Positions 1-64,000 of a stretch of 64,000 bases of DNA are shown piece after piece. The notes beneath the pieces are model-generated. The model was not told the DNA's origin and made no database searches. It saw nothing but the letters and a program-made list of their open reading frames with translations. How positions within the stretch are numbered: position 1 is the stretch's first letter; the number at the start of each line of letters is the position of its first letter. Source of the DNA: Planctomycetota bacterium (GTDB lineage Bacteria; Planctomycetota; UBA1135; GCA-002686595); NCBI GenBank assembly GCA_002686945.1, contig NYYZ01000012.1, positions 60,735 to 124,734 of the forward strand. Reading direction: 5' to 3'. A program made the translations under genes and the position numbers.

Positions 1-327
1 TGGGATGCGCGGCTCCAGGCGGCGACGGTTGTACACGGGGAGTACATGAGTCGTACGGGGATCTTCAGTCACTTCGAGGAGGGTGTTCCCGGCAGGCGCA
101 CCCCTTTTGAACGAATGACTGAGCAGGGCTATACCCAGGGTCTTGGGGAGAACATTCATGGAGGTGCTGGGGATCCCCTTGGAGCGCATTTCGGCTGGAC
201 ACACTCCTCGGGGCACCACCGAGCATTGCTTTCCCGCCAGGCCACCGAGATGGCGACTTCCGTGGTGGGTCGCTATTGGACTCAGAACTTCGGTACCGGC
301 CGAGATTCTCGACGCAGCATGGACTGA
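1..327 (+). CDS. CAP (SCP/PR-1-like) domain protein, C-terminal part
   Basis: Partial gene: the frame is open from base 1 and ends at 327, so the N-terminus lies outside the window. The visible 108 residues read as the second half of a CAP domain. There is a helix with an AAxVVHGEYMSR-type pattern and FSH (early conserved His), then GENI, then GWTHSSGHHRALL (the usual W-x-x-S-x-G-H-H-x-x-L-L block), and a closing VGRYWTQNFG. Bacterial CAP proteins are generally exported and of uncertain biochemical function. Confidence is high for the family and none for the role. Confidence 0.85.
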   Translation, partial: WDARLQAATVVHGEYMSRTGIFSHFEEGVPGRRTPFERMTEQGYTQGLGENIHGGAGDPLGAHFGWTHSSGHHRALLSRQATEMATSVVGRYWTQNFGTGRDSRRSMD

Positions 328-408
328 GTCCGGGTCTTGTGTGGGACCGGAATCCTCGCTGCCCCAAAGCACAACCCATCCGGATTGCCAGCGGGTACAC
401 TGCCCCTC

Positions 409-1452
409 ATGGCACGAGTCAATCCCCGTACGCCCCGATCCTCAAAGAGTCAAGCTAGCCGGCCGAGGGTCCAACGCACACGTCAAAGGGCGGTCAAGAA
501 AAGTCTGCCCACCTGGGTAATTCTGCTGGGCTTTGCTTTGGTGGTTGCGGTTGGCATTCAAGCTTTCATCAATTACGAGGAGTCGGTGAATCAGGAGAGC
601 TTTGATGCACCAACAGTTCACGAGCAGATAACCGAGGCACTCAAGAATGGGAACGTAAAGAAGGCCGAGGAAGGACTCGAGAAGATCGAGCGCAATAATC
701 ACAGGTTGACCGCTGAGTGGCGCAAGACCTTCGCTGCTCTAAGGGTCCGATCCGAAGCCCTGTCCGAGACCAGCGTTCAGTTGGTGGACAACATAGCTGG
801 TACGAAGTATCTGCAGAAGAGCATACGCAACTACGAGTCGGGTTACCTGGCCAAGGAACCCGTGCGTGCCAGGGCGCGGATTTTCGTGCAGCGTGCTCAG
901 CACTTCCTCGACACCTGGCCCGGCCATTCAGACGCAGAAGAGGTGCGCAATAAACTCAGCCGCTGGAAGGTTGTGGCGGAATTGTCGAGCCCTGCAAACC
1001 TTGAAGATGTTCTCTGGGAGACCAAGACCCTGACCTGGGCCTTTCCCAGGGACTACGCCAAAGCAATGCCCATGCTGGAGTCCTTTCGCGATGGGGCAGG
1101 CGGGGCGGATCAAACCATTCTTGAGGGAGTGATCAAGACCCACATTTCAGAGCGCGAAGAGTACTTTCAGGATCGATTTGAACAGGCAGCCTATCTGTGG
1201 GACAAGGGCGATCCCTCCAAGGCAATCGAGTACCTGGTGCAGTTGCTCACCAAGATCGGTGACCCCACCATGTCCGATCGTGCGGCCCGGGCCTTGGTCG
1301 CTTTCCACGGCCAGCTCTCCAAAGACGGCCAGACAATTCTGAACATTGTCGACACGATGAAGGGCTACAAGAACTCCCGTCGTCGGGATTTTGACCGCAT
1401 GGCCAAGAACTCCATTTGCCGGGCATTCTTCAGGGAACACGGGTTGCTCTAG
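409..1452 (+). CDS. Membrane-anchored helical protein of unknown function
   Basis: I do not recognise a named family. The 347-residue product has a very basic N-terminus (about residues 1-35, rich in Arg/Lys/Ser), one membrane segment at about 37-57 (WVILLGFALVVAVGIQAF) and a long, charged, mostly helical remainder that could hold TPR-like helices (for example around 90-125 and 285-320). The topology suggests a bitopic protein with a large extracytoplasmic domain. I chose ATG 409 because it directly precedes the basic stretch; an in-frame ATG at 337 would add a non-conserved-looking leader overlapping the CAP gene region. Confidence 0.7.
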   Translation: MARVNPRTPRSSKSQASRPRVQRTRQRAVKKSLPTWVILLGFALVVAVGIQAFINYEESVNQESFDAPTVHEQITEALKNGNVKKAEEGLEKIERNNHRLTAEWRKTFAALRVRSEALSETSVQLVDNIAGTKYLQKSIRNYESGYLAKEPVRARARIFVQRAQHFLDTWPGHSDAEEVRNKLSRWKVVAELSSPANLEDVLWETKTLTWAFPRDYAKAMPMLESFRDGAGGADQTILEGVIKTHISEREEYFQDRFEQAAYLWDKGDPSKAIEYLVQLLTKIGDPTMSDRAARALVAFHGQLSKDGQTILNIVDTMKGYKNSRRRDFDRMAKNSICRAFFREHGLL

Positions 1453-1456
1453 GAGC

Positions 1457-2407
1457 TCAAATGTCCCGCGCGCGTTTTTCTCTCCGGAAGGCGGGGTTGG
1501 GGATCGCATCGAACGAGCCGGGCTTGGTCCACCAGCGACGTTGATGCCAGGCCCATTGCTCGGGGTTGGCCTTGATCCAGGATTCATAGACCTGGTTCAT
1601 GCGCTCCAAGAGGTCGGTGGTGGAGGCCTTGGGGTCCAGGTCTGTACGTGACCATAGGGGTGGGTCCACGTGGACTTGGTAACGGTCGCTTTGTGTATCA
1701 AACACGCAGCGCACAGGGAGCAGAGGAGCGTTGGCCGCGCGGGCGATGGCTGCAGGAGCGGTCATGGTCAGAGCCGGATGCCCCAGAAAGGACACAAACT
1801 CACCGTCCAATTGGCGGGCTTCAAGATCAGAGAGCAGGCCCAGGATGCGACCGGAGCGCAGCACGCGAAGGGTCTCCCGGGCGCTGGCATCCTGGGGCAG
1901 GGTCTCGACACCGTGTTGGGCGCGCATCTTGGTCAGCCAGTCTTGATCGCCTCGTGCGCGTCCTACCACGACACCTCGTACTCCCCGGCGCACCAGGTAG
2001 ATCGCCAGTATTTCCCAGTTGCCCATGTGTCCACCCAAGATAATCGTTCCGGGATTGGCGGCGAGGGTCTCGCTGAGGCGTTCGAAACCTGGGCCCTCCT
2101 GCACGATTGCATCGACCCATTCACCAGCGTCTTGTCTTGAGAGGCGCACCCCGTCGGCGATTTGGCGTGCAGTGTGGGCTCGGATGGCGGCAGGCAAAGC
2201 GCGTAGTTGTGCTTCATCGAGGCCCAGGTTATCTGCTGCGAGTTTCAGATTTGAGTGCACCCTTCGGGCAGCTGAGGTGCCTTTGGCTAAGCGCAGTGAG
2301 TGCTGGATCGAGCCCCGCATCAGACCGTGCGGCAGCACCCGCGCCGGGATCAGGAAGGACTTCAGGAGGCCTCTACGCAGGGCTCTGGTGCGCCTAGAGG
2401 TCGCCAA
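1457..2407 (-). CDS. LpxL/HtrB-family lipid A-type acyltransferase
   Basis: The 316-residue protein of the lysophospholipid/lauroyl acyltransferase superfamily would transfer a fatty acyl chain to a lipid A-like precursor at the inner membrane. It shows the H-x4-E catalytic motif in GGHMGNWE (about residue 125) and the closing NPEQWAWHQRRWW block typical of LpxL/HtrB. The N-terminus is basic without a strong membrane helix. The start at 2407 is a TTG that overlaps the end of the upstream kinase gene by 14 bases, so the two are probably co-transcribed. The exact acyl donor and acceptor cannot be read from sequence. Confidence 0.85.
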   Translation of the reverse strand: MATSRRTRALRRGLLKSFLIPARVLPHGLMRGSIQHSLRLAKGTSAARRVHSNLKLAADNLGLDEAQLRALPAAIRAHTARQIADGVRLSRQDAGEWVDAIVQEGPGFERLSETLAANPGTIILGGHMGNWEILAIYLVRRGVRGVVVGRARGDQDWLTKMRAQHGVETLPQDASARETLRVLRSGRILGLLSDLEARQLDGEFVSFLGHPALTMTAPAAIARAANAPLLPVRCVFDTQSDRYQVHVDPPLWSRTDLDPKASTTDLLERMNQVYESWIKANPEQWAWHQRRWWTKPGSFDAIPNPAFRREKRARDI

Positions 2408-3614
2408 GCAAGGCCTCCTTCAACACTTGTTGTTCCTGGGGACCACATGCATGAGCCAGACACCAGGCTGAGCTGAACTCCCTGCGCTGGTCTGGGGTCC
2501 AGCTCGGGTTGAATCCCTCGATGTTGAAGCGCCAGGGGTTCACCTGCTCGGCGCGAGAGAGGTCAAGCAGATGGATATCTCCAGCGAGGATTGCTCCTTC
2601 CCGGGTGAGCCACCACTGTGAGATATTGCTGGCTTCCGGGCCGAGGCCTCGGTCGGCAATGCTGCCCAGAATGTGCCCCCAGGCCCCGGGAGAGCCTTCT
2701 TTGGCCGTTTTCATTCTGCGCGCGCCGGTCGGGATCTGGCTCACCACCCGTACGCTTCGGGAGCCAACCCAAAGGAGTACAGGTCGCTCGGCGGGAATGC
2801 CGTGCTCGGCCAGATGCCCGAGGGAGTTCCAACAGTCAAGGGCCTGGTCAAGAGATGCGGGGGGCGTGCGGATCCAGTCTCCGGGATTGCGATCAAGGGC
2901 GAGCCATCCCGCTCCCCGTCGTGTTGCAGCGGAACTCTCTCTTTGCCAGCGGCCGATGCGCTTGCGTCCTCTCTTGCGCCGCAGGGTCCGTGCGCTGGTT
3001 TCGATAGCTGGCAGATCAAGGTTTCCTACCAGATGCGCCAACTGCCCTTTGTTGCAGCACCGCCGTAAACGAGCCATGACCGAAGCGCGCCATCGGGCGC
3101 TCGTGGTCTCTCGGCAGGTTTGGCAGAGGTGTATGAGGAGCTCACGCAGCTCGCGCTTACCATATGGTGCATCTCTGCGTATCCCGCGCATGTCCACAAG
3201 CCAGAGCTTGTCTTGTTCGTCAAGCACCACATTTCCTGGGTGCAGATCGTCGTGCCGTACTTCGAGGACAAGTAGCTGGTACAGAAACTTCGCCAGGGCG
3301 GCGGCGAGTGCGTATCGGGCTCCATTCTGAGCAAAGACTTGCTCCAAGTTGAGTGCCCCCGGGATCTCTTCCATTACCAATTCCCAATGCTCCCTCTGGA
3401 GTCGGACCTCCAGGGGTTTGGGGGCGGCAAGCCCCAACTCCCGCAAATGTACAAGGGTCTGGAACTCCTTTTGTGCGCGCCGTTGATCCCGCAGGCCGCC
3501 GAGGAACTCAGGGGCGTGGTAGCGTTTGATCACTCTGCCCGGTCCTGGCATTGCCTGGGCAGGCACCATAAGCAGGACGGTGCGCCTGGGGCTTTGTTTG
3601 AGGATTCGCTCCAT
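2394..3614 (-). CDS. LPS core kinase-like protein (KdkA/WaaP-type)
   Basis: This is a protein-kinase-fold enzyme of the lipopolysaccharide kinase type, predicted to phosphorylate a Kdo or heptose residue of the LPS core in the cytoplasm. The catalytic loop reads HDDLHPGNVVL and is followed by a DFG-equivalent in WLVDMRG; VMEEIPGALNLEQV fits the hinge. ATG 3614 gives 406 residues. About half of the protein lies after the kinase core and is not assigned; phrases such as RGLGPEASN and GAILAGDIHLLDL hint at a second degenerate kinase-like lobe. It sits just upstream of the acyltransferase and is divergent from the LptF/G genes. Confidence 0.75.
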   Translation of the reverse strand: MERILKQSPRRTVLLMVPAQAMPGPGRVIKRYHAPEFLGGLRDQRRAQKEFQTLVHLRELGLAAPKPLEVRLQREHWELVMEEIPGALNLEQVFAQNGARYALAAALAKFLYQLLVLEVRHDDLHPGNVVLDEQDKLWLVDMRGIRRDAPYGKRELRELLIHLCQTCRETTSARWRASVMARLRRCCNKGQLAHLVGNLDLPAIETSARTLRRKRGRKRIGRWQRESSAATRRGAGWLALDRNPGDWIRTPPASLDQALDCWNSLGHLAEHGIPAERPVLLWVGSRSVRVVSQIPTGARRMKTAKEGSPGAWGHILGSIADRGLGPEASNISQWWLTREGAILAGDIHLLDLSRAEQVNPWRFNIEGFNPSWTPDQRREFSSAWCLAHACGPQEQQVLKEALLGDL

Positions 3615-3710
3615 GCTGGGGGGCGTTCGACGCCCGGGTGGTGCATCATCGCATGAATCGTCGGGGTTAGGGCAATTGGGTCTGCGCACCAGCGGTATAG
3701 AATCCGCTCC

Positions 3711-4790
3711 TTGAAGTTGCAGCTCTACATTTTGCGCCAGTTGGTCCAGGCCCTGGCCTTTGGTGTGGTGGCCATCGTTGTGCTGGCGGTTCCGGGAGTC
3801 GCTGTCAATGCGGTCCACAAGTTGCCCGCCGCGGATGCCGGTCTCCTAATGGCTTATCTGCCCACGGTGCTGCAGACTCTGGCGCCCTATGTATTGCCCC
3901 TCTGTTTTCTCCTGGCGGTGGTGGCGACCTATGGGCGATTGGCGGCAGATCGAGAATGGACTGCGATTCAGATGGCGGGATTTCATCCCGTCAAGCTGCT
4001 CCTGCCGGGGTTCGTTTTGGCACTGGTTCTCTCTGGGGTGACCTGGTGGCTCTTCGCCGAGCGGGTGCCTCATACCAAGTCCAATCAGAGGGCCTTGATT
4101 GCTCGAAGCCTGGAGCGGACTCTTTCGAATCTGCCCCCGGGGCGTACGACAGTAGAGTTTCATGGTTTCTTCTTGCGCGGGGCCTGGCGCGATCCCCGCG
4201 ATCCGAATTTCTGGCATGAGGTCTACCTTCGGCGGGCGAATGAGAGCAGCGAAGAGCGCATTGATGTGTTTGCTGAACGGGCTCACATTCGTACTGAGAA
4301 GGGTGCTCTGGTGGTAGACCTGGAGGGGGTGCGTGCCTTGGCTCCCGGTGCAGGGCTGCGCACAGAGCAGGCCTATGTGCGCTATTCGGTTCCATTGGAG
4401 GAACTGATGGACCCGCCGAGAATCGGGGATCGCCCACGACCCCGTTATCGCACGGTGTCCCAGATTCACAAGGACTTGTTGGTGGAGCGGGATACCGAAA
4501 AGCGCCGTGGTATGAGTTTTGAGATCCACAAGCGTGGTAGCCGCTCGGTGGTCTACCTCCTGTTTTTGTTGCTTGGCGCACCTACCGGATTGATTCTGCG
4601 CCGCGGGAATCAGCTTGCAGCTCTTGCGGTGGCTTCGGGCTATGGAATCGGGTACTACGCGCTCTCCATGAGCTTGGGATCGGAGTTGGCAGGGCATACA
4701 AGCCTGCCTGTGGTGCTCGTGGCCTGGGGTCCAACTTGCCTGGGGGTCATGGCATCCCTGCCCCTCTTGTATCGGGGGTTGCGTCGATGA
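3711..4790 (+). CDS. LptF/LptG-family permease (first of pair)
   Basis: The inner-membrane component of the Lpt machine extracts LPS and passes it to the periplasmic bridge. The 359-residue protein has the family layout: an N-terminal membrane helix (LQLYILRQLVQALAFGVVAIVVL), two further helices ending near residue 115, a periplasmic beta-rich domain (about 120-260), then three C-terminal helices from RSVVYLLFLLLGAP. The start is TTG 3711, the first initiator-like codon before this helix. Its stop overlaps the ATG of the next gene (ATGA). No LptB ATPase gene is in view. Confidence 0.85.
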   Translation: MKLQLYILRQLVQALAFGVVAIVVLAVPGVAVNAVHKLPAADAGLLMAYLPTVLQTLAPYVLPLCFLLAVVATYGRLAADREWTAIQMAGFHPVKLLLPGFVLALVLSGVTWWLFAERVPHTKSNQRALIARSLERTLSNLPPGRTTVEFHGFFLRGAWRDPRDPNFWHEVYLRRANESSEERIDVFAERAHIRTEKGALVVDLEGVRALAPGAGLRTEQAYVRYSVPLEELMDPPRIGDRPRPRYRTVSQIHKDLLVERDTEKRRGMSFEIHKRGSRSVVYLLFLLLGAPTGLILRRGNQLAALAVASGYGIGYYALSMSLGSELAGHTSLPVVLVAWGPTCLGVMASLPLLYRGLRR

Positions 4791-5902
4791 GAGTCCGTTA
4801 TTTTTCTCACCTGCGCTTCCTGGGGAGGCTGGATCGCTATGTGGTGGCCCACTTTATCGGCTCCTATGGCACCGCTCTTTTCTTGGTGGTCGGACTCTAT
4901 CTGGTACTCGACATGGCCAACAATGCTGGTCAGTTTCTTTCTTCTGAGGATGGGAAAGGGCCGACCTCGCGAGGGGTGGTCCTGCGTTACTACCTGATGC
5001 AGGTCCCTTTCCTGTTCTTGCAGGTTGCCCCCTTCGTGACCCTCCTGGCGGGGCTGTTCACGGTCAATCGTCTCTTGAAGAAGAACGAAGTGACTGCCGT
5101 TCTTGCGGCTGGTGTGAGTGTCCGCAGGATACTGTTGCCGATCTTCCTGTTGGGTTGTGTTCTTTCAATGGGCATGTTTGTGTTGCGAGAGACCCTGGTG
5201 GAGACCTTTGCCGATCAGCGTGATCGTTTGCATTGGAAATTGACGGAGGGCGATCAGCCCCGGGTCTACTCCGATGTGGTGGTGCACGACTTGATGGGTA
5301 GTCTTGTCTTCTTGGAGCGCTTCTGGCCAGGCGAGAGCGAAGACAGCGCACCTGAGGCCGAAGGCGTGGTGGCGATCGTGGCCGAAGCGGATGACTATGT
5401 GCGGATCGATGCAGAGAGTGCCTCCTGGAACGGCGAGGGTTGGGACCTGGTAGCTGGCCAACGACAGGCGCTTGGCAGTACTGCAGCCACGGAAGAGGTG
5501 AGCACCCTCAGTGATTTTGACATGGATCCTGGGCTGGCCTTGACCTATCGCCGCGCCCGGGCCGAGCCATTGGAATTGTCCTTCGCCGAAGTGGAGCGCT
5601 TGATTCGGCGTGAACCCGATGACACGGCCTTTCGTACCCTCTGGCACTACCACCTGACTTTCCCTCTGGCGAACTTGATCCTGCTTCTGGTAGGTCTGCC
5701 CCTGCTCTTCCACTATGAGCGTGGTCAGGGCTCCGAGCGTCTGATGGTGGGGGGCATCCTGTGCGTCTTCTATTTCGCTGCGGACTTCGTCTTCCGCAAC
5801 CTGGGAATCAATGGGGGCCTGTCACCCCTCTTGGCCGCCTGGACCCCGGTGCTGGCTTTTGGGAGTCTGGGACTGGCGCTCTTCGAGGGCCTTCGCTCCT
5901 GA
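4787..5902 (+). CDS. LptF/LptG-family permease (second of pair)
   Basis: Second half of the LptFG heterodimer, 371 residues from ATG 4787, which overlaps the previous stop by four bases and indicates translational coupling. The layout matches its partner. An N-terminal helix (RLDRYVVAHFIGSYGTALFLVVG) is followed by VPFLFLQVAPFVTLLAGLFTVNRL and then by the coupling-helix region KKNEVTAVLAAGVSVRRIL, a segment strongly typical of LptF/G. A periplasmic domain of about 160 residues and three final helices follow. Which of the two is LptF and which LptG is not clear. Confidence 0.87.
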   Translation: MRVRYFSHLRFLGRLDRYVVAHFIGSYGTALFLVVGLYLVLDMANNAGQFLSSEDGKGPTSRGVVLRYYLMQVPFLFLQVAPFVTLLAGLFTVNRLLKKNEVTAVLAAGVSVRRILLPIFLLGCVLSMGMFVLRETLVETFADQRDRLHWKLTEGDQPRVYSDVVVHDLMGSLVFLERFWPGESEDSAPEAEGVVAIVAEADDYVRIDAESASWNGEGWDLVAGQRQALGSTAATEEVSTLSDFDMDPGLALTYRRARAEPLELSFAEVERLIRREPDDTAFRTLWHYHLTFPLANLILLLVGLPLLFHYERGQGSERLMVGGILCVFYFAADFVFRNLGINGGLSPLLAAWTPVLAFGSLGLALFEGLRS

Positions 5903-6032
5903 ATCGGCTTCGGGGTCCGCTCTTGTGGCCTGCTGGGGCCGAGATTCAAGATTGCTGCTTGCTGTTGGCCCTCGTCATGGCTTCCATGGGGTTCCGGGAA
6001 GATCCCCAGGGTCCATTCGTCTCCCACTCACC

Positions 6033-7268
6033 ATGAAGGCCACTCTCCTCCTACTCGCCATTTTTGTCGGCTGTCAAGCTCCCACAGCCCCCGCTAAGAC
6101 CCAGTCCGTCGGGTGGCTAGTTGATCATGGGCTCTACGACGAGGCGCTTCGCACCGCTTCTGCTGATCTGGAGGCCGACCCGGGTAGTGCCGAGGCCAGT
6201 TTTCAGCACCGCAGAGCCACGATTGCCTGGTATCTCGATCAGGCGCGCAGAATGACTTTTGCGGGTGACGATGAAGATGCTCTTGAGATGGTGAAACTGG
6301 CGCTTGAACTCGAGCCAGACAACCATGTGGTCAAGAGTTGGGAGCTCAAGGCCCTGCGCAAGCTAGGTACCACGTATTTGAATGCGGCACAGGAACTGCA
6401 CTCGGCCGATAAGTTGAGAGAGGCTCGTGAGGCCTACATCAAGGCGCTTGGCTATCGCGCAGATCTTGTAGAGGCCGAGGCAGGTTTGATTCAAGTGCAA
6501 CGACAGATCGCCTGGCGCGAGCATCTTGGCGAGGATTACTACGACAAGGGTGTGCGGGCTATCAGTGACTGGCAGCTTGATTTGGCACAAAGCCGGTTCC
6601 GTGCATCTGGCAAGTACCGTCCGAATGACCCTCGTCCCACTCAGCGGGTGACTGAAGTGGAACGGGAGATTGCCAATCGCCATACGCGTATCGCCCTGCA
6701 ATTGGAAGAGGCTGGGCACCATGCCGCCGCGCGCAACGATTTTCGCGTGGCCCTTTTGTTGGACCCTGGAAATGAAGTTGCTCAAGGGGGCCTTGCTCGG
6801 GCGCGAATCGAGGCCGAGGCCGACGAGTTCCTACTGAAAGGAAAGATGGCCATCCTGCGATCCGAGTTCAGCGAAGCTCGGAAGATCCTGCTTGAAGGCC
6901 AAAAAATCAGCGTGGCGCGTCCCGGGATGTTTGATGAAGCGCTTGCTGAAATAAAAGTGGCGCAAATCAAGGTGGCCTACCAAAAGGCAATCGACCTTGA
7001 GCATGACTTCCGCTATGAGGCGGCGATTGCCAAGTTCAGCCAGATCCTGGCAGTTGAGGACTACTACGAGGACTGTCGCGCCCGCATGGCTACCCTTGAG
7101 GATTATGTTCGCGATGCAGCAGCGCTTTATGAGCAGGCCATGGCGGCCGATGAGGAGTCCGATGCCTTGCAGTTGCTGCGTCAGATCGAGCTTTTCTGGC
7201 CCGAGTACAAGGATATCCGCGAGCGCATTCAGGTGCTTGAGGATGCGTCCGCTGATTCTGACGCCTGA
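6033..7268 (+). CDS. TPR-repeat lipoprotein
   Basis: The 411-residue protein has a short hydrophobic signal ending in LAIFVGC, an acceptable though not ideal lipobox, so it is probably lipid-anchored. The rest is helical with several TPR-like units: ADLEADPGSAEASFQHRRA, MVKLALELEPDNHVVKSWELKAL, AREAYIKALGYRADLVEAEAGL, ARNDFRVALLLDPGNEVAQGGLA. Such proteins act as scaffolds; no partner is identifiable. ATG 6033 was chosen because it directly precedes the signal sequence. It converges with the membrane-protein gene on the other strand, overlapping by about 40 bases. Confidence 0.75.
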   Translation: MKATLLLLAIFVGCQAPTAPAKTQSVGWLVDHGLYDEALRTASADLEADPGSAEASFQHRRATIAWYLDQARRMTFAGDDEDALEMVKLALELEPDNHVVKSWELKALRKLGTTYLNAAQELHSADKLREAREAYIKALGYRADLVEAEAGLIQVQRQIAWREHLGEDYYDKGVRAISDWQLDLAQSRFRASGKYRPNDPRPTQRVTEVEREIANRHTRIALQLEEAGHHAAARNDFRVALLLDPGNEVAQGGLARARIEAEADEFLLKGKMAILRSEFSEARKILLEGQKISVARPGMFDEALAEIKVAQIKVAYQKAIDLEHDFRYEAAIAKFSQILAVEDYYEDCRARMATLEDYVRDAAALYEQAMAADEESDALQLLRQIELFWPEYKDIRERIQVLEDASADSDA

Positions 7269-7972
7269 CGCTTGGATTCCGAGCGCGCCAGCCACCAGAC
7301 GACCAGGCCTGCCAGGCTGATTTCGATGAACGGGTGGATGGACGCGTCTGACAGTTTGCCGTCGCCCATGATGAATATCAGGTAGGCGTAGGGCAGCCAG
7401 GCTCCGATGGCCACAGCCAAGGCTTCCTGCGCTAAACCCTCTGGCGTTGTTCGCTCTTGTTCAAGCAACTCGTCTCCGATAGATGGGACTTCTGCATCGA
7501 TCTGATCGAGGGCGTTGGCGGCCCTGTCTACGATCAACTGGGTCCTGCGCAGGGCGCGGTACTCAACAGGCAGGGCCCACATGTTGAGCAACACAGCCAG
7601 ACAGGCAGCGATCCAGTGGGTTGCGGCCGGAAGTCCTAGTACGGGAGCGCCAAAGGCAAGGACCGCCGCGCCCGCGATGGAGAGGCTGCCAAAGATCGCC
7701 GCGGGGTAGGCGCTTGCGCAGGAAAAGAACAGGTTGAGTTCGTCGAGGAAGTCTTGGGGCAGGTCCCGGCACCGGATGGCCTCGCGGAGGATGCGACCAG
7801 TGACCACCATGAACAGGATCAACAGGGTATGGGCGCCTACGGTCAAGATAGCCGCAGGCAGGGCGACCTTGAAATGCAGGCTCAATGAATTGCCGAAACC
7901 AAGGCCCGCGGAGACGAGCAAGGCCAGTATGGAGGCAATGCTGCCGGACAAGAAATAGGTGGACATTCTCAT
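7229..7972 (-). CDS. Multi-pass membrane protein, unknown function
   Basis: I do not recognise a family. The 247-residue product has about five membrane segments: residues 8-28, 34-58, 90-112, 118-140, and a C-terminal pair around 185-225 (AIGAWLPYAYLIFIMG and FIEISLAGLVVWWLA). An acidic soluble stretch from 155 to 180 lies between them. The topology resembles YIP1-like small membrane proteins but no diagnostic motif is visible. The gene lies 10 bases downstream of the GT9 gene on the same strand, so the two are probably one transcript. Confidence 0.65.
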   Translation of the reverse strand: MRMSTYFLSGSIASILALLVSAGLGFGNSLSLHFKVALPAAILTVGAHTLLILFMVVTGRILREAIRCRDLPQDFLDELNLFFSCASAYPAAIFGSLSIAGAAVLAFGAPVLGLPAATHWIAACLAVLLNMWALPVEYRALRRTQLIVDRAANALDQIDAEVPSIGDELLEQERTTPEGLAQEALAVAIGAWLPYAYLIFIMGDGKLSDASIHPFIEISLAGLVVWWLARSESKRQASESADASSST

Positions 7973-7982
7973 GGGTTCATAC

Positions 7983-9008
7983 TCAAGGGCACAGCACTGA
8001 CTTGAGCAGCGTTCGAGCGAGTTGTTCGCCCCTCAGGTCCGAGATATTACCGCTTGGGGAGCGGTGCGCGGTGTGGATCGTGTCAGGGGATGAGACCAAA
8101 GGCCAGGGGCCGGTGGCTTCGGGATCCGTTGGTCCGGTCCACATGTCTACGCCCATGTTCATGGCTGCCGCCAGGTGCGTGGGACCCGAGTCTCCGGCGA
8201 CGAGGCGGATGTGCTGTTTGGCGGCTGCGGAAAAGAGGGCTGTGATCAGGGTCAGCCCTCGTTGACCAATCCAGTGTTGTACTGCCGGGTTGTACTGCAG
8301 GCGCTGGGAGAGGGTCTTGCCACTGGCCTCTTCCTCTGGACCGCTAAGCAGCAGTACATCCTCGCCCCCTTGCACCAGGCCTTGCACCAGTTTCTCGATC
8401 TCGTCCACCGGCAGACTGCGCGGATCTCCCGGGCAGCCGGGGTGTACCATGCGCCTGGGGCGGCCGCGGTCCGGGAGACGGGCGGCGAGTTCTTTCTCGC
8501 CCCGTTGTTCAGCTGCGGGGGTGATAGGCAGATGAAAGGGGGCAGGTTGATCCATGGCGAGCACAACCTGTACGAGTTTCTGCACCCGCTGGATGCTGTG
8601 GGGACCCTCGGCTGGCCTTGCTTGTTCGGTCAGGGCTCGGGCTCCGAGGGGTTCGCGCCAGTCTCCACGGTGAAAGCCCAATCGGCGGGGGGCGCCGGAG
8701 AGTCGCGTGACCATGGCGCTCTTCAGGTTGCCCTGGGAGTCGATGGCCCAGTCTGGTTGCCAGTTCCGCAGGGACCGGCGTAGGTGGAACCAGGCAGGGA
8801 GACCTTTCGTTCGTTCAAAAAGGAACACCTCCTCCAGCCCCGGCAGGTCCTGCACCAGGTCTTGGAATGGCGGCTGGATGGCCCACCCAAGTTGGGCGTC
8901 GGGGTGTGCCGTCCGCAGGGCGTGGTAGAGAGGCAGCGCATGGCACACATCCCCCAGGTGCGACAGGCGCACAATCAGGATTCGGCGGGGAGAGGAAAGG
9001 GAGCCCAT
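7983..9008 (-). CDS. Glycosyltransferase family 9 (heptosyltransferase-like)
   Basis: The 341-residue GT9 protein is of the WaaC/WaaF/WaaQ type that adds heptose to the LPS inner core in the cytoplasm. The N-terminus ILIVRLSHLGDVCHALPLYHALR is the classic GT9 start, with DWAIDSQGNLKSAMVTRL next. The second domain has HPGCPGDPRSLPVDEIEKLV and the nucleotide-sugar site LVAGDSGPTHLAAAMNMGVDMWTGPTDP. Length is normal. With the acyltransferase, kinase and Lpt genes nearby it argues for LPS with a phosphorylated, heptose-type core. The exact acceptor is unknown. Confidence 0.88.
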   Translation of the reverse strand: MGSLSSPRRILIVRLSHLGDVCHALPLYHALRTAHPDAQLGWAIQPPFQDLVQDLPGLEEVFLFERTKGLPAWFHLRRSLRNWQPDWAIDSQGNLKSAMVTRLSGAPRRLGFHRGDWREPLGARALTEQARPAEGPHSIQRVQKLVQVVLAMDQPAPFHLPITPAAEQRGEKELAARLPDRGRPRRMVHPGCPGDPRSLPVDEIEKLVQGLVQGGEDVLLLSGPEEEASGKTLSQRLQYNPAVQHWIGQRGLTLITALFSAAAKQHIRLVAGDSGPTHLAAAMNMGVDMWTGPTDPEATGPWPLVSSPDTIHTAHRSPSGNISDLRGEQLARTLLKSVLCP

Positions 9009-9068
9009 TGGGTTCGTCCCGAGGATTCAGGAGGGCCAGAGGATAAGCTGGGCTGGCCCCACAGGACC

Positions 9069-11006
9069 TTGAGTCCTCGGGCGATTGTCCTCAACCTGAC
9101 CTCTTTCGTGTTTCGTCGCATCTCCACCAAGTGGACTCTGGCCGTGCTGGTCGCGGTCGCAGTGCCATTCATCGGCTTTTCCACTTGGGTGGACCGCGAG
9201 GTATCTCAGCGTCTGGCTGACGATTCAGTGCGTTTTCATCTGCTGTCCACCGCCACGGACCTTGCGGATCAGCTCGACACGGAGATTCGCGAGCGCTGGC
9301 AGGACCTTGAGTATCTTGCGGGAATTCCTTTGGTTAGTTGGTATGCGGCAGGGGATGCGGAGGATCGTGGTAGTTGGGAGGCCACTGTGCAGGACCTTTT
9401 CGACCGCTTGGTGCGTCTTTCCGGTGCTCACAGCATCGTTACTGCTGTCGATGCCAATGGAGAGATCTTGATCGCCAATCGGTTCGGGTCACACGGCGCT
9501 CCACACGACTCTCTTTCCCTGGACGGGGGTATCTCAGATCAACCCTGGTTCGAAGAACTGATGCGCGAAGGGCGGGCAGCGCTTGGTTTTGGAACACTGC
9601 AGGATCTGCTTGGCGTGGAATCAGATGAGCGCCCCTATGTGGGCCTGGCCGTGCGGCTGGAGGGTCCCGGTGAAGACCTGCCTGCTGGAGCAGTGATAGG
9701 CTTGATGCATACCGATCGATTGCAGGGTTGGGTTGAGGACTTTGGTGTGCGTCGGCTGGGCAGTGATGGTGGCCAGACTACGGAGGACTTGTACTCTTCT
9801 TCTTATGCCTGGATTTGGGGATCCGATGCAGACACGATTGTGGCCCACCCTACGCGCCGTCTCGTTGGACAAAAGGTCAGCGAGTTGGAATCAGGGTCGT
9901 TGATTCCCCTGGTGGAAGCTGCCCGCCGCGGGCCCTGGGGCATGTATCCGGACTATGTCTTTCGAGGAGTGCAGAAGAAGGCAGCATTCAAGCATCTGAC
10001 ATCTGTCGACGGTGGTGGTTTGGGTTGGGTGGTTGGCGTTGGCGTGGACTATGGAGACATCTACGCGCCGGTGGCCGCGGTTTCGGAGACCCTGTTGCTG
10101 GCAACTTTGGTAGGTCTCTTTCTTGCGGCCGTACTTTCTTTCATGGTGGCTCGGCGCACCCTGCAGCCGATTCTGGAGTTGGAGCGTCACACCAGGCGCA
10201 TTGCAGGGGGGGAATTGGAAGCCCGCTTGGAGTCCAAGCGGCAGGATGAACTGGGGGATCTGGCACGCTCCTTCGACCGCATGACTGAGGACCTGTCACG
10301 CAGCCGTTCACGGCTTGTGCGCGCAGAAAAAGACGCTGCCTGGCGCGAAATGGCTCGCCAAGTGGCCCACGAGATCAAGAATCCCCTGACTCCGATTTCC
10401 CTTTCGATCAGCTTGCTGAGACGGGCTCGGGCTGAGGGCAGTCCCGAGGCGGATTCAATTCAGGAGCGCACCTTGGACATGATCGAGCGACAGGTCGCGG
10501 CAATGCGTGAGATCGCCAGCGACTTTCACGCCTTTGCTGGGCATCACATCGAGCCTGAGCCAGTGGAAGTTGGCGAGCTCTTGGATGAGGTCCTGGAACT
10601 GACCCATGCCTGGGCCAGAGAGCTTGATGTGGAAGTGGTTCGAGAGGGAGAAGGTGGTTGCGTGTTGGCGGACGGGGGTGAGTTGAGGCGAGCCTTGCTC
10701 AACTTGGTTTCCAACGCACTAGAAGCAATGGATGGGATGGATGAGCGCAAGCGTCTGATCGTGCGCGTAGGCATCGCGGGGGAGCGTGTGGAAGTCCTGC
10801 TGAGTGACACGGGTCCAGGTCTGGACACGGAGCAAGAGGCGCACCTCTTTGATCCTTACTTCACCACGCGCTCAAGTGGTACTGGTCTTGGGTTGGCGAT
10901 TGTGCGCCGAATTGTGGGAGATCTGGGAGGTACAGTGACTCTCACCAACGGGCCCGAAGGCAAAGGCGCTATAGCGCGCGTTGAGATGCCTCGGCACCGG
11001 CGCTGA
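9069..11006 (+). CDS. Membrane sensor histidine kinase (NtrY-like)
   Basis: Orphan histidine kinase with two membrane segments (KWTLAVLVAVAVPFIGF near residue 20 and the second near 340-360), enclosing a periplasmic sensor domain of about 290 residues of dCACHE-like size. HAMP follows from FMVARRTLQPI, then HisKA with the phospho-acceptor His in MARQVAHEIKNPLTPI (about residue 434), and HATPase with NLVSNALEAM, DTGPGLD and SGTGLGLAIVRRI. ARQVAHEIKNPLTPI is characteristic of the NtrY group. The start is uncertain: TTG 9069 or GTG 9108, both just before the first membrane helix. No response regulator gene is adjacent. Confidence 0.88.
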   Translation: MSPRAIVLNLTSFVFRRISTKWTLAVLVAVAVPFIGFSTWVDREVSQRLADDSVRFHLLSTATDLADQLDTEIRERWQDLEYLAGIPLVSWYAAGDAEDRGSWEATVQDLFDRLVRLSGAHSIVTAVDANGEILIANRFGSHGAPHDSLSLDGGISDQPWFEELMREGRAALGFGTLQDLLGVESDERPYVGLAVRLEGPGEDLPAGAVIGLMHTDRLQGWVEDFGVRRLGSDGGQTTEDLYSSSYAWIWGSDADTIVAHPTRRLVGQKVSELESGSLIPLVEAARRGPWGMYPDYVFRGVQKKAAFKHLTSVDGGGLGWVVGVGVDYGDIYAPVAAVSETLLLATLVGLFLAAVLSFMVARRTLQPILELERHTRRIAGGELEARLESKRQDELGDLARSFDRMTEDLSRSRSRLVRAEKDAAWREMARQVAHEIKNPLTPISLSISLLRRARAEGSPEADSIQERTLDMIERQVAAMREIASDFHAFAGHHIEPEPVEVGELLDEVLELTHAWARELDVEVVREGEGGCVLADGGELRRALLNLVSNALEAMDGMDERKRLIVRVGIAGERVEVLLSDTGPGLDTEQEAHLFDPYFTTRSSGTGLGLAIVRRIVGDLGGTVTLTNGPEGKGAIARVEMPRHRR

Positions 11007-11048
11007 GACAGTGTGATCTTCACCCCATGCGGGGCAGGGGTCAACGGA

Positions 11049-11438
11049 TCAGGACCCAAGCAACGGAGTGCCGGTTGCTTTTTCCTTACGCAGTTGATCG
11101 CCAGAGAAACCCCAGGTGCCGGTCAGCACGGTCTTGCGCAAGCCGACGATGTCGAGCAGCCAGTCCCACCAACCAAGGTAGGGGGTAGTTCTCACGTTGG
11201 TGACTTGCAGGTTGGAGAGCCCCGCGTCAAATACATTGTCACGTGCGATCTGGATGGACTCCTTGGGAAAGTCCCAGGCAAAGATCGTGAAAGCCCAGGC
11301 TTCGGAGTGGAAGGTGCCGGAGGTTTCGGTCTCGCGCTCAAATGAGATTGTGGCGCAGGCAGAGAGCATTCCAGCCAAGACAAGACTGGGGAGCAGGCGC
11401 TGGAGACTGGGACCCCTCGGAAGCGATTGACTGACCAT
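11049..11438 (-). CDS. Small lipoprotein, unknown function
   Basis: The 129-residue protein has a signal peptide ending in a clear lipobox (LAGMLSAC, Cys near residue 28), so it is predicted to be lipid-anchored in the cell envelope. The mature part has ETETSGTFHSEAWAFTIFAWDFPKE and TPYLGWWDWLLDIVGLRKTVLTGTWG, which recall the TRL-like lipoprotein family, but I am not sure of that assignment. ATG 11438 starts exactly at the signal peptide. It lies convergent with the sensor kinase gene and divergent from the galactokinase gene. Confidence 0.7.
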   Translation of the reverse strand: MVSQSLPRGPSLQRLLPSLVLAGMLSACATISFERETETSGTFHSEAWAFTIFAWDFPKESIQIARDNVFDAGLSNLQVTNVRTTPYLGWWDWLLDIVGLRKTVLTGTWGFSGDQLRKEKATGTPLLGS

Positions 11439-11610
11439 GACAGGCACTCTATCGTCCTGGAAGGTCTGAAACCGCAGCGCTGTGTTGAAGATCTCCCCTT
11501 CCTTTGGGCAATCTGTGTCCCGGAAAGGGGATCGGTGGTGTTGGGGCCCTTCAGGAGTCCCCACACGGCCTTGGCTCTTGAGTCCACAGGCGCACCGAAG
11601 AATCAACCAC

Positions 11611-12807
11611 ATGTCCTCCGCCTCTCTCGACCCAGTTGTTCACAGGCGTCACATGGCCCAGATGGACCGTCACCTGGGGTCGTCCAGTGCTCCGGTGCGT
11701 CTTTTCTTTGCCCCCGGACGGGTCAACCTGTTCGGTGCGCACTTGGACTACAACGGGGGTCCGGTGATGCCCACGGCGATTCACCGGGGCACCTTGATTG
11801 GCGTGCGGTTGCGGGCAGATGGGAGGATTCGAATGGCCTCTACGCTGGGTGGTGAGACCCTCGATGCGGACTTGGATACTCTGCCCCAAGTCGCAAGCGG
11901 TGCCTGGTTCGACTATCCCTTGGGGGTCTTGATCCAATTGCTCGGCAAGCGTCCCCAGACCATGGCAGGTCTTGATCTGTTTTTTGGCGGGGACCTGCCC
12001 ATTGGGGCGGGCTTGTCTTCCTCCGCTTCGATTTGCGTGGGCACGGCTCTGGCTCTTGATCGTTGCTGGGAACTCGGTGTGGGATGTGAGGGTTGGGTCA
12101 ACGCGGCCTTGCAAGGCGAGCGAGGCTTTGTGGGCGTTCAGTGCGGCATCATGGATCCCTATGCAGTGGGCTACGCCAAGCCTGGGCACCTTTTGTGGCT
12201 GGATTGCAAGGACGGCAGCTTCAGCTACTTGCCCTTGGATCCGAAGGAGGTCTCCATCGTCGTGATGGACTCTGGCGTCAAGCGTGAGTTGGCTGCGGGT
12301 GCTTTCAATCAGCGTGTGCAGGAGTGCAAAGCCGCCGCAGAATTTCTGCTCCCATTGACCTCTGGCGCTGATTGCCTGCGGGATGTGAAGGCAGATGTGT
12401 TGGCCGAGCATGGATCAAAGATGGACCCGGTCTTGCAGCGGCGCACCCGGCATGTGATCAATGAAGTGCAGCGCACTTTTCAGGCGCGGGATTTCCTGGC
12501 TCAGGGGGACATCGTTGCAGCGGGTGACCTGATGGTGCAGTCCCACGAATCCCTGCGGCGTGACTTTGAAGTCTCAGTGCCGGAACTGGATCTTCTGGTG
12601 GATGCAGTCGCGGCAGGGGAGGAAAGCTTCGGCGGAAGGCTGACTGGGGCCGGCTTTGGAGGTTGCGTGGTGGCCCTGGTCCGGAGGGGCCAAGAAGAAG
12701 CCCTGCGCGAGAGGGCGCAGGGCTGGTTCGTTGAGCGTTTTGGCCGTGATCCTGGTTTTGCGGTTTTCCTGGGGGACGAAGGCCCCCGGGAATTGAGCCT
12801 GTCCTAG
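11611..12807 (+). CDS. Galactokinase-family sugar kinase with altered sugar site
   Basis: GHMP kinase closest to galactokinase, 398 residues from ATG 11611. Motif 1 is APGRVNLFGAHLDYNGG (residues 34-50), motif 2 the ATP loop IGAGLSSSASICVG, motif 3 LTGAGFGGCVVAL. The catalytic Asp is kept (GIMDPYAVG, D182). Two positions differ from standard galactokinases. Motif 1 normally reads GEHxDY, where the Glu contacts the sugar, and here it is Ala43. The residue after the catalytic Asp is Pro instead of Gln. The enzyme should still be an ATP-dependent sugar 1-kinase, but galactose may not be its substrate. No other Leloir-pathway gene is nearby. Confidence 0.82.
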   Translation: MSSASLDPVVHRRHMAQMDRHLGSSSAPVRLFFAPGRVNLFGAHLDYNGGPVMPTAIHRGTLIGVRLRADGRIRMASTLGGETLDADLDTLPQVASGAWFDYPLGVLIQLLGKRPQTMAGLDLFFGGDLPIGAGLSSSASICVGTALALDRCWELGVGCEGWVNAALQGERGFVGVQCGIMDPYAVGYAKPGHLLWLDCKDGSFSYLPLDPKEVSIVVMDSGVKRELAAGAFNQRVQECKAAAEFLLPLTSGADCLRDVKADVLAEHGSKMDPVLQRRTRHVINEVQRTFQARDFLAQGDIVAAGDLMVQSHESLRRDFEVSVPELDLLVDAVAAGEESFGGRLTGAGFGGCVVALVRRGQEEALRERAQGWFVERFGRDPGFAVFLGDEGPRELSLS

Positions 12808-14849
12808 TTCTCTTTCCCTTGCAGGACAGGTGTTCCGTGCTGGATCGAGCGTGCCGCTTCGAGCAGCACCGCTCCGGGTCCGGTGCTGACCACCGCACCG
12901 CTGAAGGGACTCTCCAGAAGGTCAACCGCAGCAGCCGGTCGGCCGCCGAAGTGATAGTTTCCTGCCAGGAGCAGGCGCGCGTCTTCGTCCAGGAAGTGGT
13001 CGCTCAAGTAGCGCTCGAGTGTTGCCAGTTGCTGGTCGAACTGAATTGGGTCCCCATAGAAGGTGTGCTTGTCCACAACGTGAAGGGCCAGGCCAGGGTC
13101 TAGCTCAAGAGCCACGCGCAATTCCGCGGCGGCCCAACGATAGTCACCTATCGCCATGAGTGCGTCGGAGAGCACAAGGTGCAGGATTCCGATTTTCGGG
13201 GCGAATTCCACCGCCCGTGAGTAGTGACTGGCCGCATCGCTGAAGCGTCCCGCGCGAAAGGCCTCGTCTCCAAGGGTCAGGTAGTGATGAGCGACCCGAT
13301 TGAGTTCCTCTTGCCTGGCCTGGTTTACTTGTCCTGAGGGAGTTCCTGCCGCCGCTTGCACCACTACCTCGCCCTGGGGGATGGCCTCTTGCGCCACAGC
13401 TTGCGGTGCCTGCTCCACATAGATCACTTCTGGCTCGGCCTCGATCACCACCGTGGTCGTTTGCGGGTAGTAGCCGTGGGGGACCATGGGTCCGTACCAG
13501 GAGTAGCTTGAGGGCCACCAGCCCCAGTAGGAGTGTCCGCCACACCACCACCAACTGTGCCACCAAAGAGAGGAGCAGTAGATGGGGCAAGAAAGCCAAC
13601 CCCATGAGTTCCAGCCCCAGGAGGAGTAGCAGCCCCAGAATATGCTGTGGGAGCCATAGCCATAGCCGTCGTGCCAGCCATCGTGGTAGCCATCGCCATA
13701 TCCGTCGTCGTACTCGCCGCCAGAGCCTGCTCCCGATCCGGAACTGCCCCTGGTGCTTCCGTCGGAGTCGAGGCCCGGGCGCACCGCGGCCTGGACCCCA
13801 TTGGGGTCATCCCCGGCGGAGAGGGTACCGCCTCCAAGGGCGTTGTTCTTGGTGTCAAGAACTGCCTGACGACGACGGTTGTTGGTTACCTCTTGATACT
13901 GCTCCCGCGCCTTGGTGACTCGGGTCAGGCGCTGCTGCAGACGACCCTCTGCCACCCGCTGCTTGCGTTGGATACTGTCCTGACGTGCTTGGGTGGTGCG
14001 TGCGTTCCGGATCTGCTTGCCTTGACGCGCGGCTTGCACACGTTGGACCAGGGTGGAACCGCGGGTAGGCTCGGTGTCTGCTGCTCTGGTCTGGGCCGTA
14101 CGGTAACGGCCTAACAGTGAAGCGCGATCGGAGGAAGGCGTACTGCTGGCTCTTGAGGTTGTGGAGGGTGATTGTCCGCTGAGGCTCCAGCGGCTTCGTA
14201 CGGAGGCTGAGGGACCTGAGCCCACCGGTGTGGAGCGTGGGCGCCAGGAGGGTGCACCTGTCGCAGTGGGGCTGGAATTGGAGCCCGAGTAGGATTGCGG
14301 GAAGCGCACTCGGCGCGGCGGAGAGGTCACCGGCTCGCGGGGAGCGGGGGTACTTCTTTCAGGCGTCGAACGGGAACTCGTGGGACGCCAGGTCGAACTG
14401 CTGCTGGACGTGCTGGGGGTGGGAGTTGCGCTGCGCGTGGGAGTTGTGCTCGTGCGGCTCGGGGGCCTATAGGTTGAGCGCGTGGTCGGTTGGGTTGTCA
14501 CTCGCGGCGAGGTGCTGCGGCTGGGGCTGTAAGTCGGGCTTGAGCTTCTGGAACTGGAGCTGCTCGAGCGTGAGCTGCTTGTACGGGAAGGTGTGGAGCG
14601 AGAACTGCTCGATCGGGAGGGTGTGGAGCGGGAACTGCTCGAGCGGGAGGGTGTGGAGCGAGAACTGCTCGACCGGGAGGGTGTAGAGCGGGAACTGCTT
14701 TGGCGAGAGGGGCTGGGGCGCTGGGAGCGGCTTGAACTCTGGGTGCGGCTGCCTTGGGAACTGGTGCGGCTGCGCTGGCCGAAGGCCTCAGCGGAGGGAA
14801 GGGCCAGCAGGAGGATCAAGGTTGTGGTGATCAGGCGGGGGGTACTCAT
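12804..14849 (-). CDS. Large exported Ser/Arg-repeat protein with C-terminal TPR region
   Basis: The 681-residue protein has a signal peptide (LITTTLILLLALPSAEAFG). Residues about 25-200 are a low-complexity Ser/Thr/Arg/Pro region with tandem S-S-S-R-S-T-P-S-R units. Residues about 290-350 are basic and Gln/Arg-rich, probably coiled coil. A Gly/Asp/Tyr segment (DDGYGDGYHDGWHDGYGYG) then leads into an unusual Trp/Ser/Cys-rich stretch, and the last 170 residues hold TPR-like helices (EAFRAGRFSDAASHYSRAVEFAP). ATG 14849 is chosen because the signal peptide begins there. The end overlaps the galactokinase stop by four bases on opposite strands. Function unknown; a cell-surface structural role is possible. 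Confidence 0.72.
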   Translation of the reverse strand: MSTPRLITTTLILLLALPSAEAFGQRSRTSSQGSRTQSSSRSQRPSPSRQSSSRSTPSRSSSSRSTPSRSSSSRSTPSRSSSSRSTPSRTSSSRSSSSSSRSSSPTYSPSRSTSPRVTTQPTTRSTYRPPSRTSTTPTRSATPTPSTSSSSSTWRPTSSRSTPERSTPAPREPVTSPPRRVRFPQSYSGSNSSPTATGAPSWRPRSTPVGSGPSASVRSRWSLSGQSPSTTSRASSTPSSDRASLLGRYRTAQTRAADTEPTRGSTLVQRVQAARQGKQIRNARTTQARQDSIQRKQRVAEGRLQQRLTRVTKAREQYQEVTNNRRRQAVLDTKNNALGGGTLSAGDDPNGVQAAVRPGLDSDGSTRGSSGSGAGSGGEYDDGYGDGYHDGWHDGYGYGSHSIFWGCYSSWGWNSWGWLSCPIYCSSLWWHSWWWCGGHSYWGWWPSSYSWYGPMVPHGYYPQTTTVVIEAEPEVIYVEQAPQAVAQEAIPQGEVVVQAAAGTPSGQVNQARQEELNRVAHHYLTLGDEAFRAGRFSDAASHYSRAVEFAPKIGILHLVLSDALMAIGDYRWAAAELRVALELDPGLALHVVDKHTFYGDPIQFDQQLATLERYLSDHFLDEDARLLLAGNYHFGGRPAAAVDLLESPFSGAVVSTGPGAVLLEAARSIQHGTPVLQGKEN
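14584..14703. repeat. Four tandem 30-bp coding repeats
   Basis: Four near-identical 30-bp units start at 14584, 14614, 14644 and 14674, each based on CGGGAGGGTGTGGAGCG plus a GAACTGCTCGA-like half. They differ by one to a few bases; more degenerate copies extend to about 14530. Read on the minus strand they encode the Ser/Arg/Thr/Pro decapeptide repeats of the exported protein. They have no spacers, so they are not CRISPR repeats. Confidence 0.9.
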
Positions 14850-15007
14850 GGGAGCTAGGGTGGGGTTCAGGGTTCGGCTCTTTCCCAGCAAGGAAGATGC
14901 CAGCCCCTGAATGCTTCCAGGAGGCACGTGGGGAGGGTCCCTGACCTACCTGGAAGACACAATAGGTGTGTTCTCCATGGGGGACGCAATGCGGGGCAAT
15001 GAGAGAG

Positions 15008-16147
15008 TCATGGGGCCACCTCCACACGAATCTCCCGGGTTCCGTCGGGGGCCTCCCAGAGCACGATTCGAGAGGGGGTGCCTCCCTCTCGGGCTTCGGC
15101 CACCAGGGCTCTGAGTTGGGTCGCATTCGGGGGGCCGGTTTGGGGCAGGCGTCGAATCAGGCCCGACCTGGAGGGCGTCACCTTCCAGGAGCCACCCGCT
15201 GCAGCCTGACCCGGCTGGGCAAGCAACAGCACGGCCACCAGGCGTCCTCCTTCGTCGATCACGCGTCCCATACCCGCGAGCAGCTCGCCCCCTTCTTTCC
15301 CAAGCTCACGCCTCGCCTGTTCCCTCCAGCGAGCCGAGGCCATGGGGTCGAGTACTTCATCTTTTACCACTTGCTCCCATTCAAGGCCGGCCGGGGATGC
15401 GAACCGGCGGCTCTTCTGTCCGACACGGGGCGGAGCCTTGGGCCGCTGGTCGTGGGGTATGAAATAGCTGTCGAGGAATCTCAGGTCGCGGTCCACGCGC
15501 AGGATCTTCTCATGCCAGATCTTCTTGCCATCGACGATCATGTTGAAGGACGCGGGACGGGACTTGCCGTCGACGTCCTTCCATTGCAGATCGGTCAGAG
15601 TCTCATAGGCGCTGCCGTCAGGGTGGCGTGCCTCCAAGAGGATTGGGTAGCCCTGTTCATTGAGATGTGCTCGCAGGGAACCGAGTTTGCCCAAGGATGC
15701 TTCACGCTGTTTGCCTTCTCCAGTCCACTCGAATTGGTGAGGCCAGGCCAAGAGTGCCCTGCGAAGCGCGAACATCAAGCGCATGTCTTGGGCCTTGTTG
15801 TCTTTGGCTGCGTAGCTGGTGGCGGTGCCTAAGGGGATCGACCAGAGTCTTGAGCCATAACGGTAGATCAATGTTCGACGGTCTTCTCCTGGATCCTTCG
15901 CACGCAACATCCAGCGACCGCGCTGCGGATAGGCCAGATCCACAGCCAGCGTGTGGGGTCGATCAGGTGCGCTGGTGAAGACCAATTGTGAGCGCATGGA
16001 CAGGGTCCAAGCGCCCCGGTGGCGGCGCATGGGGGGGGGATCCGCCGGCAGCTCGACTGTGGGCTCCTGGGGGCCGATATCGAGTGGTTCCGCAACGAGC
16101 AAGGCGCCTGTCCAGATCAGTACGCTGAGTCCCAGGAAGAGTCGCAT
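15008..16147 (-). CDS. Exported protein, unknown function
   Basis: The 379-residue product starts at ATG 16147 with a signal peptide (MRLFLGLSVLIWTGALLVAEP). The mature part alternates beta-strand-like segments (GRWMLRAKDPGEDRRTLIYR, SLGKLGSLRAHLNEQGYPIL, YETLTDLQWKDVDGKSRP) in a way that resembles LolA-like or outer-membrane lipoprotein-sorting folds, but no signature is decisive. The C-terminal 70 residues (TPSRSGLIRRLPQ, then RIVLWEAPDGTREIRVEVAP) look like a separate small region. It lies 41 bases after the HEAT lipoprotein gene on the same strand, so probably in one operon. Confidence 0.68.
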   Translation of the reverse strand: MRLFLGLSVLIWTGALLVAEPLDIGPQEPTVELPADPPPMRRHRGAWTLSMRSQLVFTSAPDRPHTLAVDLAYPQRGRWMLRAKDPGEDRRTLIYRYGSRLWSIPLGTATSYAAKDNKAQDMRLMFALRRALLAWPHQFEWTGEGKQREASLGKLGSLRAHLNEQGYPILLEARHPDGSAYETLTDLQWKDVDGKSRPASFNMIVDGKKIWHEKILRVDRDLRFLDSYFIPHDQRPKAPPRVGQKSRRFASPAGLEWEQVVKDEVLDPMASARWREQARRELGKEGGELLAGMGRVIDEGGRLVAVLLLAQPGQAAAGGSWKVTPSRSGLIRRLPQTGPPNATQLRALVAEAREGGTPSRIVLWEAPDGTREIRVEVAP

Positions 16148-16188
16148 TAGGACCCAGGATAGGCGATTGGGACGGCCTTCGGGCGGTG

Positions 16189-17136
16189 TCAGCTCTGGGG
16201 CAGGCGATTGGCCCACTTGATCCAGGCTTCGTCCTCATCGCCGTAGTTGCTCTTGGACAGCAGTTGTAGATCTCGCAGCAGGCTGATGCGCCGGGGGCCT
16301 TCTTTGTTTTCCAGCAGGGCCGCTGTCAAGATGCGCGCGGCACGGCCTTTTGAATGGGGATCGGACAGGCCCAGCTTGGTGATCGCGCGGCTTGCGGCGC
16401 GGAGCACCAACAGCCGTTCGCTGTGCAGCATCAGGCCCATGTCACCCAGGGATTGGTTGTCCCCAAGGCGAGCCAGGATCAGGACGCAGTGCACTTGTAC
16501 GGATGGTTCCGTGTCAAACAATCCGTGGCGAGCAGCTTCAAGGGCGAGGGTTCCGTCTGCTCCAGCCTTGATCAATTCGGAAACAGCCCACGAGGCACTG
16601 CTTCGTTCGTTTGCCTCTTGTGCATCCAGCATGGCGATCAGTCCGCCCAGAGGTGTGTCTGACATGCGCAGGAGTCCCAACGCGAAAGCCGCGTTGGCGC
16701 GTACGGTGGACTGGCTGTCTTCCAACGCGGCCAGTAATGGAGCCACGGCTCGGTTGGAGCGGCTGAAACCAAGGGCCATGGCCGAAACCTGTCGATTGCG
16801 GGTTGGACCGGTTTCCAGCTCTTCCAGGAAGAGACGCAAGTCCTTGGCCGCGCGGTGGGAGATCTTCTCATCCAGTACCCGGAATCTCTGCTGATCTGCG
16901 CCCTTGCGAGCTCCCAGGAGAAGGTTGTTCCAGGCGGTGACCATGCCGTCCATCTCGGACAGGAGGTAGCCTTTGCTCTTGATCCGGTTCTCGTTAGGGT
17001 TGCTGATCTTCCAAGCTTCCACATTCTCCCACTTGTCCGTGGGAATCACGGGTTCGGTATCAGGGGAGGCGCCTTTCTTGCCAGTTGAGGCACAAGCGAC
17101 GGTCAGAAGCAGGCAGAGGTAGGGAAGGGGGCGCAT
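16189..17136 (-). CDS. HEAT-repeat lipoprotein
   Basis: The 315-residue protein has signal peptide MRPLPYLCLLLTVAC followed by AST, so it is a predicted lipoprotein. After a linker it holds helical repeats of HEAT type: RQVSAMALGFSRSNRAVAPL, STVRANAAFALGLLRMSDTPL, SSASWAVSELIKAGADGTL, PSVQVHCVLILARLGDNQSL and LVLRAASRAITKLGL. HEAT proteins serve as binding scaffolds; no partner can be named. ATG 17136 is preferred over an in-frame ATG at 17184 because it starts the signal peptide. The gene is divergent from the amino-acid dehydrogenase gene. Confidence 0.78.
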   Translation of the reverse strand: MRPLPYLCLLLTVACASTGKKGASPDTEPVIPTDKWENVEAWKISNPNENRIKSKGYLLSEMDGMVTAWNNLLLGARKGADQQRFRVLDEKISHRAAKDLRLFLEELETGPTRNRQVSAMALGFSRSNRAVAPLLAALEDSQSTVRANAAFALGLLRMSDTPLGGLIAMLDAQEANERSSASWAVSELIKAGADGTLALEAARHGLFDTEPSVQVHCVLILARLGDNQSLGDMGLMLHSERLLVLRAASRAITKLGLSDPHSKGRAARILTAALLENKEGPRRISLLRDLQLLSKSNYGDEDEAWIKWANRLPQS

Positions 17137-17264
17137 GTGGGGGTCGAGACGATTGGTGAGCCGGGATCTTTCCCTGGATCTCATTGAATGTCAGCCTACC
17201 TCTTCGGTCGGCCTGCTGGGGTGCCTCATGGTGCTTGGGGACCTGGAGAGCTATCTTGAGGCCG

Positions 17265-18296
17265 ATGCCATTGCAACTATTTGACGCCATGGCCCGCGAG
17301 GGCTTTGAAGAACTCCTCGCCCTGCACGACGCGAAATCGGGGATGCGGGCACTGCTTGCAATTCACGACAGCTCTCGGGGCCCCGCCTTTGGGGGTATCC
17401 GTCGTTGGTCCTATGCGGTGAATTCCACAGCCTTGATGGACGCCCTGCGTCTGGCGCGGGCAATGACCCGCAAGTGTGTGTTGCTCGATTTGCCATGCGG
17501 GGGTGGCAAGGTGGTCTTGCTTGATCAGGAGGGAATGGATTTGAAGCAGGCTTACGGAGCAATAGGGCGGGCGGTGGAGCGCCTCAATGGACGTTACTAC
17601 ACGGGGCCCGATGTGAATACCGGGCCGCAGGAACTTGGCTGGGTGAGCGCCGAGACCGCCTACTGCACTGATCCCGGTTCGGCGGGACCTGGCGAGTTGG
17701 CAAGTTGCACTGCCGAGGGGGTTTTTCAAGGCATGGAGGCGGCTCTGATCAATCTGGACGGAGAATTGGACTGGCACCGTCGCAGGGTATTGATCCAAGG
17801 CCTGGGTGCCGTGGGGCAGGGCCTTGCCCAGCGCTTGTTGGAACGCGGCGCCAAGGTGCTGGCTACTGAAATCGATCCTGAACGGGTGCACAGCGTGCGC
17901 GCCGATCTTGACGTGGAAATGGTCGAACCCGGGGCCGAGATGGAAGTGCCCTGTGATGTTTTTGCTCCCTGTGCAATGGGCGGGATCCTGCACGACTTAT
18001 CTGTGGAGCGATTGCAATGCAAGGTGGTGGCGGGCGGTGCCAACAACCCTCTTTCGCGTAAGGAGCATGGAGAGCGATTGCACGAACGGGGCATCCTCTT
18101 TGTGCCGGACTTTGTAATCAACGCTGGCGCCTTGGTGCGCGGTTCAGTCTTTCACCTCGAGGGCCGACGCGAGCCAGTAGAGGAGGTGGGAGCTCGTGTG
18201 CGCCGTAGCGTGGAGCGCGTTCTGGGAGTGGCAGTGGAGAGTGACACCTCGCCCATGGCCGCAGCTCTGCGGTTGGCTGACGGCGGGGAATCCTAG
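17265..18296 (+). CDS. Leu/Phe/Val dehydrogenase family protein
   Basis: The 343-residue NAD-dependent amino-acid dehydrogenase of the Glu/Leu/Phe/Val family would oxidatively deaminate a branched or aromatic amino acid to its 2-oxo acid. It shows the opening LLAIHDSSRGPAFGGIRRW, the substrate-binding LPCGGGKVVLL (Lys82), YYTGPDVNTGPQELGWV with the catalytic Asp, and a Rossmann fold VLIQGLGAVGQGLAQRLLERGAKVLATEIDP. The length suits a leucine dehydrogenase. ATG 17265 matches the usual N-terminus; 17289 is an alternative. The true substrate is not readable. Confidence 0.88.
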   Translation: MPLQLFDAMAREGFEELLALHDAKSGMRALLAIHDSSRGPAFGGIRRWSYAVNSTALMDALRLARAMTRKCVLLDLPCGGGKVVLLDQEGMDLKQAYGAIGRAVERLNGRYYTGPDVNTGPQELGWVSAETAYCTDPGSAGPGELASCTAEGVFQGMEAALINLDGELDWHRRRVLIQGLGAVGQGLAQRLLERGAKVLATEIDPERVHSVRADLDVEMVEPGAEMEVPCDVFAPCAMGGILHDLSVERLQCKVVAGGANNPLSRKEHGERLHERGILFVPDFVINAGALVRGSVFHLEGRREPVEEVGARVRRSVERVLGVAVESDTSPMAAALRLADGGES

Positions 18297-18298
18297 GG

Positions 18299-19384
18299 CT
18301 AAGGGGCGTTCCAGGCCCCGGCAATCTGTCGTAGGGGCTTGCCCTTGAGCAGGGTGGCGGTAGCTCCCGTATCTCCCACCTGGAACTGGGTGCCAGGCTC
18401 CTGATGGCGCTTCTTGATGTAGCCCAATGCCACCGCCTGATCGAGGTGAAAGGAGTAGGCCCAGGTAGTGATCAGGCCCAGGTCGCGAGTCTCTCCATCC
18501 ACATCGCGGGTCAGTCGCGCACCCAGGGGCAGGGGATCATCCATGTCGAGGGCCAGGCAGAAGAGTTGCTTGTTGAGGCCTCCATAGGTGTTGATCTTGG
18601 CAACAACTTCCTGGCCGATGTAGCAACCCTTTTCGAGATTGAACTCGTTGTCCAGGCGCGCTTCGGAGGGATAGATTTCATCGCTGATGTCCAAGCCCCA
18701 GCGGGGGCGCAACGCTTCTACTCGGAGCGAGTCCTCGGCCACCCGGCCGAGGGGTGTTGCGCCTGCGGTTTGCAGGGCTTGCCAGAGGGCGAGGCAACCT
18801 TGTTCCCCCGCATCCAGGCGCAGACCCCGGTCACCTGCCACCTCTGCGGAACTGATGCGTAGAGGTAAACCCTGCCAGTCACGGATATCCATGTTGCTTG
18901 TCAGGGGTCCTACTGTTGCTTCGGCGATCTCCTTCGCCCTCGGGCCACCCAGAAAAAGAGCTGCGCACTCTGCGCCCACATCCTGCAACTCAACATCTTC
19001 TCCGAAGAGATACATGTCCAGGCTAGTGAGCAGAGATTCGGTCACACCCACTGGAGTCTCAAGGCGGTAACCATCCGGTTCGCGAAAGAGGTCGAAACGG
19101 GCCTGGATCTTGCCCTTGGGAGTCAGCAGCAGATTTGGATTACCTTCTCGGATCTGCAGCGGCAACACCTCATTGGCCAGCAGGCGATGCAAGAAAGCCG
19201 GGGCGTCCGGCCCTCGGACCACAATTGCGCCGCTTGTGCTGGCGTCAATCAAGGAGCAGGATTGCGTCCCGGCGGCATATTCTTCGGGAACGGCCCCAAA
19301 GGTCAGAACCTGAGCATCGGCATGCGTCCCCGTGACACGCGCCCCTTGGGCACGGTGGTGGTCGAGGAGGGGGGACTGTTGCAT
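18299..19384 (-). CDS. ygfZ: Folate-binding YgfZ/GcvT-type protein
   Basis: The 361-residue COG0354 (YgfZ) protein belongs to a tetrahydrofolate-binding family that supports iron-sulfur cluster enzymes. The diagnostic motif K-G-C-Y-x-G-Q-E is present as EKGCYIGQEVVAKI (Cys254), and the N-terminal half looks like the GcvT fold (CSLIDASTSGAIVVRGPDAPAFLHRLLANEV). ATG 19384 gives the usual family length. Neighbouring haem and iron-rich respiratory genes across the divergent intergenic region make a role in respiration-linked Fe-S upkeep plausible; that is inference. Confidence 0.88.
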   Translation of the reverse strand: MQQSPLLDHHRAQGARVTGTHADAQVLTFGAVPEEYAAGTQSCSLIDASTSGAIVVRGPDAPAFLHRLLANEVLPLQIREGNPNLLLTPKGKIQARFDLFREPDGYRLETPVGVTESLLTSLDMYLFGEDVELQDVGAECAALFLGGPRAKEIAEATVGPLTSNMDIRDWQGLPLRISSAEVAGDRGLRLDAGEQGCLALWQALQTAGATPLGRVAEDSLRVEALRPRWGLDISDEIYPSEARLDNEFNLEKGCYIGQEVVAKINTYGGLNKQLFCLALDMDDPLPLGARLTRDVDGETRDLGLITTWAYSFHLDQAVALGYIKKRHQEPGTQFQVGDTGATATLLKGKPLRQIAGAWNAP

Positions 19385-19659
19385 GGGAATTGGGGAGGCC
19401 TGGGGAGAAAGTCCGTGCGGAGAGCCTTCTGGGTCACGGGCTCTTGGCTTGGGACGGGTGGAGGGGCTGATGATAGTGCTTTGTGGACCGGATTCGCCGT
19501 GGCGGATTGTCGCATGAGCCCTGGCAGTCCTGCCATGGGACTCTTGACACCACGACCCCAGGCTTAGGATCCTGCATCTTGCTACGAGCCGGTACAGGTT
19601 CGAAAGATCCCATTCCATTCCCGATTCTTGGGTCTGGAAAACCCGAATCCCCAACCCCC
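19385..19659. other. Divergent intergenic region upstream of the cox operon
   Basis: 275 bases lie between the divergent ygfZ and cytochrome c starts, so promoters for both should lie here. I could not point to a convincing -35/-10 pair. No tRNA or known riboswitch pattern was recognised. A long in-frame leader is open ahead of the cytochrome gene but shows no protein-like composition. Confidence 0.4.
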
Positions 19660-21354
19660 ATGGCAACTCAACGATTGATGTGTCTGCGCCCCTTGGCCCA
19701 GTGCAATCCTCTCGTCCTATCGGGCATGCTTGTGGGCGTTTTCGCTTCCTGCGACTACGACCCCGGACACGTGGACCCGGCATTTAGCCTCTCCGAGAGC
19801 ACGATGACCTCTCTGGACGAAGTGGGCCTTGCTAGTTCAAGCCCCCAGGTCAGCGGCGCCCTGACTACCCTTTTTGGTACGCCCCAGGATCCTCATTTCT
19901 TGATCACCACCGAGATGCTCGATGGAGATGAGAACCCGAACCTCTCTGGGGATTATGAAATCTCCGAAGAGCAGTGGGAGGTTATTGTGACGGACAACCG
20001 GTCCCGGCGCTTTCTGCGGCAATTGGACCTGATCAAGGCCGGTAGATTCGCGGCAGTGCCAGAGCCTCTCTATGCGGAGGACCTGTGGGCTATCTGGACC
20101 AGCGACTTCGCACCCCTGCACACTGGCGAGCCGGCAGAAGTCGGTGGCACTGCAGTCAAGGTCGATCCCGCCTCGGCTTTTGATGATGAGGACCTTTGGG
20201 TTCCGGGCCTGCCTGAAGACGGAGCCACCTGGGCTGAAGCGGCCGAGTTGCTCTTCACCAACTGGTACCCCTCCTTGCGCGAGTCCGCTGAGATGTACCG
20301 CGTCCAGTGCTTGCACTGTCACGGCGTGGAAGGCGGTGGCGACGGCCCCACTGCAGAATTTCTTGAGCCGCGTCCCAGGGACTATCGTCTGGGTAAGTTC
20401 AAGTGGATCGCAGTAGATAACGGCAAGCGGCCGCGGCGTCAGGACCTGGTCGACATTCTGATGCATGGCTCCTACACAACCGCCATGCCTTCTTTTGCCC
20501 GCTTCAGCTCGGGTCAGCTGCATGGCCTGGTGGACTATGTGCGTCTTTTGGCCATGCGCGGTGAGACCGAGGCGCGGCTCGTGTTGGAGATGGCAGATTC
20601 GGATTCCGGTGATTTGCCACTGGGCACGATTGAAAGTAACTACACCGATGTCTGGACCAACTGGCGCGACGCGGATGAGAACTATGTGGCTGCCGATGTG
20701 ACTGTGCCACGCTGGGACCAGATGAGCGTGGCTGAACAGATGACCCGCGGTGAGCATGGACGCGAGTTGTTCATGGGCATCCTGGCCAACTGCTTCTCCT
20801 GCCACGGGGCGGACGGGCGCGGTGCGGACGCGCCGAACCTTCCGATTTCCCTGGCCGAGGTTGTGGATGCGGACGAGCATGAGATCGATCCCGAATACGA
20901 GGCTCGCGGGGGCTATCGTTGGGTTGAGAAAGTGGATGCGGCTGGTCGCACCATGAAGGATGAGGATGGACACGCCCTGCGAGATCTATATCGCATCAAG
21001 CCGGACGATTGGGGTAACCCCTCCGTGCCGCGAAACTTCACGCGCAGCATTTTCCGTGGTGGGTCACGACCAATCGATCTTTATCGCCGGATCAAGTACG
21101 GAATCACTGGCACCATCATGCCGGCTGCTGAGGTCTCGATCAGCGATGCCGACATCTGGGACTTGGTGATCTATGTCCGAATACTGGCAAACTCCCACGA
21201 CCTGGCGCGGGTTCGCGAACACAAGCAGGCTGCTCTTGCTGATCGCCATGCCGCCGAGCACGAGCATTCTGATTCGGATGACTCCAGTAACGCCAACTCT
21301 GGTGATGGCGGCCAAGACACCGACAACAACCACAACGAGGCCTCCGATCACTAG
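19660..21354 (+). CDS. Di-haem cytochrome c lipoprotein of the cox operon
   Basis: The 564-residue electron carrier is predicted to feed the downstream cytochrome oxidase. A signal ending in VGVFASC makes it a lipoprotein. Two CXXCH haem sites are visible: CLHCH at residues 217-221 (in QCLHCHGVEGGGDGPTAEFL, with a distal Met likely in TTAMPSFARFS), and CFSCH at 378-382 (in NCFSCHGADGRGADAPNL, distal Met in GTIMPAAEVS). Residues 30-200 have no haem and are unassigned. The last 40 residues are extremely rich in His, Asp, Ser and Asn and may bind metal. ATG 19660 starts the signal. CoxB follows 11 bases on with a good AGGAGG site. Confidence 0.88.
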   Translation: MATQRLMCLRPLAQCNPLVLSGMLVGVFASCDYDPGHVDPAFSLSESTMTSLDEVGLASSSPQVSGALTTLFGTPQDPHFLITTEMLDGDENPNLSGDYEISEEQWEVIVTDNRSRRFLRQLDLIKAGRFAAVPEPLYAEDLWAIWTSDFAPLHTGEPAEVGGTAVKVDPASAFDDEDLWVPGLPEDGATWAEAAELLFTNWYPSLRESAEMYRVQCLHCHGVEGGGDGPTAEFLEPRPRDYRLGKFKWIAVDNGKRPRRQDLVDILMHGSYTTAMPSFARFSSGQLHGLVDYVRLLAMRGETEARLVLEMADSDSGDLPLGTIESNYTDVWTNWRDADENYVAADVTVPRWDQMSVAEQMTRGEHGRELFMGILANCFSCHGADGRGADAPNLPISLAEVVDADEHEIDPEYEARGGYRWVEKVDAAGRTMKDEDGHALRDLYRIKPDDWGNPSVPRNFTRSIFRGGSRPIDLYRRIKYGITGTIMPAAEVSISDADIWDLVIYVRILANSHDLARVREHKQAALADRHAAEHEHSDSDDSSNANSGDGGQDTDNNHNEASDH

Positions 21355-21365
21355 GAGGATCCACC

Positions 21366-22223
21366 ATGATCATGCGAATCACTACAACCCTGTTGATGCT
21401 TGCTCTCCTCATTCTGGGGATTGTCTCCTGGGTGGACTATGAATACTGGCTGATGGCTCCATCACCATCTCACTACACCTGGTGGTGGCCGGAGGAGATG
21501 AGCACTCTTGGACAGCGCTCGGACAATCTGTTCTGGCTGATTCTGGTGATGGTCACGGTGATGTTTGCGATCACCATGGGCGCTCTAATCCTGTCTATTT
21601 GGAAGTTTTCGGCCAAGCGCGAAGACAAGGCGGTCTTCACCCACGGCTCTCACAAGCTCGAGTTGCTCTGGACGGCCATCCCCGCAGCCCTGCTGTTGGT
21701 GATCGCCTTCAGTCAGATGAGCACATTTGCTGCCATGCAGTTCGACAGCTCCATGCAGGATGAGGACGGGCATGATCTGCCGGTGCTTTGCGAGATCTGG
21801 GGCAGTCAGTTCGATTGGCGCTTCCGCTACCCGGGTAAGGATGGCCGCTTTGGCACCAACGATGACTTCGAGAGCGTCTACGAGTTGGTCATGCCCCTGC
21901 GTGACACGGAAAAGGACCACGACAAGAAAAAGGTCATCTTTCTGTTGCGCTCACGGGATGTGCTGCATTCGTTCTTTGTGCCACATCTGCGCTTCAAGCG
22001 CGACGCCGTGCCGGGCATGACCCAGCGCATCTGGATGGCGGTTGACGACAAGCAGCTGGCCGAGATCATGGGCGGGCGCGAAGACAAGACCTTCGACATC
22101 ATCTGCGCCGAGCTGTGCGGATGGGGTCATTACAAGATGAGCGGCAGGGTGCGTGTGCTCCCTGACGCGGAATACGAGGCGTGGGTGGATGAAATGACTG
22201 CCCTTCAATTCGGAAACTCTTGA
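21366..22223 (+). CDS. coxB: Cytochrome c oxidase subunit II
   Basis: The 285-residue CuA subunit receives electrons from cytochrome c in the periplasm. It has an N-terminal membrane helix (TLLMLALLILGIVSWVDY), a second helix (NLFWLILVMVTVMFAITMGALIL) and a cupredoxin domain. The full CuA ligand set is present: H201 in VLHSFFVP and C247-x-E-x-C251-x3-H255-x2-M258 in CAELCGWGHYKM. The segment GKDGRFGTNDDFE (about 155-170) is an Asp/Gly-rich insertion of calcium-loop appearance before the first copper ligand. The AGGAGG site at about 21353-21358 supports ATG 21366. Confidence 0.95.
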   Translation: MIMRITTTLLMLALLILGIVSWVDYEYWLMAPSPSHYTWWWPEEMSTLGQRSDNLFWLILVMVTVMFAITMGALILSIWKFSAKREDKAVFTHGSHKLELLWTAIPAALLLVIAFSQMSTFAAMQFDSSMQDEDGHDLPVLCEIWGSQFDWRFRYPGKDGRFGTNDDFESVYELVMPLRDTEKDHDKKKVIFLLRSRDVLHSFFVPHLRFKRDAVPGMTQRIWMAVDDKQLAEIMGGREDKTFDIICAELCGWGHYKMSGRVRVLPDAEYEAWVDEMTALQFGNS

Positions 22224-22248
22224 AAACGAACTGAACCCGAACCGAATC

Positions 22249-24057
22249 ATGTCTGATACTCACGCATCCAACCCCCGCCCGGGAATGGGCGAAGCCGGGA
22301 CCACGCGCACGAGCCACGAGCACCACGAGCTTGGCTTCATCCGCAAGTATATCTTCTCTACCGACCACAAAGTCATCGGCACCCAGTTCATGTTGCTGGG
22401 GCTTGTGTTCTTCGTGCTCGGCGGCTTGTTCGCCATGGCGATCCGGTACCAGTTGGCATGGCCCTGGGAGAGCATGCCTGTAATCGGTGACTTGTTGTTC
22501 CCCAACACTGGGCAGGCGATCACTCCAGAGTTCTACACCATGCTGTTCACCATGCACGGCACGATCATGATCTTCTTCGTGATCATTCCGCTGTTGACCG
22601 GCGCCTTTGGCAATTTCCTGATCCCCTTGATGATCGGTGCTCCGGACATGGCCCTCCCCAAGCTGAACATGTTCGGCTTCTGGGCTATGATTCCGGCTGT
22701 CTTCTGTGTGCTGATGTCCTTTCACCAGCCTGGTGGCGGACCCGCGGCAGGTTGGACCGCCTACCCAACCCTCTCGACCATCGAGAGTGCGGCTCCTGGA
22801 TCGGTATCTGCTCAGACCTGGTGGCTTCTGGCGCTCACTTGGGTTGGTGTGAGTTCAATGATGGGTGCGGTCAACTATGTGACCACCATCGTCAAGATGC
22901 GGGCGCCAGGCATGACCCTGTTCCGCATGCCATTGTCTGTCTGGGCCCTGTGGATCGCAGCCATGTTGCAGCTCTTCGCCTTGCCGGTCCTGACTGCCGC
23001 AGGTTTGATGCAGGTCGCAGACCGGGTCTTGTACACTGGCTTCTTCACGCCGACGAATCTGGTGATCAACCAGCTCAACCCAGAGGGAGCAGGTGCCGCC
23101 GCGGGTGGCCAGCCTCTTCTTTGGCAGCACCTTTTCTGGTTTTACAGCCACCCTGCTGTCTACATCATGATTGTTCCGGCCATGGGCATGGCGTCTGACA
23201 TCCTCAGCGTACATGCCCGTAAGCCGATCTTTGGCTACAAGCCCATGGTCTACTCCATGAGTTCGATTGCGGGCTTGGGGTTCATTGTCTGGGGACACCA
23301 CATGTTTGCCGCGGGCATGAATCCTGCGCTGGGCATGACTTTCATGGTTGCCACCATGATGATCGCCTTGCCGAGCGCTGTCAAAGTCTTCAATTGGCTG
23401 GGCACCCTGTGGGGCGCACGAATTCAGTTGACCACCCCGATGCTCTTCATCTTGGGGTTCATTGCAATGTTCATCATCGGTGGTCTGTCGGGTATCTGGA
23501 TGGCTGCTACCCCGGTTGACATTTATATTCACGACACCTACATCATCGTGGCTCACTTTCACTATGTAGTCTTCGGTGGTTCGGTGTTTGCAATCTTCGC
23601 GGCGATCTATCACTGGTTCCCCAAGATATTCGGGCGGGTGATGAACGAAACCCTGGGCAAGATCCACTTTGTGGGCAGTTTCATCTTCACGAACGGAGTC
23701 TTCTACATGATGCACCAGCTTGGGATGGCCGGTTTGATGCGTCGTACGGCGGACCCCTACGATTATGAAACCTACGCCCATCTGCAGCCCCTGAACGTGT
23801 TCATCACGATCAGTGCGTTCTGTCTCTTTGTCTGGCAGGTCTTCTTCGTGTGGAACTTCTTCCATTCCATGTTCTGGGGCAAACGTGTCAGTCGAAATCC
23901 TTGGAACGCCTGCAGCTTGGAGTGGGAAGCGCCCTCGCCTCCGGGGCATGGCAATTTTGATCGACCCCTTCGTGTTCACCGGGGTCCCTACGAATACGCC
24001 AGCCCGGATGTGGAAGAGGACTTCTTTGCCCAGACTCGGGAAGTTGAGAGCAAGTAA
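22249..24057 (+). CDS. coxA: Cytochrome c oxidase subunit I (A2-type haem-copper oxidase)
   Basis: The 602-residue catalytic subunit reduces O2 to water and pumps protons. About 12 membrane helices are visible. Haem/copper ligands: His in TMHGTIMIFFVI, the cross-linked FYSHPAVYIM motif (about residues 298-305), the His pair in VWGHHMFAAGM, and the final VAHFHYVVFGG. In the A1 type the motif is HPEVY with a proton-channel Glu; here YSHPxV without Glu is the A2-type signature. The operon context with CtaA and CtaB indicates haem A (aa3 or caa3 type). Confidence 0.97.
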   Translation: MSDTHASNPRPGMGEAGTTRTSHEHHELGFIRKYIFSTDHKVIGTQFMLLGLVFFVLGGLFAMAIRYQLAWPWESMPVIGDLLFPNTGQAITPEFYTMLFTMHGTIMIFFVIIPLLTGAFGNFLIPLMIGAPDMALPKLNMFGFWAMIPAVFCVLMSFHQPGGGPAAGWTAYPTLSTIESAAPGSVSAQTWWLLALTWVGVSSMMGAVNYVTTIVKMRAPGMTLFRMPLSVWALWIAAMLQLFALPVLTAAGLMQVADRVLYTGFFTPTNLVINQLNPEGAGAAAGGQPLLWQHLFWFYSHPAVYIMIVPAMGMASDILSVHARKPIFGYKPMVYSMSSIAGLGFIVWGHHMFAAGMNPALGMTFMVATMMIALPSAVKVFNWLGTLWGARIQLTTPMLFILGFIAMFIIGGLSGIWMAATPVDIYIHDTYIIVAHFHYVVFGGSVFAIFAAIYHWFPKIFGRVMNETLGKIHFVGSFIFTNGVFYMMHQLGMAGLMRRTADPYDYETYAHLQPLNVFITISAFCLFVWQVFFVWNFFHSMFWGKRVSRNPWNACSLEWEAPSPPGHGNFDRPLRVHRGPYEYASPDVEEDFFAQTREVESK

Positions 24058-24066
24058 TCAAGCGCC

Positions 24067-25233
24067 GTGATTGACTCCATCCGCACTGCCCCACTTGCGC
24101 GCACCTCGGCGCGCTTGTTGGTTCTGACCACCCTGCTGCTCTTAGGAGTTGGTGGGTTGGTGACGACCTATCGGGTAGGGATGGCGGTGCCGGATTGGCC
24201 CACTACCTTCGGTCAGACAATGTTCTCCTATCCCCTTGGAGAGATGCTAGAGGATCTGGGGCGAACTCTGGAGCATAGCCATCGCTTGCTTGGAAGTGTG
24301 GTGGGCCTCTTGTCTATTGTTCTTCTGCTAGCCGTTGCCCTGCCCGCCGGGCGGCAGGCCATGACCGCCTGCTGCGTTGGAATTGGCCTGGAGGTAGTCG
24401 CGGTGGGGCAACTCTATACCCAAAGCGGAAGCATCAATGCCGGTGAGGCAGTAGATTGGGCGGCGCCTGCGGGGCCCTTTGCGGGAGCGGTTTTTGTGCT
24501 GTTGGCCGGGCTCATGTTCGGTAGTCACAAGGGTCCACGTGCTCTTGCGCTTCTGACTCATCTGGCGGTCATCGGCCAGGGTATTCTGGGCGGCACTCGC
24601 GTGCTGGAGAACAACGTGGAATTGGCTTTCCTGCATGGCTCCCTGGCCCAGCTGGTGTTCTTGATTGCTGCCTTGACTGCTACCCTGGTGGGCAGTGTCC
24701 GTCTGGTGACCCGATCGGGTAGCTCGGACCTCCAACGGGGACCGTTCCTGTTGTCTGTTCTGACTTTGCTGGCGGTGCTGGGTCAGGCAGTTCTGGGTGC
24801 CTGGACACGCCACACGGGCGGCCACGTGTCTGCTGGTATGCATGCGGTCTTTGCGCTCTTTGTGCTGGGCCTGGTCCTGCTGCTTGCCGGCCGCCTTGGT
24901 GCACTTGAGCGCCTGACCCAGTCCACCGTGTTGGGCAAATTGCGTCGCGGCCTGTTGCAGTTGGTGGTTGTCCAGATCGTGCTAGGGATTGCGACTCTGG
25001 TCGTGATCTTGGTGCTGGCAGGCGGATTCAACGGCCATGTGACCGTTGCTGAGGGGATTCTGGCTTCGGCTCATGTAATGGTGGGGGCTCTGCTCCTGGC
25101 CGCTGTGGGTCGTGTGGCGGTGATTTCAATGGGCGTGCGTTTCCAGCTGAGCCCAGAACCCCTGGTCGAATCGAAGGCTGATTCAACTGGCGTGGATCCC
25201 AGTCAATCACTCCAGGCCGGAGGAATGGCATGA
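24067..25233 (+). CDS. ctaA: Haem A synthase
   Basis: The 388-residue COX15/CtaA membrane enzyme oxidises the C8 methyl of haem O to give haem A. Two family blocks stand out: GMAVPDWPTTFGQTMFSYPL and LEHSHRLLGSVVGLL (conserved His pair), with the second-half counterpart around HTGGHVSAGMHAVFAL and SAHVMVGALLLA. Eight membrane segments are expected. The start is GTG 24067, 9 bases after coxA. The end overlaps ctaB (ATGA). The C-terminal 40 residues are a soluble tail. Confidence 0.92.
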   Translation: MIDSIRTAPLARTSARLLVLTTLLLLGVGGLVTTYRVGMAVPDWPTTFGQTMFSYPLGEMLEDLGRTLEHSHRLLGSVVGLLSIVLLLAVALPAGRQAMTACCVGIGLEVVAVGQLYTQSGSINAGEAVDWAAPAGPFAGAVFVLLAGLMFGSHKGPRALALLTHLAVIGQGILGGTRVLENNVELAFLHGSLAQLVFLIAALTATLVGSVRLVTRSGSSDLQRGPFLLSVLTLLAVLGQAVLGAWTRHTGGHVSAGMHAVFALFVLGLVLLLAGRLGALERLTQSTVLGKLRRGLLQLVVVQIVLGIATLVVILVLAGGFNGHVTVAEGILASAHVMVGALLLAAVGRVAVISMGVRFQLSPEPLVESKADSTGVDPSQSLQAGGMA

Positions 25234-26129
25234 AGCGTTCAACCCAGGTCCTGGTTCAAGTACGGGGCACACAGAACCCTTGGCTGGTGCTGCTGCGCCC
25301 GCGCATAGCCGTGATGGTCATGATGATGGCGCTGCTCGGTGCTGCCGTGGTGCCCGGGTTCTCCTGGGGCTCGGCGATCGAAGCAGCGCTCTTGATCACG
25401 CTGGTCACGGGCAGTGCGAGCATCCTGAATCAGGTACTGGAGCGAGATACTGACGCACTCATGGAGCGAACCCGCATGCGCCCGTTGGTTACCGGAGAAG
25501 TGAGCGTGGGTGCAGCTTTGATCTATGCGGTTGTGCTGGGCGCAGTGGGGGTGACGGGACTCGCAGTACGCTTCAACCTGCTCTCTGCTCTGCTCTCCAT
25601 GGCGACCCTCGTGAGCTACGTAGTGATCTACACCCCAGTGAAGCGGATCAGCACCACCAACACGGTAGTTGGTGCAATTCCTGGCGCGGCCCCACCCCTT
25701 TTGGGCTATGCGGCCTTGGCTGGGAATGTCGGCCCGTGGGCCTGGTGCATGTTTGCGGTCATCTTCGCTTGGCAGTTCCCGCACTTTTTTGCCATCGCTT
25801 GGATCTACCGCGAGGATTATCGTCGCGCGGGTTTCCGCATGTTGCCCACGATTAGCGACGCGAAGGGTCTGGCGGGCTGCCATGGCACGCTTTACGCCCT
25901 CGCCCTGGTGCCAGTTGCCCTGCTGCCGATTTCCTCGGGCCTTGCGGGCTGGACCTACGGTATTGGAGTCACGCTCCTCTCCCTGCTTTATCTGGTCGCC
26001 TCTATTCGATTCGCTCTTCATGAGAATCGCCGGTGCGCGCGCTCACTGGTCCTGGTTTCCCTTTTGTACCTGCCCCTTTGGGCAGTGCTCATTCTGATCG
26101 ACCCCTTCCTGACCGGATCCGTTCGATGA
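25230..26129 (+). CDS. ctaB: Protoheme IX farnesyltransferase (haem O synthase)
   Basis: The 299-residue UbiA-family prenyltransferase attaches farnesyl diphosphate to protohaem, giving haem O for CtaA. The diphosphate-binding Asp motif is NQVLERDTDALMERTRMRPL, and the second conserved block is YTPVKRISTTNTVVGAIPGA, followed by HFFAIAWIYREDYRRAGFRMLP. Seven to nine membrane helices. ATG 25230 overlaps the ctaA stop, and its own stop overlaps coxC by four bases, so translation is coupled through haem A synthesis into subunit III. Confidence 0.95.
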   Translation: MKRSTQVLVQVRGTQNPWLVLLRPRIAVMVMMMALLGAAVVPGFSWGSAIEAALLITLVTGSASILNQVLERDTDALMERTRMRPLVTGEVSVGAALIYAVVLGAVGVTGLAVRFNLLSALLSMATLVSYVVIYTPVKRISTTNTVVGAIPGAAPPLLGYAALAGNVGPWAWCMFAVIFAWQFPHFFAIAWIYREDYRRAGFRMLPTISDAKGLAGCHGTLYALALVPVALLPISSGLAGWTYGIGVTLLSLLYLVASIRFALHENRRCARSLVLVSLLYLPLWAVLILIDPFLTGSVR

Positions 26130-26755
26130 CTACAGCAATCACAAGCTACGATCCCGCGGTGGATGCCCCAGAGCACCACCATCCCGTCTATGACTACGAC
26201 TCGGGCCCGCCTGTTGATCGCGGCAAGTTCGCGATCTGGGTGTTCCTGGGCACCGAAATCATGTTCTTCACCGGTCTGATCGGCACATATATCGTGCTGC
26301 GTGCGGGATCTCCCGAATGGCCAAATCCGGCTCACCGACTTGCCGTGGGCGTCACCGCCTTCAACACCTTTGTGCTGATCTGCTCTTCGGCCACGGTTGT
26401 GGCCGGCCTGTTTGCAGTGCAAAAGGATGATATGGCTGGGCTACGAAAGTGGTGGGGCCTGTCGATTCTATTGGGAGCGGGCTTTGTGGGCATCCAGGTC
26501 TATGAGTACATCCACCTGATTCAGCACGACATGACCCCCAACCAGGATCTCTTCTGGTCGACCTTCTATCTGATGACTGGTCTGCACGGGATCCACGTGG
26601 TGGTTGGTGTGATCTGGCTGGCAGTGGTCTATGTCCAGGCTCTGCGTGGTGGGTTCTCATCCAAGAATTGGGTCGGCTTGGAGCTTGCCGGTCTTTATTG
26701 GCACTTTGTTGACCTGGTCTGGGTGCTGCTCTTCACCCTTATCTACCTCATGTGA
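26126..26755 (+). CDS. coxC: Cytochrome c oxidase subunit III
   Basis: The 209-residue subunit III is of the shorter, five-helix type. Motifs: KFAIWVFLGTEIMFFTGLIGTYIVLR, TFYLMTGLHGIHVVVGVIWL and GLYWHFVDLVWVLLFTLIYLM, the standard closing helix. The first 30 residues are acidic and His-rich (EHHHPVYDYDSGPP), soluble and cytoplasmic. ATG 26126 overlaps the ctaB stop. It stabilises subunit I and holds lipids near the oxygen path in well-studied oxidases. Confidence 0.93.
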   Translation: MTTAITSYDPAVDAPEHHHPVYDYDSGPPVDRGKFAIWVFLGTEIMFFTGLIGTYIVLRAGSPEWPNPAHRLAVGVTAFNTFVLICSSATVVAGLFAVQKDDMAGLRKWWGLSILLGAGFVGIQVYEYIHLIQHDMTPNQDLFWSTFYLMTGLHGIHVVVGVIWLAVVYVQALRGGFSSKNWVGLELAGLYWHFVDLVWVLLFTLIYLM

Positions 26756-26770
26756 TCGGAGGAATCTCGT

Positions 26771-27226
26771 ATGTCTGAAAACCCCCCGCAATTCAGTGTC
26801 AAGAAACTGTGGATCATCCTGCTTGCTCTCACCGCAGCAGAGGTGATCTACGGCGAAATCGGCAACCGAAACTTCTATGAACAAAAGCTGCTGCTCTGGG
26901 GCGGCTTGCTGATCTTTGCTTACTTCAAGGGCTATTATATCTTTCAGTACTTCATGCACATGAAGTACGAGGGAGCAATCGTCAAGGGCAATGTCTGGTT
27001 CACGATCCCTCTGGTGGTCTACTTGATGATCATGCTCTGGCCAGATACGGCCGCCAACGACAAGCTGAACTACGAGATCGCCCATCAGCTTGATCCTATG
27101 ACCGGGGACATTGCGACGATCATCGAAGGCTCACGCAATCTCGTGAACGAGGAATTCCGTTATCTCTATGATGATTATGCTGCGACTCATCCGGGTGCTG
27201 AGATCCACGGAGGGGGCGGGAACTAG
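26771..27226 (+). CDS. Cytochrome c oxidase subunit IV-like protein
   Basis: The 151-residue small membrane protein corresponds to the prokaryotic subunit IV family (COX4_pro/CtaF type). Three helices are visible: LWIILLALTAAEVIYGEIG, LLLWGGLLIFAYFKGYYIFQYFMHMKYEG (family hallmark FMHMKYE) and NVWFTIPLVVYLMIMLWPD. The C-terminal 50 residues are soluble. The start ATG 26771 has GGAGG at 26758-26762. The coding end overlaps the SCO gene start by 59 bases. Confidence 0.85.
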   Translation: MSENPPQFSVKKLWIILLALTAAEVIYGEIGNRNFYEQKLLLWGGLLIFAYFKGYYIFQYFMHMKYEGAIVKGNVWFTIPLVVYLMIMLWPDTAANDKLNYEIAHQLDPMTGDIATIIEGSRNLVNEEFRYLYDDYAATHPGAEIHGGGGN

Positions 27227-28346
27227 CAGCCCTCGAGCGGCGGGCCTGGCTCTCCTGTGCTGCCTTGCCTTTTCCGTCGAGGGGGCACTTGCTTTGCCAG
27301 GTGCAGGTGGGGACGAAGGGCCTCCCGCCCAGGGGGCTGCGTCTCCGCCCGTGGATTCCGAGGTACGCTTCACCATTGTGCCGGAGTTCTCCTTCATAGA
27401 GCGCTCCGGTCAGGTGCTGTCTTTGGACGACTTGGTGGGTGCGCCTTGGATCGCTATCCCTTTCTATGCTCGCTGTATGGGGCCCTGTCCCTCCATGACA
27501 GGGGACTTGCGGGCCCAGGTCTATCCTCTCTTGGCGGGTTCCGATGTGCGCATGGTTTCGTTTTCGGTTGACCCCGACTACGACACGCCGGAGGTCCTGG
27601 GCGAATGGGCCGCACGCTTCAAGGTCGAGGATGAGCGTTGGGTGTTCCTGACCGGTGATTCCTCAGAGATGGAGAACTTTGTGCGCCAAGGCCTCAAAGT
27701 TGCTCTTGCCCGTAGTGGAGATCCTGACCTGGAGCCGGGGCTGGCGATCACCCATGCCACGCGTTTGCCGGTGATTGATCCTGAGGGACGGATCGCTGGC
27801 TGGTATGAGTGTGCAGGCGATGATCTTTCTCGGGAGGAGTTGATCGGGAACATGGTTCTGATGGCTGAGCGTGCCTTGGCTCTGGGTGAATCGTCCGAGG
27901 CCAGGACCTCTGCCTCGATCCTGCCTGTGGTCAATGCCAGCTTGAATGGCATCGCGGGGATATTGCTGGTAGCGGGGCTGATTGCGATCAAGTCTGGTCG
28001 CAAGCAGCGCCATGCGGTTCTCATGAAGTCGGCTTTCCTGGTCAGCGCCGCATTCCTCGTCAGCTATGTCTGCTATCACACCTTGGTCCTGCCATTACAG
28101 GGAGGCCCCACGGAGTTCCATGGCAAAGGGGCCGCCAAGGTGGCTTACTTGGTGTTGTTGGGGACCCACGTGTTGCTGGCGGCTGTCAATCTGCCAATGG
28201 TTCTGCGCACCATCCTGCTGGCCCAGCGCGAGGATTGGGTCCGTCACCGTTGGTGGGCGCGTCTGACCTACCCGATCTGGCTCTATGTGAGCGTGACCGG
28301 TGTGCTGGTTTATTTTGTTCTGTATCATTGGAACCCGACACCATGA
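27168..28346 (+). CDS. SCO1/SenC copper chaperone fused to a DUF420 membrane domain
   Basis: The 392-residue two-part protein starts with a signal or anchor (GLALLCCLAFSVEGALA). A thioredoxin-fold SCO domain follows with the Cu-binding C103-M-G-P-C107 and the distal His196 in ITHATRLPVIDPEG. From residue 245 on comes a DUF420 domain of four membrane helices (NASLNGIAGILLVAGLIAI through LYVSVTGVLVYFVLYHW). SCO proteins insert or reduce copper/thiols at CuA of subunit II; DUF420 is often next to oxidase genes and here is covalently joined. ATG 27168 lies inside coxD (ATG 27177 is an alternative). The stop overlaps the next ATG (ATGA). Confidence 0.9.
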   Translation: MMIMLRLIRVLRSTEGAGTSSPRAAGLALLCCLAFSVEGALALPGAGGDEGPPAQGAASPPVDSEVRFTIVPEFSFIERSGQVLSLDDLVGAPWIAIPFYARCMGPCPSMTGDLRAQVYPLLAGSDVRMVSFSVDPDYDTPEVLGEWAARFKVEDERWVFLTGDSSEMENFVRQGLKVALARSGDPDLEPGLAITHATRLPVIDPEGRIAGWYECAGDDLSREELIGNMVLMAERALALGESSEARTSASILPVVNASLNGIAGILLVAGLIAIKSGRKQRHAVLMKSAFLVSAAFLVSYVCYHTLVLPLQGGPTEFHGKGAAKVAYLVLLGTHVLLAAVNLPMVLRTILLAQREDWVRHRWWARLTYPIWLYVSVTGVLVYFVLYHWNPTP

Positions 28347-28672
28347 GAATCCTGCAATACACAATGATTCCTATGACCCTGATGCTGGCTCTGGCGCCGG
28401 TTGGCTTCACTTGAGACTCTTGTAAAGAGGCATTAGCCAGCGAGGGCGGGTCCCTCAGCGCAGGATTTACCTACAGCATCTATTTCATGCTGGGTGTGGT
28501 GATGATTCTGATTCCTGCTCTCTACGCGGGAGTCTTGTGGAATACCTATCGGGGCCAGCGTGCGCGCAAGAAAGAGGGCAAGGACTTCACTCCTTCAAGC
28601 GGTGCCTTGCGTTGGGTGGATGAGGAACCGCTGGAATCAAGCGATTCCAGCGGCAGTGATTCCAAAGAGTGA
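28343..28672 (+). CDS. Small exported membrane selenoprotein (UxxC), read through TGA at 28412-28414
   Basis: A 109-residue product is obtained if the in-frame TGA is read as selenocysteine. Residues 1-23 form a signal peptide (MIPMTLMLALAPVGFT core). U24-D-S-C27-K-E-A-L-A follows, a UxxC redox motif in place of CxxC. One membrane helix comes next (about 42-66, YSIYFMLGVVMILIPALYAGVLW), then a basic-to-acidic cytoplasmic tail ending SDSKE. ATG 28343 overlaps the SCO stop (ATGA). A hairpin with loop CGGGU lies 32 nt after the TGA. I recall short C-P-x-C-K-E-A proteins beside oxidase genes elsewhere, but have not verified it. Position after SCO suggests thiol or copper handling at CuA. Without readthrough only an orphan fragment from 28487 would remain. 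Confidence 0.82.
28440..28459 (+). promoter_or_regulatory. Putative bacterial SECIS hairpin (cox-linked selenoprotein)
   Basis: Stem GAGGG (28442-28446) pairs perfectly with CCCTC (28452-28456) around loop CGGGT (28447-28451). Two further pairs (28440-28441 with 28458-28459) form across a bulged A. The loop starts 33 nt after the TGA, within the usual window for bacterial SECIS elements, and has G at its second position. The hairpin lies inside the coding region, as expected for bacteria. Confidence 0.65.
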
Positions 28673-28675
28673 GTC

Positions 28676-29212
28676 ATGGCTGCGTCTCTTCTGCGTAGGG
28701 TCGTGAAGAGCCCTTTCGGATCCTTCGAGTTGATCGGAAACGATCAGGGTTTGGTCTGGGTCTCTTTGCCAGGGCTGGGCGCCACCAGTGGCAGAGACGC
28801 ACATCTTGCCCGTTGGTATGAAGGGGTTGAACTCAAAGACGCTCCTCGCTCTCACGGGGATGGGGTGCGTGCCTTGAAGGGTTGGGTAGGGGGTGATTTC
28901 AAGCCTTTCAAATTGCGGCTTGCGCCAATGGGGACTCCCTTTCAGCTTGAAGTCTGGCACGCTCTCAGGCGCGTCAACGCAGGCAGGACCTTGACCTATG
29001 GAGAACTGGCCGCACGGGTGGGGCGGCCTGGGGCAGCCCGGGCAGTGGGCACGGCCATGAGGAAGAACCCTCTGCCACTGTTTGTGCCTTGCCATCGCGT
29101 GCTGGCGGGCAGCGGTCTGGGAGGATTCTCTGGTGGCGTTTGTGGAGCTCTTGATCTCAAGCGCCGAATGCTGGAGCACGAAGGGGCCTGGCCCTTGCTT
29201 ACGCGGGCTTGA
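28676..29212 (+). CDS. ogt: Methylated-DNA-protein cysteine methyltransferase
   Basis: The 178-residue suicide DNA-repair protein accepts the alkyl group from O6-alkylguanine. The active site is LFVPCHRVLAGSGLGGFSGG, with the acceptor Cys139, preceded by GTPFQLEVWHALRRVNAGRTLTYGELAARVGRPGAARAVGTAMRKNP, including the recognition-helix Arg/Asn pattern. The N-terminal domain is short as in Ogt/MGMT, with no Ada-type metal Cys box. ATG 28676 is four bases after the selenoprotein stop, so it is probably co-transcribed with the cox operon, although unrelated in function. Confidence 0.93.
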   Translation: MAASLLRRVVKSPFGSFELIGNDQGLVWVSLPGLGATSGRDAHLARWYEGVELKDAPRSHGDGVRALKGWVGGDFKPFKLRLAPMGTPFQLEVWHALRRVNAGRTLTYGELAARVGRPGAARAVGTAMRKNPLPLFVPCHRVLAGSGLGGFSGGVCGALDLKRRMLEHEGAWPLLTRA

Positions 29213-29278
29213 GAGAGAGGTAGGGGAAGCCATCAGAACTAGTTGACACCTGCGGTTGATCTCTGCGTCTAGTCACAT

Positions 29279-30319
29279 GTGACAGGCCACCTTCATCGCC
29301 GAACTGTGATTCGCCTCGGCGCAGCGCTGGGAGGGCTGGGGTCTTCACTCCTGGGCCTTGGTCATCGCCATGCAACTCCACTAGTGGGTTGGTCTGAGCC
29401 GGGGCCCTCGCGGGTGGTGTTGGCGGATCGATCTCAGGGTGTGCTGGTCATGCTCGATGGGAGTTTGATCCCCAATCGGATTTGGCTCGTGCCACCGCCG
29501 ACCCACCTGGTCCTTGTGGGGGAGGGGCTTGCCTGGGTGGTTCACTCCAACGGGCGTGAGGAAGAAGGTAGCGGCACCCTGATGCATGTGGCCATCAACT
29601 CCAAGGATGTATCAGAGTCGTGGAGTCTCTCGGAGTCTCCCCTGGACATCTGCGCGGACGAGGCGGGTCGGGGGTGGGTCCTGGCAGGTGAGACTGGGAA
29701 GTACAGCCTTCGGTGTTTTGAGCCGGGCAGGTCGGGCCCCAAGGTTCATGTGGTCCCTGCGAATGCGGGTGCATGTTGGTTGAGGGGGAAGAGGTTGCTC
29801 TTCCTGCGCGGAGAAGACCTTTGCTGGGTTGAGTTGGCAAGGCTTGGGAGTGGTGGACCGCTGATTGAAGAGGGGTCCATCTCCGTTGGGGAGATGCAGA
29901 TCTTCGATCTCGCGGTTCATCGCGATGGGCTTCTTCTCCTGGGAGATGATCGTCGGACGAAGGGACGCACCAGGCGTGTGGTGCAGCGCAGGAATTGGGG
30001 CGAAGAGCCATTCAGTGTGCAGCAAGTGGGAGACAAGGCTGAGCGTGTTCTCCTGCGCAACGGGGGGTCCCGGCTCCTGAATGCGAGCGAAGCCTGGGTG
30101 GTTCATGCCCGCAGTCGGTATATCGAATTGCTACCAGTTCCAGGCGAGCGCGGACACTTGATTGCCACCGGAGGGTCCGGGGGCATCATGGCACTAGGCG
30201 ATCTTGAGGGCCGGCTGCTCCTGGCCACGCCTACTTGCTTGCGTCTCTTTGATCGGGCCGGACGCCTTCTGGCCAGCCAAGGGGGCTTTGACCAGTTGGT
30301 GGCTCTGGGAGTGCTTTAG
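29279..30319 (+). CDS. Beta-propeller-like protein, unknown function
   Basis: The 346-residue product is not assigned to a family. The N-terminus is weakly hydrophobic (VIRLGAALGGLGSSLLGLGH) after RR, which could be a Tat-like or ordinary export signal. The rest is made of repeated beta-strand pairs: SRVVLADRSQGVLVMLDG, THLVLVGEGLAWVVHSNGRE, FDLAVHRDGLLLLGDDR, GIMALGDLEGRLLLATPTCLRLFDRAGRLLAS. This resembles WD/NHL-type propeller blades. The start is GTG 29279, 66 bases after ogt. It has no catalytic motif that I can see. Confidence 0.62.
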   Translation: MTGHLHRRTVIRLGAALGGLGSSLLGLGHRHATPLVGWSEPGPSRVVLADRSQGVLVMLDGSLIPNRIWLVPPPTHLVLVGEGLAWVVHSNGREEEGSGTLMHVAINSKDVSESWSLSESPLDICADEAGRGWVLAGETGKYSLRCFEPGRSGPKVHVVPANAGACWLRGKRLLFLRGEDLCWVELARLGSGGPLIEEGSISVGEMQIFDLAVHRDGLLLLGDDRRTKGRTRRVVQRRNWGEEPFSVQQVGDKAERVLLRNGGSRLLNASEAWVVHARSRYIELLPVPGERGHLIATGGSGGIMALGDLEGRLLLATPTCLRLFDRAGRLLASQGGFDQLVALGVL

Positions 30320-30326
30320 AGGCTGG

Positions 30327-30593
30327 TCAGCTACTCTTGACCTGACGCTCCAACATGGAGATGAATGCCATGGCCGAGTTGCTTATGTCCGAGCGATCGT
30401 TGTCCATGCAGGTCTGGGCGAAGGAGACGACCTTCTTCTTGAACTTGGAAAACTCCTTGGCGACCGGGTCAGTGCCCCGCTCCTTGGCTTCCTTGCGGGC
30501 CTTGAGGGCTTCGATCTGGGCTTCATAGTCCGAGATGATCTGCTCGTCGGTTCGTCGGTTGTAGGAGCGCTTTGTAGGAATGGAATTAGTCAT
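30327..30593 (-). CDS. Small basic helical protein, unknown function
   Basis: The 88-residue protein from ATG 30593 is rich in Lys, Arg, Glu and Ala and predicted to be almost all helix: KRSYNRRTDEQIISDYEAQIEALKARKEAKERG, then a second helix KEFSKFKKKVVSFAQTCMDND. It could be a small nucleoid-associated or coiled-coil protein, but nothing proves this. It is convergent with the propeller gene, 8 bases apart, and has a long non-coding region on its 5' side. Confidence 0.6.
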   Translation of the reverse strand: MTNSIPTKRSYNRRTDEQIISDYEAQIEALKARKEAKERGTDPVAKEFSKFKKKVVSFAQTCMDNDRSDISNSAMAFISMLERQVKSS

Positions 30594-31096
30594 GGTTGCT
30601 TGTTGGGCTTTGTACGAAACAAACAGTAGTGGATGGGTGCCTGCGGAACGCAGTTCGGGATTGGAGTCCTCGAGTGGATTCTGATAGCACTCCTCGTTTT
30701 TCATGCGGCTTTGGCTTTGCCATTACACAAGGATTGGAGTATCCGTGGTAGGGCAAGGCTTTGGGCCTGTCGCTGGTGCCGAATTATGGCACCGATTCTT
30801 TCGGGTTCGCTTTCTTAGGACCAACGCCTTTGCGCGCAAATCATCACTCAGAAGTTGCCTGGTGGGGTTACCCCAAGGTGAACGCGCCATTGGGCATGCG
30901 GCCCGGATCGTTGGTTGCCTCAATGTCAAGCATACCTCCAGGGGGCTGGCTTGTCACCCCCAAGAGAGAATCATCTTGTAAGGAATGGGGCAATCCGATC
31001 CCCCCAGACGCCTCTGGAAGGGGTATCCTCTCCCTCTTCGCCGGACTCCGGTGAATCTTGCATAAGCCTACCCCCGCATAAAGAGAGTGAAACAAC
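30594..31096. other. 500-bp non-coding region before hpt
   Basis: No gene with protein-like composition was found on either strand, and no tRNA, tmRNA, SRP RNA or riboswitch pattern was recognised. It should carry divergent promoters for the small basic protein and for the hpt-rluA-truD group. A possible weak promoter lies at about 31057-31084 (CTTGCA, 16-base spacer, TAAAGA). Local G/C-rich inverted repeats such as GGGG(N9)CCCC near 30987-31003 are visible but unassigned. Confidence 0.35.
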
Positions 31097-31684
31097 ATGC
31101 ATGAAGATGTTGAATGCGTCCTACTGGACGAAGAGGCCATTCGGGCCGGAATTGACCGCGTAGCAGAAGAAGTGACCAAGGCCTATAAAGGCATGGACTT
31201 CACCGTGGTTTCGATTCTCAAAGGGTCCTGTATTTTTGCTTCGGACCTGATCCGGCGCATTCCGATTCCTCTGGAACTGGCCTTTGTCAGTGCTTCTAGT
31301 TATGGATCCGGGACTGAGTCCGGCAAGTTGAAGGTTAGTTTTCTACCCACCGGAAACGAGATCGAGGGGCGTAACATTCTTCTGGTGGACGACATTCTTG
31401 ACACGGGCCGCACCATGCGAACTCTCAAGGATGAGTTCCTTGCCCTTGGTGCCAGCACGGTCAAGTCTTGCGTCTTCTTGGATAAGCCTTCCCGGCGTGC
31501 AGTGGAGTTCGATGCGGACTTTTGCGCCTTCGAGGTAGAGGACCTGTTTGTGGTGGGCTACGGCCTCGACTTTGCAGGTCGCTATCGCAATTTGCCCTAT
31601 GTGGGAGCCTTGCGTCCCGAGGCTCAAGCGCGGGTCGCTCGCAGTGCAGAGGAATCGCCCACTGCCCAAGCGGCACGCTCCTGA
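31097..31684 (+). CDS. hpt: Hypoxanthine phosphoribosyltransferase
   Basis: The 195-residue purine-salvage enzyme makes IMP or GMP from hypoxanthine or guanine and PRPP. The PRPP-binding signature is ILLVDDILDTGRTMRTL, preceded by VSILKGSCIFASDLIRRI and the flexible-loop SASSYGSGTES. The C-terminal VVGYGLDFAGRYRNLPYVGAL is the usual purine-contact region. It runs about 15 residues longer than typical, with a Ser/Ala-rich tail. A GAGAGTGA purine stretch precedes ATG 31097. It begins a run with an RluA-type enzyme and TruD. Confidence 0.95.
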   Translation: MHEDVECVLLDEEAIRAGIDRVAEEVTKAYKGMDFTVVSILKGSCIFASDLIRRIPIPLELAFVSASSYGSGTESGKLKVSFLPTGNEIEGRNILLVDDILDTGRTMRTLKDEFLALGASTVKSCVFLDKPSRRAVEFDADFCAFEVEDLFVVGYGLDFAGRYRNLPYVGALRPEAQARVARSAEESPTAQAARS

Positions 31685-31695
31685 TCGGAGGTCCC

Positions 31696-32712
31696 GTGGA
31701 ACATCTGACCGTCCCCGAGGATCGGGTTGGGCTTGAGCTCGATGAGTTCCTCTGTCTGATTTACCCCTTCGTCAACAAGGGGTTCTTGCGTACCCAGGTT
31801 CGTGAGGGCGCTGTGCTTGTGGACGGAGCACCCGCCAAACCCAGCCACCATTTGCGTGGAAGCGAGGTGGTTTCGGTATGTTTCTCGGAAGCAGATCTGC
31901 CCCGCAAGCCCGTTGCTCCTGGCGAAGCAGTGGAGATTCTCTATGAGGATGCCTCAGTGCTAGTGGCCAATAAGCCTCCTGGCCTGGCAGTTGAGCCTGA
32001 GCGCTGGCACAGGGATGAGGGTTGTCTAAGCGGGGCTCTGCTGCAGGATGCATCGGAGCGCAGTGACTTGGAAGGGGACACTATGCTCAGATTTCGCCCC
32101 CGGCTGGTTCACCGTATCGACAAGGACACCTCCGGCGCGTTGCTGGTGGCGAAGGATCTTGAAGCCGAACGCACCCTGCGGGCGGCCTTTGATTCTGGTG
32201 GCATTCAAAAGGAATACCTGGCCCTGGTGGAGGGTGAGAGTCCTCTCACAGATGGGAAATGGGACGAGATCAATGCCGCCATTGGCCCAGATCCGCGCAA
32301 GTTGGGGCGCATGCTGGTGGACGAGCAGGGGGGCAAACCCTCTTGCACCCGTATCAAAGTTGAGCAGAGGTTTGAGGGCTACACCCTCATGCGTTGCCAA
32401 CCCGTTACAGGGCGCACGCACCAGATTCGCGTGCACCTTTCCTGGGCGGGCTTTCCAATGATGGTGGATCCCTTGTATGGGCGTCGAGGGGAACTATTGC
32501 TCTCCGAGATCAAACGCAACTACCGGCCCAAGCGTGGTACTAGTGAGCGACCGTTGATGGACCGCTTGACCTTGCACGCGCACTCGATTGCTTGGATTGA
32601 TCCTTTGGATGGCAAGACTCCGCGCCGCGCGGAGGCCCCCCTGCCCGCTGACTTTTCGCGGCTGCTGAAACAACTGTCCCGTGTACGGCCACCAAGGGAA
32701 TGGCGATCATGA
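31696..32712 (+). CDS. RluA-family pseudouridine synthase
   Basis: The 338-residue enzyme isomerises specific uridines of rRNA or tRNA. An N-terminal S4-like domain (ELDEFLCLIYPFVNKGFLRTQVREGAVLVDGAP) precedes the catalytic domain. The catalytic Asp is in RLVHRIDKDTSGALLVAKD, and GRTHQIRVHLSWAGFPMMVDPLYG is the conserved RNA-site block. The start is GTG 31696 with GGAGG five bases upstream. The last 13 bases overlap truD. Family and reaction are certain; the exact target (RluD-like or other) is not. Confidence 0.93.
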   Translation: MEHLTVPEDRVGLELDEFLCLIYPFVNKGFLRTQVREGAVLVDGAPAKPSHHLRGSEVVSVCFSEADLPRKPVAPGEAVEILYEDASVLVANKPPGLAVEPERWHRDEGCLSGALLQDASERSDLEGDTMLRFRPRLVHRIDKDTSGALLVAKDLEAERTLRAAFDSGGIQKEYLALVEGESPLTDGKWDEINAAIGPDPRKLGRMLVDEQGGKPSCTRIKVEQRFEGYTLMRCQPVTGRTHQIRVHLSWAGFPMMVDPLYGRRGELLLSEIKRNYRPKRGTSERPLMDRLTLHAHSIAWIDPLDGKTPRRAEAPLPADFSRLLKQLSRVRPPREWRS

Positions 32713-34526
32713 AGCTGAAATCAAGACCCCAAGACTTTCGCGTCACGGAACTGCTCTGTGAAGACATCATTCAACCCGCTGGTCCCCAGCGGGTCTACCG
32801 GATACACAAGCGCAAGATCACTTCTTTTGAGGCTGCTGCCGATCTGGCTCGGTTGGTGGGGGTGACCCCCGCTGATGTTTCCATGGCGGGTCTGAAGGAT
32901 CGCCAGGGCGTTACGATTCAGCACATGAGTGTGTCCCGCGGCAAGGAGGTGCACATTCGTCAGCCCGATCTGAAGATCGAGACTGTGGGTTACTGTGAAG
33001 AGCCTCTGAGCCCCGCTGCCTCTGTCGGCAACAGCTTCCGCATCATTGTGCGCGAACTCACTCCAAGGCAGGTGACTCGCATGCGCGAGAACATTCCCAC
33101 GGTGCGTGAGCATGGTTACCCCAACTACTTCGACGAGCAGCGCTTTGGTAATCTGCGTCATCGCCAGGGCTGGATCATGCTCGATCTGATTCGTGGGGAT
33201 CAGGAAGATGCCCTCAAGCGCCTCTTGGCTTCCCTTTCGCCTTTTGATTCCCCTGCGGCCAGAGACGCCAAGGCGGCGATCTGGCGCAGCTGGGGCAACT
33301 GGGGTGCCTGTCGCGATCACGCCGGACGCTACGGCAAGCACCACTCGGTTTTTGAGCATCTGCGGCGCAATGACGGGGATTGGCCCGGTGCTTTTCATCG
33401 GATCGCGACTCGCGAGCGCTTGATTCACCTCTACGCCTTTCAATCGCACCTTTGGAATCTGGCACTTGAGTCCTGGTTCGAGCAGAATCTCAACCCCCGT
33501 GAGCGTTTTGCTGTGCAGTCCCGTGAGAGCCGTTTGATTTTTCCGCGCCAGGCAGTCAAGTTCCCCGAAGCCTGGAACGGAACTTTCCCTCTGCCCGGCC
33601 CGCGTCTTGCGGAGGTGCAGGATTCTGATCAGCTGCGTCATTTGCGTCTGGCTTTGGCACAGCACAAACTCAGTCCCGATGACTTGATCGTCGAGGGCGT
33701 TCCGGGCTTTGCCCTCAAACATGAGGAGCGGCCATTGATGATCCTGCCCCAGAACCTCAAGGCACGTTCCGCTGCGGGCGGTGGCGAGGAGCAAGAAGAT
33801 CACGCCGTGGAACTTGGTTTCGAATTGCCCAGGGGTGCCTACGCCACCATGCTGGTGCGCTGCCTGGTTGGTCCTGTGGCCGGTCATCATGAGGACGGAC
33901 CTCAACGTTTGATTCGTGGTCGCGGACCTCAGAGGGTTGAGCAGGCCCACGGTCGCTTCGGTTCCCGGCGCGCTGGTGTTGGTGGGAGAGACGGGGGAAC
34001 CGGGCCCGGGCCCCATGAAACCGCTGGCCGAGGGGCTTGGTACCCGGACAGGACTGATCGCCTTGATCGTGGCTCTCGTTCCGGTGGAGATGGCTATCAA
34101 GGGGGGGGGCATCGCTCTGGCGGCGGTGATAGTCGAACACGGGGCAGTCAAGGCTTTGAAGGCGCCGGGCATGGCTCAGGTGGAGGTGGTCAGAAGCGCG
34201 GCGGCCATCGATCCGACGGAGACGGTTACCGAGGTCGTGGAGCCCAGCGTTCTGGAGGCGGGGGTTATCAAGGCGGCGGCGGAAGCCATCGGCTTGGCAA
34301 TCCTCATCAGGGCAGCGATTCACGAGGTCAAACCAAGCGGGACGGCGGCCCTGGGTCCCGACCTTCGGACATGCGTTCCTTTCCTCGAAACCGCGGCCGA
34401 GACGAACGTGAGAGGGGCCAGCAGGGCCCTGATCCCCGCAAGAGGCCCAAGCACGATGGCCGTTCCGACTGGGCGGAGGGACATGATTCCGAGGCCGACT
34501 GGGGTCGGGAGCCTGAGGCTCCCTGA
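32700..34526 (+). CDS. truD: tRNA pseudouridine-13 synthase TruD with long Arg/Gly-rich tail
   Basis: The 608-residue protein carries the TruD core in residues 1-400, which converts U13 of tRNA to pseudouridine. The catalytic Asp is in SMAGLKDRQGVTIQHM, NYFDEQRFG is the family signature, and LELPRG-like GFELPRGAYATMLVRCLVG closes the core. From about residue 400 to the end the protein is disordered, rich in Gly, Arg, Ser, Asp and His with many RGG-, GGY- and GGG-type units (RGSRSGGDGYQGGGHRSGGG). Typical TruD proteins lack this. The tail resembles RNA-binding RGG regions. It is translationally overlapped with the upstream pseudouridine synthase. Confidence 0.9.
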   Translation: MAIMKLKSRPQDFRVTELLCEDIIQPAGPQRVYRIHKRKITSFEAAADLARLVGVTPADVSMAGLKDRQGVTIQHMSVSRGKEVHIRQPDLKIETVGYCEEPLSPAASVGNSFRIIVRELTPRQVTRMRENIPTVREHGYPNYFDEQRFGNLRHRQGWIMLDLIRGDQEDALKRLLASLSPFDSPAARDAKAAIWRSWGNWGACRDHAGRYGKHHSVFEHLRRNDGDWPGAFHRIATRERLIHLYAFQSHLWNLALESWFEQNLNPRERFAVQSRESRLIFPRQAVKFPEAWNGTFPLPGPRLAEVQDSDQLRHLRLALAQHKLSPDDLIVEGVPGFALKHEERPLMILPQNLKARSAAGGGEEQEDHAVELGFELPRGAYATMLVRCLVGPVAGHHEDGPQRLIRGRGPQRVEQAHGRFGSRRAGVGGRDGGTGPGPHETAGRGAWYPDRTDRLDRGSRSGGDGYQGGGHRSGGGDSRTRGSQGFEGAGHGSGGGGQKRGGHRSDGDGYRGRGAQRSGGGGYQGGGGSHRLGNPHQGSDSRGQTKRDGGPGSRPSDMRSFPRNRGRDERERGQQGPDPRKRPKHDGRSDWAEGHDSEADWGREPEAP

Positions 34527-34608
34527 GAAACAAGGGTCATCCTCGAAGGACGGTGGTGGCGATTGGGAGCCCTGATCGCGCAAACTGGCGCGAGCAGGAG
34601 ACCACTTC

Positions 34609-35496
34609 ATGAATACACCATTCAAGATCGGCGTGTTGGGCGGTTCGGGCCTTTATGAGCTTGAGGGCTTCAAGAACGCTCAAGAGGTTCCCCTCTCCAC
34701 ACCTTTTGGTGATCCCAGCGACGCCTATGTGACCGGCGAACTCGACGGTACGCCCCTGGTTTTTCTACCCCGGCATGGCCGTGGGCACCGTTTGACTCCC
34801 TCGGAGATCAACTATCCCGCGAACCTCTGGGGCATGAAGGCGCTTGGAGTTACGCATATCGTTTCGGTTTCCGCAGTAGGTTCGATGAAAGAGGAAATCG
34901 TGCCCGGACACTTTGTGGTCATCGATCAATTCATTGATCGTACTCGCCATCGGGTGGATACTTTCTTTGGAAACGGCTGCGTAGCCCATGTGCAGTTCGC
35001 TGATCCGGTTTGTCCGCTCGTGCGTAGGGCATTGCTCGAGGCTTCGGATAATGCGGGGGTCGCGGTTCACGACGGTGGCACCTATCTCTGCATGGAGGGG
35101 CCCCAGTTCTCCACTCGTGCCGAGTCAAAACTCTATCGGTCCTGGGGCATTGATGTGATCGGCATGACCAACCTGACCGAGGCAAAGCTCGCCCGGGAAG
35201 CAGAAATGTGCTACGCCACCGTGGCCATGTCTACTGATTATGACTGCTGGCATGAAGGCCATGACGATGTGACCGTGGATGCGATTTTGGAGATAATGGC
35301 CAAGAATGTTGCTGGTGTGCGTTCTCTGCTGCGTGCGGTAGTTGAGCCCCTCAAACGGGTGGCGGATACGGACAGCTGTTCCTGTAGTACAGCGCTCGAC
35401 GGTGCAATCTTGACCCACTCCGATGTGCTCACGGACGCAACTCGCGCGCGCCTTGGGTTGCTTCTTGAGCGCTCGACCCAATCATCTTCAAGCTAG
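34609..35496 (+). CDS. mtnP: S-methyl-5'-thioadenosine phosphorylase
   Basis: The 295-residue PNP/MTAP family-2 enzyme cleaves methylthioadenosine to adenine and methylthioribose 1-phosphate, recycling a polyamine by-product. Recognisable: KIGVLGGSGLYELEGF, FLPRHGRGHRLTPSEINYPANLWGMKALG, SVSAVGSMKEEIVPGHFVVIDQFIDRT, CMEGPQFSTRAESKLYRSWGIDVIGMTNLTEAKLAREAEMCYATVAMSTDYDCW. The STDYDCW ending is the MTAP-type base-binding block with Asp. ATG 34609 is the standard N-terminus. With hpt it forms a purine-salvage pair. Confidence 0.94.
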   Translation: MNTPFKIGVLGGSGLYELEGFKNAQEVPLSTPFGDPSDAYVTGELDGTPLVFLPRHGRGHRLTPSEINYPANLWGMKALGVTHIVSVSAVGSMKEEIVPGHFVVIDQFIDRTRHRVDTFFGNGCVAHVQFADPVCPLVRRALLEASDNAGVAVHDGGTYLCMEGPQFSTRAESKLYRSWGIDVIGMTNLTEAKLAREAEMCYATVAMSTDYDCWHEGHDDVTVDAILEIMAKNVAGVRSLLRAVVEPLKRVADTDSCSCSTALDGAILTHSDVLTDATRARLGLLLERSTQSSSS

Positions 35497-35519
35497 GCAG
35501 ACCATGCGCCGGGAGCAGC

Positions 35520-36674
35520 ATGATCCTGCTCTGCTTGCTTCTTTGCGCTTGCGAAGCCACCCCCGACCTGCCCCCGGGGTGGGATCTTGGTGGCAATGCC
35601 CGGGCCTATCACATGGGTCCTTATGTGGCGGCGGGCCCTGAGTCTACCCGTCGTTTCTGTGAACCTCTCTTCGCAGCCCTTCCTGACGGGGTCTGGCCCA
35701 CACCAATCGCTGGCTTGGATCAATTGGCCGAGCGCTTGGGCAAAGTCTTTGGTCAGGACCCGCGCACGACCCTGGTTCGCCGTGAAATTGGAGGGAATGA
35801 ACTGCTGGTTGCGGTGATCATCGGCGCCGAAATGCCGCAGCAGGTCGTTGCCCTGGCGGTGGATCTAGACGCTGCCACAGGCCTTGAAGATGGGGCTTGG
35901 ATGGTGGCAGGTGCTCTGGCACTGGTGCGTGCTATTGACGGCGAGGGACAGGCTCGGGAAGTACCGCGCAGTGGTCAGGGCCCCGACATTCCTGGCGACC
36001 GCTTGCAGGCTGCGCACCCTCGGCGCAGCGTGGCCTTCGTGTTTGGGACTGAGCCACTTACGGGTATGCTCGGAGCCGAGGGGGATGCACCCATCAGTGT
36101 GATCCTGGCAGAGGGTCTCCGTGGTGAGGCAGACCCAGAACGCTCGGTGGTCTTGATGGAGCGTTCTCCGGATCCCGCAGCGCGCGCGCCACTCTTTCCC
36201 GATCCTCCCGGTGAGTGGGGGGTGCAGACTGGTCCAGGGAACATCAGCGGCCTTGCCTTGGTGGGGCGCATGTCGCTGGTGGACAGCGGCACGGTTTCAC
36301 GGCCCTGGTCCTCCAGCGAACATCCTTATGCAAGAGAGAGTTCGTTGGCGTCTCTGGTAGCTGCGGGTGTGCCCGGTATTCGTATTTATCGCCCAAACAG
36401 GGGCGAGAATCGGGCGCTTGAAGACTACTTCGAAGTGGAACGCATGTTGACCGCGGTTATTGCCACCGCAACTGCTGTGGCCGATGCTCGGCCCGGGGAT
36501 TTGCGGCGATTGCAGCGCTCTCTCAGCTTGGAGCGCCGTCTCCGCATGTCTGCGGCCCTCGATCAGGCTCAGGACGAGCTCCTGGCCGATGAATGGGAGC
36601 AGTGGTTGGGTGCGGCTTCCCATTGGTGTCGTCGCTTGTGCCTGGGACTGGCTCTCGACGGTAGCCAGGACTAG
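35520..36674 (+). CDS. Lipoprotein of unknown function
   Basis: The 384-residue product has a very short signal, MILLCLLLCACEA, with lipobox LCAC, so it is probably lipid-anchored. The body has alternating strands and helices (ELLVAVIIGAEMPQQVVALAVDLDAATG, WMVAGALALVRAIDG, RRSVAFVFGTEPLTGMLGA) and SSLASLVAAGVPGIRIYRPN late in the sequence. The order faintly recalls M28-type peptidases, but I see no metal-ligand set. It begins 23 bases after mtnP and is followed by the Ntn-hydrolase gene 31 bases on, so a common transcript is likely. Confidence 0.65.
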   Translation: MILLCLLLCACEATPDLPPGWDLGGNARAYHMGPYVAAGPESTRRFCEPLFAALPDGVWPTPIAGLDQLAERLGKVFGQDPRTTLVRREIGGNELLVAVIIGAEMPQQVVALAVDLDAATGLEDGAWMVAGALALVRAIDGEGQAREVPRSGQGPDIPGDRLQAAHPRRSVAFVFGTEPLTGMLGAEGDAPISVILAEGLRGEADPERSVVLMERSPDPAARAPLFPDPPGEWGVQTGPGNISGLALVGRMSLVDSGTVSRPWSSSEHPYARESSLASLVAAGVPGIRIYRPNRGENRALEDYFEVERMLTAVIATATAVADARPGDLRRLQRSLSLERRLRMSAALDQAQDELLADEWEQWLGAASHWCRRLCLGLALDGSQD

Positions 36675-36705
36675 CGCTCGGGTTCGGCAACGGGTACAAG
36701 AGGGC

Positions 36706-37827
36706 ATGTCTCAAGCAAATCTGCCTAAGGGCCAACCGAATCGACGCTCTCTCTTGCTGGCCGCCGGAGCATTGGCCAGTGGTCCCGCTGCTGCGCTCAA
36801 CAGTGCCAAAGGCCCTGCGATTCATAAGACCCGCAAGCGCCCTGTGATGGTGGGCAGCGCCAACGCACTACGTGGCATGAAGACACAGTATCCCCGGTTG
36901 CTCAAGGGACTTGAGCCCCTGGATGCGGCGATCGAGGTGGTCAAGGTCGTAGAAGCAGATCCGAATGATATGAGTGTGGGCCTTGGCGGCATGCCTGATG
37001 AGGAGGGCACGGTGACCCTTGATGCGGCCGTGATGCATGGTCCGACTCATAACTCGGGGGCGGTGGGTGCGCTTGAGAATACAGTCCACGCCGTGGAGGT
37101 TGCGCGGCTGGTGATGGAGCGCACGGACCATTGCATGCTCGTGGCTCAGGGGGCGACTCGTTTTGCCAAGCAGTACGGACATCCCCAGGTTGAGCTCTTG
37201 ACACCGAAGGCCAGGGAAGTCTGGCTGGCTTGGAAGGAGAGCATGAGCGGCAAGGACGATCGACTGACGCCGAAGAAGTCCCAGAAATCCGGCAATTTGT
37301 ACGAGTACATGGGTGAGCAGTGGACCCTCGAACAACTGATCAGTGATCAACGCATCACAGGCACGATCCACTGCTCCAGCTTGTCGCTAAAGGGTGAACT
37401 CGCGTGCTGCACCACCACCTCGGGCCTCTCTTTCAAGATCCCCGGACGGGTGGGGGATTCGCCAATCATCGGTGCGGGCCTCTACTGTGATCAGGAGGTG
37501 GGCAGTGCCGGGGGCACTGGTCGCGGAGAATCCGCAATCCTCTCTTGCGCAAGTTTCCTTTGCGTCGAGCTATTGCGTTCTGGGATGTCGCCCGAGGAGG
37601 CTGGGCTGACTGTATTGCGTCGGGTCACCGCCCAGGCCCAGCGGGCTTCTGCCTGGCAACCGGAAATCGTTCGTGCAGATGGCTTGCCTGCATTCAACTT
37701 GCAGCTCTACTTACTGGGTTTGGACGGCAATCACGCTGGTGTTTCCCTGTTTGGCACCAGTGCCTATTCGGTGGCCGACGAGGAGGGTGTGCGGCATGTG
37801 CCGCTGGTCGCCCTGCATGCCAAGTAG
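36706..37827 (+). CDS. Exported glycosylasparaginase/isoaspartyl peptidase-like Ntn-hydrolase
   Basis: The 373-residue asparaginase-2 family protein normally self-cleaves to expose a Thr nucleophile and hydrolyses N-acetylglucosaminyl-Asn or isoaspartyl bonds. The N-terminus NRRSLLLAAGALASGPAAA is a Tat-like signal. The family block is clear: GTIHCSSLSLKG (candidate nucleophile Thr220), then TTTSGLSFKIPGRVGDSPIIGAGLYCD and GTGRGE. The cleavage site usually reads HDTIG or HGTIG; here it is T-G-T-I-H. PNDMSVGLGGMPDEEGTVTLDAAVM matches the alpha-chain. ATG 36706 begins the signal. Confidence 0.88.
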   Translation: MSQANLPKGQPNRRSLLLAAGALASGPAAALNSAKGPAIHKTRKRPVMVGSANALRGMKTQYPRLLKGLEPLDAAIEVVKVVEADPNDMSVGLGGMPDEEGTVTLDAAVMHGPTHNSGAVGALENTVHAVEVARLVMERTDHCMLVAQGATRFAKQYGHPQVELLTPKAREVWLAWKESMSGKDDRLTPKKSQKSGNLYEYMGEQWTLEQLISDQRITGTIHCSSLSLKGELACCTTTSGLSFKIPGRVGDSPIIGAGLYCDQEVGSAGGTGRGESAILSCASFLCVELLRSGMSPEEAGLTVLRRVTAQAQRASAWQPEIVRADGLPAFNLQLYLLGLDGNHAGVSLFGTSAYSVADEEGVRHVPLVALHAK

Positions 37828-37842
37828 GCGCGATCGCTATCT

Positions 37843-38940
37843 CTAGCGTACGTCTCCGAGTGCCGCGCGTAATTCCGCCCGGTCCAGGGAGCCATCGCCG
37901 TTTGCGTCTAGTGCGTGCAGAATCGGGGGGATGCGAATGTTTGTGCGCATTGGGCGCTGCAGCGCCTCCAAGTCTGCCAGGCTGATACCGCCATCGCCAT
38001 TCAGGTCCAGGCGACGGAAGGGGGTGATTGGTCCGACGATGCGTGGTGGATGAGTGCCCATGTAGACCTCAGATCCGGCCAAGGCTCCGAACAACTCGTC
38101 TACGCCGGCGACCGACGCTAGCGGCATGTTGTCCAAGTCTTCCGGGGTGGCGGCGGCCAGAAGCAAGGTTATGGCCTCCAACTCATCTCGGTTGAGTTGC
38201 ATGTCGCCGGTGATGTCATGGTCCTCCATGACTTCAATGACCGTCAGGTCGTAGCGGCCGTAGGACTCAAGCAGAGCCGTAAGTTCATCAGTGTCGATCC
38301 TGTCGTTCGCATCTCCGTCGAAGGCCAATCGCAATTGAGTGGCCGCCCGGGGGGGAGCAGCAATGCGCTTGGTCTTGACCGCAGGGGGCCGGAATCCTCC
38401 CGAGCTGATGATGCGGTAGCGATAGTAGTCGGTGAACTCGTTCAACTTGATGCGCCCATCGTTGTCCTCGTCAAAGGCTCGAAATTGGGGGCGACCAAAG
38501 GTCAGGGCAGCTTTGGTCTCGCGGAAACGCAGCCAGCCATTGGCGTCCGTATCACAGATCGAGAACCACTGGAGGATCTGGTTGTCGTCCGCCAGGTCGG
38601 TTGAGACGATCAGTTCACCTCTTTGTATCGTGCCCGGATCAGTGCCGGTAGGAATCACGCCACCCCGGGGCAGCTTGCCGCGATTGATGAAGGGCTGCAG
38701 ATCCTTCATGGCACTCTTGTCCGCAGGCCCTCGCTTGCGCACGACGCGCTTGCGGGTACCCCTGGAGCTATCTCCACCCAGGCGATCCGAACTGGGGGCA
38801 AACCGTCCGCCCCCCTGTCCACGCTGTTGGCCGCCGCGCTGCTGTTGGCCGCCACGACCTTGGAAAGCGGCTTCTGTGGGCATCGCCAAGGCAACGGCCA
38901 GGAGCAGGCAGAAAGGGGTGATCAGATGGGAAGGTCGCAT
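37843..38940 (-). CDS. Secreted EF-hand calcium-binding protein
   Basis: The 365-residue protein has signal peptide LITPFCLLLAVALAMPTEA, then a Gly/Gln/Arg-rich segment (GRGGQQQRGGQQRGQGGGR), then several EF-hand loops: DTDANGWLRFRE, DEDNDGRIKLNE, DGDANDRIDTDE, DHDITGDMQLNRDE, DLNGDGGISLADLE and DANGDGSLDRAE. All have the Asp/Asn positions and closing Glu of calcium sites except minor deviations. Proteins of this kind are common in Planctomycetota, with unknown task. Convergent with the Ntn-hydrolase gene. Confidence 0.85.
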   Translation of the reverse strand: MRPSHLITPFCLLLAVALAMPTEAAFQGRGGQQQRGGQQRGQGGGRFAPSSDRLGGDSSRGTRKRVVRKRGPADKSAMKDLQPFINRGKLPRGGVIPTGTDPGTIQRGELIVSTDLADDNQILQWFSICDTDANGWLRFRETKAALTFGRPQFRAFDEDNDGRIKLNEFTDYYRYRIISSGGFRPPAVKTKRIAAPPRAATQLRLAFDGDANDRIDTDELTALLESYGRYDLTVIEVMEDHDITGDMQLNRDELEAITLLLAAATPEDLDNMPLASVAGVDELFGALAGSEVYMGTHPPRIVGPITPFRRLDLNGDGGISLADLEALQRPMRTNIRIPPILHALDANGDGSLDRAELRAALGDVR

Positions 38941-39036
38941 GAGGGCTCAGAGCATTGATTCGGCATATACCGTCTACGAGCGCACCAGAGTACTGATAAT
39001 CTCAATTTGAGGCTTTTGAACCCCCCAGGGGGGGCT

Positions 39037-40920
39037 TCAGTTGAAGGGTCTGATTTCTCCGGACTCCAGCTTGCCCCAGTAGTCGTTGAAGGCGGTCTTG
39101 ACCTTGCCGGACAGGAGCACCAGGCCCAGGACGTTCGGGAAGGCCATGCCCAGGATCATCAGGTCACCGAAATCGAGTACTTCTTTGGCGGTGATGACCG
39201 ATCCCAGGAAGACGAAGGCTAGGAACATGACCTTGTAGAATGTGGAAGACTTGTCCCCAAACAGCCACACGAAGCAGCGCTCCCCGTAGTAGGACCAAGA
39301 GATCATGGTCGAGAAGGCGAACAGTACCACAGCGATGCTGAGCACATAGGGGAACCAGCTGATGTGTTGCCCGAATGCTCTACTGGTCAAGCCAGCCCCA
39401 TTGCCGTCCGTAAGGTAGGGAGCAAACACGCCGTCGTTGACGGTGGGGTCATAGGCACCAGAGATGACAATCACCAGGGCCGTCATGGTGCAAACGATAA
39501 CCGTGTCGATGAAGGGTTCGAGCAGGGCCACAATCCCCTCGCGCACCGCATAGGGGGTGCGCGCTGCGGAGTGGGCGATGGCTGCGGACCCAACACCAGC
39601 TTCGTTCGAGAAGGCGGCGCGCTTGAAACCTTGGATCAATACGCCAACCAGGCCGCCAAAGCCAGCCATGGGGGTGAAGGCCCCGGCCCAGATTTTGCCG
39701 AAGGCATCCGGCACGATCGATGCGTTGCTGACGATGACCCAAAGAGCTGCCAACACATAGATGCCGCACATGGCGGGAACGATCCTCTCCGCGACCTGAG
39801 CGATACGTTGCAGACCGCCCATAATGACCACGCCAACGAGTACGGTCATGATCAAACCGTAAACCCAGCCGTTATCCGCAATGAATGGCACGGTTTCCGC
39901 GAGGGCAGCCATGGACTGGTTGACTTGGAAGGAGTTGCCTCCAGCGAAAGAACCGCCCACGCATAGAACCGCGAAAAGCACGGCCAGCACCTTTCCAAGA
40001 CCTCCCAGGCCCATTTCCTTCAAACCGTTGGAGAGGTAGTACATGGCACCACCCATCACGCTCCCGTCGGGCCTGACTTGACGATACATCTGACCCAGGG
40101 TGCATTCGGTGAACTTGCTGGCCATGCCAAGGAACCCTGCAAAGATCATCCAGACCGTTGCCCCGGGGCCTCCTAGGCTGATGGCTATTGCCACGCCGGC
40201 GATGTTGCCGAGGCCTACCGTTGCGCTCAATGCAGCAGTCAGAGCCTGGAAGTGGCTGACTTCGCCTTCGTCATTGGGGTCTGAGTAGTCGCCCTTGGTG
40301 ACGCGAACCGCGTGCTTGAAGGCGCGCAATTGAACCAGGCCCATTCGAAAGGTGAAGAAGATCGCGCCGAGCACCAGCCAGAGGACGGCCAGGGGCACTC
40401 CGCCGCGTTTGATTGTCAGTTTGGGCTCGTCTTCAGAGTTGATTCTGGGCAGGTCGAGCACCAGGGATGCATTGCTCAGGGGTACACCCTCGGCCTCTGC
40501 GTCCTTGAGGAACCTGTCGATCTTGGTGAGCAGGACTGCATCGGTTGCCAAGTCTGCTTCTTCAATGGTCTCCACGTGGGACTCTTCAAAGAGGGGGTAG
40601 AAGAAGACCGAGGCGATGGCTTTGTTGACCTTGCCCATGACATCATCGACATCGTCCTGCCAGGTAAGGTCGGTCTTCTCTTTGCCAGGTGTCTTGACTG
40701 CCACCGCGTCCACCCGGTCGTTGAGGTGAGCCTTCAGGGTGTTCTTGAGGGCAGTAGCCTGTTCCTTGAGTAGCTCTTCGGAGGTGGGAGGCGCCTCGGT
40801 TCCGTCCTGTACAGGCTCTTCATTGCCTGGAGCCGCCCATAGGGCAGAGGTCAGAAGAAGGGGGGTAAGGAGGGTCAAGGACCTCAAGAGGGGTCTGCTA
40901 TGGAGATCAGGGCTGCGCAT
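39037..40920 (-). CDS. Alanine/glycine:cation symporter (AGCS) with exported N-terminal extension
   Basis: The 627-residue AGCS (SLC-type sodium:alanine) transporter shows core blocks TAALSATVGLGNIAGVAIAISLGGPGATVWMIFAGFLGMASKFTECTLGQ, then SFAGGNSFQVNQ, RAAFSNEAGVGSAAIAHSAA and FAFSTMISWSYYGERC. Ordinary members start near the first core helix; here about 170 residues precede it. They begin with a signal-like helix (LTLLTPLLLTSALWA) and continue with an acidic, helical soluble region (EEPVQDGTEAPPTSEELLKE...LFEESHVETIEEADL). ATG 40920 is set by that leader. The extension is presumably periplasmic. Confidence 0.9.
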   Translation of the reverse strand: MRSPDLHSRPLLRSLTLLTPLLLTSALWAAPGNEEPVQDGTEAPPTSEELLKEQATALKNTLKAHLNDRVDAVAVKTPGKEKTDLTWQDDVDDVMGKVNKAIASVFFYPLFEESHVETIEEADLATDAVLLTKIDRFLKDAEAEGVPLSNASLVLDLPRINSEDEPKLTIKRGGVPLAVLWLVLGAIFFTFRMGLVQLRAFKHAVRVTKGDYSDPNDEGEVSHFQALTAALSATVGLGNIAGVAIAISLGGPGATVWMIFAGFLGMASKFTECTLGQMYRQVRPDGSVMGGAMYYLSNGLKEMGLGGLGKVLAVLFAVLCVGGSFAGGNSFQVNQSMAALAETVPFIADNGWVYGLIMTVLVGVVIMGGLQRIAQVAERIVPAMCGIYVLAALWVIVSNASIVPDAFGKIWAGAFTPMAGFGGLVGVLIQGFKRAAFSNEAGVGSAAIAHSAARTPYAVREGIVALLEPFIDTVIVCTMTALVIVISGAYDPTVNDGVFAPYLTDGNGAGLTSRAFGQHISWFPYVLSIAVVLFAFSTMISWSYYGERCFVWLFGDKSSTFYKVMFLAFVFLGSVITAKEVLDFGDLMILGMAFPNVLGLVLLSGKVKTAFNDYWGKLESGEIRPFN

Positions 40921-41054
40921 GGGAGCAAGATCCTGCCAAAGGGTCGCGCCACTGGGCAAGCGTCCTGGGTCCTTCTGCCCCATCGGTTTTTGTCTTACAC
41001 TCCTGATTCCCAGTCGAATTGGTGGTAGTCGCCCCCAAAACCCCTCCCTTTCCC

Positions 41055-42338
41055 ATGCTGATCTATCTGACCGCCTTCTTCGTCCTGGCACAGGACGCGC
41101 CCGTCCCTGCACTCGATCTCGCCGCTCTTGGCGAAGCCATTGAGGTGGATGTGGCCAAGATTACCGGGCGCAGCTTCAAGCGCACGGTCAAGATCAAGGC
41201 CACCAACGCGAAGCAGTTCACCGATTATGTGATTGAGAAACTCGCCCATGACGGGGGTACTCTGCGTATGGCCCAGGACGAGAAGATCGCCAAGATGCTG
41301 GGCATGATCCCGCGCGACCTGGACCTCAAGGCTTTGACCCTGGAGGTATTGGCAGAGCAGGTTGGGGGTTTCTATGACCCGCCAACGGAATCGTTTCATG
41401 TGGTGGAGGGTCTCTCCGAGGACTTGACCCGGGTGGTGATGGCTCACGAGTTCACTCACGCATTGGACGATCAGTACCAGGACCTGGACAAACTCGACAA
41501 GGACTGCCAATACCAGACCGATGCCCAGCTGGCGTTGCATGCTTTGGCAGAGGGGAGCGCCATGGAGGTCATGGAACGCTGGATGATGCTCAACATTCGA
41601 AGTCTTGACATGGCCGCCGTGGCCGAGTCCCAGGCTTCGTTTTCCACTGATACGCTGGCAGCGGCCCCGCCCTACCTTTGGAAGCCTTTGCTGGGTAGCT
41701 ATATGGCAGGCCAGACTTTCTTGCGAAAGGTCGAGGTTCGCACCCTGATGACGCGGCCTGCGGAGATCTCGGTTCTTGACCTGGCATGGGCCAAGCCTCC
41801 GGTATCAACCGAGCAGATCCTGCATCCTGCCAAGTACTGGGATGAAGAGATGATTGACCTGCCCACGCCCCTTCTGACGGACACTTCTCGGCTTCCCCAA
41901 GGCTGGAGCATGGAGCGCAGGGATGTGCTCGGGGAGTTGATGTTGGCGATCATGACCACGCCAATCGATCAGCGCGAAGGAGTCGAGACCAATCCTCTCA
42001 AGTTGCTGGCCATCCGTTACACAAATCCGGCGGCCACGGGCTGGGACGGGGACGAGGTGTTGTTGCTCAAGGGCCCCCAGGGCGCGTCCGCGACGGTTCT
42101 GTTCACTTGGTGGGATGACGAGAAGGATGCCGCCGAGTTTGCTGCATCGTGTGAGCCCATTCTTGCGATGATCGGGTCTGACGGCGGATTTGAAGAGGGC
42201 CAGGAGTTGTCCTTCACGTTGTCCGTTTTGGGTCAGGGAGTTGTTCTTGGCGTTGTCTCAGCACCAGAAGAAATGGAAGGCTTGGACTGCCTTGCCTTGG
42301 GGAAGGTGGCCTTCGAGGGCGTCAAGACCGTGCGCTGA
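41055..42338 (+). CDS. Zinc metalloprotease-like (HEFTH) exported protein
   Basis: The 428-residue protein has a short signal (MLIYLTAFFVLAQDAPVPA). The gluzincin-type zinc motif is MAHEFTHALDDQY with H131-E132-x2-H135, and ALHALAEGSAMEVMERWM downstream supplies a candidate third ligand Glu, about 30 residues on, within the same pattern seen in uncharacterised bacterial Zn-peptidases. The second half (from about 330) looks like a separate domain with ATVLFTWWDDEKDAAEFAASCEPI. The substrate is unknown. It is divergent from the symporter. Confidence 0.75.
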   Translation: MLIYLTAFFVLAQDAPVPALDLAALGEAIEVDVAKITGRSFKRTVKIKATNAKQFTDYVIEKLAHDGGTLRMAQDEKIAKMLGMIPRDLDLKALTLEVLAEQVGGFYDPPTESFHVVEGLSEDLTRVVMAHEFTHALDDQYQDLDKLDKDCQYQTDAQLALHALAEGSAMEVMERWMMLNIRSLDMAAVAESQASFSTDTLAAAPPYLWKPLLGSYMAGQTFLRKVEVRTLMTRPAEISVLDLAWAKPPVSTEQILHPAKYWDEEMIDLPTPLLTDTSRLPQGWSMERRDVLGELMLAIMTTPIDQREGVETNPLKLLAIRYTNPAATGWDGDEVLLLKGPQGASATVLFTWWDDEKDAAEFAASCEPILAMIGSDGGFEEGQELSFTLSVLGQGVVLGVVSAPEEMEGLDCLALGKVAFEGVKTVR

Positions 42339-42508
42339 GGTAGTCGGCTGGAGCGTTCATTGGTGACTCTCTGTACTCAAGCAGGAGAACCTTGAAGTAC
42401 CGCTTTGGTGAAGCGGGTGACCAGAGCCTACCTGGCCCCAAGAGCGCCCTGTAGAGGGAGCATTCAATATTGGGCCAGCGGCCCTGACAATTGACCGGAG
42501 AGTCTTGG

Positions 42509-45259
42509 TCAGTTGTTGGCAGTCACGCCCTTGTCTTTCGTCTTGGATTTCGATGAGAGGAGGAGCGTCTCAATCCCCATCAGCAGCACTTTCGTCGCAG
42601 CCTTGACCTCCTCGGGAGGCTGGGAGTTACGGATCGCACTTTCCACGTCAGCGGCGGCCTGAGAGACTCTTGGCAGTCCGTAGCTCCCGGCTGATCCATG
42701 CAACTTGTGGGCACATAGCTCAAGCCCTGGAAGGTCCTCGCGGGACAGGAGTTCATTTAGCTCTTTGGCTACCCCAGCCAGGCTCAGCTTGTAGGCTTCG
42801 ATCAGCTGGATGAGAGGGTCGGGCATTGACGGCTGTGACTCCTCTTCCTGCAACTCATGAGAGTGGTCTTTGTGTTTGTTGAGCTCGTGCTTGATGCTAT
42901 GAAGGAATTGCTCCCTTTCAATCGGCTTTCCAATGTAGTCGCTGCAGCCCGCCTCAATGCAGCGCTCAGCGTCTCCACTCATGGTGTGGGCGGTGAGGGC
43001 GATTATCGGTATGGTTGCCCCCATACCTCGCAGCTTCTTGGCGGCGGTGTAACCGTCCATTTTGGGCATCCGCATGTCCATCACGATGATGTCAAAGGGG
43101 CGTTGGGCCTCGCGGTACATCTGCACGCTTTCCAATCCATCCTTTGCAAGAGTTACCTCGGCACCGGCAGCCTTCAGAAACAATTCGTAGATTCGGCGGT
43201 TGTCTTTATTGTCGTCCGCCACAAGGACTGAGATGCTCTCGAGGCTGGTGCTGGAAGTCTCTTGAGCATCGTCTGGCTCGATCTTGTCTTCCGGTTGCAA
43301 ATCGGCAACCAGATTGAGGGGGTGGTGAAAGGTGAAGGTGCTGCCAATACCGACTCTGGTTTCGACAGTGATATTGCCTCCAAGGATGCGGGCCAGGCGC
43401 CGTGAGATATCAAGGCCCAGACCGCTTCCACCGAGTTCAGAGTCGCGGTTGATGTTGGTTTGCAAGAACGGCTGGAAGAGGAGCGGGACGCACTCTTCGG
43501 AGATGCCAATGCCGGTGTCCTGGACCGATATATCCAACATTGGATCACCTTCCGGGGAATCGTCGCCCAGGTTCATGGCTATCGTGACCTCGCCTACTTC
43601 GGTGAACTTGATGGCATTGCTCACGAGGTTTAAGAGGATCTGCTTGAGGCGAACCTTGTCCGTCACGATCCTCTCGGGTATCGGTCCTATGCTCTTGATT
43701 GAAAGTGAAAGGTCTTTCTTGCTTGCCCGTGGGGACATGAGAGTCTGGACATCTTCTACTAGAGCGCAAAGGGGCTGGCTGCGCTTTTGGATCGCCATTT
43801 CGTTTGCCTCAATTTTTGACATATCGAGGATGTCATTGAGCAGAAACAGCAGGTGTTCGGCATTGTGGTTCAGCCGTCCTAGGTACGTCCGAGTTTCAGC
43901 TGTGAGATTCGGAATATCACTGTTCAGGATCTCCAGATAGCCGAGCAGGGCCGTCAACGGAGTTCGGATTTCGTGGCTCATGCTGGCCAAGAATCGGGTC
44001 TTGGCTTTGTTGGCCTCAACAGCGCCTTGCTTTGCATCCAGGAGCGCTGCGTTGGCCGTTTTGAGCTCATCTTGCTGGACGGCCATTTGCTCCTGATGCG
44101 AGATCTGCCGCTGGTACGCGGTCTTGAGTTCTTCCGAGTTTTTTCTCAGTTGTCCCTCGATTGTCAGACGGTCTTCGATTTCCTTTTCCAGGTCTGCCGT
44201 TCTCGCTTTGACACGGTCTTCCAACTGCTGCTGGGATTGTAGGAGCGTCTCTTCACGTTTTTGGACCTTGGCACGCATTCCATCGAATGCTTGCGACAGG
44301 TCCTGGAGTTCCCGAAGGAACTGCTTCTTGGGGACTTTAGGTTGAATATCAGCTTCGGAAATGAGTGCCGCAGAATGCCGTAGATTCTCCAAGGGCTTCG
44401 AAAATATCCGTCTGCTGGCAAGAATCGCTATCAACAAGCTCACGAAATTGACCACGACGAGCGCCAGGATCAGTTCCCCGATGATGTCCTCGTATCCGCT
44501 GGCCATCGAATCGCCGGAGATCCGGAAATGGATGCCGAATCCGTACAAGGGTGAGACGCCTGTCTTCCAGGGGCTGTCTATTTCTAGTCCGAAGCTCCCG
44601 AGGAGAGTGTCTTCCAGGTAGATTCTCGTTTCAGCGTTCTCCATGAGGGTGGCGGGCATCCCTTCCGAGTGAAGGAGCCTGACCGGGAGGTCTGCTGCGA
44701 GGAACCCTTCAACTTGCTGGGAGTAGGTCACTGGCACGATGATGCGGCAAAAGCGTTCCTCTTCCGAATTGAAGATCTCGATCCTCGCGGGGATCTCCCC
44801 AGCCGTCATCGATTGGACCCACTTGTCTTCAATGGGGGGGACCTCAAGGTCTCTGTCCATTGAGTGGATCACCTTGCCCTCGAAATCGAAGAGCAGCATG
44901 TTGTGTTTGTGCCCCAGGACCTTGAGCGTACCCATCAGGTCATATAGGTCGGCGGTTCTCGCCTCGGGCTGCATCACACTGTGGGAGATCAGGGGCAGTT
45001 TGGCGAAGTCCTTGAGAATCACGATACGGTTCTCGATGAAAGAATCCAGCCTGTGACCGATCGCGCTCAAGGTACGCGACTCGATCCGTTCCACGCTGCG
45101 TTGGCGAACGCGTTCACCGCCCAACACTATCAGCAGGATAGTGATCCCCGCAGCGAGCATGCATTTGCCAGTGAGGAAGCAGCCAAGAGCCCATGATGTG
45201 GGAATACCCCGTCTGTAGGATGCCGGGCCCTGGCGACCATCTTTCTTGGTTCTAGACAT
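42509..45259 (-). CDS. Hybrid sensor histidine kinase (HK-REC-HPt)
   Basis: The 916-residue membrane phosphorelay protein has TM1 at about 25-47, a periplasmic sensor domain of about 215 residues, TM2 near 265-290, HAMP, and a coiled coil (about 330-420). HisKA has phospho-His429 (ASMSHEIRTPLTALLGYL), and HATPase has DTGIGIS and GSGLGLDISRRL. REC has phospho-Asp728 (IVMDMRMPKMDG), and the HPt domain carries His851 (CAHKLHGSAGSYGL). It therefore holds a complete His-Asp-His relay, but its final output regulator is not nearby. Only 9 bases separate it from the upstream periplasmic binding protein gene, which suggests that protein presents the ligand. Confidence 0.95.
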   Translation of the reverse strand: MSRTKKDGRQGPASYRRGIPTSWALGCFLTGKCMLAAGITILLIVLGGERVRQRSVERIESRTLSAIGHRLDSFIENRIVILKDFAKLPLISHSVMQPEARTADLYDLMGTLKVLGHKHNMLLFDFEGKVIHSMDRDLEVPPIEDKWVQSMTAGEIPARIEIFNSEEERFCRIIVPVTYSQQVEGFLAADLPVRLLHSEGMPATLMENAETRIYLEDTLLGSFGLEIDSPWKTGVSPLYGFGIHFRISGDSMASGYEDIIGELILALVVVNFVSLLIAILASRRIFSKPLENLRHSAALISEADIQPKVPKKQFLRELQDLSQAFDGMRAKVQKREETLLQSQQQLEDRVKARTADLEKEIEDRLTIEGQLRKNSEELKTAYQRQISHQEQMAVQQDELKTANAALLDAKQGAVEANKAKTRFLASMSHEIRTPLTALLGYLEILNSDIPNLTAETRTYLGRLNHNAEHLLFLLNDILDMSKIEANEMAIQKRSQPLCALVEDVQTLMSPRASKKDLSLSIKSIGPIPERIVTDKVRLKQILLNLVSNAIKFTEVGEVTIAMNLGDDSPEGDPMLDISVQDTGIGISEECVPLLFQPFLQTNINRDSELGGSGLGLDISRRLARILGGNITVETRVGIGSTFTFHHPLNLVADLQPEDKIEPDDAQETSSTSLESISVLVADDNKDNRRIYELFLKAAGAEVTLAKDGLESVQMYREAQRPFDIIVMDMRMPKMDGYTAAKKLRGMGATIPIIALTAHTMSGDAERCIEAGCSDYIGKPIEREQFLHSIKHELNKHKDHSHELQEEESQPSMPDPLIQLIEAYKLSLAGVAKELNELLSREDLPGLELCAHKLHGSAGSYGLPRVSQAAADVESAIRNSQPPEEVKAATKVLLMGIETLLLSSKSKTKDKGVTANN

Positions 45260-45268
45260 GGTCGCGAG

Positions 45269-46507
45269 CTAGTCGTGGATGAGGAGGATCTCACCCTGTT
45301 CCCCGTAGCGGGCCATTACCAGGTCTTCGATACCAAGGGCCTCGTGAGCGTCAGGATGACCCTTTTCAGAGGCACTGAACGGTTGCTTGTACGTCTTGAT
45401 CAGCCCGCGTATGGGCTTCTCAAGATTCTCGAGCGCCAACCTCAGGCGTAGCCGGTCCTCGCGTATGTCACCGGAGAACTCGATCTCATCCGCGGCAGCG
45501 AGCAGGATTGTGGTCAGGTCATATGCGTGGATGAATCCAGCCGGTGCGGTGATGTCATAGGCATTCTTGATCTGCCCAGGATAGATCTCCATGGCTTGCG
45601 CGAGCACCTGCTTTCCTTTCTTGTCATTCGGCTGGTCAAGGAATGAGTAACGGGTCTGGATGAACTCAAGAAAGAACCCTTTGGTCGCTCGGAGTTCCGC
45701 CCCAATCACCTTGCTGAAGTCGCCGCCGGTTATTCCCCAGTGGCTGTAGATTGGGAGGCGCCACTGCGGTTCGATAGTCGTCATCGCATGTGCGAATGTT
45801 TTTCCTTCAGGGGCGTTGCCCACAAAGAAGATCGAATCCGCTCCCGTTCTCGCAATATTGCGCAGGATGACCCTTGCTGACTCCTCAGATATGCTCCAAT
45901 TGAACCAGGTGGTAGTGCTTGCTCTGACGCCAAATTCGTTCAGAGCTTCCGTCATCGTTTTGTTGTTCGACCTTCCCCAGCCCGTTTTCTCAAGCAGAAG
46001 CGCTGGCGCCCTGTGGCCGCGCTCATTGATTCCGTGGTTGGAGAGAACACGACCTGCTTTCGTGTCGTCAACCGACAGACGAAAGATCCAATTCTGCTCG
46101 GTTCGATAGCGCGTGATTGGACCCGCTGCCGCCCAGGGGACGAGCATGAGGATCTCCTCCTTGTGGATCATCGCCATGTTGGCGAGCACGGGCGGCGAGT
46201 GCAGGCCACAGAAGACTGCCAGTGCTTGCTCGTCATCTAGGTATTCCTTCAGGTGCTTTTGGCTTCGTCGACTGTTGCCCTTGTGATCGCGGACTACGAG
46301 TTCGACAGGATGGCCTCCTAGCCGATACTCTGCCTGTGAGAGAGCGGTGCGGATTCCCCTCTCGATCGATTCACCCGATTCGGGTACCCCTGTGCGGTCA
46401 GCGTCCAGGTAGATCTTGATCGTACCGGGCTCAGGTTCAGTTTCAGGGAGGTGAGGGCTCGAGAGGAGCATCATGCAGACCCAGAGAGTCGTTGCTGTGA
46501 TGGGCAT
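45269..46507 (-). CDS. Periplasmic type I substrate-binding protein (LivJ-like)
   Basis: The 412-residue protein has a signal peptide (TTLWVCMMLLSSPHLPE) and the Leu/Ile/Val-binding-protein fold: GTIKIYLDADRTG, GESIERGIRTALSQAEYRLGGHPVELVVRDHKGN (opening block of the family), AVFCGLHSPPVLANMAMIHKEEILMLVPWAA and YDITAPAGFIHAYDLTTILLAA. ABC permease and ATPase genes that such proteins usually serve are absent. The gene heads a two-gene unit with the hybrid kinase, so a sensory role (amino acid or related small molecule) is more likely than transport; this is inference. Confidence 0.85.
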   Translation of the reverse strand: MPITATTLWVCMMLLSSPHLPETEPEPGTIKIYLDADRTGVPESGESIERGIRTALSQAEYRLGGHPVELVVRDHKGNSRRSQKHLKEYLDDEQALAVFCGLHSPPVLANMAMIHKEEILMLVPWAAAGPITRYRTEQNWIFRLSVDDTKAGRVLSNHGINERGHRAPALLLEKTGWGRSNNKTMTEALNEFGVRASTTTWFNWSISEESARVILRNIARTGADSIFFVGNAPEGKTFAHAMTTIEPQWRLPIYSHWGITGGDFSKVIGAELRATKGFFLEFIQTRYSFLDQPNDKKGKQVLAQAMEIYPGQIKNAYDITAPAGFIHAYDLTTILLAAADEIEFSGDIREDRLRLRLALENLEKPIRGLIKTYKQPFSASEKGHPDAHEALGIEDLVMARYGEQGEILLIHD

Positions 46508-46825
46508 GCCGCGATTCTAGGGGAATTCCGCGCATCATTACAGTCCAATACTTAGGAATAGCAAAAAATCCCCTAATGCCAAGGTCGTACCTTCCTGTAG
46601 TCTGGTATGCATTTAGGTGAATACCCTATACCCAGTGCGCGCCCTAAGGGTTTGAATCTTCTCCATAGCAGTTCTGGCGGAAACGCCCATGGGGGTCATC
46701 CCCGTGTCCGCCCTGCGCCCTGCAGGGCTTGTCCCCATCGGAAAATTGGGGAACATGAGGCTCTGGTGAGTCTCTCCCAAGCTCCCGCGCCGTACCGAGT
46801 CCCGTGATCGACCTCGGATCCTAGA
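46508..46825. other. Intergenic region upstream of the binding protein/kinase unit
   Basis: 318 bases without a credible gene. The part near 46510-46600 is AT-richer than the surroundings (runs such as GCAAAAAATCCCC) and probably holds the minus-strand promoter of the binding-protein gene. Read on that strand TTGGCA is followed after about 17 bases by ATTCCT, a weak match. A stem TCCCCA(N9)TGGGGA sits near 46733-46753 without a T tract. Confidence 0.35.
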
Positions 46826-47080
46826 TCAAACAACCCCTCCTCCGAGGAAGCAGCGGATCGCACCAACTCCGATCAGGCAGACCCCCAAGATCAGGGCGGC
46901 CAGATGAACCCCCTTGTCGGTTTCTGGCGTGTCCTTGCTGGTTGTGCCGATCAGGCCCAGGATCGCGCAAATGCTCGAGCAGGGAATTCCAATCCAGTTG
47001 ATCCAACCCAAACAAGGGAACAAACCGCCGATTGTGATAGTGCAGGAAAGGACAATGAAGATGATTGTGGCTGTACGCAT
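46826..47080 (-). CDS. Small two-helix membrane protein, unknown function
   Basis: The 84-residue product from ATG 47080 has helix 1 (IIFIVLSCTITIGGLF), then a Gly/Cys/Ile-rich second hydrophobic stretch (GWINWIGIPCSSICAILGLIG), a short acidic loop (SKDTPETDKG) and a last helix (AALILGVCLIGVGAIRCFLGG). It lies 11 bases after the DUF2752 gene on the same strand, so the pair is probably one operon. No function is inferred. Confidence 0.65.
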   Translation of the reverse strand: MRTATIIFIVLSCTITIGGLFPCLGWINWIGIPCSSICAILGLIGTTSKDTPETDKGVHLAALILGVCLIGVGAIRCFLGGGVV

Positions 47081-47091
47081 GCTGGAAGGGT

Positions 47092-47457
47092 CTATTTCTT
47101 GAGTATGAGCATTCTCAGCACAAGCGGGACTTGGAGAGCCCCTGCGATTGTAGTGAGAAAGAAGGGCCAGAAGGCGAGATTCAGGTTGCTGGCGATTGTG
47201 AACTTGCCGCGCATCGCGAAGGCAAACCCCCGTGACAGTCCACAGAGCGGGCAACCGGGGCATTTCTCGATTACCAGACCGGTCCAGGAGAGGTGTTCTC
47301 CGGCGGCAATCTGGGTGGGATCAAACCAGGCGGCGCAAACCAGAAGGCCTAGTGCGAGCAGTCCCATGACCAGACGGATTACGGTTAGGTCCCGTGGTCC
47401 ATCCCGGCCAATTGAGGGTCTCCGAGGAGCTACTGAAGCTCTGCTTCCTAGTGTCAT
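47092..47457 (-). CDS. DUF2752-family membrane protein
   Basis: The 121-residue protein has the family motif CPGCPLCGLSRG (here EKCPGCPLCGLSRGFAFAMRG) between two membrane helices, plus a third at the C-terminus (LAFWPFFLTTIAGALQVPLVL). DUF2752 proteins are small membrane proteins with a conserved Cys cluster and no established role. The first 25 residues are basic and soluble. It is the first gene of a pair with the small membrane protein downstream. Confidence 0.82.
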   Translation of the reverse strand: MTLGSRASVAPRRPSIGRDGPRDLTVIRLVMGLLALGLLVCAAWFDPTQIAAGEHLSWTGLVIEKCPGCPLCGLSRGFAFAMRGKFTIASNLNLAFWPFFLTTIAGALQVPLVLRMLILKK

Positions 47458-47488
47458 GGTGAGTCCTGAGTGACTAGACGGAAGCAGC

Positions 47489-47644
47489 CTAACGGCTGGC
47501 TGACCGGGGGGGTGGCTCCGAATCCGGCGGATCGACTCGGGGAGTTGCGCCGCTCTTGGTCATCAGGCTTGCGAACAGCCCCAGAATCTGATCAAGGTTC
47601 TCTATTGAGTACTCGTGCCGCAAGAAGCCCACCCTATTGAGCAC
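47489..47644 (-). CDS. Possible small protein (GTG start), uncertain
   Basis: An open frame of 51 codons from GTG 47644 reads LNRVGFLRHEYSIENLDQIL followed by GLFASLMTKSG and a Pro/Ser-rich end. Composition is protein-like, and an AGACCAGG purine stretch lies upstream. It occupies the gap between the DUF2752 gene and the 47728 stop, on the same strand. There is no family match that I know, and it may be chance. Confidence 0.3.
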   Translation of the reverse strand: MLNRVGFLRHEYSIENLDQILGLFASLMTKSGATPRVDPPDSEPPPRSASR

Positions 47645-47727
47645 AGAGAGCGGCCTGGTCTCGGCTTACGGAGTTTGGATCGGTACCGCGCCTGGTGCTG
47701 GAACCGGCCAACAGGTTCTCGTTCACT

Positions 47728-48513
47728 TCACCCAAAGGCTCGCCCCGCCACTCTCTTGGGTCCTGGGATGCCGCCGCCGAGTTCTCCCAGGAACAGAAAG
47801 GTCCCTTCGATGCGCAGACCTGGGCGGGGTGCGGGGAGACCATCTGCTTCCACTTGCCAGGGGCTGATGAGCAGAGCGAGGGGGCGCTCTGGCGCATCGC
47901 ATAAACAGACTTGTACGGTCTCGCCACTGATTTGGTTCTTCAGGTTGCGGACTTCCTTGATGCGCAAAGAGAGATGTGCGCATCCGCCGGGATTGTCGAG
48001 GCCGCCGAGAGGTTCAATCAGGGCTCCGTTGGGGCGTTCGAGGAGAGCTCTTGGAGCGAGTTCCTGGTTCGGGCCGATGTTCTCCAAGTCCACAGCGAAG
48101 CCGGCCACATGCAGGGCCAGAGTGTGGCCCGGGGGGAGAGGTTTCGGCAGGCGCGCGGCGTCTGAAATCCAGACGCTCAGCAAGTATGTACCGTATTCAT
48201 CCGCCGATAGACCGGGTACTGGAGGTGCGGCCCAGCCATGCAGCAATGCCTCGAAGCGCGAATCCTCCGGGGACGCGAGTTCTTGCGCTGAGATTCTGAG
48301 GAGCGTGTCCACCCGATAGTGTGGTAGCAGAGTCCAGCTTCCGTTGGCGTGACGTTCGCCTCGCAATTCCAGCCCTTGACCCAGACGTAGGCGTCGCTGA
48401 TCAGTGCTGTTTCCTCGCCAGGGGGTCGGCTCGCCCTGTTCTTCAAGTAAGCCCTGCAGTGCCAACGGGTCGCTCTTGGGCCCAAAGCCGATGCACTCGA
48501 TCAGAAAATCCAT
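47728..48513 (-). CDS. Hypothetical cytoplasmic protein
   Basis: The 261-residue product is not recognised. No signal peptide or membrane helix is visible. It begins MDFLIECIGFGPKSDPLALQGLLEEQG and contains a beta-rich middle (GTYLLSVWISDAARLPKPLPPGHTLALHVAGFAVDLENIG) and a final CLCDAPERPLALLISPWQVEADGLPAPRPGLRIEGTFLFLGEL, which looks like a nucleotide- or RNA-binding barrel but is unproven. It is divergent from the aminopeptidase gene, 65 bases away, so promoters of both share that gap. Confidence 0.65.
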   Translation of the reverse strand: MDFLIECIGFGPKSDPLALQGLLEEQGEPTPWRGNSTDQRRLRLGQGLELRGERHANGSWTLLPHYRVDTLLRISAQELASPEDSRFEALLHGWAAPPVPGLSADEYGTYLLSVWISDAARLPKPLPPGHTLALHVAGFAVDLENIGPNQELAPRALLERPNGALIEPLGGLDNPGGCAHLSLRIKEVRNLKNQISGETVQVCLCDAPERPLALLISPWQVEADGLPAPRPGLRIEGTFLFLGELGGGIPGPKRVAGRAFG

Positions 48514-48578
48514 ACTTCATGGATGCTAACGGGGGACGGGGCCCACCGACGGCGTATTGCTTGGCTTAGCATGGGGGC

Positions 48579-51098
48579 ATGTCGATGAATGCATTCAGGG
48601 CTGCCGCACCCAGTATTCTTCTGGTTACGGTTCCTCTAAGTTTGCTTGCCACTTGTGCTTGCACGGCGCCCGGGGCAACGGCCCCGCCGGTTCAGCCAAA
48701 CGTGGTGCTTCTTGAGGGGCGGCGTGCGGCAGCGGCCCTCGTTCCCCTCAGGGCTGAGTGGGATGTGGAGCACTATGGGCTGGAGTTGACGCTTCTGCCC
48801 GCGCAGCGTGCCATGGAAGGTGTAGCGCGTATTCGTGCGATCAACCGGGCCTCGGGCAATCGCAACCTGGTTCTTGATTTGGCGGTACTCCAGGTGTCGG
48901 GGGTCAGTGATGCAGCGGGCCGCGAGTTGGGTTGGCGTCATGGGGGAGACAAGTTGACCATTGACCTGGGCAGGGACTTTTTTCCCGGCGAGGTTGCCGA
49001 AGTGGTGGTCGCCTATGGGGGCGTTCCCCAGCGGGGACTCTGGTACGCTCCGGACGATCCCGCCACACATTGTTTTACCCAGGGCGAATGCGAAGACGCC
49101 CGGCGTTGGTTCCCTTGCGTGGACCATCCCTCCGAGAGGGCAACCAGTGAATTGATCGTTCACATGCCTGCGTCTTGGACTTCCATGGCGGGGGGTATGC
49201 TGCTCGAACGCAAGTTGGAGGGATCAAGAGCCACCGAGCACTGGGCCCATCACATGCCCCACCCCGCCTACTTGGAAACCCTTGTGGCGGGGGAGCTGGT
49301 CAGTGTCTTTGACCGAGGTCCGGTGCCTGTGACCTATGTGGGCACGCCTGCCATGGCCAGGTACCTGAAACCCAGTCTGGGTTCCACGGGCCAGGCGCTT
49401 GAATTCATGGCAGACCTCACATCTCGACCCTACCCCTATTCCAAGTACGCAACCTGTGCAGTAGATGGTTTTCCGTTTGGTGGCATGGAGAACGCCAGTG
49501 CGACCACGATAACGAGTGCGTCTCTCTGTGATGTGCGAGGGCGCATGGACGGCGGAGCGGAATCGCTGGTGGTGCATGAAGCTGCGCACCAGTGGTTCGG
49601 GAATCTTTTGACCTGCGCGGACTGGTCGGAGATCTGGCTAAACGAGGGTTTTGCCACCTACTGCACTCTGCTTTGGTATGAAGAAACCCGTGGGCAGGGA
49701 GAATTTCTGCGTCACATCAGAGAAATGCAGGTTGCGGCCATCGGGGCGGATGAGAGAACCCATCGGCCCATAGTGCATGGTTCTTGTATCGACCCCCTCG
49801 ACCTCTTCTTTACCGGCCATGTGTACCAGGGTGGCGCCAGTCGCTTGCATCACCTGCGCTTTGTCTTGGGAGACGACGCTTTTTTTGCGGGATTGCGAGC
49901 CTATGTCGGGGGCCATGAGAATTCGGGCGTGACTTCCCTCGATTTACAGCGCAGTCTTGAAGCTGCTTCGGGTTTGGACCTGACCCAGCACTTTGAACAG
50001 TGGTTGCACTCCCCCGGATTGCCCAAGTTCAGCCTGAGCTGGTCGCGGCGTTCGGAAGAGGGGCCGACCCGGGTGACCATCGAGCAAGTCCATAGCCTGC
50101 GTCCGGGTACTCCCACGGTTTTTGTGACCCCGGCTGAGATCGAGTGGCGTACAAGCACGGGGATCCAACGCAAGCGCGTGCTGCTCGACCAGCGCAAGCA
50201 AACCCTTGAACTTGACACCCATGGGGAGTTGCTCTGGGTGCGGTTTGATCCTCTGCACTGGATTCCCGGGGAACGCATCGAGGCCCATGACTTGGCGACC
50301 CAGATCATGCTGGCGTATGAGGCTCCGGACGCCATGGGTCGAATGGAGGCCCTGGCTTCACTTGGAGAACAGTGGTCAGGACTGCCCGAAGGGGCCCGAC
50401 GGCAAGCTCTGACTGCTGCAGCTCGGCGCCTGGCGGCGGACCCCGTGGAGGCCGTGCGCGTGGAAGCGGCGCGTTTTCTGGGACAGACCCAGAGTGCCGG
50501 AGCGCGGGATCTCCTTAGTGCCTTGGCAGTGAAGGATGACTCTGTTCCCTTGCGTCGGGCCGTGTTGCAGGCCTTGGTGAATTTCACCCCTTCCACCAGC
50601 TTGTTTGAGCTGGCCCAAGCTGCTTTTGTTTCTGCGCCCTCATGGGATTGCGCGGGGGCGGCAGTCATGTTGGGGATCAAAGCTGATCCCGTGCGTGGTC
50701 TGCGTTGGGTTGAAGAGCTGATCAAGGCGCCAGGGGTGATGCAGGTGGATGACCCTGCGGGGCGTCTGGCAGTGCATGTGGTTGCTGCTCTCGAGACTCT
50801 TGGTTCGAAGCAAGCTCTACCAATCGTGCGTTCCTGGGCCCTTGCTCCACTGGCCCCTGCTGGCCCCCGGTCTGCCGCGATTGCTTTGCTCGGGGACTGG
50901 GGTCGCGAGGCTCCAGGCTTGGTGGAGGATCTGGTGGGTCTCTTGGGGCACTCCGATCCGCGCTTGTCGCGGGCGGCTGTGGTTGCCCTGCGGCGCATTG
51001 CCAATCAGCAGGCCCGGAGTGCTTTGAGGGAGTTCTATCCCCATTCGGCAGCACCTGTCGAGCGACGAGCAATCGAGGCGCTTTTTCCCGTGCGATGA
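48579..51098 (+). CDS. M1-family aminopeptidase lipoprotein with HEAT C-terminus
   Basis: The 839-residue zinc aminopeptidase has a lipoprotein-type signal (SILLVTVPLSLLATCAC). After the N-terminal beta domain comes the exopeptidase loop FGGMENAS (the GxMEN equivalent) and the zinc site H333-E-A-A-H337 with third ligand Glu356 in IWLNEGFATY, exactly the M1 spacing. Residues from about 580 hold HEAT-like repeats (EAVRVEAARFLGQTQSAGARDLLSALAVKDDSVPLRRAVLQAL). M1 enzymes remove N-terminal residues from peptides; the lipid anchor implies peptide feeding outside the cytoplasm. The end overlaps the next ATG by four bases. Confidence 0.92.
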   Translation: MSMNAFRAAAPSILLVTVPLSLLATCACTAPGATAPPVQPNVVLLEGRRAAAALVPLRAEWDVEHYGLELTLLPAQRAMEGVARIRAINRASGNRNLVLDLAVLQVSGVSDAAGRELGWRHGGDKLTIDLGRDFFPGEVAEVVVAYGGVPQRGLWYAPDDPATHCFTQGECEDARRWFPCVDHPSERATSELIVHMPASWTSMAGGMLLERKLEGSRATEHWAHHMPHPAYLETLVAGELVSVFDRGPVPVTYVGTPAMARYLKPSLGSTGQALEFMADLTSRPYPYSKYATCAVDGFPFGGMENASATTITSASLCDVRGRMDGGAESLVVHEAAHQWFGNLLTCADWSEIWLNEGFATYCTLLWYEETRGQGEFLRHIREMQVAAIGADERTHRPIVHGSCIDPLDLFFTGHVYQGGASRLHHLRFVLGDDAFFAGLRAYVGGHENSGVTSLDLQRSLEAASGLDLTQHFEQWLHSPGLPKFSLSWSRRSEEGPTRVTIEQVHSLRPGTPTVFVTPAEIEWRTSTGIQRKRVLLDQRKQTLELDTHGELLWVRFDPLHWIPGERIEAHDLATQIMLAYEAPDAMGRMEALASLGEQWSGLPEGARRQALTAAARRLAADPVEAVRVEAARFLGQTQSAGARDLLSALAVKDDSVPLRRAVLQALVNFTPSTSLFELAQAAFVSAPSWDCAGAAVMLGIKADPVRGLRWVEELIKAPGVMQVDDPAGRLAVHVVAALETLGSKQALPIVRSWALAPLAPAGPRSAAIALLGDWGREAPGLVEDLVGLLGHSDPRLSRAAVVALRRIANQQARSALREFYPHSAAPVERRAIEALFPVR

Positions 51099-51607
51099 AT
51101 TCGGACTCCGGATCCACAAGCCCCGTTTCTTCTGAAGGAGCGGTTCTAGGGGCAAACCTGGACAGTCAGGCTCGTCAGGCACTCTGTCGGGAGTTGAGGT
51201 TGGCGTTGTTGTCGGAATTCGGTGCCCGGGCAATTTGCGATCACCTGGGGCGGTTGGTTGAAGACAGGGCACTTGGTGATTCTCTTGAGCGGGTCAATCG
51301 GGAAGGCAGCAAGGTGGTGCAGGAGGTTCAGAGCATGTTGCGCACCCTGGGCGTAAGACCGCGCATGACGAGTTTCCGTCGCCGCGTCCTGGCTCGCGCA
51401 CTGGCTATGGTTGCCCGCATCAGCGGTCCGCGGCCCGTCGTGCGAATTGCTCAGCAGGCCTGTGAAACAGTGGCCCGTTGGTATTTGCAATACGCTTTCT
51501 TTCTGGTACAGCATGGAGAAGTGGAGCTGGCTCGCCGTTGTGAGGGCTTGGCCGAGATCAAACAGCGCCATGCCAATTCCCTAGGGGCTTGGACTAGACA
51601 TGGATAA
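51095..51607 (+). CDS. Helical protein, unknown function
   Basis: The 170-residue protein is predicted to be mostly helical, in the pattern of a four-helix bundle: ALCRELRLALLSEFGARAICDHLGRLV, DSLERVNREGSKVVQEVQSMLRTLG, RRRVLARALAMVARIS, ETVARWYLQYAFFLVQHGEVELARRCEGLAEIKQRHA. The size and helix spacing are compatible with a ferritin-like bundle, although no clear E-x2-H metal set is visible. It is translationally coupled to the aminopeptidase (ATGA) and followed 34 bases later by the AhpD-like selenoprotein gene, so a redox or metal link is possible but unproven. Confidence 0.6.
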   Translation: MNSDSGSTSPVSSEGAVLGANLDSQARQALCRELRLALLSEFGARAICDHLGRLVEDRALGDSLERVNREGSKVVQEVQSMLRTLGVRPRMTSFRRRVLARALAMVARISGPRPVVRIAQQACETVARWYLQYAFFLVQHGEVELARRCEGLAEIKQRHANSLGAWTRHG

Positions 51608-51641
51608 GCCCATTCCCCCTGATTTGGCGTAGGCTAGGTTC

Positions 51642-52217
51642 ATGCCTTGGATCAAGACCATTGCCCCGGACGAAGCCAGCGGGCGCCTAGCAAAGACATA
51701 TTCAGCTTCAATTGAACGCGTGGGCAAGGTGTTTGGGATCGTGCGTTCCATGAGCCTCGACCCGCGTGTGTTGGACTCGTCTATGGGGCTCTACCGCAAT
51801 ATTGTCAAGGAAGGGAACGCTCTCTCTCGGCGCCAGCGCGAGATGCTGGCCACGGTAGTCAGCAAGGCCAACGATTGTCATTACTGAATGCTCTCCCATG
51901 CGGACGATCTCCGGGTTGAGATCGAAAATGAGGGGGGCGACCCCAAGACCGCCGAGCGGGTGCTGGAAGAGTGGCGCGGGGCGAATCTGGACTCGGTGGA
52001 CACTGCCCTTTGCATCTATGCAGAAAAACTAACTCATTCTCCAGCGGCTATGACCGCCACAGACATACAGGCTCTACGGGACCAGGGCCTGTCTGACGAG
52101 GCGATTCACAGCGCGATCCAGACTATCTCTTATTTCAACTACATCAACCGAGTTGCAGATGCGGTTCATGTTGAGTTGGAGCCGGAGATGCCGCCCTATG
52201 AGGACGGGGGGCGCTGA
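51642..52217 (+). CDS. AhpD-like peroxidase-related selenoprotein (CxxU), read through TGA at 51885-51887
   Basis: The 191-residue carboxymuconolactone decarboxylase/AhpD family protein is of the peroxidase-related type. The family active site reads C-x-x-C-x3-H. Here the sequence is SKANDCHY, then an in-frame TGA, then MLSHADD, so C79-H-Y-U82-M-L-S-H86 fits with Sec in place of the second Cys. Both halves are in one frame, and the parts before and after the TGA are both typical (RQREMLATVVSKAND; AAMTATDIQALRDQGLSDEAIHSAIQTISYFNYINRVADAV). A perfect 7-bp hairpin with loop CGGGTT lies 24 nt downstream. CxxU AhpD-like proteins are an already described selenoprotein family. Confidence 0.88.
51905..51924 (+). 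promoter_or_regulatory. Putative bacterial SECIS hairpin (AhpD-like selenoprotein)
   Basis: CGATCTC (51905-51911) pairs perfectly with GAGATCG (51918-51924) around the loop CGGGTT (51912-51917). The loop begins 25 nt after the TGA, within the usual distance for SelB-binding elements, and has G at position two. The first five loop bases equal those of the cox-linked hairpin at 28447-28451. Confidence 0.7.
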
Positions 52218-52500
52218 GCCGAGATTCTTGAATTGAGGCGTGCGGCCTGTGCGCTGGTAGTAGGCATTGGCAGCAGTACGCACTTGCTGTGCCACAGGGG
52301 AATGGTTGGGATTTGGCAGGCCTGGACCAGGCCATGGACTGGGGCGATTCGTGCGGCGTAAGGATGGTCCTGGAGCGGGGCCAGCTGAGAGGCGTCCGGT
52401 GGTGAGAAACTGTTTATTTGAGTGGTTGATCTCCCCTGGTCTTGGGCGGGCTCCACTAGTCTGAACTTGCGTAAGATCTCCGCAGGTTTGATACTCGGCT

Positions 52501-54531
52501 GTGATCCTACGAGACCCGAAAGGGTATCTTCTGGAATCGGTACTCTCTGCTGGATGCGGATTGTTGCCTCATGCCTTGAGCTCCTCAGCAAACAGCAAAC
52601 CGCTTGGCCTCTATGGGCTGACCCGTGGCTACCGTGGCCCGTATCTGGCTTCGGTGGGGGCTATGGCTGTGGGTATTGGGTTACTTTTTGTAGTGCCCGT
52701 TGTGATTCGCAGCATGATCGACGGGTTTGTCTCTATGGAGGGCGAAGGTGGTGGGGGGTATTCCTTCGTCGCTCCCGAGTGGGTTCGCTCTGTGGCCGAT
52801 GTCCTTGGTGTAGGTACGGGGGTTGTGACGAGTTTGATGGTCGCCGGAACGCTGATCATTGTGGTGACGGTCATGGCGGGATTGTTTCAGTATCTCAAGG
52901 GGCACTTGGCGGCGCGGGCTTCGGAAGCCATTGTGCGCAGCCTGCGCAACACCTTGCACTCCCATCTGGCAGCGTTGCCCGCTACTTACTTCGATACGGC
53001 CGAGACCGGGGATCTGGTCCAGCGTTGCACAAGCGATGTGGAGACCGTAAGAGTGTTCCTGGCGGCTCAGGTGGTGGAGATCGGCCGCTCGATTCTGCTG
53101 GTGGTTTGCGTGACTCCGGTGCTGTTTGCACTTTCTGCGTCCCTGGCTTGGGTGACCTTGGCTCTCCTGCCCTTGCTGGTGATCTACTCGGTGTTCTTCT
53201 TTGGCAGATTGACCCGGTATTTCACGGATGTTGACGAAGCAGAGGCGCGCCTGACCACGGTTTTGCAGGAGAACTTGACGGGGATTCGGGTGGTGCGGTC
53301 TTTTGGAAGGCGTGAGTTCGAGGAGCAGAAGTTCACCGCGGCAAACCACGAGCATCGGGACAAGACCAATTTGCTGATGCGGCTCTTGGCCCGCTTTTGG
53401 GGTTTTTCTGATTTGGTTTGCATGAGCCAGGGGGGACTCGTGCTGTTCTTTGGCGCCTGGTGGACCCTGCGGGGAGAAATCACCTTGGGCACCATGGTTG
53501 CCTTCACCATGTATTCGGCGTATGTGATCTGGCCAGTACGTCAGATGGGTCGCACCCTGGTTGATGCTGGTAAAGCGAGGGTTTCTCTGCGACGGTTGGG
53601 AGAGGTGCTGGCTGTGCAGCATGAGGACGCCACCGATGAGGTAATTGAGGATCCACTCTCGAAATTGTCGGGGTCGATTCACGTGAAGGATCTGAGTTTC
53701 TCCTACGGACGAGGAAATAAACTGGAACGTGGTGGCCCAAGGGAACGGGACGATCAACAGGAAGCGCGTCAAGTCCTGCAGTCGGTCAGTTTTGAGCTGC
53801 AAGCGGGTCAGACCCTGGCACTCTTGGGTCCGCCGGGTTCGGGCAAGAGCACCCTGATCCGGTTGCTATTGCGCTTGTATGACTACGATGGAGATGGGGG
53901 CTCGGGTTCTATTGAATTGGATGGATACGAGCTTTCGGGGCTGTCCCGAGACTTCATCCGTAACCAGGTCGCTGTTGTGATGCAGGACCCGTTTCTCTAC
54001 GCACGAACCATCGATGAAAACTTGCTCTTCGGTCGCCCTACCGCGAGTAGCGAGGACATTCAGGCCGCTACGAGTGCTGCGGCGATACATGACTCCATCG
54101 AGGGTTTCAGCGAGGGCTATGGGACCATGCTTGGCGAGCGTGGAGTGACTCTCTCAGGCGGGCAAAAGCAACGTTTGGCGATTGCTCGGGTACTCCTCAA
54201 GCAAGCTCCGATTTTGATTCTCGATGATGCCCTTTCAGCGGTGGACCATGAGACTGAGGGGTTGATCATGAAGGCTCTTGGGCAACGGCGTGGTCAGCAC
54301 ACCACGATCATCATTGCCCACCGCTTGTCTTGTGTGACTCAGGCGGACCTGATTCTGGTCTTTGATCAGGGTCGCGTAGTGGAGCGGGGAAAGCATGAGG
54401 GCTTGCTGGCACAAGGAGGCGCGTATTCTAGGCTGTGGGCGATTCAGAGTGCATTTAAGCGCCAGATCGATGCCCATGGCAATCGGCCGGACCTGGCTGG
54501 CGAATCCAAGATCAATGAGGTGCGCCCATGA
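52501..54531 (+). CDS. ABC exporter half (degenerate catalytic Glu)
   Basis: The 676-residue ABC transporter half has six membrane helices (from RGYRGPYLASVGAMAVGIGLL on) and a C-terminal ATPase. Walker A is GPPGSGKST, the signature VTLSGGQKQRLAIARVLL is intact, and Walker B reads ILILDDALSAVD, with Asp in place of the catalytic Glu. An insert of about 20 charged residues (RGNKLERGGPRERDDQQEAR) lies early in the ATPase domain. The start is uncertain: GTG 52501 or TTG 52559/52562; the later ones give a more normal N-terminus. The stop overlaps the next gene (ATGA); the two form one exporter. Confidence 0.9.
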   Translation: MILRDPKGYLLESVLSAGCGLLPHALSSSANSKPLGLYGLTRGYRGPYLASVGAMAVGIGLLFVVPVVIRSMIDGFVSMEGEGGGGYSFVAPEWVRSVADVLGVGTGVVTSLMVAGTLIIVVTVMAGLFQYLKGHLAARASEAIVRSLRNTLHSHLAALPATYFDTAETGDLVQRCTSDVETVRVFLAAQVVEIGRSILLVVCVTPVLFALSASLAWVTLALLPLLVIYSVFFFGRLTRYFTDVDEAEARLTTVLQENLTGIRVVRSFGRREFEEQKFTAANHEHRDKTNLLMRLLARFWGFSDLVCMSQGGLVLFFGAWWTLRGEITLGTMVAFTMYSAYVIWPVRQMGRTLVDAGKARVSLRRLGEVLAVQHEDATDEVIEDPLSKLSGSIHVKDLSFSYGRGNKLERGGPRERDDQQEARQVLQSVSFELQAGQTLALLGPPGSGKSTLIRLLLRLYDYDGDGGSGSIELDGYELSGLSRDFIRNQVAVVMQDPFLYARTIDENLLFGRPTASSEDIQAATSAAAIHDSIEGFSEGYGTMLGERGVTLSGGQKQRLAIARVLLKQAPILILDDALSAVDHETEGLIMKALGQRRGQHTTIIIAHRLSCVTQADLILVFDQGRVVERGKHEGLLAQGGAYSRLWAIQSAFKRQIDAHGNRPDLAGESKINEVRP

Positions 54532-56417
54532 GCGCCCAGCAGGTCAAGGGGCCAGATCAAGAGGACACGCGCTCGGACTCGGGGCTCGATCTTGCTCTTT
54601 GGGGCGAGTTGTTCCGTTATGCCATGCGCTACAAGCGACAATTGGTGGGGCTCGCTTTTTTCGCACTGACAACGGGCTTCTGTGATGTCTGTTTCCCCCT
54701 CGTGTCCCGGGCATTGATCGACGAAATGATACAGCTGACGGAATCGGGCGGCGGTTTTCCCGAAGGCAGCGATTGGTTGATGCCCTATCTTTGGGCCTAT
54801 GCAGCCTTGGTCCTGGGCCTGAGCGGCAGCGTGTTCTTCTTCATCCGCTACGCCGGTTTCTTGAAGGCATACATGGCAGCGGACATTCGCGAAGCGGGGT
54901 TCGGCAAGTTGCAGTTGTTGGAGTTTGCCTACTTCGACAAGAGGCCAATCGGTTGGTTGATGGCCCGAATGACCAGTGACTGTGAACGCCTGGCGCGGAT
55001 CTTGGCCTGGGGCGCGTTGGACGTACTATGGGCCTCGACCTTCCTAGTGGGCATTGCCTGCGTCATGCTGTACCTCAGTTGGAAATTGGCTGTCTTGGTC
55101 CTGTTGGTGGCGCCTCTTCTGGCGATTGCCAGTCGGTTCTTTCAAAAGCGCATGCTCACTGCCTCGAGGTCAATTCGCAAAATCAACTCCACGATTACCG
55201 CTGACTTCAATGAGTCGATACAGGGGGTTCTGACCACTAAATCGTTCGTGCGGGAGCAGGACAACCTGGCGAGCTTTGAGAAGAAGACGGATGCAATGTT
55301 CGAGTCCAGCGTCCGCAACGCCGTGTTGGCCGCAGCCTACCTTCCCGTGATCCTGTCCATTGGTAGTTTGTCTACTGCGGCGGCTTTGATCTTGGGCGGT
55401 TATCAGGTCGCCGGCGGAGTGATCAGCTTGGGTACTCTAGTAGCGTTCTTGAGCTATACCCGGATGTTGTTCGAACCCCTACAGCAACTGGCGCATATCT
55501 TCAGCGAGATGCAGATGGCTCAGGCTTCAGGAGAGCGCATCATCGAAATGATCGCTACAGAGCCGGCGATCTGTGATTCAGAATTGGTGAAGAAAAAGAT
55601 CGCCGATCAGGCTCATGATCCTGTGCCAGGGCGGGCTATCGATGGGGACCCCGACCAACTGGGCAGAATTGTCTTCCAGGATGTGGAGTTTTCCTATCTT
55701 CCTGGCGAGACAGTATTAGAAGGCATCAACGTGACCGTGCCCGAAGGGGAAACAGTGGCTTTGGTGGGCTCCACCGGCGGGGGCAAGTCAACCCTGGTAA
55801 GTCTGCTTTGTCGTTTCTATGAGCCCACTGGTGGCGTGATCTCCATTGATGGGTGCGATCTGCGTGAGCGTAGTCTGGATTGGTTGCAGTCACATCTTGG
55901 GATTGTCCTACAGGATCCACATCTGTTCAGCGGAAGCGTGCTGGAGAACATTCGCTATGGTCAATTGCACGCCACAGATGATGAGGTGTACAGGGCTGCG
56001 CGTACGGTGGGTGCGGAAGTGACGATTCTTCGTCTGCCTGGGGGCTACGGCTTCAACGTGGGGGCCGGGGGAAGCTTGCTCTCGGCAGGGGAGCGCCAAC
56101 TGGTCTCTTTCGCCAGGGCGATCCTGGCCGAGCCACGCATTCTGATCATGGATGAGGCGACCTCAAGCATCGATATGGAGACCGAGCTGCAGATCCAAAA
56201 GGGACTTGAGCGCGTGCTCGAAGGTCGCACAAGTTTTGTGATCGCTCACCGCTTGTCCACCATTGAAGGTGCGGACCGCATCTTGGTGATTGAGGGAGGG
56301 CGCATCGTGGAAGAGGGAAGTCACTTGGATTTGATGGCTGCCAGGGGGCGTTATCACGAATTGCACGCGCGTCAGGGAATCGACGAGGTAGGGGTTCACA
56401 TCGAGGATTGGAGCTGA
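54528..56417 (+). CDS. ABC exporter half (degenerate signature)
   Basis: The 629-residue partner of the preceding gene has six helices (RQLVGLAFFALTTGFCDVCFPLVSRALI onward), Walker A GSTGGGKST, an intact Walker B with Glu (RILIMDEATSSIDMETE) and the H-loop IAHRLST. Its signature is LLSAGERQLVSFARAIL, weakened from LSGGQ. Combined with the intact LSGGQ and Glu-less Walker B of the partner, one ATP site would be catalytic and one degenerate, as in heterodimeric exporters. The transported substrate is not indicated (lipid, drug or peptide). It is coupled to the upstream gene by a four-base overlap. Confidence 0.92.
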   Translation: MSAQQVKGPDQEDTRSDSGLDLALWGELFRYAMRYKRQLVGLAFFALTTGFCDVCFPLVSRALIDEMIQLTESGGGFPEGSDWLMPYLWAYAALVLGLSGSVFFFIRYAGFLKAYMAADIREAGFGKLQLLEFAYFDKRPIGWLMARMTSDCERLARILAWGALDVLWASTFLVGIACVMLYLSWKLAVLVLLVAPLLAIASRFFQKRMLTASRSIRKINSTITADFNESIQGVLTTKSFVREQDNLASFEKKTDAMFESSVRNAVLAAAYLPVILSIGSLSTAAALILGGYQVAGGVISLGTLVAFLSYTRMLFEPLQQLAHIFSEMQMAQASGERIIEMIATEPAICDSELVKKKIADQAHDPVPGRAIDGDPDQLGRIVFQDVEFSYLPGETVLEGINVTVPEGETVALVGSTGGGKSTLVSLLCRFYEPTGGVISIDGCDLRERSLDWLQSHLGIVLQDPHLFSGSVLENIRYGQLHATDDEVYRAARTVGAEVTILRLPGGYGFNVGAGGSLLSAGERQLVSFARAILAEPRILIMDEATSSIDMETELQIQKGLERVLEGRTSFVIAHRLSTIEGADRILVIEGGRIVEEGSHLDLMAARGRYHELHARQGIDEVGVHIEDWS

Positions 56418-56427
56418 GGCGTCGGCG

Positions 56428-58914
56428 CTACTCTTCGCTGAGAATTACAAGCCCGCCCACCTGGAGTTCCCTGTGCTCGGTTTCCGCGCCTGATGGCCAT
56501 CGCACATGAGCATCGATTGGGCCCTTGCAAGCCCCTAGGCCGAAGAGTAATTCTCCTGGGCCACCCGTGAGATAGCCTTCGCCCGCTCGCAGGCTGCGGC
56601 GGTATCGGCCCTTGGATGTGGACAGGGTCACTTCGGCACCGATTCCCTGGGTATTTGCGCCTTTGCCCTTCAGGCGGATGCGAATCGAAGTGTGTCCCTT
56701 GGCCCGTGTCGAGTCGTTACGTAGAAGTCGGACAGCTCCGTTGTTGCTTGTCACGAGCAGATCCTCATCACCATCCTGGTCATAGTCGCAGGCAATTGCG
56801 CCGCGGGAGGCGGCGGGCAGGGCCTTCTTCTCTATTTGCGTGTCGCCCATTTCCAGAAAGGGGCCGTCAGCTTGTGCCACATACAGGTGATCTGCCTGTC
56901 CCACGCAGATTCCTGTAGAGGAATAGTCCGGGCTGGTGTAACCGTTGGCCACGAAGAGGTCGAGATCGCCGTCAAGTTCCAAGTCGAACAGTGCCGGTCC
57001 CCAGGAAGTGACCCCGATGCTGGGTCGGGCCAGTCCCGTCGCAATTGCTGCGTCGCGGAATCGGGGGCGCCGTGTGCGCCCACTGAAGCGTCGTTCGAGC
57101 AGGTTGAGATAGAGGGCGTTGGATTCAAGCTCCCAGTTGGTCAGCAGCAGGTCTTCGTCCCCGTCGCGCTCCAGGTCTCCGATGGCGAGGCCCATGCCCC
57201 CGCGGGGATCGTCGAGGCCGGCCTCCAGGGTCACTTCTAGAAAGCCACCCTTGCCGTTGTTTTCGTAGAGGACATTGGGAGTCACGTCATTGGCCACATA
57301 AAGGTCCTGGTCACCGTCCCTGTCAAAGTCCCACCAGATCGCCTGCATGCCGAGGCCTGGGGAATCCTGTGTCTCCTTTCCTACTCGGCGCGTCTTCGGG
57401 TCATGCACTCCGAGTTTCTCTGCCACATCACTGAAAGCCACTATTCCTTCGGCGAGGTCATTGCGTAGCAGTTGATTGGGCTGGCCTTGGAACAGGTAGG
57501 GCAGCATGGGCAGGGGATCTTCCCGCCGCATGCTCGCGCCTTCAGAATCTGGCGGCAGCTGGCTAGGGTCATATTCCAGGTAGCGCGTGATGTACAGGTC
57601 GAGATCCCCGTCTCCGTCGTAGTCTGCTGCGCAGGCAGACGAACTCCAAAGGTCGGAGGGGGGTAGGAGATTCGAGGCATCCTTGAAGGTGCCATCTCCC
57701 TTGCCGAGGAAGAACCGGTCACGCCCCTGGCAGGCCAGATACAAGTCGAGTTTGCCGTCCCCGTTTGCATCGAAGGCCAGCGCGCCCATGCTGGCATCCC
57801 CACCCCCGAGACCTGCACGGAAAGAGATGTCTTCGAAGGTGCCGTCCCCTTGGTTTTTGAACAGGCGATGGGGCAAGGGGTCCTGTTCTGGTCGGCCAGC
57901 ACCCTGCGGCAGAAACAGATCCAGCCAGCCATCCCCGTCAAAGTCACCCCAAGCCGCTCCCGGTCCCATGGTTGGTCGAATATCCAGTTGCAGATCGGGT
58001 CCCTCCAGGTGCACCACCTGAAGACCTGCTTCGGAGGCAACATCACGCAAGGCGGGGCTGAGTGAGGTGCTGGCCTCGCGAGGGCCTGCGGGGAAGCTCA
58101 TGGGAGCTTCAAGAATCTCAAGTAGCAGGGTCATCGTCAGGTCCTGATTGGGTTCTTCAGGCAGCGGAACCTGCAGAGCATCCGTCTTGAAGGAGACATC
58201 CTGCCAGGGAGCAAGGTGTCCCACTTCTTGCGCATGCTCGCAAAAATAGATCTGATCGATGGGGCCGCTGGTTTTGATTTCGAAGGTTTGCAATCCAGAC
58301 CAGGGAACTACCAATGCACCCCGTGGAGCGGCTGGCACTTGTAGCTCCTGGTTGTCGAGGTGCAGTGACTCCTGTAGCTTGGAACCCGAGAGGATCACCA
58401 GCCAAAGAGTTGCACCGCTGGCGCAGGGAGGTGCCGTAACCCGTAGAGTTCCGCTGGTGCAGTACCCGTCCTGGCGGGCCAGCAGGGAGCTGGCCTGGGG
58501 CTCGATGCTGCGTGCCAGGAGCGGTGGTCCCGCCTGGAACCAGCCCTGGTCGGTGGTCAGGACTTGCTGATCGGTTGGATGTTCGATTACCAGGGCTCGG
58601 GCCGTGCCCGCTGAGTTCCCACCCTCGGTTTGGACGTGAAAATAGGCCTCTGGCCTATCCTCAGGCCCGAAATCGGTTCCCTTGACCTCACCCCGGGGTA
58701 CGATTTCCGAGCGGCTGTTGAGGGGTAGGGCCAGGCGCCGTCCGGCCAGCAAGGGACCCAGATCCCGGCCGTTTGAGAACCCACGGGCAGGGCTCGTAGT
58801 CACGGTTGCTTGAACGTCCTTGTCGCCGCAGGCCGCGAGCATGCATGCAGAGAGCGCCCAGGCCGCGAGTTGCGGGAGTTTTTCTTTCCAGGCCCTGTGC
58901 ACCATTAGTCGCAT
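56428..58914 (-). CDS. FG-GAP repeat / ASPIC-UnbV lipoprotein
   Basis: The 828-residue lipoprotein (signal ending CMLAAC) has a jelly-roll-like first third. Beta-propeller repeats follow with calcium loops of the type DFDGDGWLDLFLPQG, DANGDGKLDLYLACQ, DYDGDGDLDLYITRY, DFDRDGDQDLYVAND, DLERDGDEDLLLTNWE, DLELDGDLDLFVANGY and DYDQDGDEDLLVTSNNG. The end is the ASPIC/UnbV domain (HTSIRIRLKGKGANTQGIGAEVTL...YLTGGPGELLFGLG). Proteins of this CRTAC1-like kind are secreted, calcium-binding and of unknown role. It is convergent with the ABC operon. Confidence 0.9.
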   Translation of the reverse strand: MRLMVHRAWKEKLPQLAAWALSACMLAACGDKDVQATVTTSPARGFSNGRDLGPLLAGRRLALPLNSRSEIVPRGEVKGTDFGPEDRPEAYFHVQTEGGNSAGTARALVIEHPTDQQVLTTDQGWFQAGPPLLARSIEPQASSLLARQDGYCTSGTLRVTAPPCASGATLWLVILSGSKLQESLHLDNQELQVPAAPRGALVVPWSGLQTFEIKTSGPIDQIYFCEHAQEVGHLAPWQDVSFKTDALQVPLPEEPNQDLTMTLLLEILEAPMSFPAGPREASTSLSPALRDVASEAGLQVVHLEGPDLQLDIRPTMGPGAAWGDFDGDGWLDLFLPQGAGRPEQDPLPHRLFKNQGDGTFEDISFRAGLGGGDASMGALAFDANGDGKLDLYLACQGRDRFFLGKGDGTFKDASNLLPPSDLWSSSACAADYDGDGDLDLYITRYLEYDPSQLPPDSEGASMRREDPLPMLPYLFQGQPNQLLRNDLAEGIVAFSDVAEKLGVHDPKTRRVGKETQDSPGLGMQAIWWDFDRDGDQDLYVANDVTPNVLYENNGKGGFLEVTLEAGLDDPRGGMGLAIGDLERDGDEDLLLTNWELESNALYLNLLERRFSGRTRRPRFRDAAIATGLARPSIGVTSWGPALFDLELDGDLDLFVANGYTSPDYSSTGICVGQADHLYVAQADGPFLEMGDTQIEKKALPAASRGAIACDYDQDGDEDLLVTSNNGAVRLLRNDSTRAKGHTSIRIRLKGKGANTQGIGAEVTLSTSKGRYRRSLRAGEGYLTGGPGELLFGLGACKGPIDAHVRWPSGAETEHRELQVGGLVILSEE

Positions 58915-59083
58915 GGAATCAACCTACGGTTTTTCTTGCTCTGTTGCGGGAAGAGTCTCTACCAAAAGAAGTTGCCCCACATTTGCCCTGACCCTGCTGG
59001 GGCGGCCAATGTGAGGCGACTGATGGAAGTTCAGGTGCTATGCGGTCGGTCCTTGCCCCCTTGCAAGTGAACCGCCGCAGAGA

Positions 59084-59311
59084 TCAGGAGAACTTCAGAT
59101 CTCGAATCTCTTCGATAGAAAAGTCTGTAGAGATTTTTTGATCGGGGTCGATCACCCGTCCTGTGCCATGCAAATAGTTGAATGCCAGGCAGCCCGTAGC
59201 AACACGGCCGTCACGAAAGTGGATTGTCACTTTGTCTGCGGTCCTGGCGGCGTTGAGCTGGTCATACATGCGGTGGTGGGAGGGTTGTGGAGTCTTCTGA
59301 GTAATGGTCAT
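59084..59311 (-). CDS. Small beta-rich protein, unknown function
   Basis: The 75-residue product reads VTIHFRDGRVATGCLAFNYL, then HGTGRVIDPDQKISTDFSIEEIRDLKF, an Sm-like or PilZ-like arrangement of short strands often seen in planctomycete conserved hypotheticals. The first 14 residues are polar, and an internal Met (59269) may be the true start. It stands alone between the FG-GAP protein and the Nudix gene, on the same strand as both. Confidence 0.55.
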   Translation of the reverse strand: MTITQKTPQPSHHRMYDQLNAARTADKVTIHFRDGRVATGCLAFNYLHGTGRVIDPDQKISTDFSIEEIRDLKFS

Positions 59312-59419
59312 AGGTGCGGAATGTCCGTTGTTCCGGCCTGTTGGCCGGGTTGTCCTGAGCGTGAAGGCGCAGGTCAGGGGAAGACGATAGTGGAAGGGGA
59401 GGTTAGATGCGGTTCCTGC

Positions 59420-60079
59420 TCAGGAGCGCATCAACTGTGGCACAAGTTGGTCCAGTTCCGGCACGAGAAGACTGGACCAGGTTTCAAGATTTGCCCCGTC
59501 ATGAGCGAACTGCTTGAGTTCGTCGAGACTGACAAATTTGCCACTGAGCTGCTCGGTTTCGCGGACACGCACGGAGCCGTCCACGATCAGCAACATCACG
59601 ATTCCGATGTGCACAGACCCAACCGGATTAGTGTCGTCGTTGATTATCCCTACCGTCTTGAGTTTGAAATCCCCCTCGATCTCAAGCTCTTCCAGGGTCG
59701 CCTCGCGCAGTGCAGCCTTGGGGATGGGATTTCTTCGATTCCAATCAGGATGGAGTTCAAGCTCCTCGGAAGTTGGAAGATCCACTGGTTCAACGTGACC
59801 GCCGACACCGATGGACATCTTGTTATGCAGGCGGGTTTCGCCGCCTTGCTTGCTGCGGGTTAGTAAGAAGACCTGGTCTTCTTTGATCACCAGGCAGTAG
59901 GGGATCGGTTGCTTGAGGGCCGGCGTCCTTTCGGCGTAGGCCCGTTCCACAAAGAAGCCCTCTCTCTCGAGGATGGCCATAAAGCTCTCCTCGCTGAAGT
60001 CTCCATCAAAGGCCACGAAACCATGCGGGGTGAACTCTTGGAAGAGCTTCTCGCGGGGAACAACGTGGATGAATTCCAT
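59420..60079 (-). CDS. Nudix-fold protein with an inserted Nudix box
   Basis: The 219-residue protein from ATG 60079 has the Nudix pattern split: GVGGHVEPVD (residues 91-100) and REATLEELEIEG (125-136). In the standard Nudix box about seven residues separate the first Glu from REUxEE; here there are about 27, so some 20 extra residues (LPTSEELELHPDWNRRNPIP) are inserted. The N-terminal 60 residues form an extra domain (FVAFDGDFSEESFMAILEREGFFVERAYAE), also seen in Nudix proteins annotated as phosphoesterases. The substrate, presumably a nucleoside diphosphate derivative, is unknown. Confidence 0.8.
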   Translation of the reverse strand: MEFIHVVPREKLFQEFTPHGFVAFDGDFSEESFMAILEREGFFVERAYAERTPALKQPIPYCLVIKEDQVFLLTRSKQGGETRLHNKMSIGVGGHVEPVDLPTSEELELHPDWNRRNPIPKAALREATLEELEIEGDFKLKTVGIINDDTNPVGSVHIGIVMLLIVDGSVRVRETEQLSGKFVSLDELKQFAHDGANLETWSSLLVPELDQLVPQLMRS

Positions 60080-60444
60080 GGGGAGGCTTGTGGTCGCCGC
60101 TTTGGTTAGGGCCGACTGGCGTCGGCGGGGATCAGTGCGACTCGTTGGCAGAAAGGTATGCCCCCTGCGTGAATCTGTCAACATGCTGGGTTGGAGCGTT
60201 ATTCAAACGCTAGATGTTGTGGCTTTCCTGGGAAGCGAGGCATGAAAGTTGCTTTAGGAAGCCGTTTTTTCCCCTGATCCTGCCGGGAGTCTGGAGCAGA
60301 CTGGCCAGAGGGCCAGAACTTTGACGCGCAGGGCAGATTCCAAGGCCCAGCCCCTGCTGGCGGAATTCCCCAGAGGAATCGTGGGGGGCTGTCTTGGTTG
60401 TTCCCGATGGCCCCGTGCTTCCTAGGGCTTGCGTGGCGGAAAGT
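60080..60444. other. Intergenic region between rnpB and the Nudix gene
   Basis: 365 bases without recognisable genes on either strand. It must contain the 3' end region of rnpB and the promoter of the Nudix gene. A T-rich run CCGTTTTTTCCCC at about 60263-60275 is the only notable element. I see no tRNA-like structure. Confidence 0.35.
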
Positions 60445-60834
60445 GGATGTGAGAGGCCTTATAAGCCGGGTCCTGTCCTCCCCACGGGGGGGAGGGCGAC
60501 CATTTCTCTGGGACCTGGGTCGCCCCAGGCCTCAAACGATCTACCCGGGAGGCTTGAATGGTGCAGGTCGTCACCGTTCCTCCCCTATTCGATCTTTCTC
60601 CGGGTGGGGTTTACCTTGCCACTCCCGTCACCAGGAGCGCGGTGCGCTCTTACCGCACCGTTTCACCCTTGCCGCTCGCTTGCGCGAGGTAGGCGGTTTG
60701 ATTTCTGTGGCACTTTCCCTGGGCTCGCGCCCGGTTGGCGTTACCAACCACCCTGACCTGTGGAGCCCGGACTTTCCTCCCCCCGCCGACGCCCGAGGGC
60801 ACCACGGGGAGCGGCCGCTCGGCCTCTCACATCC
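60445..60834 (-). ncRNA. rnpB: RNase P RNA, bacterial type A
   Basis: The catalytic RNA removes tRNA 5' leaders. Read on the minus strand, the conserved core GAGGAAAGTCCGGGCTCC follows the P1-P3 region, then CCACAGAAATCAAACCGCC (E. coli-like ACAGAGAGCAAACCGCC), the CAAGGGTGAAACGGTGCGGTAAGAGCGCACCGC segment, AAGGTAAACCCCACC, and near the end the universal GGACAGGACCCGGCTTATAA. The outer stem P1 is formed by GGATGTGAGAGGCC and its exact complement at both ends (14 perfect pairs), fixing the limits. Length is about 390 nt. No protein gene overlaps it. Confidence 0.97.
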
Positions 60835-60912
60835 GCCCCCAGCATAGGCGTCAGGGGGGGGACCCGAGTAGGCTGGGTCACTAGTCCCCAATTAGGGACC
60901 CCCTCGAGCCCC

Positions 60913-62940
60913 ATGCGCGCCCCCCTGTTGACCCTTCTGCTTCCCTTGCTGGCGACACCTGCTGTCCCGCACCCTACAGGTGGCCTGAGGGCAAGCGAGC
61001 GGGTGGCTGCGCAACCAGGAGACGACCTGGAAGACGCCACCAGGGTCTTTCAGGTCAACGCTCGGGGGCGTGATCAGGACAAGCGCAGGGCCGGCCTGGA
61101 GGGCTTGGTGGCCATTGGTGGGCGCAAGGCCTGGGATGTGGTCATGCAAGAGATCCTGCACATGCACACCACTGCATCAGGTTTGCGGGAAGAGGTCGAT
61201 CGTTTGACCCTGCTCAAGGAGAATGACGAGCGTGTTCTTGCCAGCCTGCGCCTGCGCGCAGAGCGCGATGACTCCCTGCAAGATGCAGTCAAGAACGCGG
61301 TCAAGTGGCTGGAGTCAACTTCCGTAGAACTCTCGCGTCAGGAACGCAAGTTGCGCCGGGCCGAGCCTTGGCTCAGCTTGTTGCATGAGAAGGGGACTGG
61401 CATGGTCCTTGGCATGGGGATTTCCGATCGGCGCTCGATCGACAAACAGTTGGGCAAGCTGATCGAGAAGAGCGAGGACTGGAATGAGCGCCTGGCTGGT
61501 ATTGACCTCTTTGGTCGCATAGGAACTGCGGGTGCAGGCCTTGAGCTTCACGGGGTGATGGTCAATCTGATGAAAGAGCGTGGGCGTTTATTGCGCAAGT
61601 TGCCCCGTGCCGAAGAAGACGCTATCGAATTAGAAGGCCGTCTGCAGGATGAAGCCGCACGCAATGGTGGTCGAGTCGGGGCTGGCACCTCAGCTCAATA
61701 CGAGCGGGCAAAGGTGGAAGGGGCTGTCATGCACGCACTGATGTTGCGCATGGCCGCTGCTGCCGATGCCTGTGTGCTGGCCAGCGCCAAGGCTATCGCT
61801 CGTGAAGACGAGACTGCTCGCAAGCGATCCATCAAGGGCCTTGCGCGATCGCTTTCTAAGCTGAAAGACGGCGCGCGTCTGAGGACATTAGAGATCCTGA
61901 CCCGCACGGACACCGATCTTGCTCGTAGCGAGGCCTTTGCCGTTCTGCAGGTTGAAAAGGAACCGGCTGCCATCGCACTTCTGATCCGTGGCATCGTGGA
62001 ACTTGGTGGCCCCATGGCACCTGGTTTCTTCGAGGGACTCCTGACTCATTGGATCCACCACGAGACCTGGATCGTGCGGACCGCCGCTGCGGTGGCGATC
62101 AGTGACTTGCGTCATGCACCCGGGGTGCCGGTTCTGATCGCGCGCTTGGTGGAAGCAGGTGGGCGGGAGCGCACAGACCTGGCTACAGCCCTAAGGCGCA
62201 TGACTGGTCAGAGATTCCTGCCAAATGCTGCGCTCTGGCAGCGTTGGTGGAAGGATGTGGAGTCCACCTTTGAGCCTACCCCATCTGATGCAGATGACCC
62301 CCTGATGGAAGAGGGCGATGGGGGCGGCGTGACTTTCTTCGGTATAAGAACGGAGAGTCAGAACGTGGCCTTCATCCTGGACCTCTCGGGCTCCATGGAT
62401 TTCTCGGTAGTGGTGCGCGACAACCCCGGGGACAATCCCAATCAACCTGCGGACATGCCCAAGAGTGGCGAGCGCTCGCGGCTGGAGGTCGCCTTGAGCG
62501 ACCTGAAGCGCGCTCTAGGGGGTCTCCGCGATGATGCGACTTTTGCGATCATCATGTACGCCAGTGATGTTCGTCTCTGGAAGGACGGTCTCCAGACAAT
62601 GACACCCGCGCGGCGATCTGAGATAGAACCGTTTCTCAAGGGCCTGACCGCGGTCGGAGGCACCAATATTTTTGGAGCCTTGCGCAAGGGTTTTGATGTG
62701 GCTGAGGTCAGTCTTGGAGACAAGTGGTCCGACCCACCGATCGATACGATTTTCTTGCTGACTGACGGCAAGCCCTCGGTGGGTTTGGTCGTCACTCCCG
62801 AGCCGATTCTGCGTTATGTGCGCGAGTGGAATCGGACTGCGGGAATTGTGATCCACACCATTGGGCTTTCCGGTGCACAGGACGCCTATCTCTTGCGTAG
62901 GCTGGCGGAAGAGAACGGTGGCACTTATGTGGCCCGCTGA
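60913..62940 (+). CDS. Exported VWA-domain protein with HEAT-like region
   Basis: The 675-residue protein has signal peptide APLLTLLLPLLATPAVPHP. Residues about 30-300 are helical coiled coil (LREEVDRLTLLKENDERVLASLRLRAERDD). Residues 310-450 resemble HEAT repeats (EAFAVLQVEKEPAAIALLIRGIV...TAAAVAISDLRHAPGVPVLIARLVEAG). The von Willebrand A domain starts near 480: VAFILDLSGSMDFS with the MIDAS Asp490-x-Ser-x-Ser, the MIDAS Thr in GGTNIFGALRKG and Asp in FLLTDGKPS. The metal site is complete, so divalent-cation-dependent binding is expected. ATG 60913 starts the signal; it is divergent from rnpB. Confidence 0.85.
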   Translation: MRAPLLTLLLPLLATPAVPHPTGGLRASERVAAQPGDDLEDATRVFQVNARGRDQDKRRAGLEGLVAIGGRKAWDVVMQEILHMHTTASGLREEVDRLTLLKENDERVLASLRLRAERDDSLQDAVKNAVKWLESTSVELSRQERKLRRAEPWLSLLHEKGTGMVLGMGISDRRSIDKQLGKLIEKSEDWNERLAGIDLFGRIGTAGAGLELHGVMVNLMKERGRLLRKLPRAEEDAIELEGRLQDEAARNGGRVGAGTSAQYERAKVEGAVMHALMLRMAAAADACVLASAKAIAREDETARKRSIKGLARSLSKLKDGARLRTLEILTRTDTDLARSEAFAVLQVEKEPAAIALLIRGIVELGGPMAPGFFEGLLTHWIHHETWIVRTAAAVAISDLRHAPGVPVLIARLVEAGGRERTDLATALRRMTGQRFLPNAALWQRWWKDVESTFEPTPSDADDPLMEEGDGGGVTFFGIRTESQNVAFILDLSGSMDFSVVVRDNPGDNPNQPADMPKSGERSRLEVALSDLKRALGGLRDDATFAIIMYASDVRLWKDGLQTMTPARRSEIEPFLKGLTAVGGTNIFGALRKGFDVAEVSLGDKWSDPPIDTIFLLTDGKPSVGLVVTPEPILRYVREWNRTAGIVIHTIGLSGAQDAYLLRRLAEENGGTYVAR

Positions 62941-62982
62941 TTCGCTGCTTGAATTCCCCCTTCTCCCAATCCCCGGTAATCA

Positions 62983-63867
62983 ATGTCTCAAGACGACTTC
63001 TTCTTGACCAACCTGGAACTGCGTGAGTCCAATGAGCAGGGCGAGGTGGCTGCTGGCCTTTCACATGACTCAATGAAAGGTATGGTGCTCTTGAGCGTGC
63101 TGGAACTCGCCGCCCGTGGAGTTCCCCGGGGAGCAGTGACCATCATTCATGACGCGGGGGACGTGGGGGAACGCTACCGCGGTCTGGCCAGTGTCCTCGC
63201 CGGGGACGGCTGGGCAGTGGCCCTGCCGGATCTACGTGGGCATGGGCGCTCGGAAGGAGAGCGCGGTCACTCGGCGGGTCTGCGTGAGGTCGAGCGTGAC
63301 CTGGGTGAGATTCAGGATCACCTTGCCTACCGCATGCCGGACGCCCCCAAGGTCTTGGTTGGGGTCGGGCTCGGCGCTTTGTACGGGGCACACTTTGCCT
63401 TGAGCCGGCCTGGAGCCTTGGCGGGGCTGGTGCTGGCGAATCCTCTGGCTTCGATTCCTTTTGAGTCTCCAGAACAACCCAAGGGATTCTCCAAGTTCTT
63501 CAAGAAGGTGACGGGAAACAGCATGGGGACCACAGGCTACACGGGTTCTCGCTTGAGCAGCGACAATGAAGTTGCGACTGAATGGGATGCAAATCCTCTG
63601 ACCCATGATCAAATCAGTTTGCGCGCCATCGAAGAAGCTGGGCGTGCTTTGAACGAGTCCATGCCACGCCTCACCGAGTTGGATTGTCCCACCCTGGTGT
63701 TGCGCGGGAATGGGCTGGCTGGCAATGTTGAGTTTGACACGAGCGAAGATTTGGAGGTCATCGATCTGGATGGCCTGGGGCACCACCTGTTTCAGGGCAG
63801 CGATGCCAGTCGGGCCAATGATGCATTGAGCCAGTGGCTCAATCGCGTGCTTCCGGCTCGAGAGTGA
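62983..63867 (+). CDS. Alpha/beta-hydrolase-fold protein lacking the nucleophile Ser
   Basis: The 294-residue protein is related to monoacylglycerol lipase/lysophospholipase (hydrolase_4): AVTIIHDAGDVGERYRGLASVLAGDGWAVALPDLRGHGRSEGERGHSAG is the standard opening, and VDCPTLVLRGN-like LDCPTLVLRGNGLAG and LDGLGHHLFQ match the C-terminal region with the catalytic His. The nucleophile elbow that normally reads G-H-S-x-G-G is here GVGLGA, with Gly129 at the Ser place, and the acidic triad residue is not evident. The fold is kept but activity is doubtful. The end overlaps ruvX on the opposite strand. Confidence 0.78.
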   Translation: MSQDDFFLTNLELRESNEQGEVAAGLSHDSMKGMVLLSVLELAARGVPRGAVTIIHDAGDVGERYRGLASVLAGDGWAVALPDLRGHGRSEGERGHSAGLREVERDLGEIQDHLAYRMPDAPKVLVGVGLGALYGAHFALSRPGALAGLVLANPLASIPFESPEQPKGFSKFFKKVTGNSMGTTGYTGSRLSSDNEVATEWDANPLTHDQISLRAIEEAGRALNESMPRLTELDCPTLVLRGNGLAGNVEFDTSEDLEVIDLDGLGHHLFQGSDASRANDALSQWLNRVLPARE

Positions 63868-64000
63868 CGGGTTCGCCCAGGCGCACCCACTCCTCAAGGA
63901 TGACCATGGCTGCCCAGGCATCCGAGCGGTCGCGGATTTCGGCGCCCCGGTAGCCCGCCTCGTGGAGTCGGACTTCGGCTTCCTTCGTGGAGAGGTGTTC
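63839..64000 (-). CDS. ruvX: RuvX/YqgF-family Holliday junction resolvase-like, C-terminal part
   Basis: Partial gene running off the window edge; 53 codons and the stop are visible. The residues EHLSTKEAEVRLHEAGYRG and DRSDAWAAMVILEEWV match the end of YqgF/RuvX (usual pattern ERLST..AE..L..AG, then VD..AA..IL..YL), including the last conserved acidic residue. In bacteria this protein acts in 16S rRNA processing or as a putative resolvase. The stop lies inside the end of the convergent hydrolase gene. Confidence 0.8.
   Translation of the reverse strand, partial: EHLSTKEAEVRLHEAGYRGAEIRDRSDAWAAMVILEEWVRLGEPVTLEPEARD

What the first reader, a model, noticed from the sequence alone, without database searches (positions are those of the whole stretch)
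28343..28672. Candidate new small selenoprotein (UxxC) at the end of the cytochrome oxidase operon
Seen: ATG 28343 overlaps the SCO stop. The frame runs through a signal peptide, then TGA (28412-28414), then D-S-C-K-E-A-L-A, a membrane helix and a charged tail to 28672. The TGA sits at the first Cys position of a C-x-x-C-like motif, and the protein makes sense only if read through. A hairpin with 32 nt spacing follows. Known: selenocysteine in UxxC motifs replaces CxxC in thiol redox proteins. Inference: a periplasmic, membrane-anchored thiol reductant or copper-handling factor acting with SCO on the CuA site. I know of no described selenoprotein family of this kind in an aa3 oxidase operon.
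Basis: partly seen in the sequence, partly recalled or inferred. Interest (0 to 1): 0.95.

Follow-up and report, generated by a model that had tools for sequence, protein, structure and literature searches.

The report
New selenoprotein of the oxidase operon
A small gene at the end of a planctomycete respiratory-oxidase operon carries an in-frame TGA that is predicted to encode selenocysteine; its relatives across the phylum have TGA or a cysteine codon at that spot, and the membrane protein likely keeps the oxidase's copper-binding cysteines reduced, so that selenium would feed into aerobic respiration.

Summary
The window's genome has selA, selB, tRNA-Sec and selD (selD with its own in-frame TGA). 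Of 61 related genomes 27 have the gene: 25 with TGA at the aligned codon, 2 with TGC. Of 392 Planctomycetota genomes 87 match (89 loci): 28 UxxC, 12 CxxU, 46 CxxC, 3 unclassified; no TAA or TAG was seen there. In genomes at least 90% complete, TGA forms have selB in 23 of 23, Cys-only forms in 12 of 34. Outside the window's genus a GGUC-loop hairpin sits at +18 after the TGA (fdhF: +19) with compensatory changes; in the window's genus a different hairpin is present, in the window itself no stabler than chance. Codons after the TGA are under protein-level selection. SCO or DUF420 is nearby in 45 of 50 UxxC loci. No Pfam or NCBIfam model reaches its cut-off, and a 119-family review table lists nothing like it. 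Function is inferred: a tiny membrane-anchored selenol/thiol reductant for SCO and the CuA site, doing the job of TlpA or COA6.

The parts
28343..28672 (+). selenoprotein gene, 109 residues with U24 (stop included in coordinates)
28412..28414 (+). in-frame TGA, predicted selenocysteine codon, first position of the UxxC pair (28412-28423)
   Evidence: TGA at the aligned codon in 25 of 27 relatives; TGA or Cys codon phylum-wide
28442..28456 (+). candidate SECIS hairpin of the window's genus: stem GAGGG/CCCTC, loop CGGGT, GGTC at +35
   Evidence: sequence; kept in the genus; stability in this window not above chance
28343..28411 (+). predicted signal sequence (residues 1-23), ending G-F-T before U24
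   Evidence: sequence; Gly or Ala at -3 in 50 of 51 UxxC loci; helix 2-17 in the model
28472..28540 (+). predicted membrane helix (residues 44-66), positively charged tail after it
   Evidence: sequence; helix 38-77 in the AlphaFold2 model, pLDDT about 80-92 over residues 41-70
27168..28346 (+). SCO1/SenC-DUF420 (CtaM-like) fusion gene, overlapping the start of the selenoprotein gene
   Evidence: PF02630 and PF04238 over cut-off
21366..27226 (+). oxidase operon: coxB, coxA, ctaA-like, ctaB, coxC, coxD
   Evidence: Pfam, over cut-off except the ctaA-like gene (E 2.5e-5, below cut-off)

Best explanation
The gene carries an in-frame TGA that is predicted to be decoded as selenocysteine, giving a small membrane-anchored protein whose periplasmic UxxC pair likely reduces the disulfides of SCO and of the CuA cysteines in CoxB so that copper can be loaded. 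Shown by calls: codon conservation, TGA/Cys exchange at both positions of the pair, Sec machinery, a covarying GGUC-loop hairpin in relatives, and the operon with SCO-DUF420. Predicted: export, with Sec at or near the first residue of the mature protein, a membrane helix behind it, tail inside. Inferred: electrons come from a DsbD-type membrane reductase, pass to the selenol/thiol pair and then to the CxxxC of SCO and the CxExC of CoxB, the job that TlpA does in Bradyrhizobium and COA6 is proposed to do in mitochondria. My odds: selenoprotein 0.96; given that, reductant for SCO/CuA about 0.55, copper ligand or Cu(II) reductant 0.25, other 0.2.
For: selA, tRNA-Sec, selB and selD in the genome. 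TGA in 25 of 27 relatives, TGC in 2. Phylum-wide 28 UxxC, 12 CxxU, 46 CxxC, 3 unclassified of 89 loci. selB in 34 of 40 genomes with a TGA form against 19 of 44 with Cys only (p 9e-5); 23 of 23 against 12 of 34 at 90% completeness or more (p 2e-7, relatedness ignored). pN/pS 0-0.45. GGTC at +18 in 22 of 28 UxxC and 2 of 46 CxxC loci; in CxxU loci GGT lies at +18..+21 of their own TGA in 10 of 12. Hairpin on 44 sequences: 94.7% paired, 19 double-changed cells, 0 of 500 shuffles as high. SCO or DUF420 in 45 of 50 UxxC loci. PCuAC absent in 37 of 37 family genomes; DsbD-type reductase in 59 of 61 relatives. TlpA and COA6 precedents (passages).
Against: No expression, selenium or redox data. In the window's genus the GGUC hairpin at +18 is lost and the replacement in the window is not unusually stable. 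Six genomes with a TGA form lack a selB hit, all under 90% complete, as do three of the relatives (one is in both sets). No DsbD-type reductase was found in the window's own, incomplete genome. Eleven of 37 family genomes gave no hit for the gene, so it is not always present. CxxU forms are near SCO/DUF420 in only 4 of 12 loci and 14 of 46 CxxC loci show no SCO/DUF420 in their flanks, so the link with SCO is not universal.
Confidence: 0.55

Rival explanations
1. Same selenoprotein, but the UxxC pair would be a copper ligand: it takes Cu(I) near the CtaM/DUF420 part and hands it to SCO, or reduces Cu(II) first, standing in for PCuAC.
For: Fused neighbour SCO-DUF420; CtaM proposed to export or reduce copper for Sco, with planctomycete fusions noted (passages of PMC13344008); PCuAC absent in 37 of 37 family genomes.
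Against: No His or Met ligand is conserved next to the pair: conserved residues of the Sec-type alignment are Cys, Ala, Gly, Ser, Leu and Phe or Arg. Sec at a copper site would bind tightly, which suits transfer less (inference).
Confidence: 0.25
2. A small structural subunit of the oxidase or its assembly complex, in which the pair forms a fixed selenosulfide or disulfide.
For: Single-helix protein in cox operons; the AlphaFold2 model shows helices only.
Against: Sec occurs at either position of the pair (28 UxxC, 12 CxxU), which fits a redox pair better than a bridge; part of the homologs lie away from cox genes.
Confidence: 0.13
3. The TGA is a true stop (pseudogene, sequencing error or a 23-residue leader peptide) or the code is reassigned.
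For: Gene callers stop there; the gene's own end and the SCO end are TGA stops. No hit in the protein database for a Sec-type consensus.
Against: Purifying selection after the TGA; same TGA in 51 UxxC and 12 CxxU distinct loci, no TAA or TAG seen; selB and tRNA-Sec present; TGA is also used as stop in the same gene, against reassignment.
Confidence: 0.03

Closest known systems
TlpA (membrane-anchored thiol reductase of ScoI and CoxB in Bradyrhizobium)
   Same: Proposed job: keeps SCO and CuA cysteines reduced; membrane-anchored, periplasmic CxxC-type pair (passages)
   Different: TlpA has a thioredoxin fold; this protein has about 20 residues between its two hydrophobic stretches and no Trx domain match
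COA6 (mitochondrial CuA assembly factor)
   Same: Small protein proposed to reduce SCO and COX2 disulfides (passages of PMC8773535)
   Different: COA6 is a soluble CHCH protein with CX9C-CX10C; no sequence relation claimed
Prokaryotic selenoproteins with UxxC (Trx-like, DsbA-like, DsbG-like, GOS_C and others)
   Same: Sec exchanged with Cys in a UxxC pair (table in PMC13188914)
   Different: None of the listed families is described as a small SCO-linked membrane protein; no NCBIfam hit over cut-off
FixS/CcoS (cbb3 oxidase maturation, single helix)
   Same: Small single-helix protein of an oxidase gene cluster
   Different: Pfam match E 0.42, 10.8 bits against a cut-off of 23.1
PCuAC / CtaK (small copper partners of SCO)
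   Same: Would share the slot of SCO partner at the CuA site
   Different: No PF04314 match; PCuAC absent from 37 of 37 family genomes

Membership tests
Bacterial selenoprotein | In-frame TGA conserved, exchanged with Cys in homologs | tested here: met
   25 TGA and 2 TGC of 27; 40 loci with TGA in the pair, 46 CxxC of 89
Bacterial selenoprotein | selA, selB, selC, selD in the genome | tested here: met
Bacterial selenoprotein | SECIS hairpin shortly after the TGA | tested here: inconclusive
   Met in relatives; in the window's genus a different hairpin is present, in the window not above chance in stability
Bacterial selenoprotein | Selenium in the product | not testable with these tools
   Needs 75Se labelling or mass spectrometry
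Known selenoprotein families (NCBIfam, Pfam) | Match to a family model over cut-off | tested here: not met
   5 proteins scanned, none over cut-off; that NCBIfam holds every model of the review table was not checked
Thioredoxin-like reductant (TlpA) | Thioredoxin fold | tested here: not met
   No Trx match in Pfam; AlphaFold2 model, mean pLDDT 68, has helices only
Thioredoxin-like reductant (TlpA) | Reduces SCO and CoxB disulfides | not testable with these tools
   Needs biochemistry; context only
PCuAC copper chaperone | PF04314 domain | tested here: not met
   No match
FixS/CcoS | PF03597 over cut-off | tested here: not met
   10.8 bits against 23.1

The most novel reading that the evidence does not exclude
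A phylum-wide family of minimal selenol reductants made for the CuA site: selenocysteine is the first residue of the mature, membrane-tethered protein, has switched between the two positions of the redox pair (UxxC, CxxU, CxxC) together with its SECIS, and makes aerobic respiration in many Planctomycetota depend on selenium.
Probability: 0.4. Interest if true: 0.87.

Novelty: new variant of a known kind. Interest (0 to 1): 0.76.

Why it matters
Most characterized selenoproteins have a Trx-like fold (PMC13188914, section 7). This one shows no known fold, is carried by many Planctomycetota and sits in the operon of the aerobic terminal oxidase, so it would tie selenium supply to oxygen respiration. 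Stop-at-TGA gene calling cuts it to 23 residues, which would explain why a Sec-type consensus found no relative in 5.8 billion predicted proteins. It makes testable the question of what reduces SCO and the CuA site in bacteria of this kind, and it shows selenocysteine at either position of one redox pair with the SECIS in matching register.

Tried and rejected
Rejected: true stop or pseudogene (pN/pS, conserved TGA, no TAA or TAG seen); code reassignment, since the same gene and SCO end in TGA and selB and tRNA-Sec exist; membership in a family held by Pfam or NCBIfam or described in the review table.

Led nowhere: Rfam at gathering thresholds found only RNase P in the window. Folding energy of the 51-75 nt after the TGA is a poor test: of 32 TGA sequences tested against synonymous shuffles, 3 lie below z -2 (for the window). 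The Sec-type consensus found nothing in the protein database. The AlphaFold2 model is too weak for a fold search, so none was run. The supplementary list of selenoproteins of two Planctomycetes (PMC4807772, S9 Table) could not be opened, so a relative listed there is not excluded; passages of that paper were seen.

Counts and rows dropped: 9 of the 16 loci repeat loci. One search used 50 of 51 UxxC loci (one with the same 57 nt after the TGA as another was dropped). One search used 44 of 51 (7 window-genus loci left out, as their hairpin lies elsewhere); one search used 42 (two more lack GGTC at +18). Three phylum loci (L108, L137, L149) had no clear motif and were left out of the U/C counts. 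The Fisher test ignores relatedness, and one family (f32) supplies many Cys-only genomes without selB. The hairpin was drawn from the same sequences on which it was counted.

Full report
Observation. The ORF at 28343-28672 is as described: its ATG overlaps the TGA stop of the upstream gene, it has one internal TGA at 28412-28414, the motif U-D-S-C-K, a hydrophobic stretch and a charged tail, 109 residues. The upstream gene is a SCO1/SenC-DUF420 fusion, preceded by coxD, coxC, ctaB, a ctaA-like gene, coxA, coxB and a cytochrome c gene (Pfam). CoxB has C-A-E-L-C-GWG-H-YK-M, the CuA pattern given in PMC9145763 (passage), and SCO has a CxxxC (sequences). Three bases downstream starts an O6-methylguanine methyltransferase gene.

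Sec machinery. The window's genome (2.82 Mb, 53 contigs, 78.6% complete) has selA (E 7e-115), tRNA-Sec (73.7 bits; ARAGORN agrees), selB (348 bits, over cut-off) and, beside selA, a selD with an in-frame TGA of its own in its N-terminal region (its naming as selD rests on the recalled sequence pattern and its place beside selA).

Relatives. A search of 61 genomes found the gene in 27: 26 of the 37 genomes of the window's family f1 and one other. At the aligned codon 25 have TGA and 2 have TGC. All 16 confirmed loci of a scan of named genome contigs have TGA; 13 record titles say planctomycete or Planctomycet-, 3 only 'bacterium'; 9 of the 16 are loci already seen. selB is over cut-off in 58 of 61 relatives; the three misses (G029, G031, G035) carry the TGA form and are 80-89% complete.

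Phylum. A profile search of 392 Planctomycetota genomes matched 87 genomes at 89 loci. All 89 were read: 28 UxxC in 10 families, 12 CxxU in 6 families, 46 CxxC in 22 families, 3 unclassified. TGA thus occurs at either position of the same pair. Genomes with a TGA form have selB in 34 of 40, genomes with Cys only in 19 of 44 (p 9e-5); at 90% completeness or more, 23 of 23 against 12 of 34 (p 2e-7) (selB). The test ignores relatedness. Over distinct loci there are 51 UxxC, 12 CxxU and 46 CxxC: 63 TGA, no TAA or TAG seen. A profile of Cys forms finds 554 database proteins; of the 120 listed none has a Pfam domain, and those with a named organism are planctomycetes (that Alienimonas is one is recalled).

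Protein-level selection. Over 64 codons after the TGA, pN/pS in eight pairs from the genus is 0 to 0.45 (0.06 for L011/L012, 0.23 for L011/L014); three of the pairs read one or two bases out of frame give 1.03 to 2.47.

SECIS. In relatives outside the genus the codons after the TGA form a 6-bp stem with a GGUC loop at +18. The codons GCG and GTC there are invariant in 25 of 25 f1 sequences, while further down the same genes GCG is 59 of 106 Ala codons and GTC 36 of 93 Val codons. GGTC at +18 occurs in 22 of 28 UxxC and 2 of 46 CxxC loci of the phylum set. In CxxU loci GGT lies at +18 to +21 of their own TGA in 10 of 12, against 1 of 46 CxxC loci measured from the same codon, so it is in register with the TGA. 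A hairpin of 4 bp or more with GGU in or at the loop is seen in 25 of 28 UxxC, 6 of 12 CxxU and 4 of 46 CxxC loci. E. coli fdhF has GGTC at +19. On 44 UxxC sequences 94.7% of cells pair, 5 of 6 pairs show changes on both sides, and 19 cells are double-changed against 3.4 in shuffles (0 of 500 as high); sliding the arm lowers pairing to 36-79%. On 25 f1 sequences alone 97.3% pair and 4 cells are double-changed. Relatedness is not removed by these controls. In the window's genus that loop is lost and another hairpin (28442-28456, GGTC at +35) is present; the genome's own selD has GGTC at +33. In the window this region is not unusually stable, so it is weak evidence alone; in two species of the genus it is (z -2.8 and -2.7).

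Context. On the same strand, SCO or DUF420 lies within the fetched flanks in 45 of 50 UxxC, 32 of 46 CxxC and 4 of 12 CxxU loci; any of SCO, DUF420, cox or cta genes in 48, 37 and 4; DUF420 ends within 200 nt upstream in 39, 27 and 3. Flanks were mostly 1.5 kb, some cut by contig ends.

Mechanism. CuA and SCO cysteines must be reduced before they take copper; TlpA does this in Bradyrhizobium and COA6 is proposed to do it in mitochondria (passages of PMC6696091 and PMC8773535). DUF420 (CtaM) is proposed to export copper for Sco, and planctomycete SCO-CtaM fusions are noted (passages of PMC13344008). The small protein matches no Trx family; AlphaFold2 gives helices only, at mean pLDDT 68. The residue at -3 of the pair is Gly or Ala in 50 of 51 UxxC loci and that at -1 is Thr, Ala, Gly or Ser in 49 of 51, so signal-peptidase cleavage could leave Sec at the mature N-terminus (prediction; in CxxU forms a Gln mostly comes first). 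PCuAC is absent in all 37 genomes of family f1 and found in 3 of 61 overall. A DsbD-type membrane reductase is found in 59 of 61, though not in the window's own incomplete genome. I therefore favour a selenol/thiol reductant for SCO and CuA fed by a DsbD-type donor; a copper-ligand role remains open.

Novelty. Scans of 5 proteins gave nothing over cut-off in NCBIfam or Pfam. The table of PMC13188914, said there to hold 119 families or subfamilies, was read whole and names nothing tied to SCO or an aa3 oxidase. Listings of searches showed no such protein; passages of PMC12013277, PMC9145763 and PMC4807772 were seen. Most subscription journals, and all supplements, were out of reach. I file it as a new selenoprotein family.

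Noticed in passing
L010:7083-8210 (-), contig C48 of the window's genome: selD beside selA has an in-frame TGA of its own (CAG-U-AAK), with GGTC at +33 after it.
   Followed up: partly
L090, L106, L110, L118, L120, L126, L128, L130, L138, L144, L145, L148: Homologs with the TGA at the second position of the pair (CxxU, often CxMU), mostly with Gln before the first Cys; 8 of 12 show no SCO or DUF420 in their flanks.
   Followed up: partly
window 28676-29212: An O6-methylguanine methyltransferase gene follows 3 nt after the selenoprotein gene; a relative of it is found in the flanks of 15 of 50 UxxC loci.
   Followed up: no
L078 and L091 (genome G148): One genome holds two paralogs, one UxxC and one CxxC.
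   Followed up: no
L108 (genome G252), match at 1501-1608: A family-like helix preceded by Q-S-A-K-U-U, two TGA codons in a row and no Cys; left unclassified.
   Followed up: no
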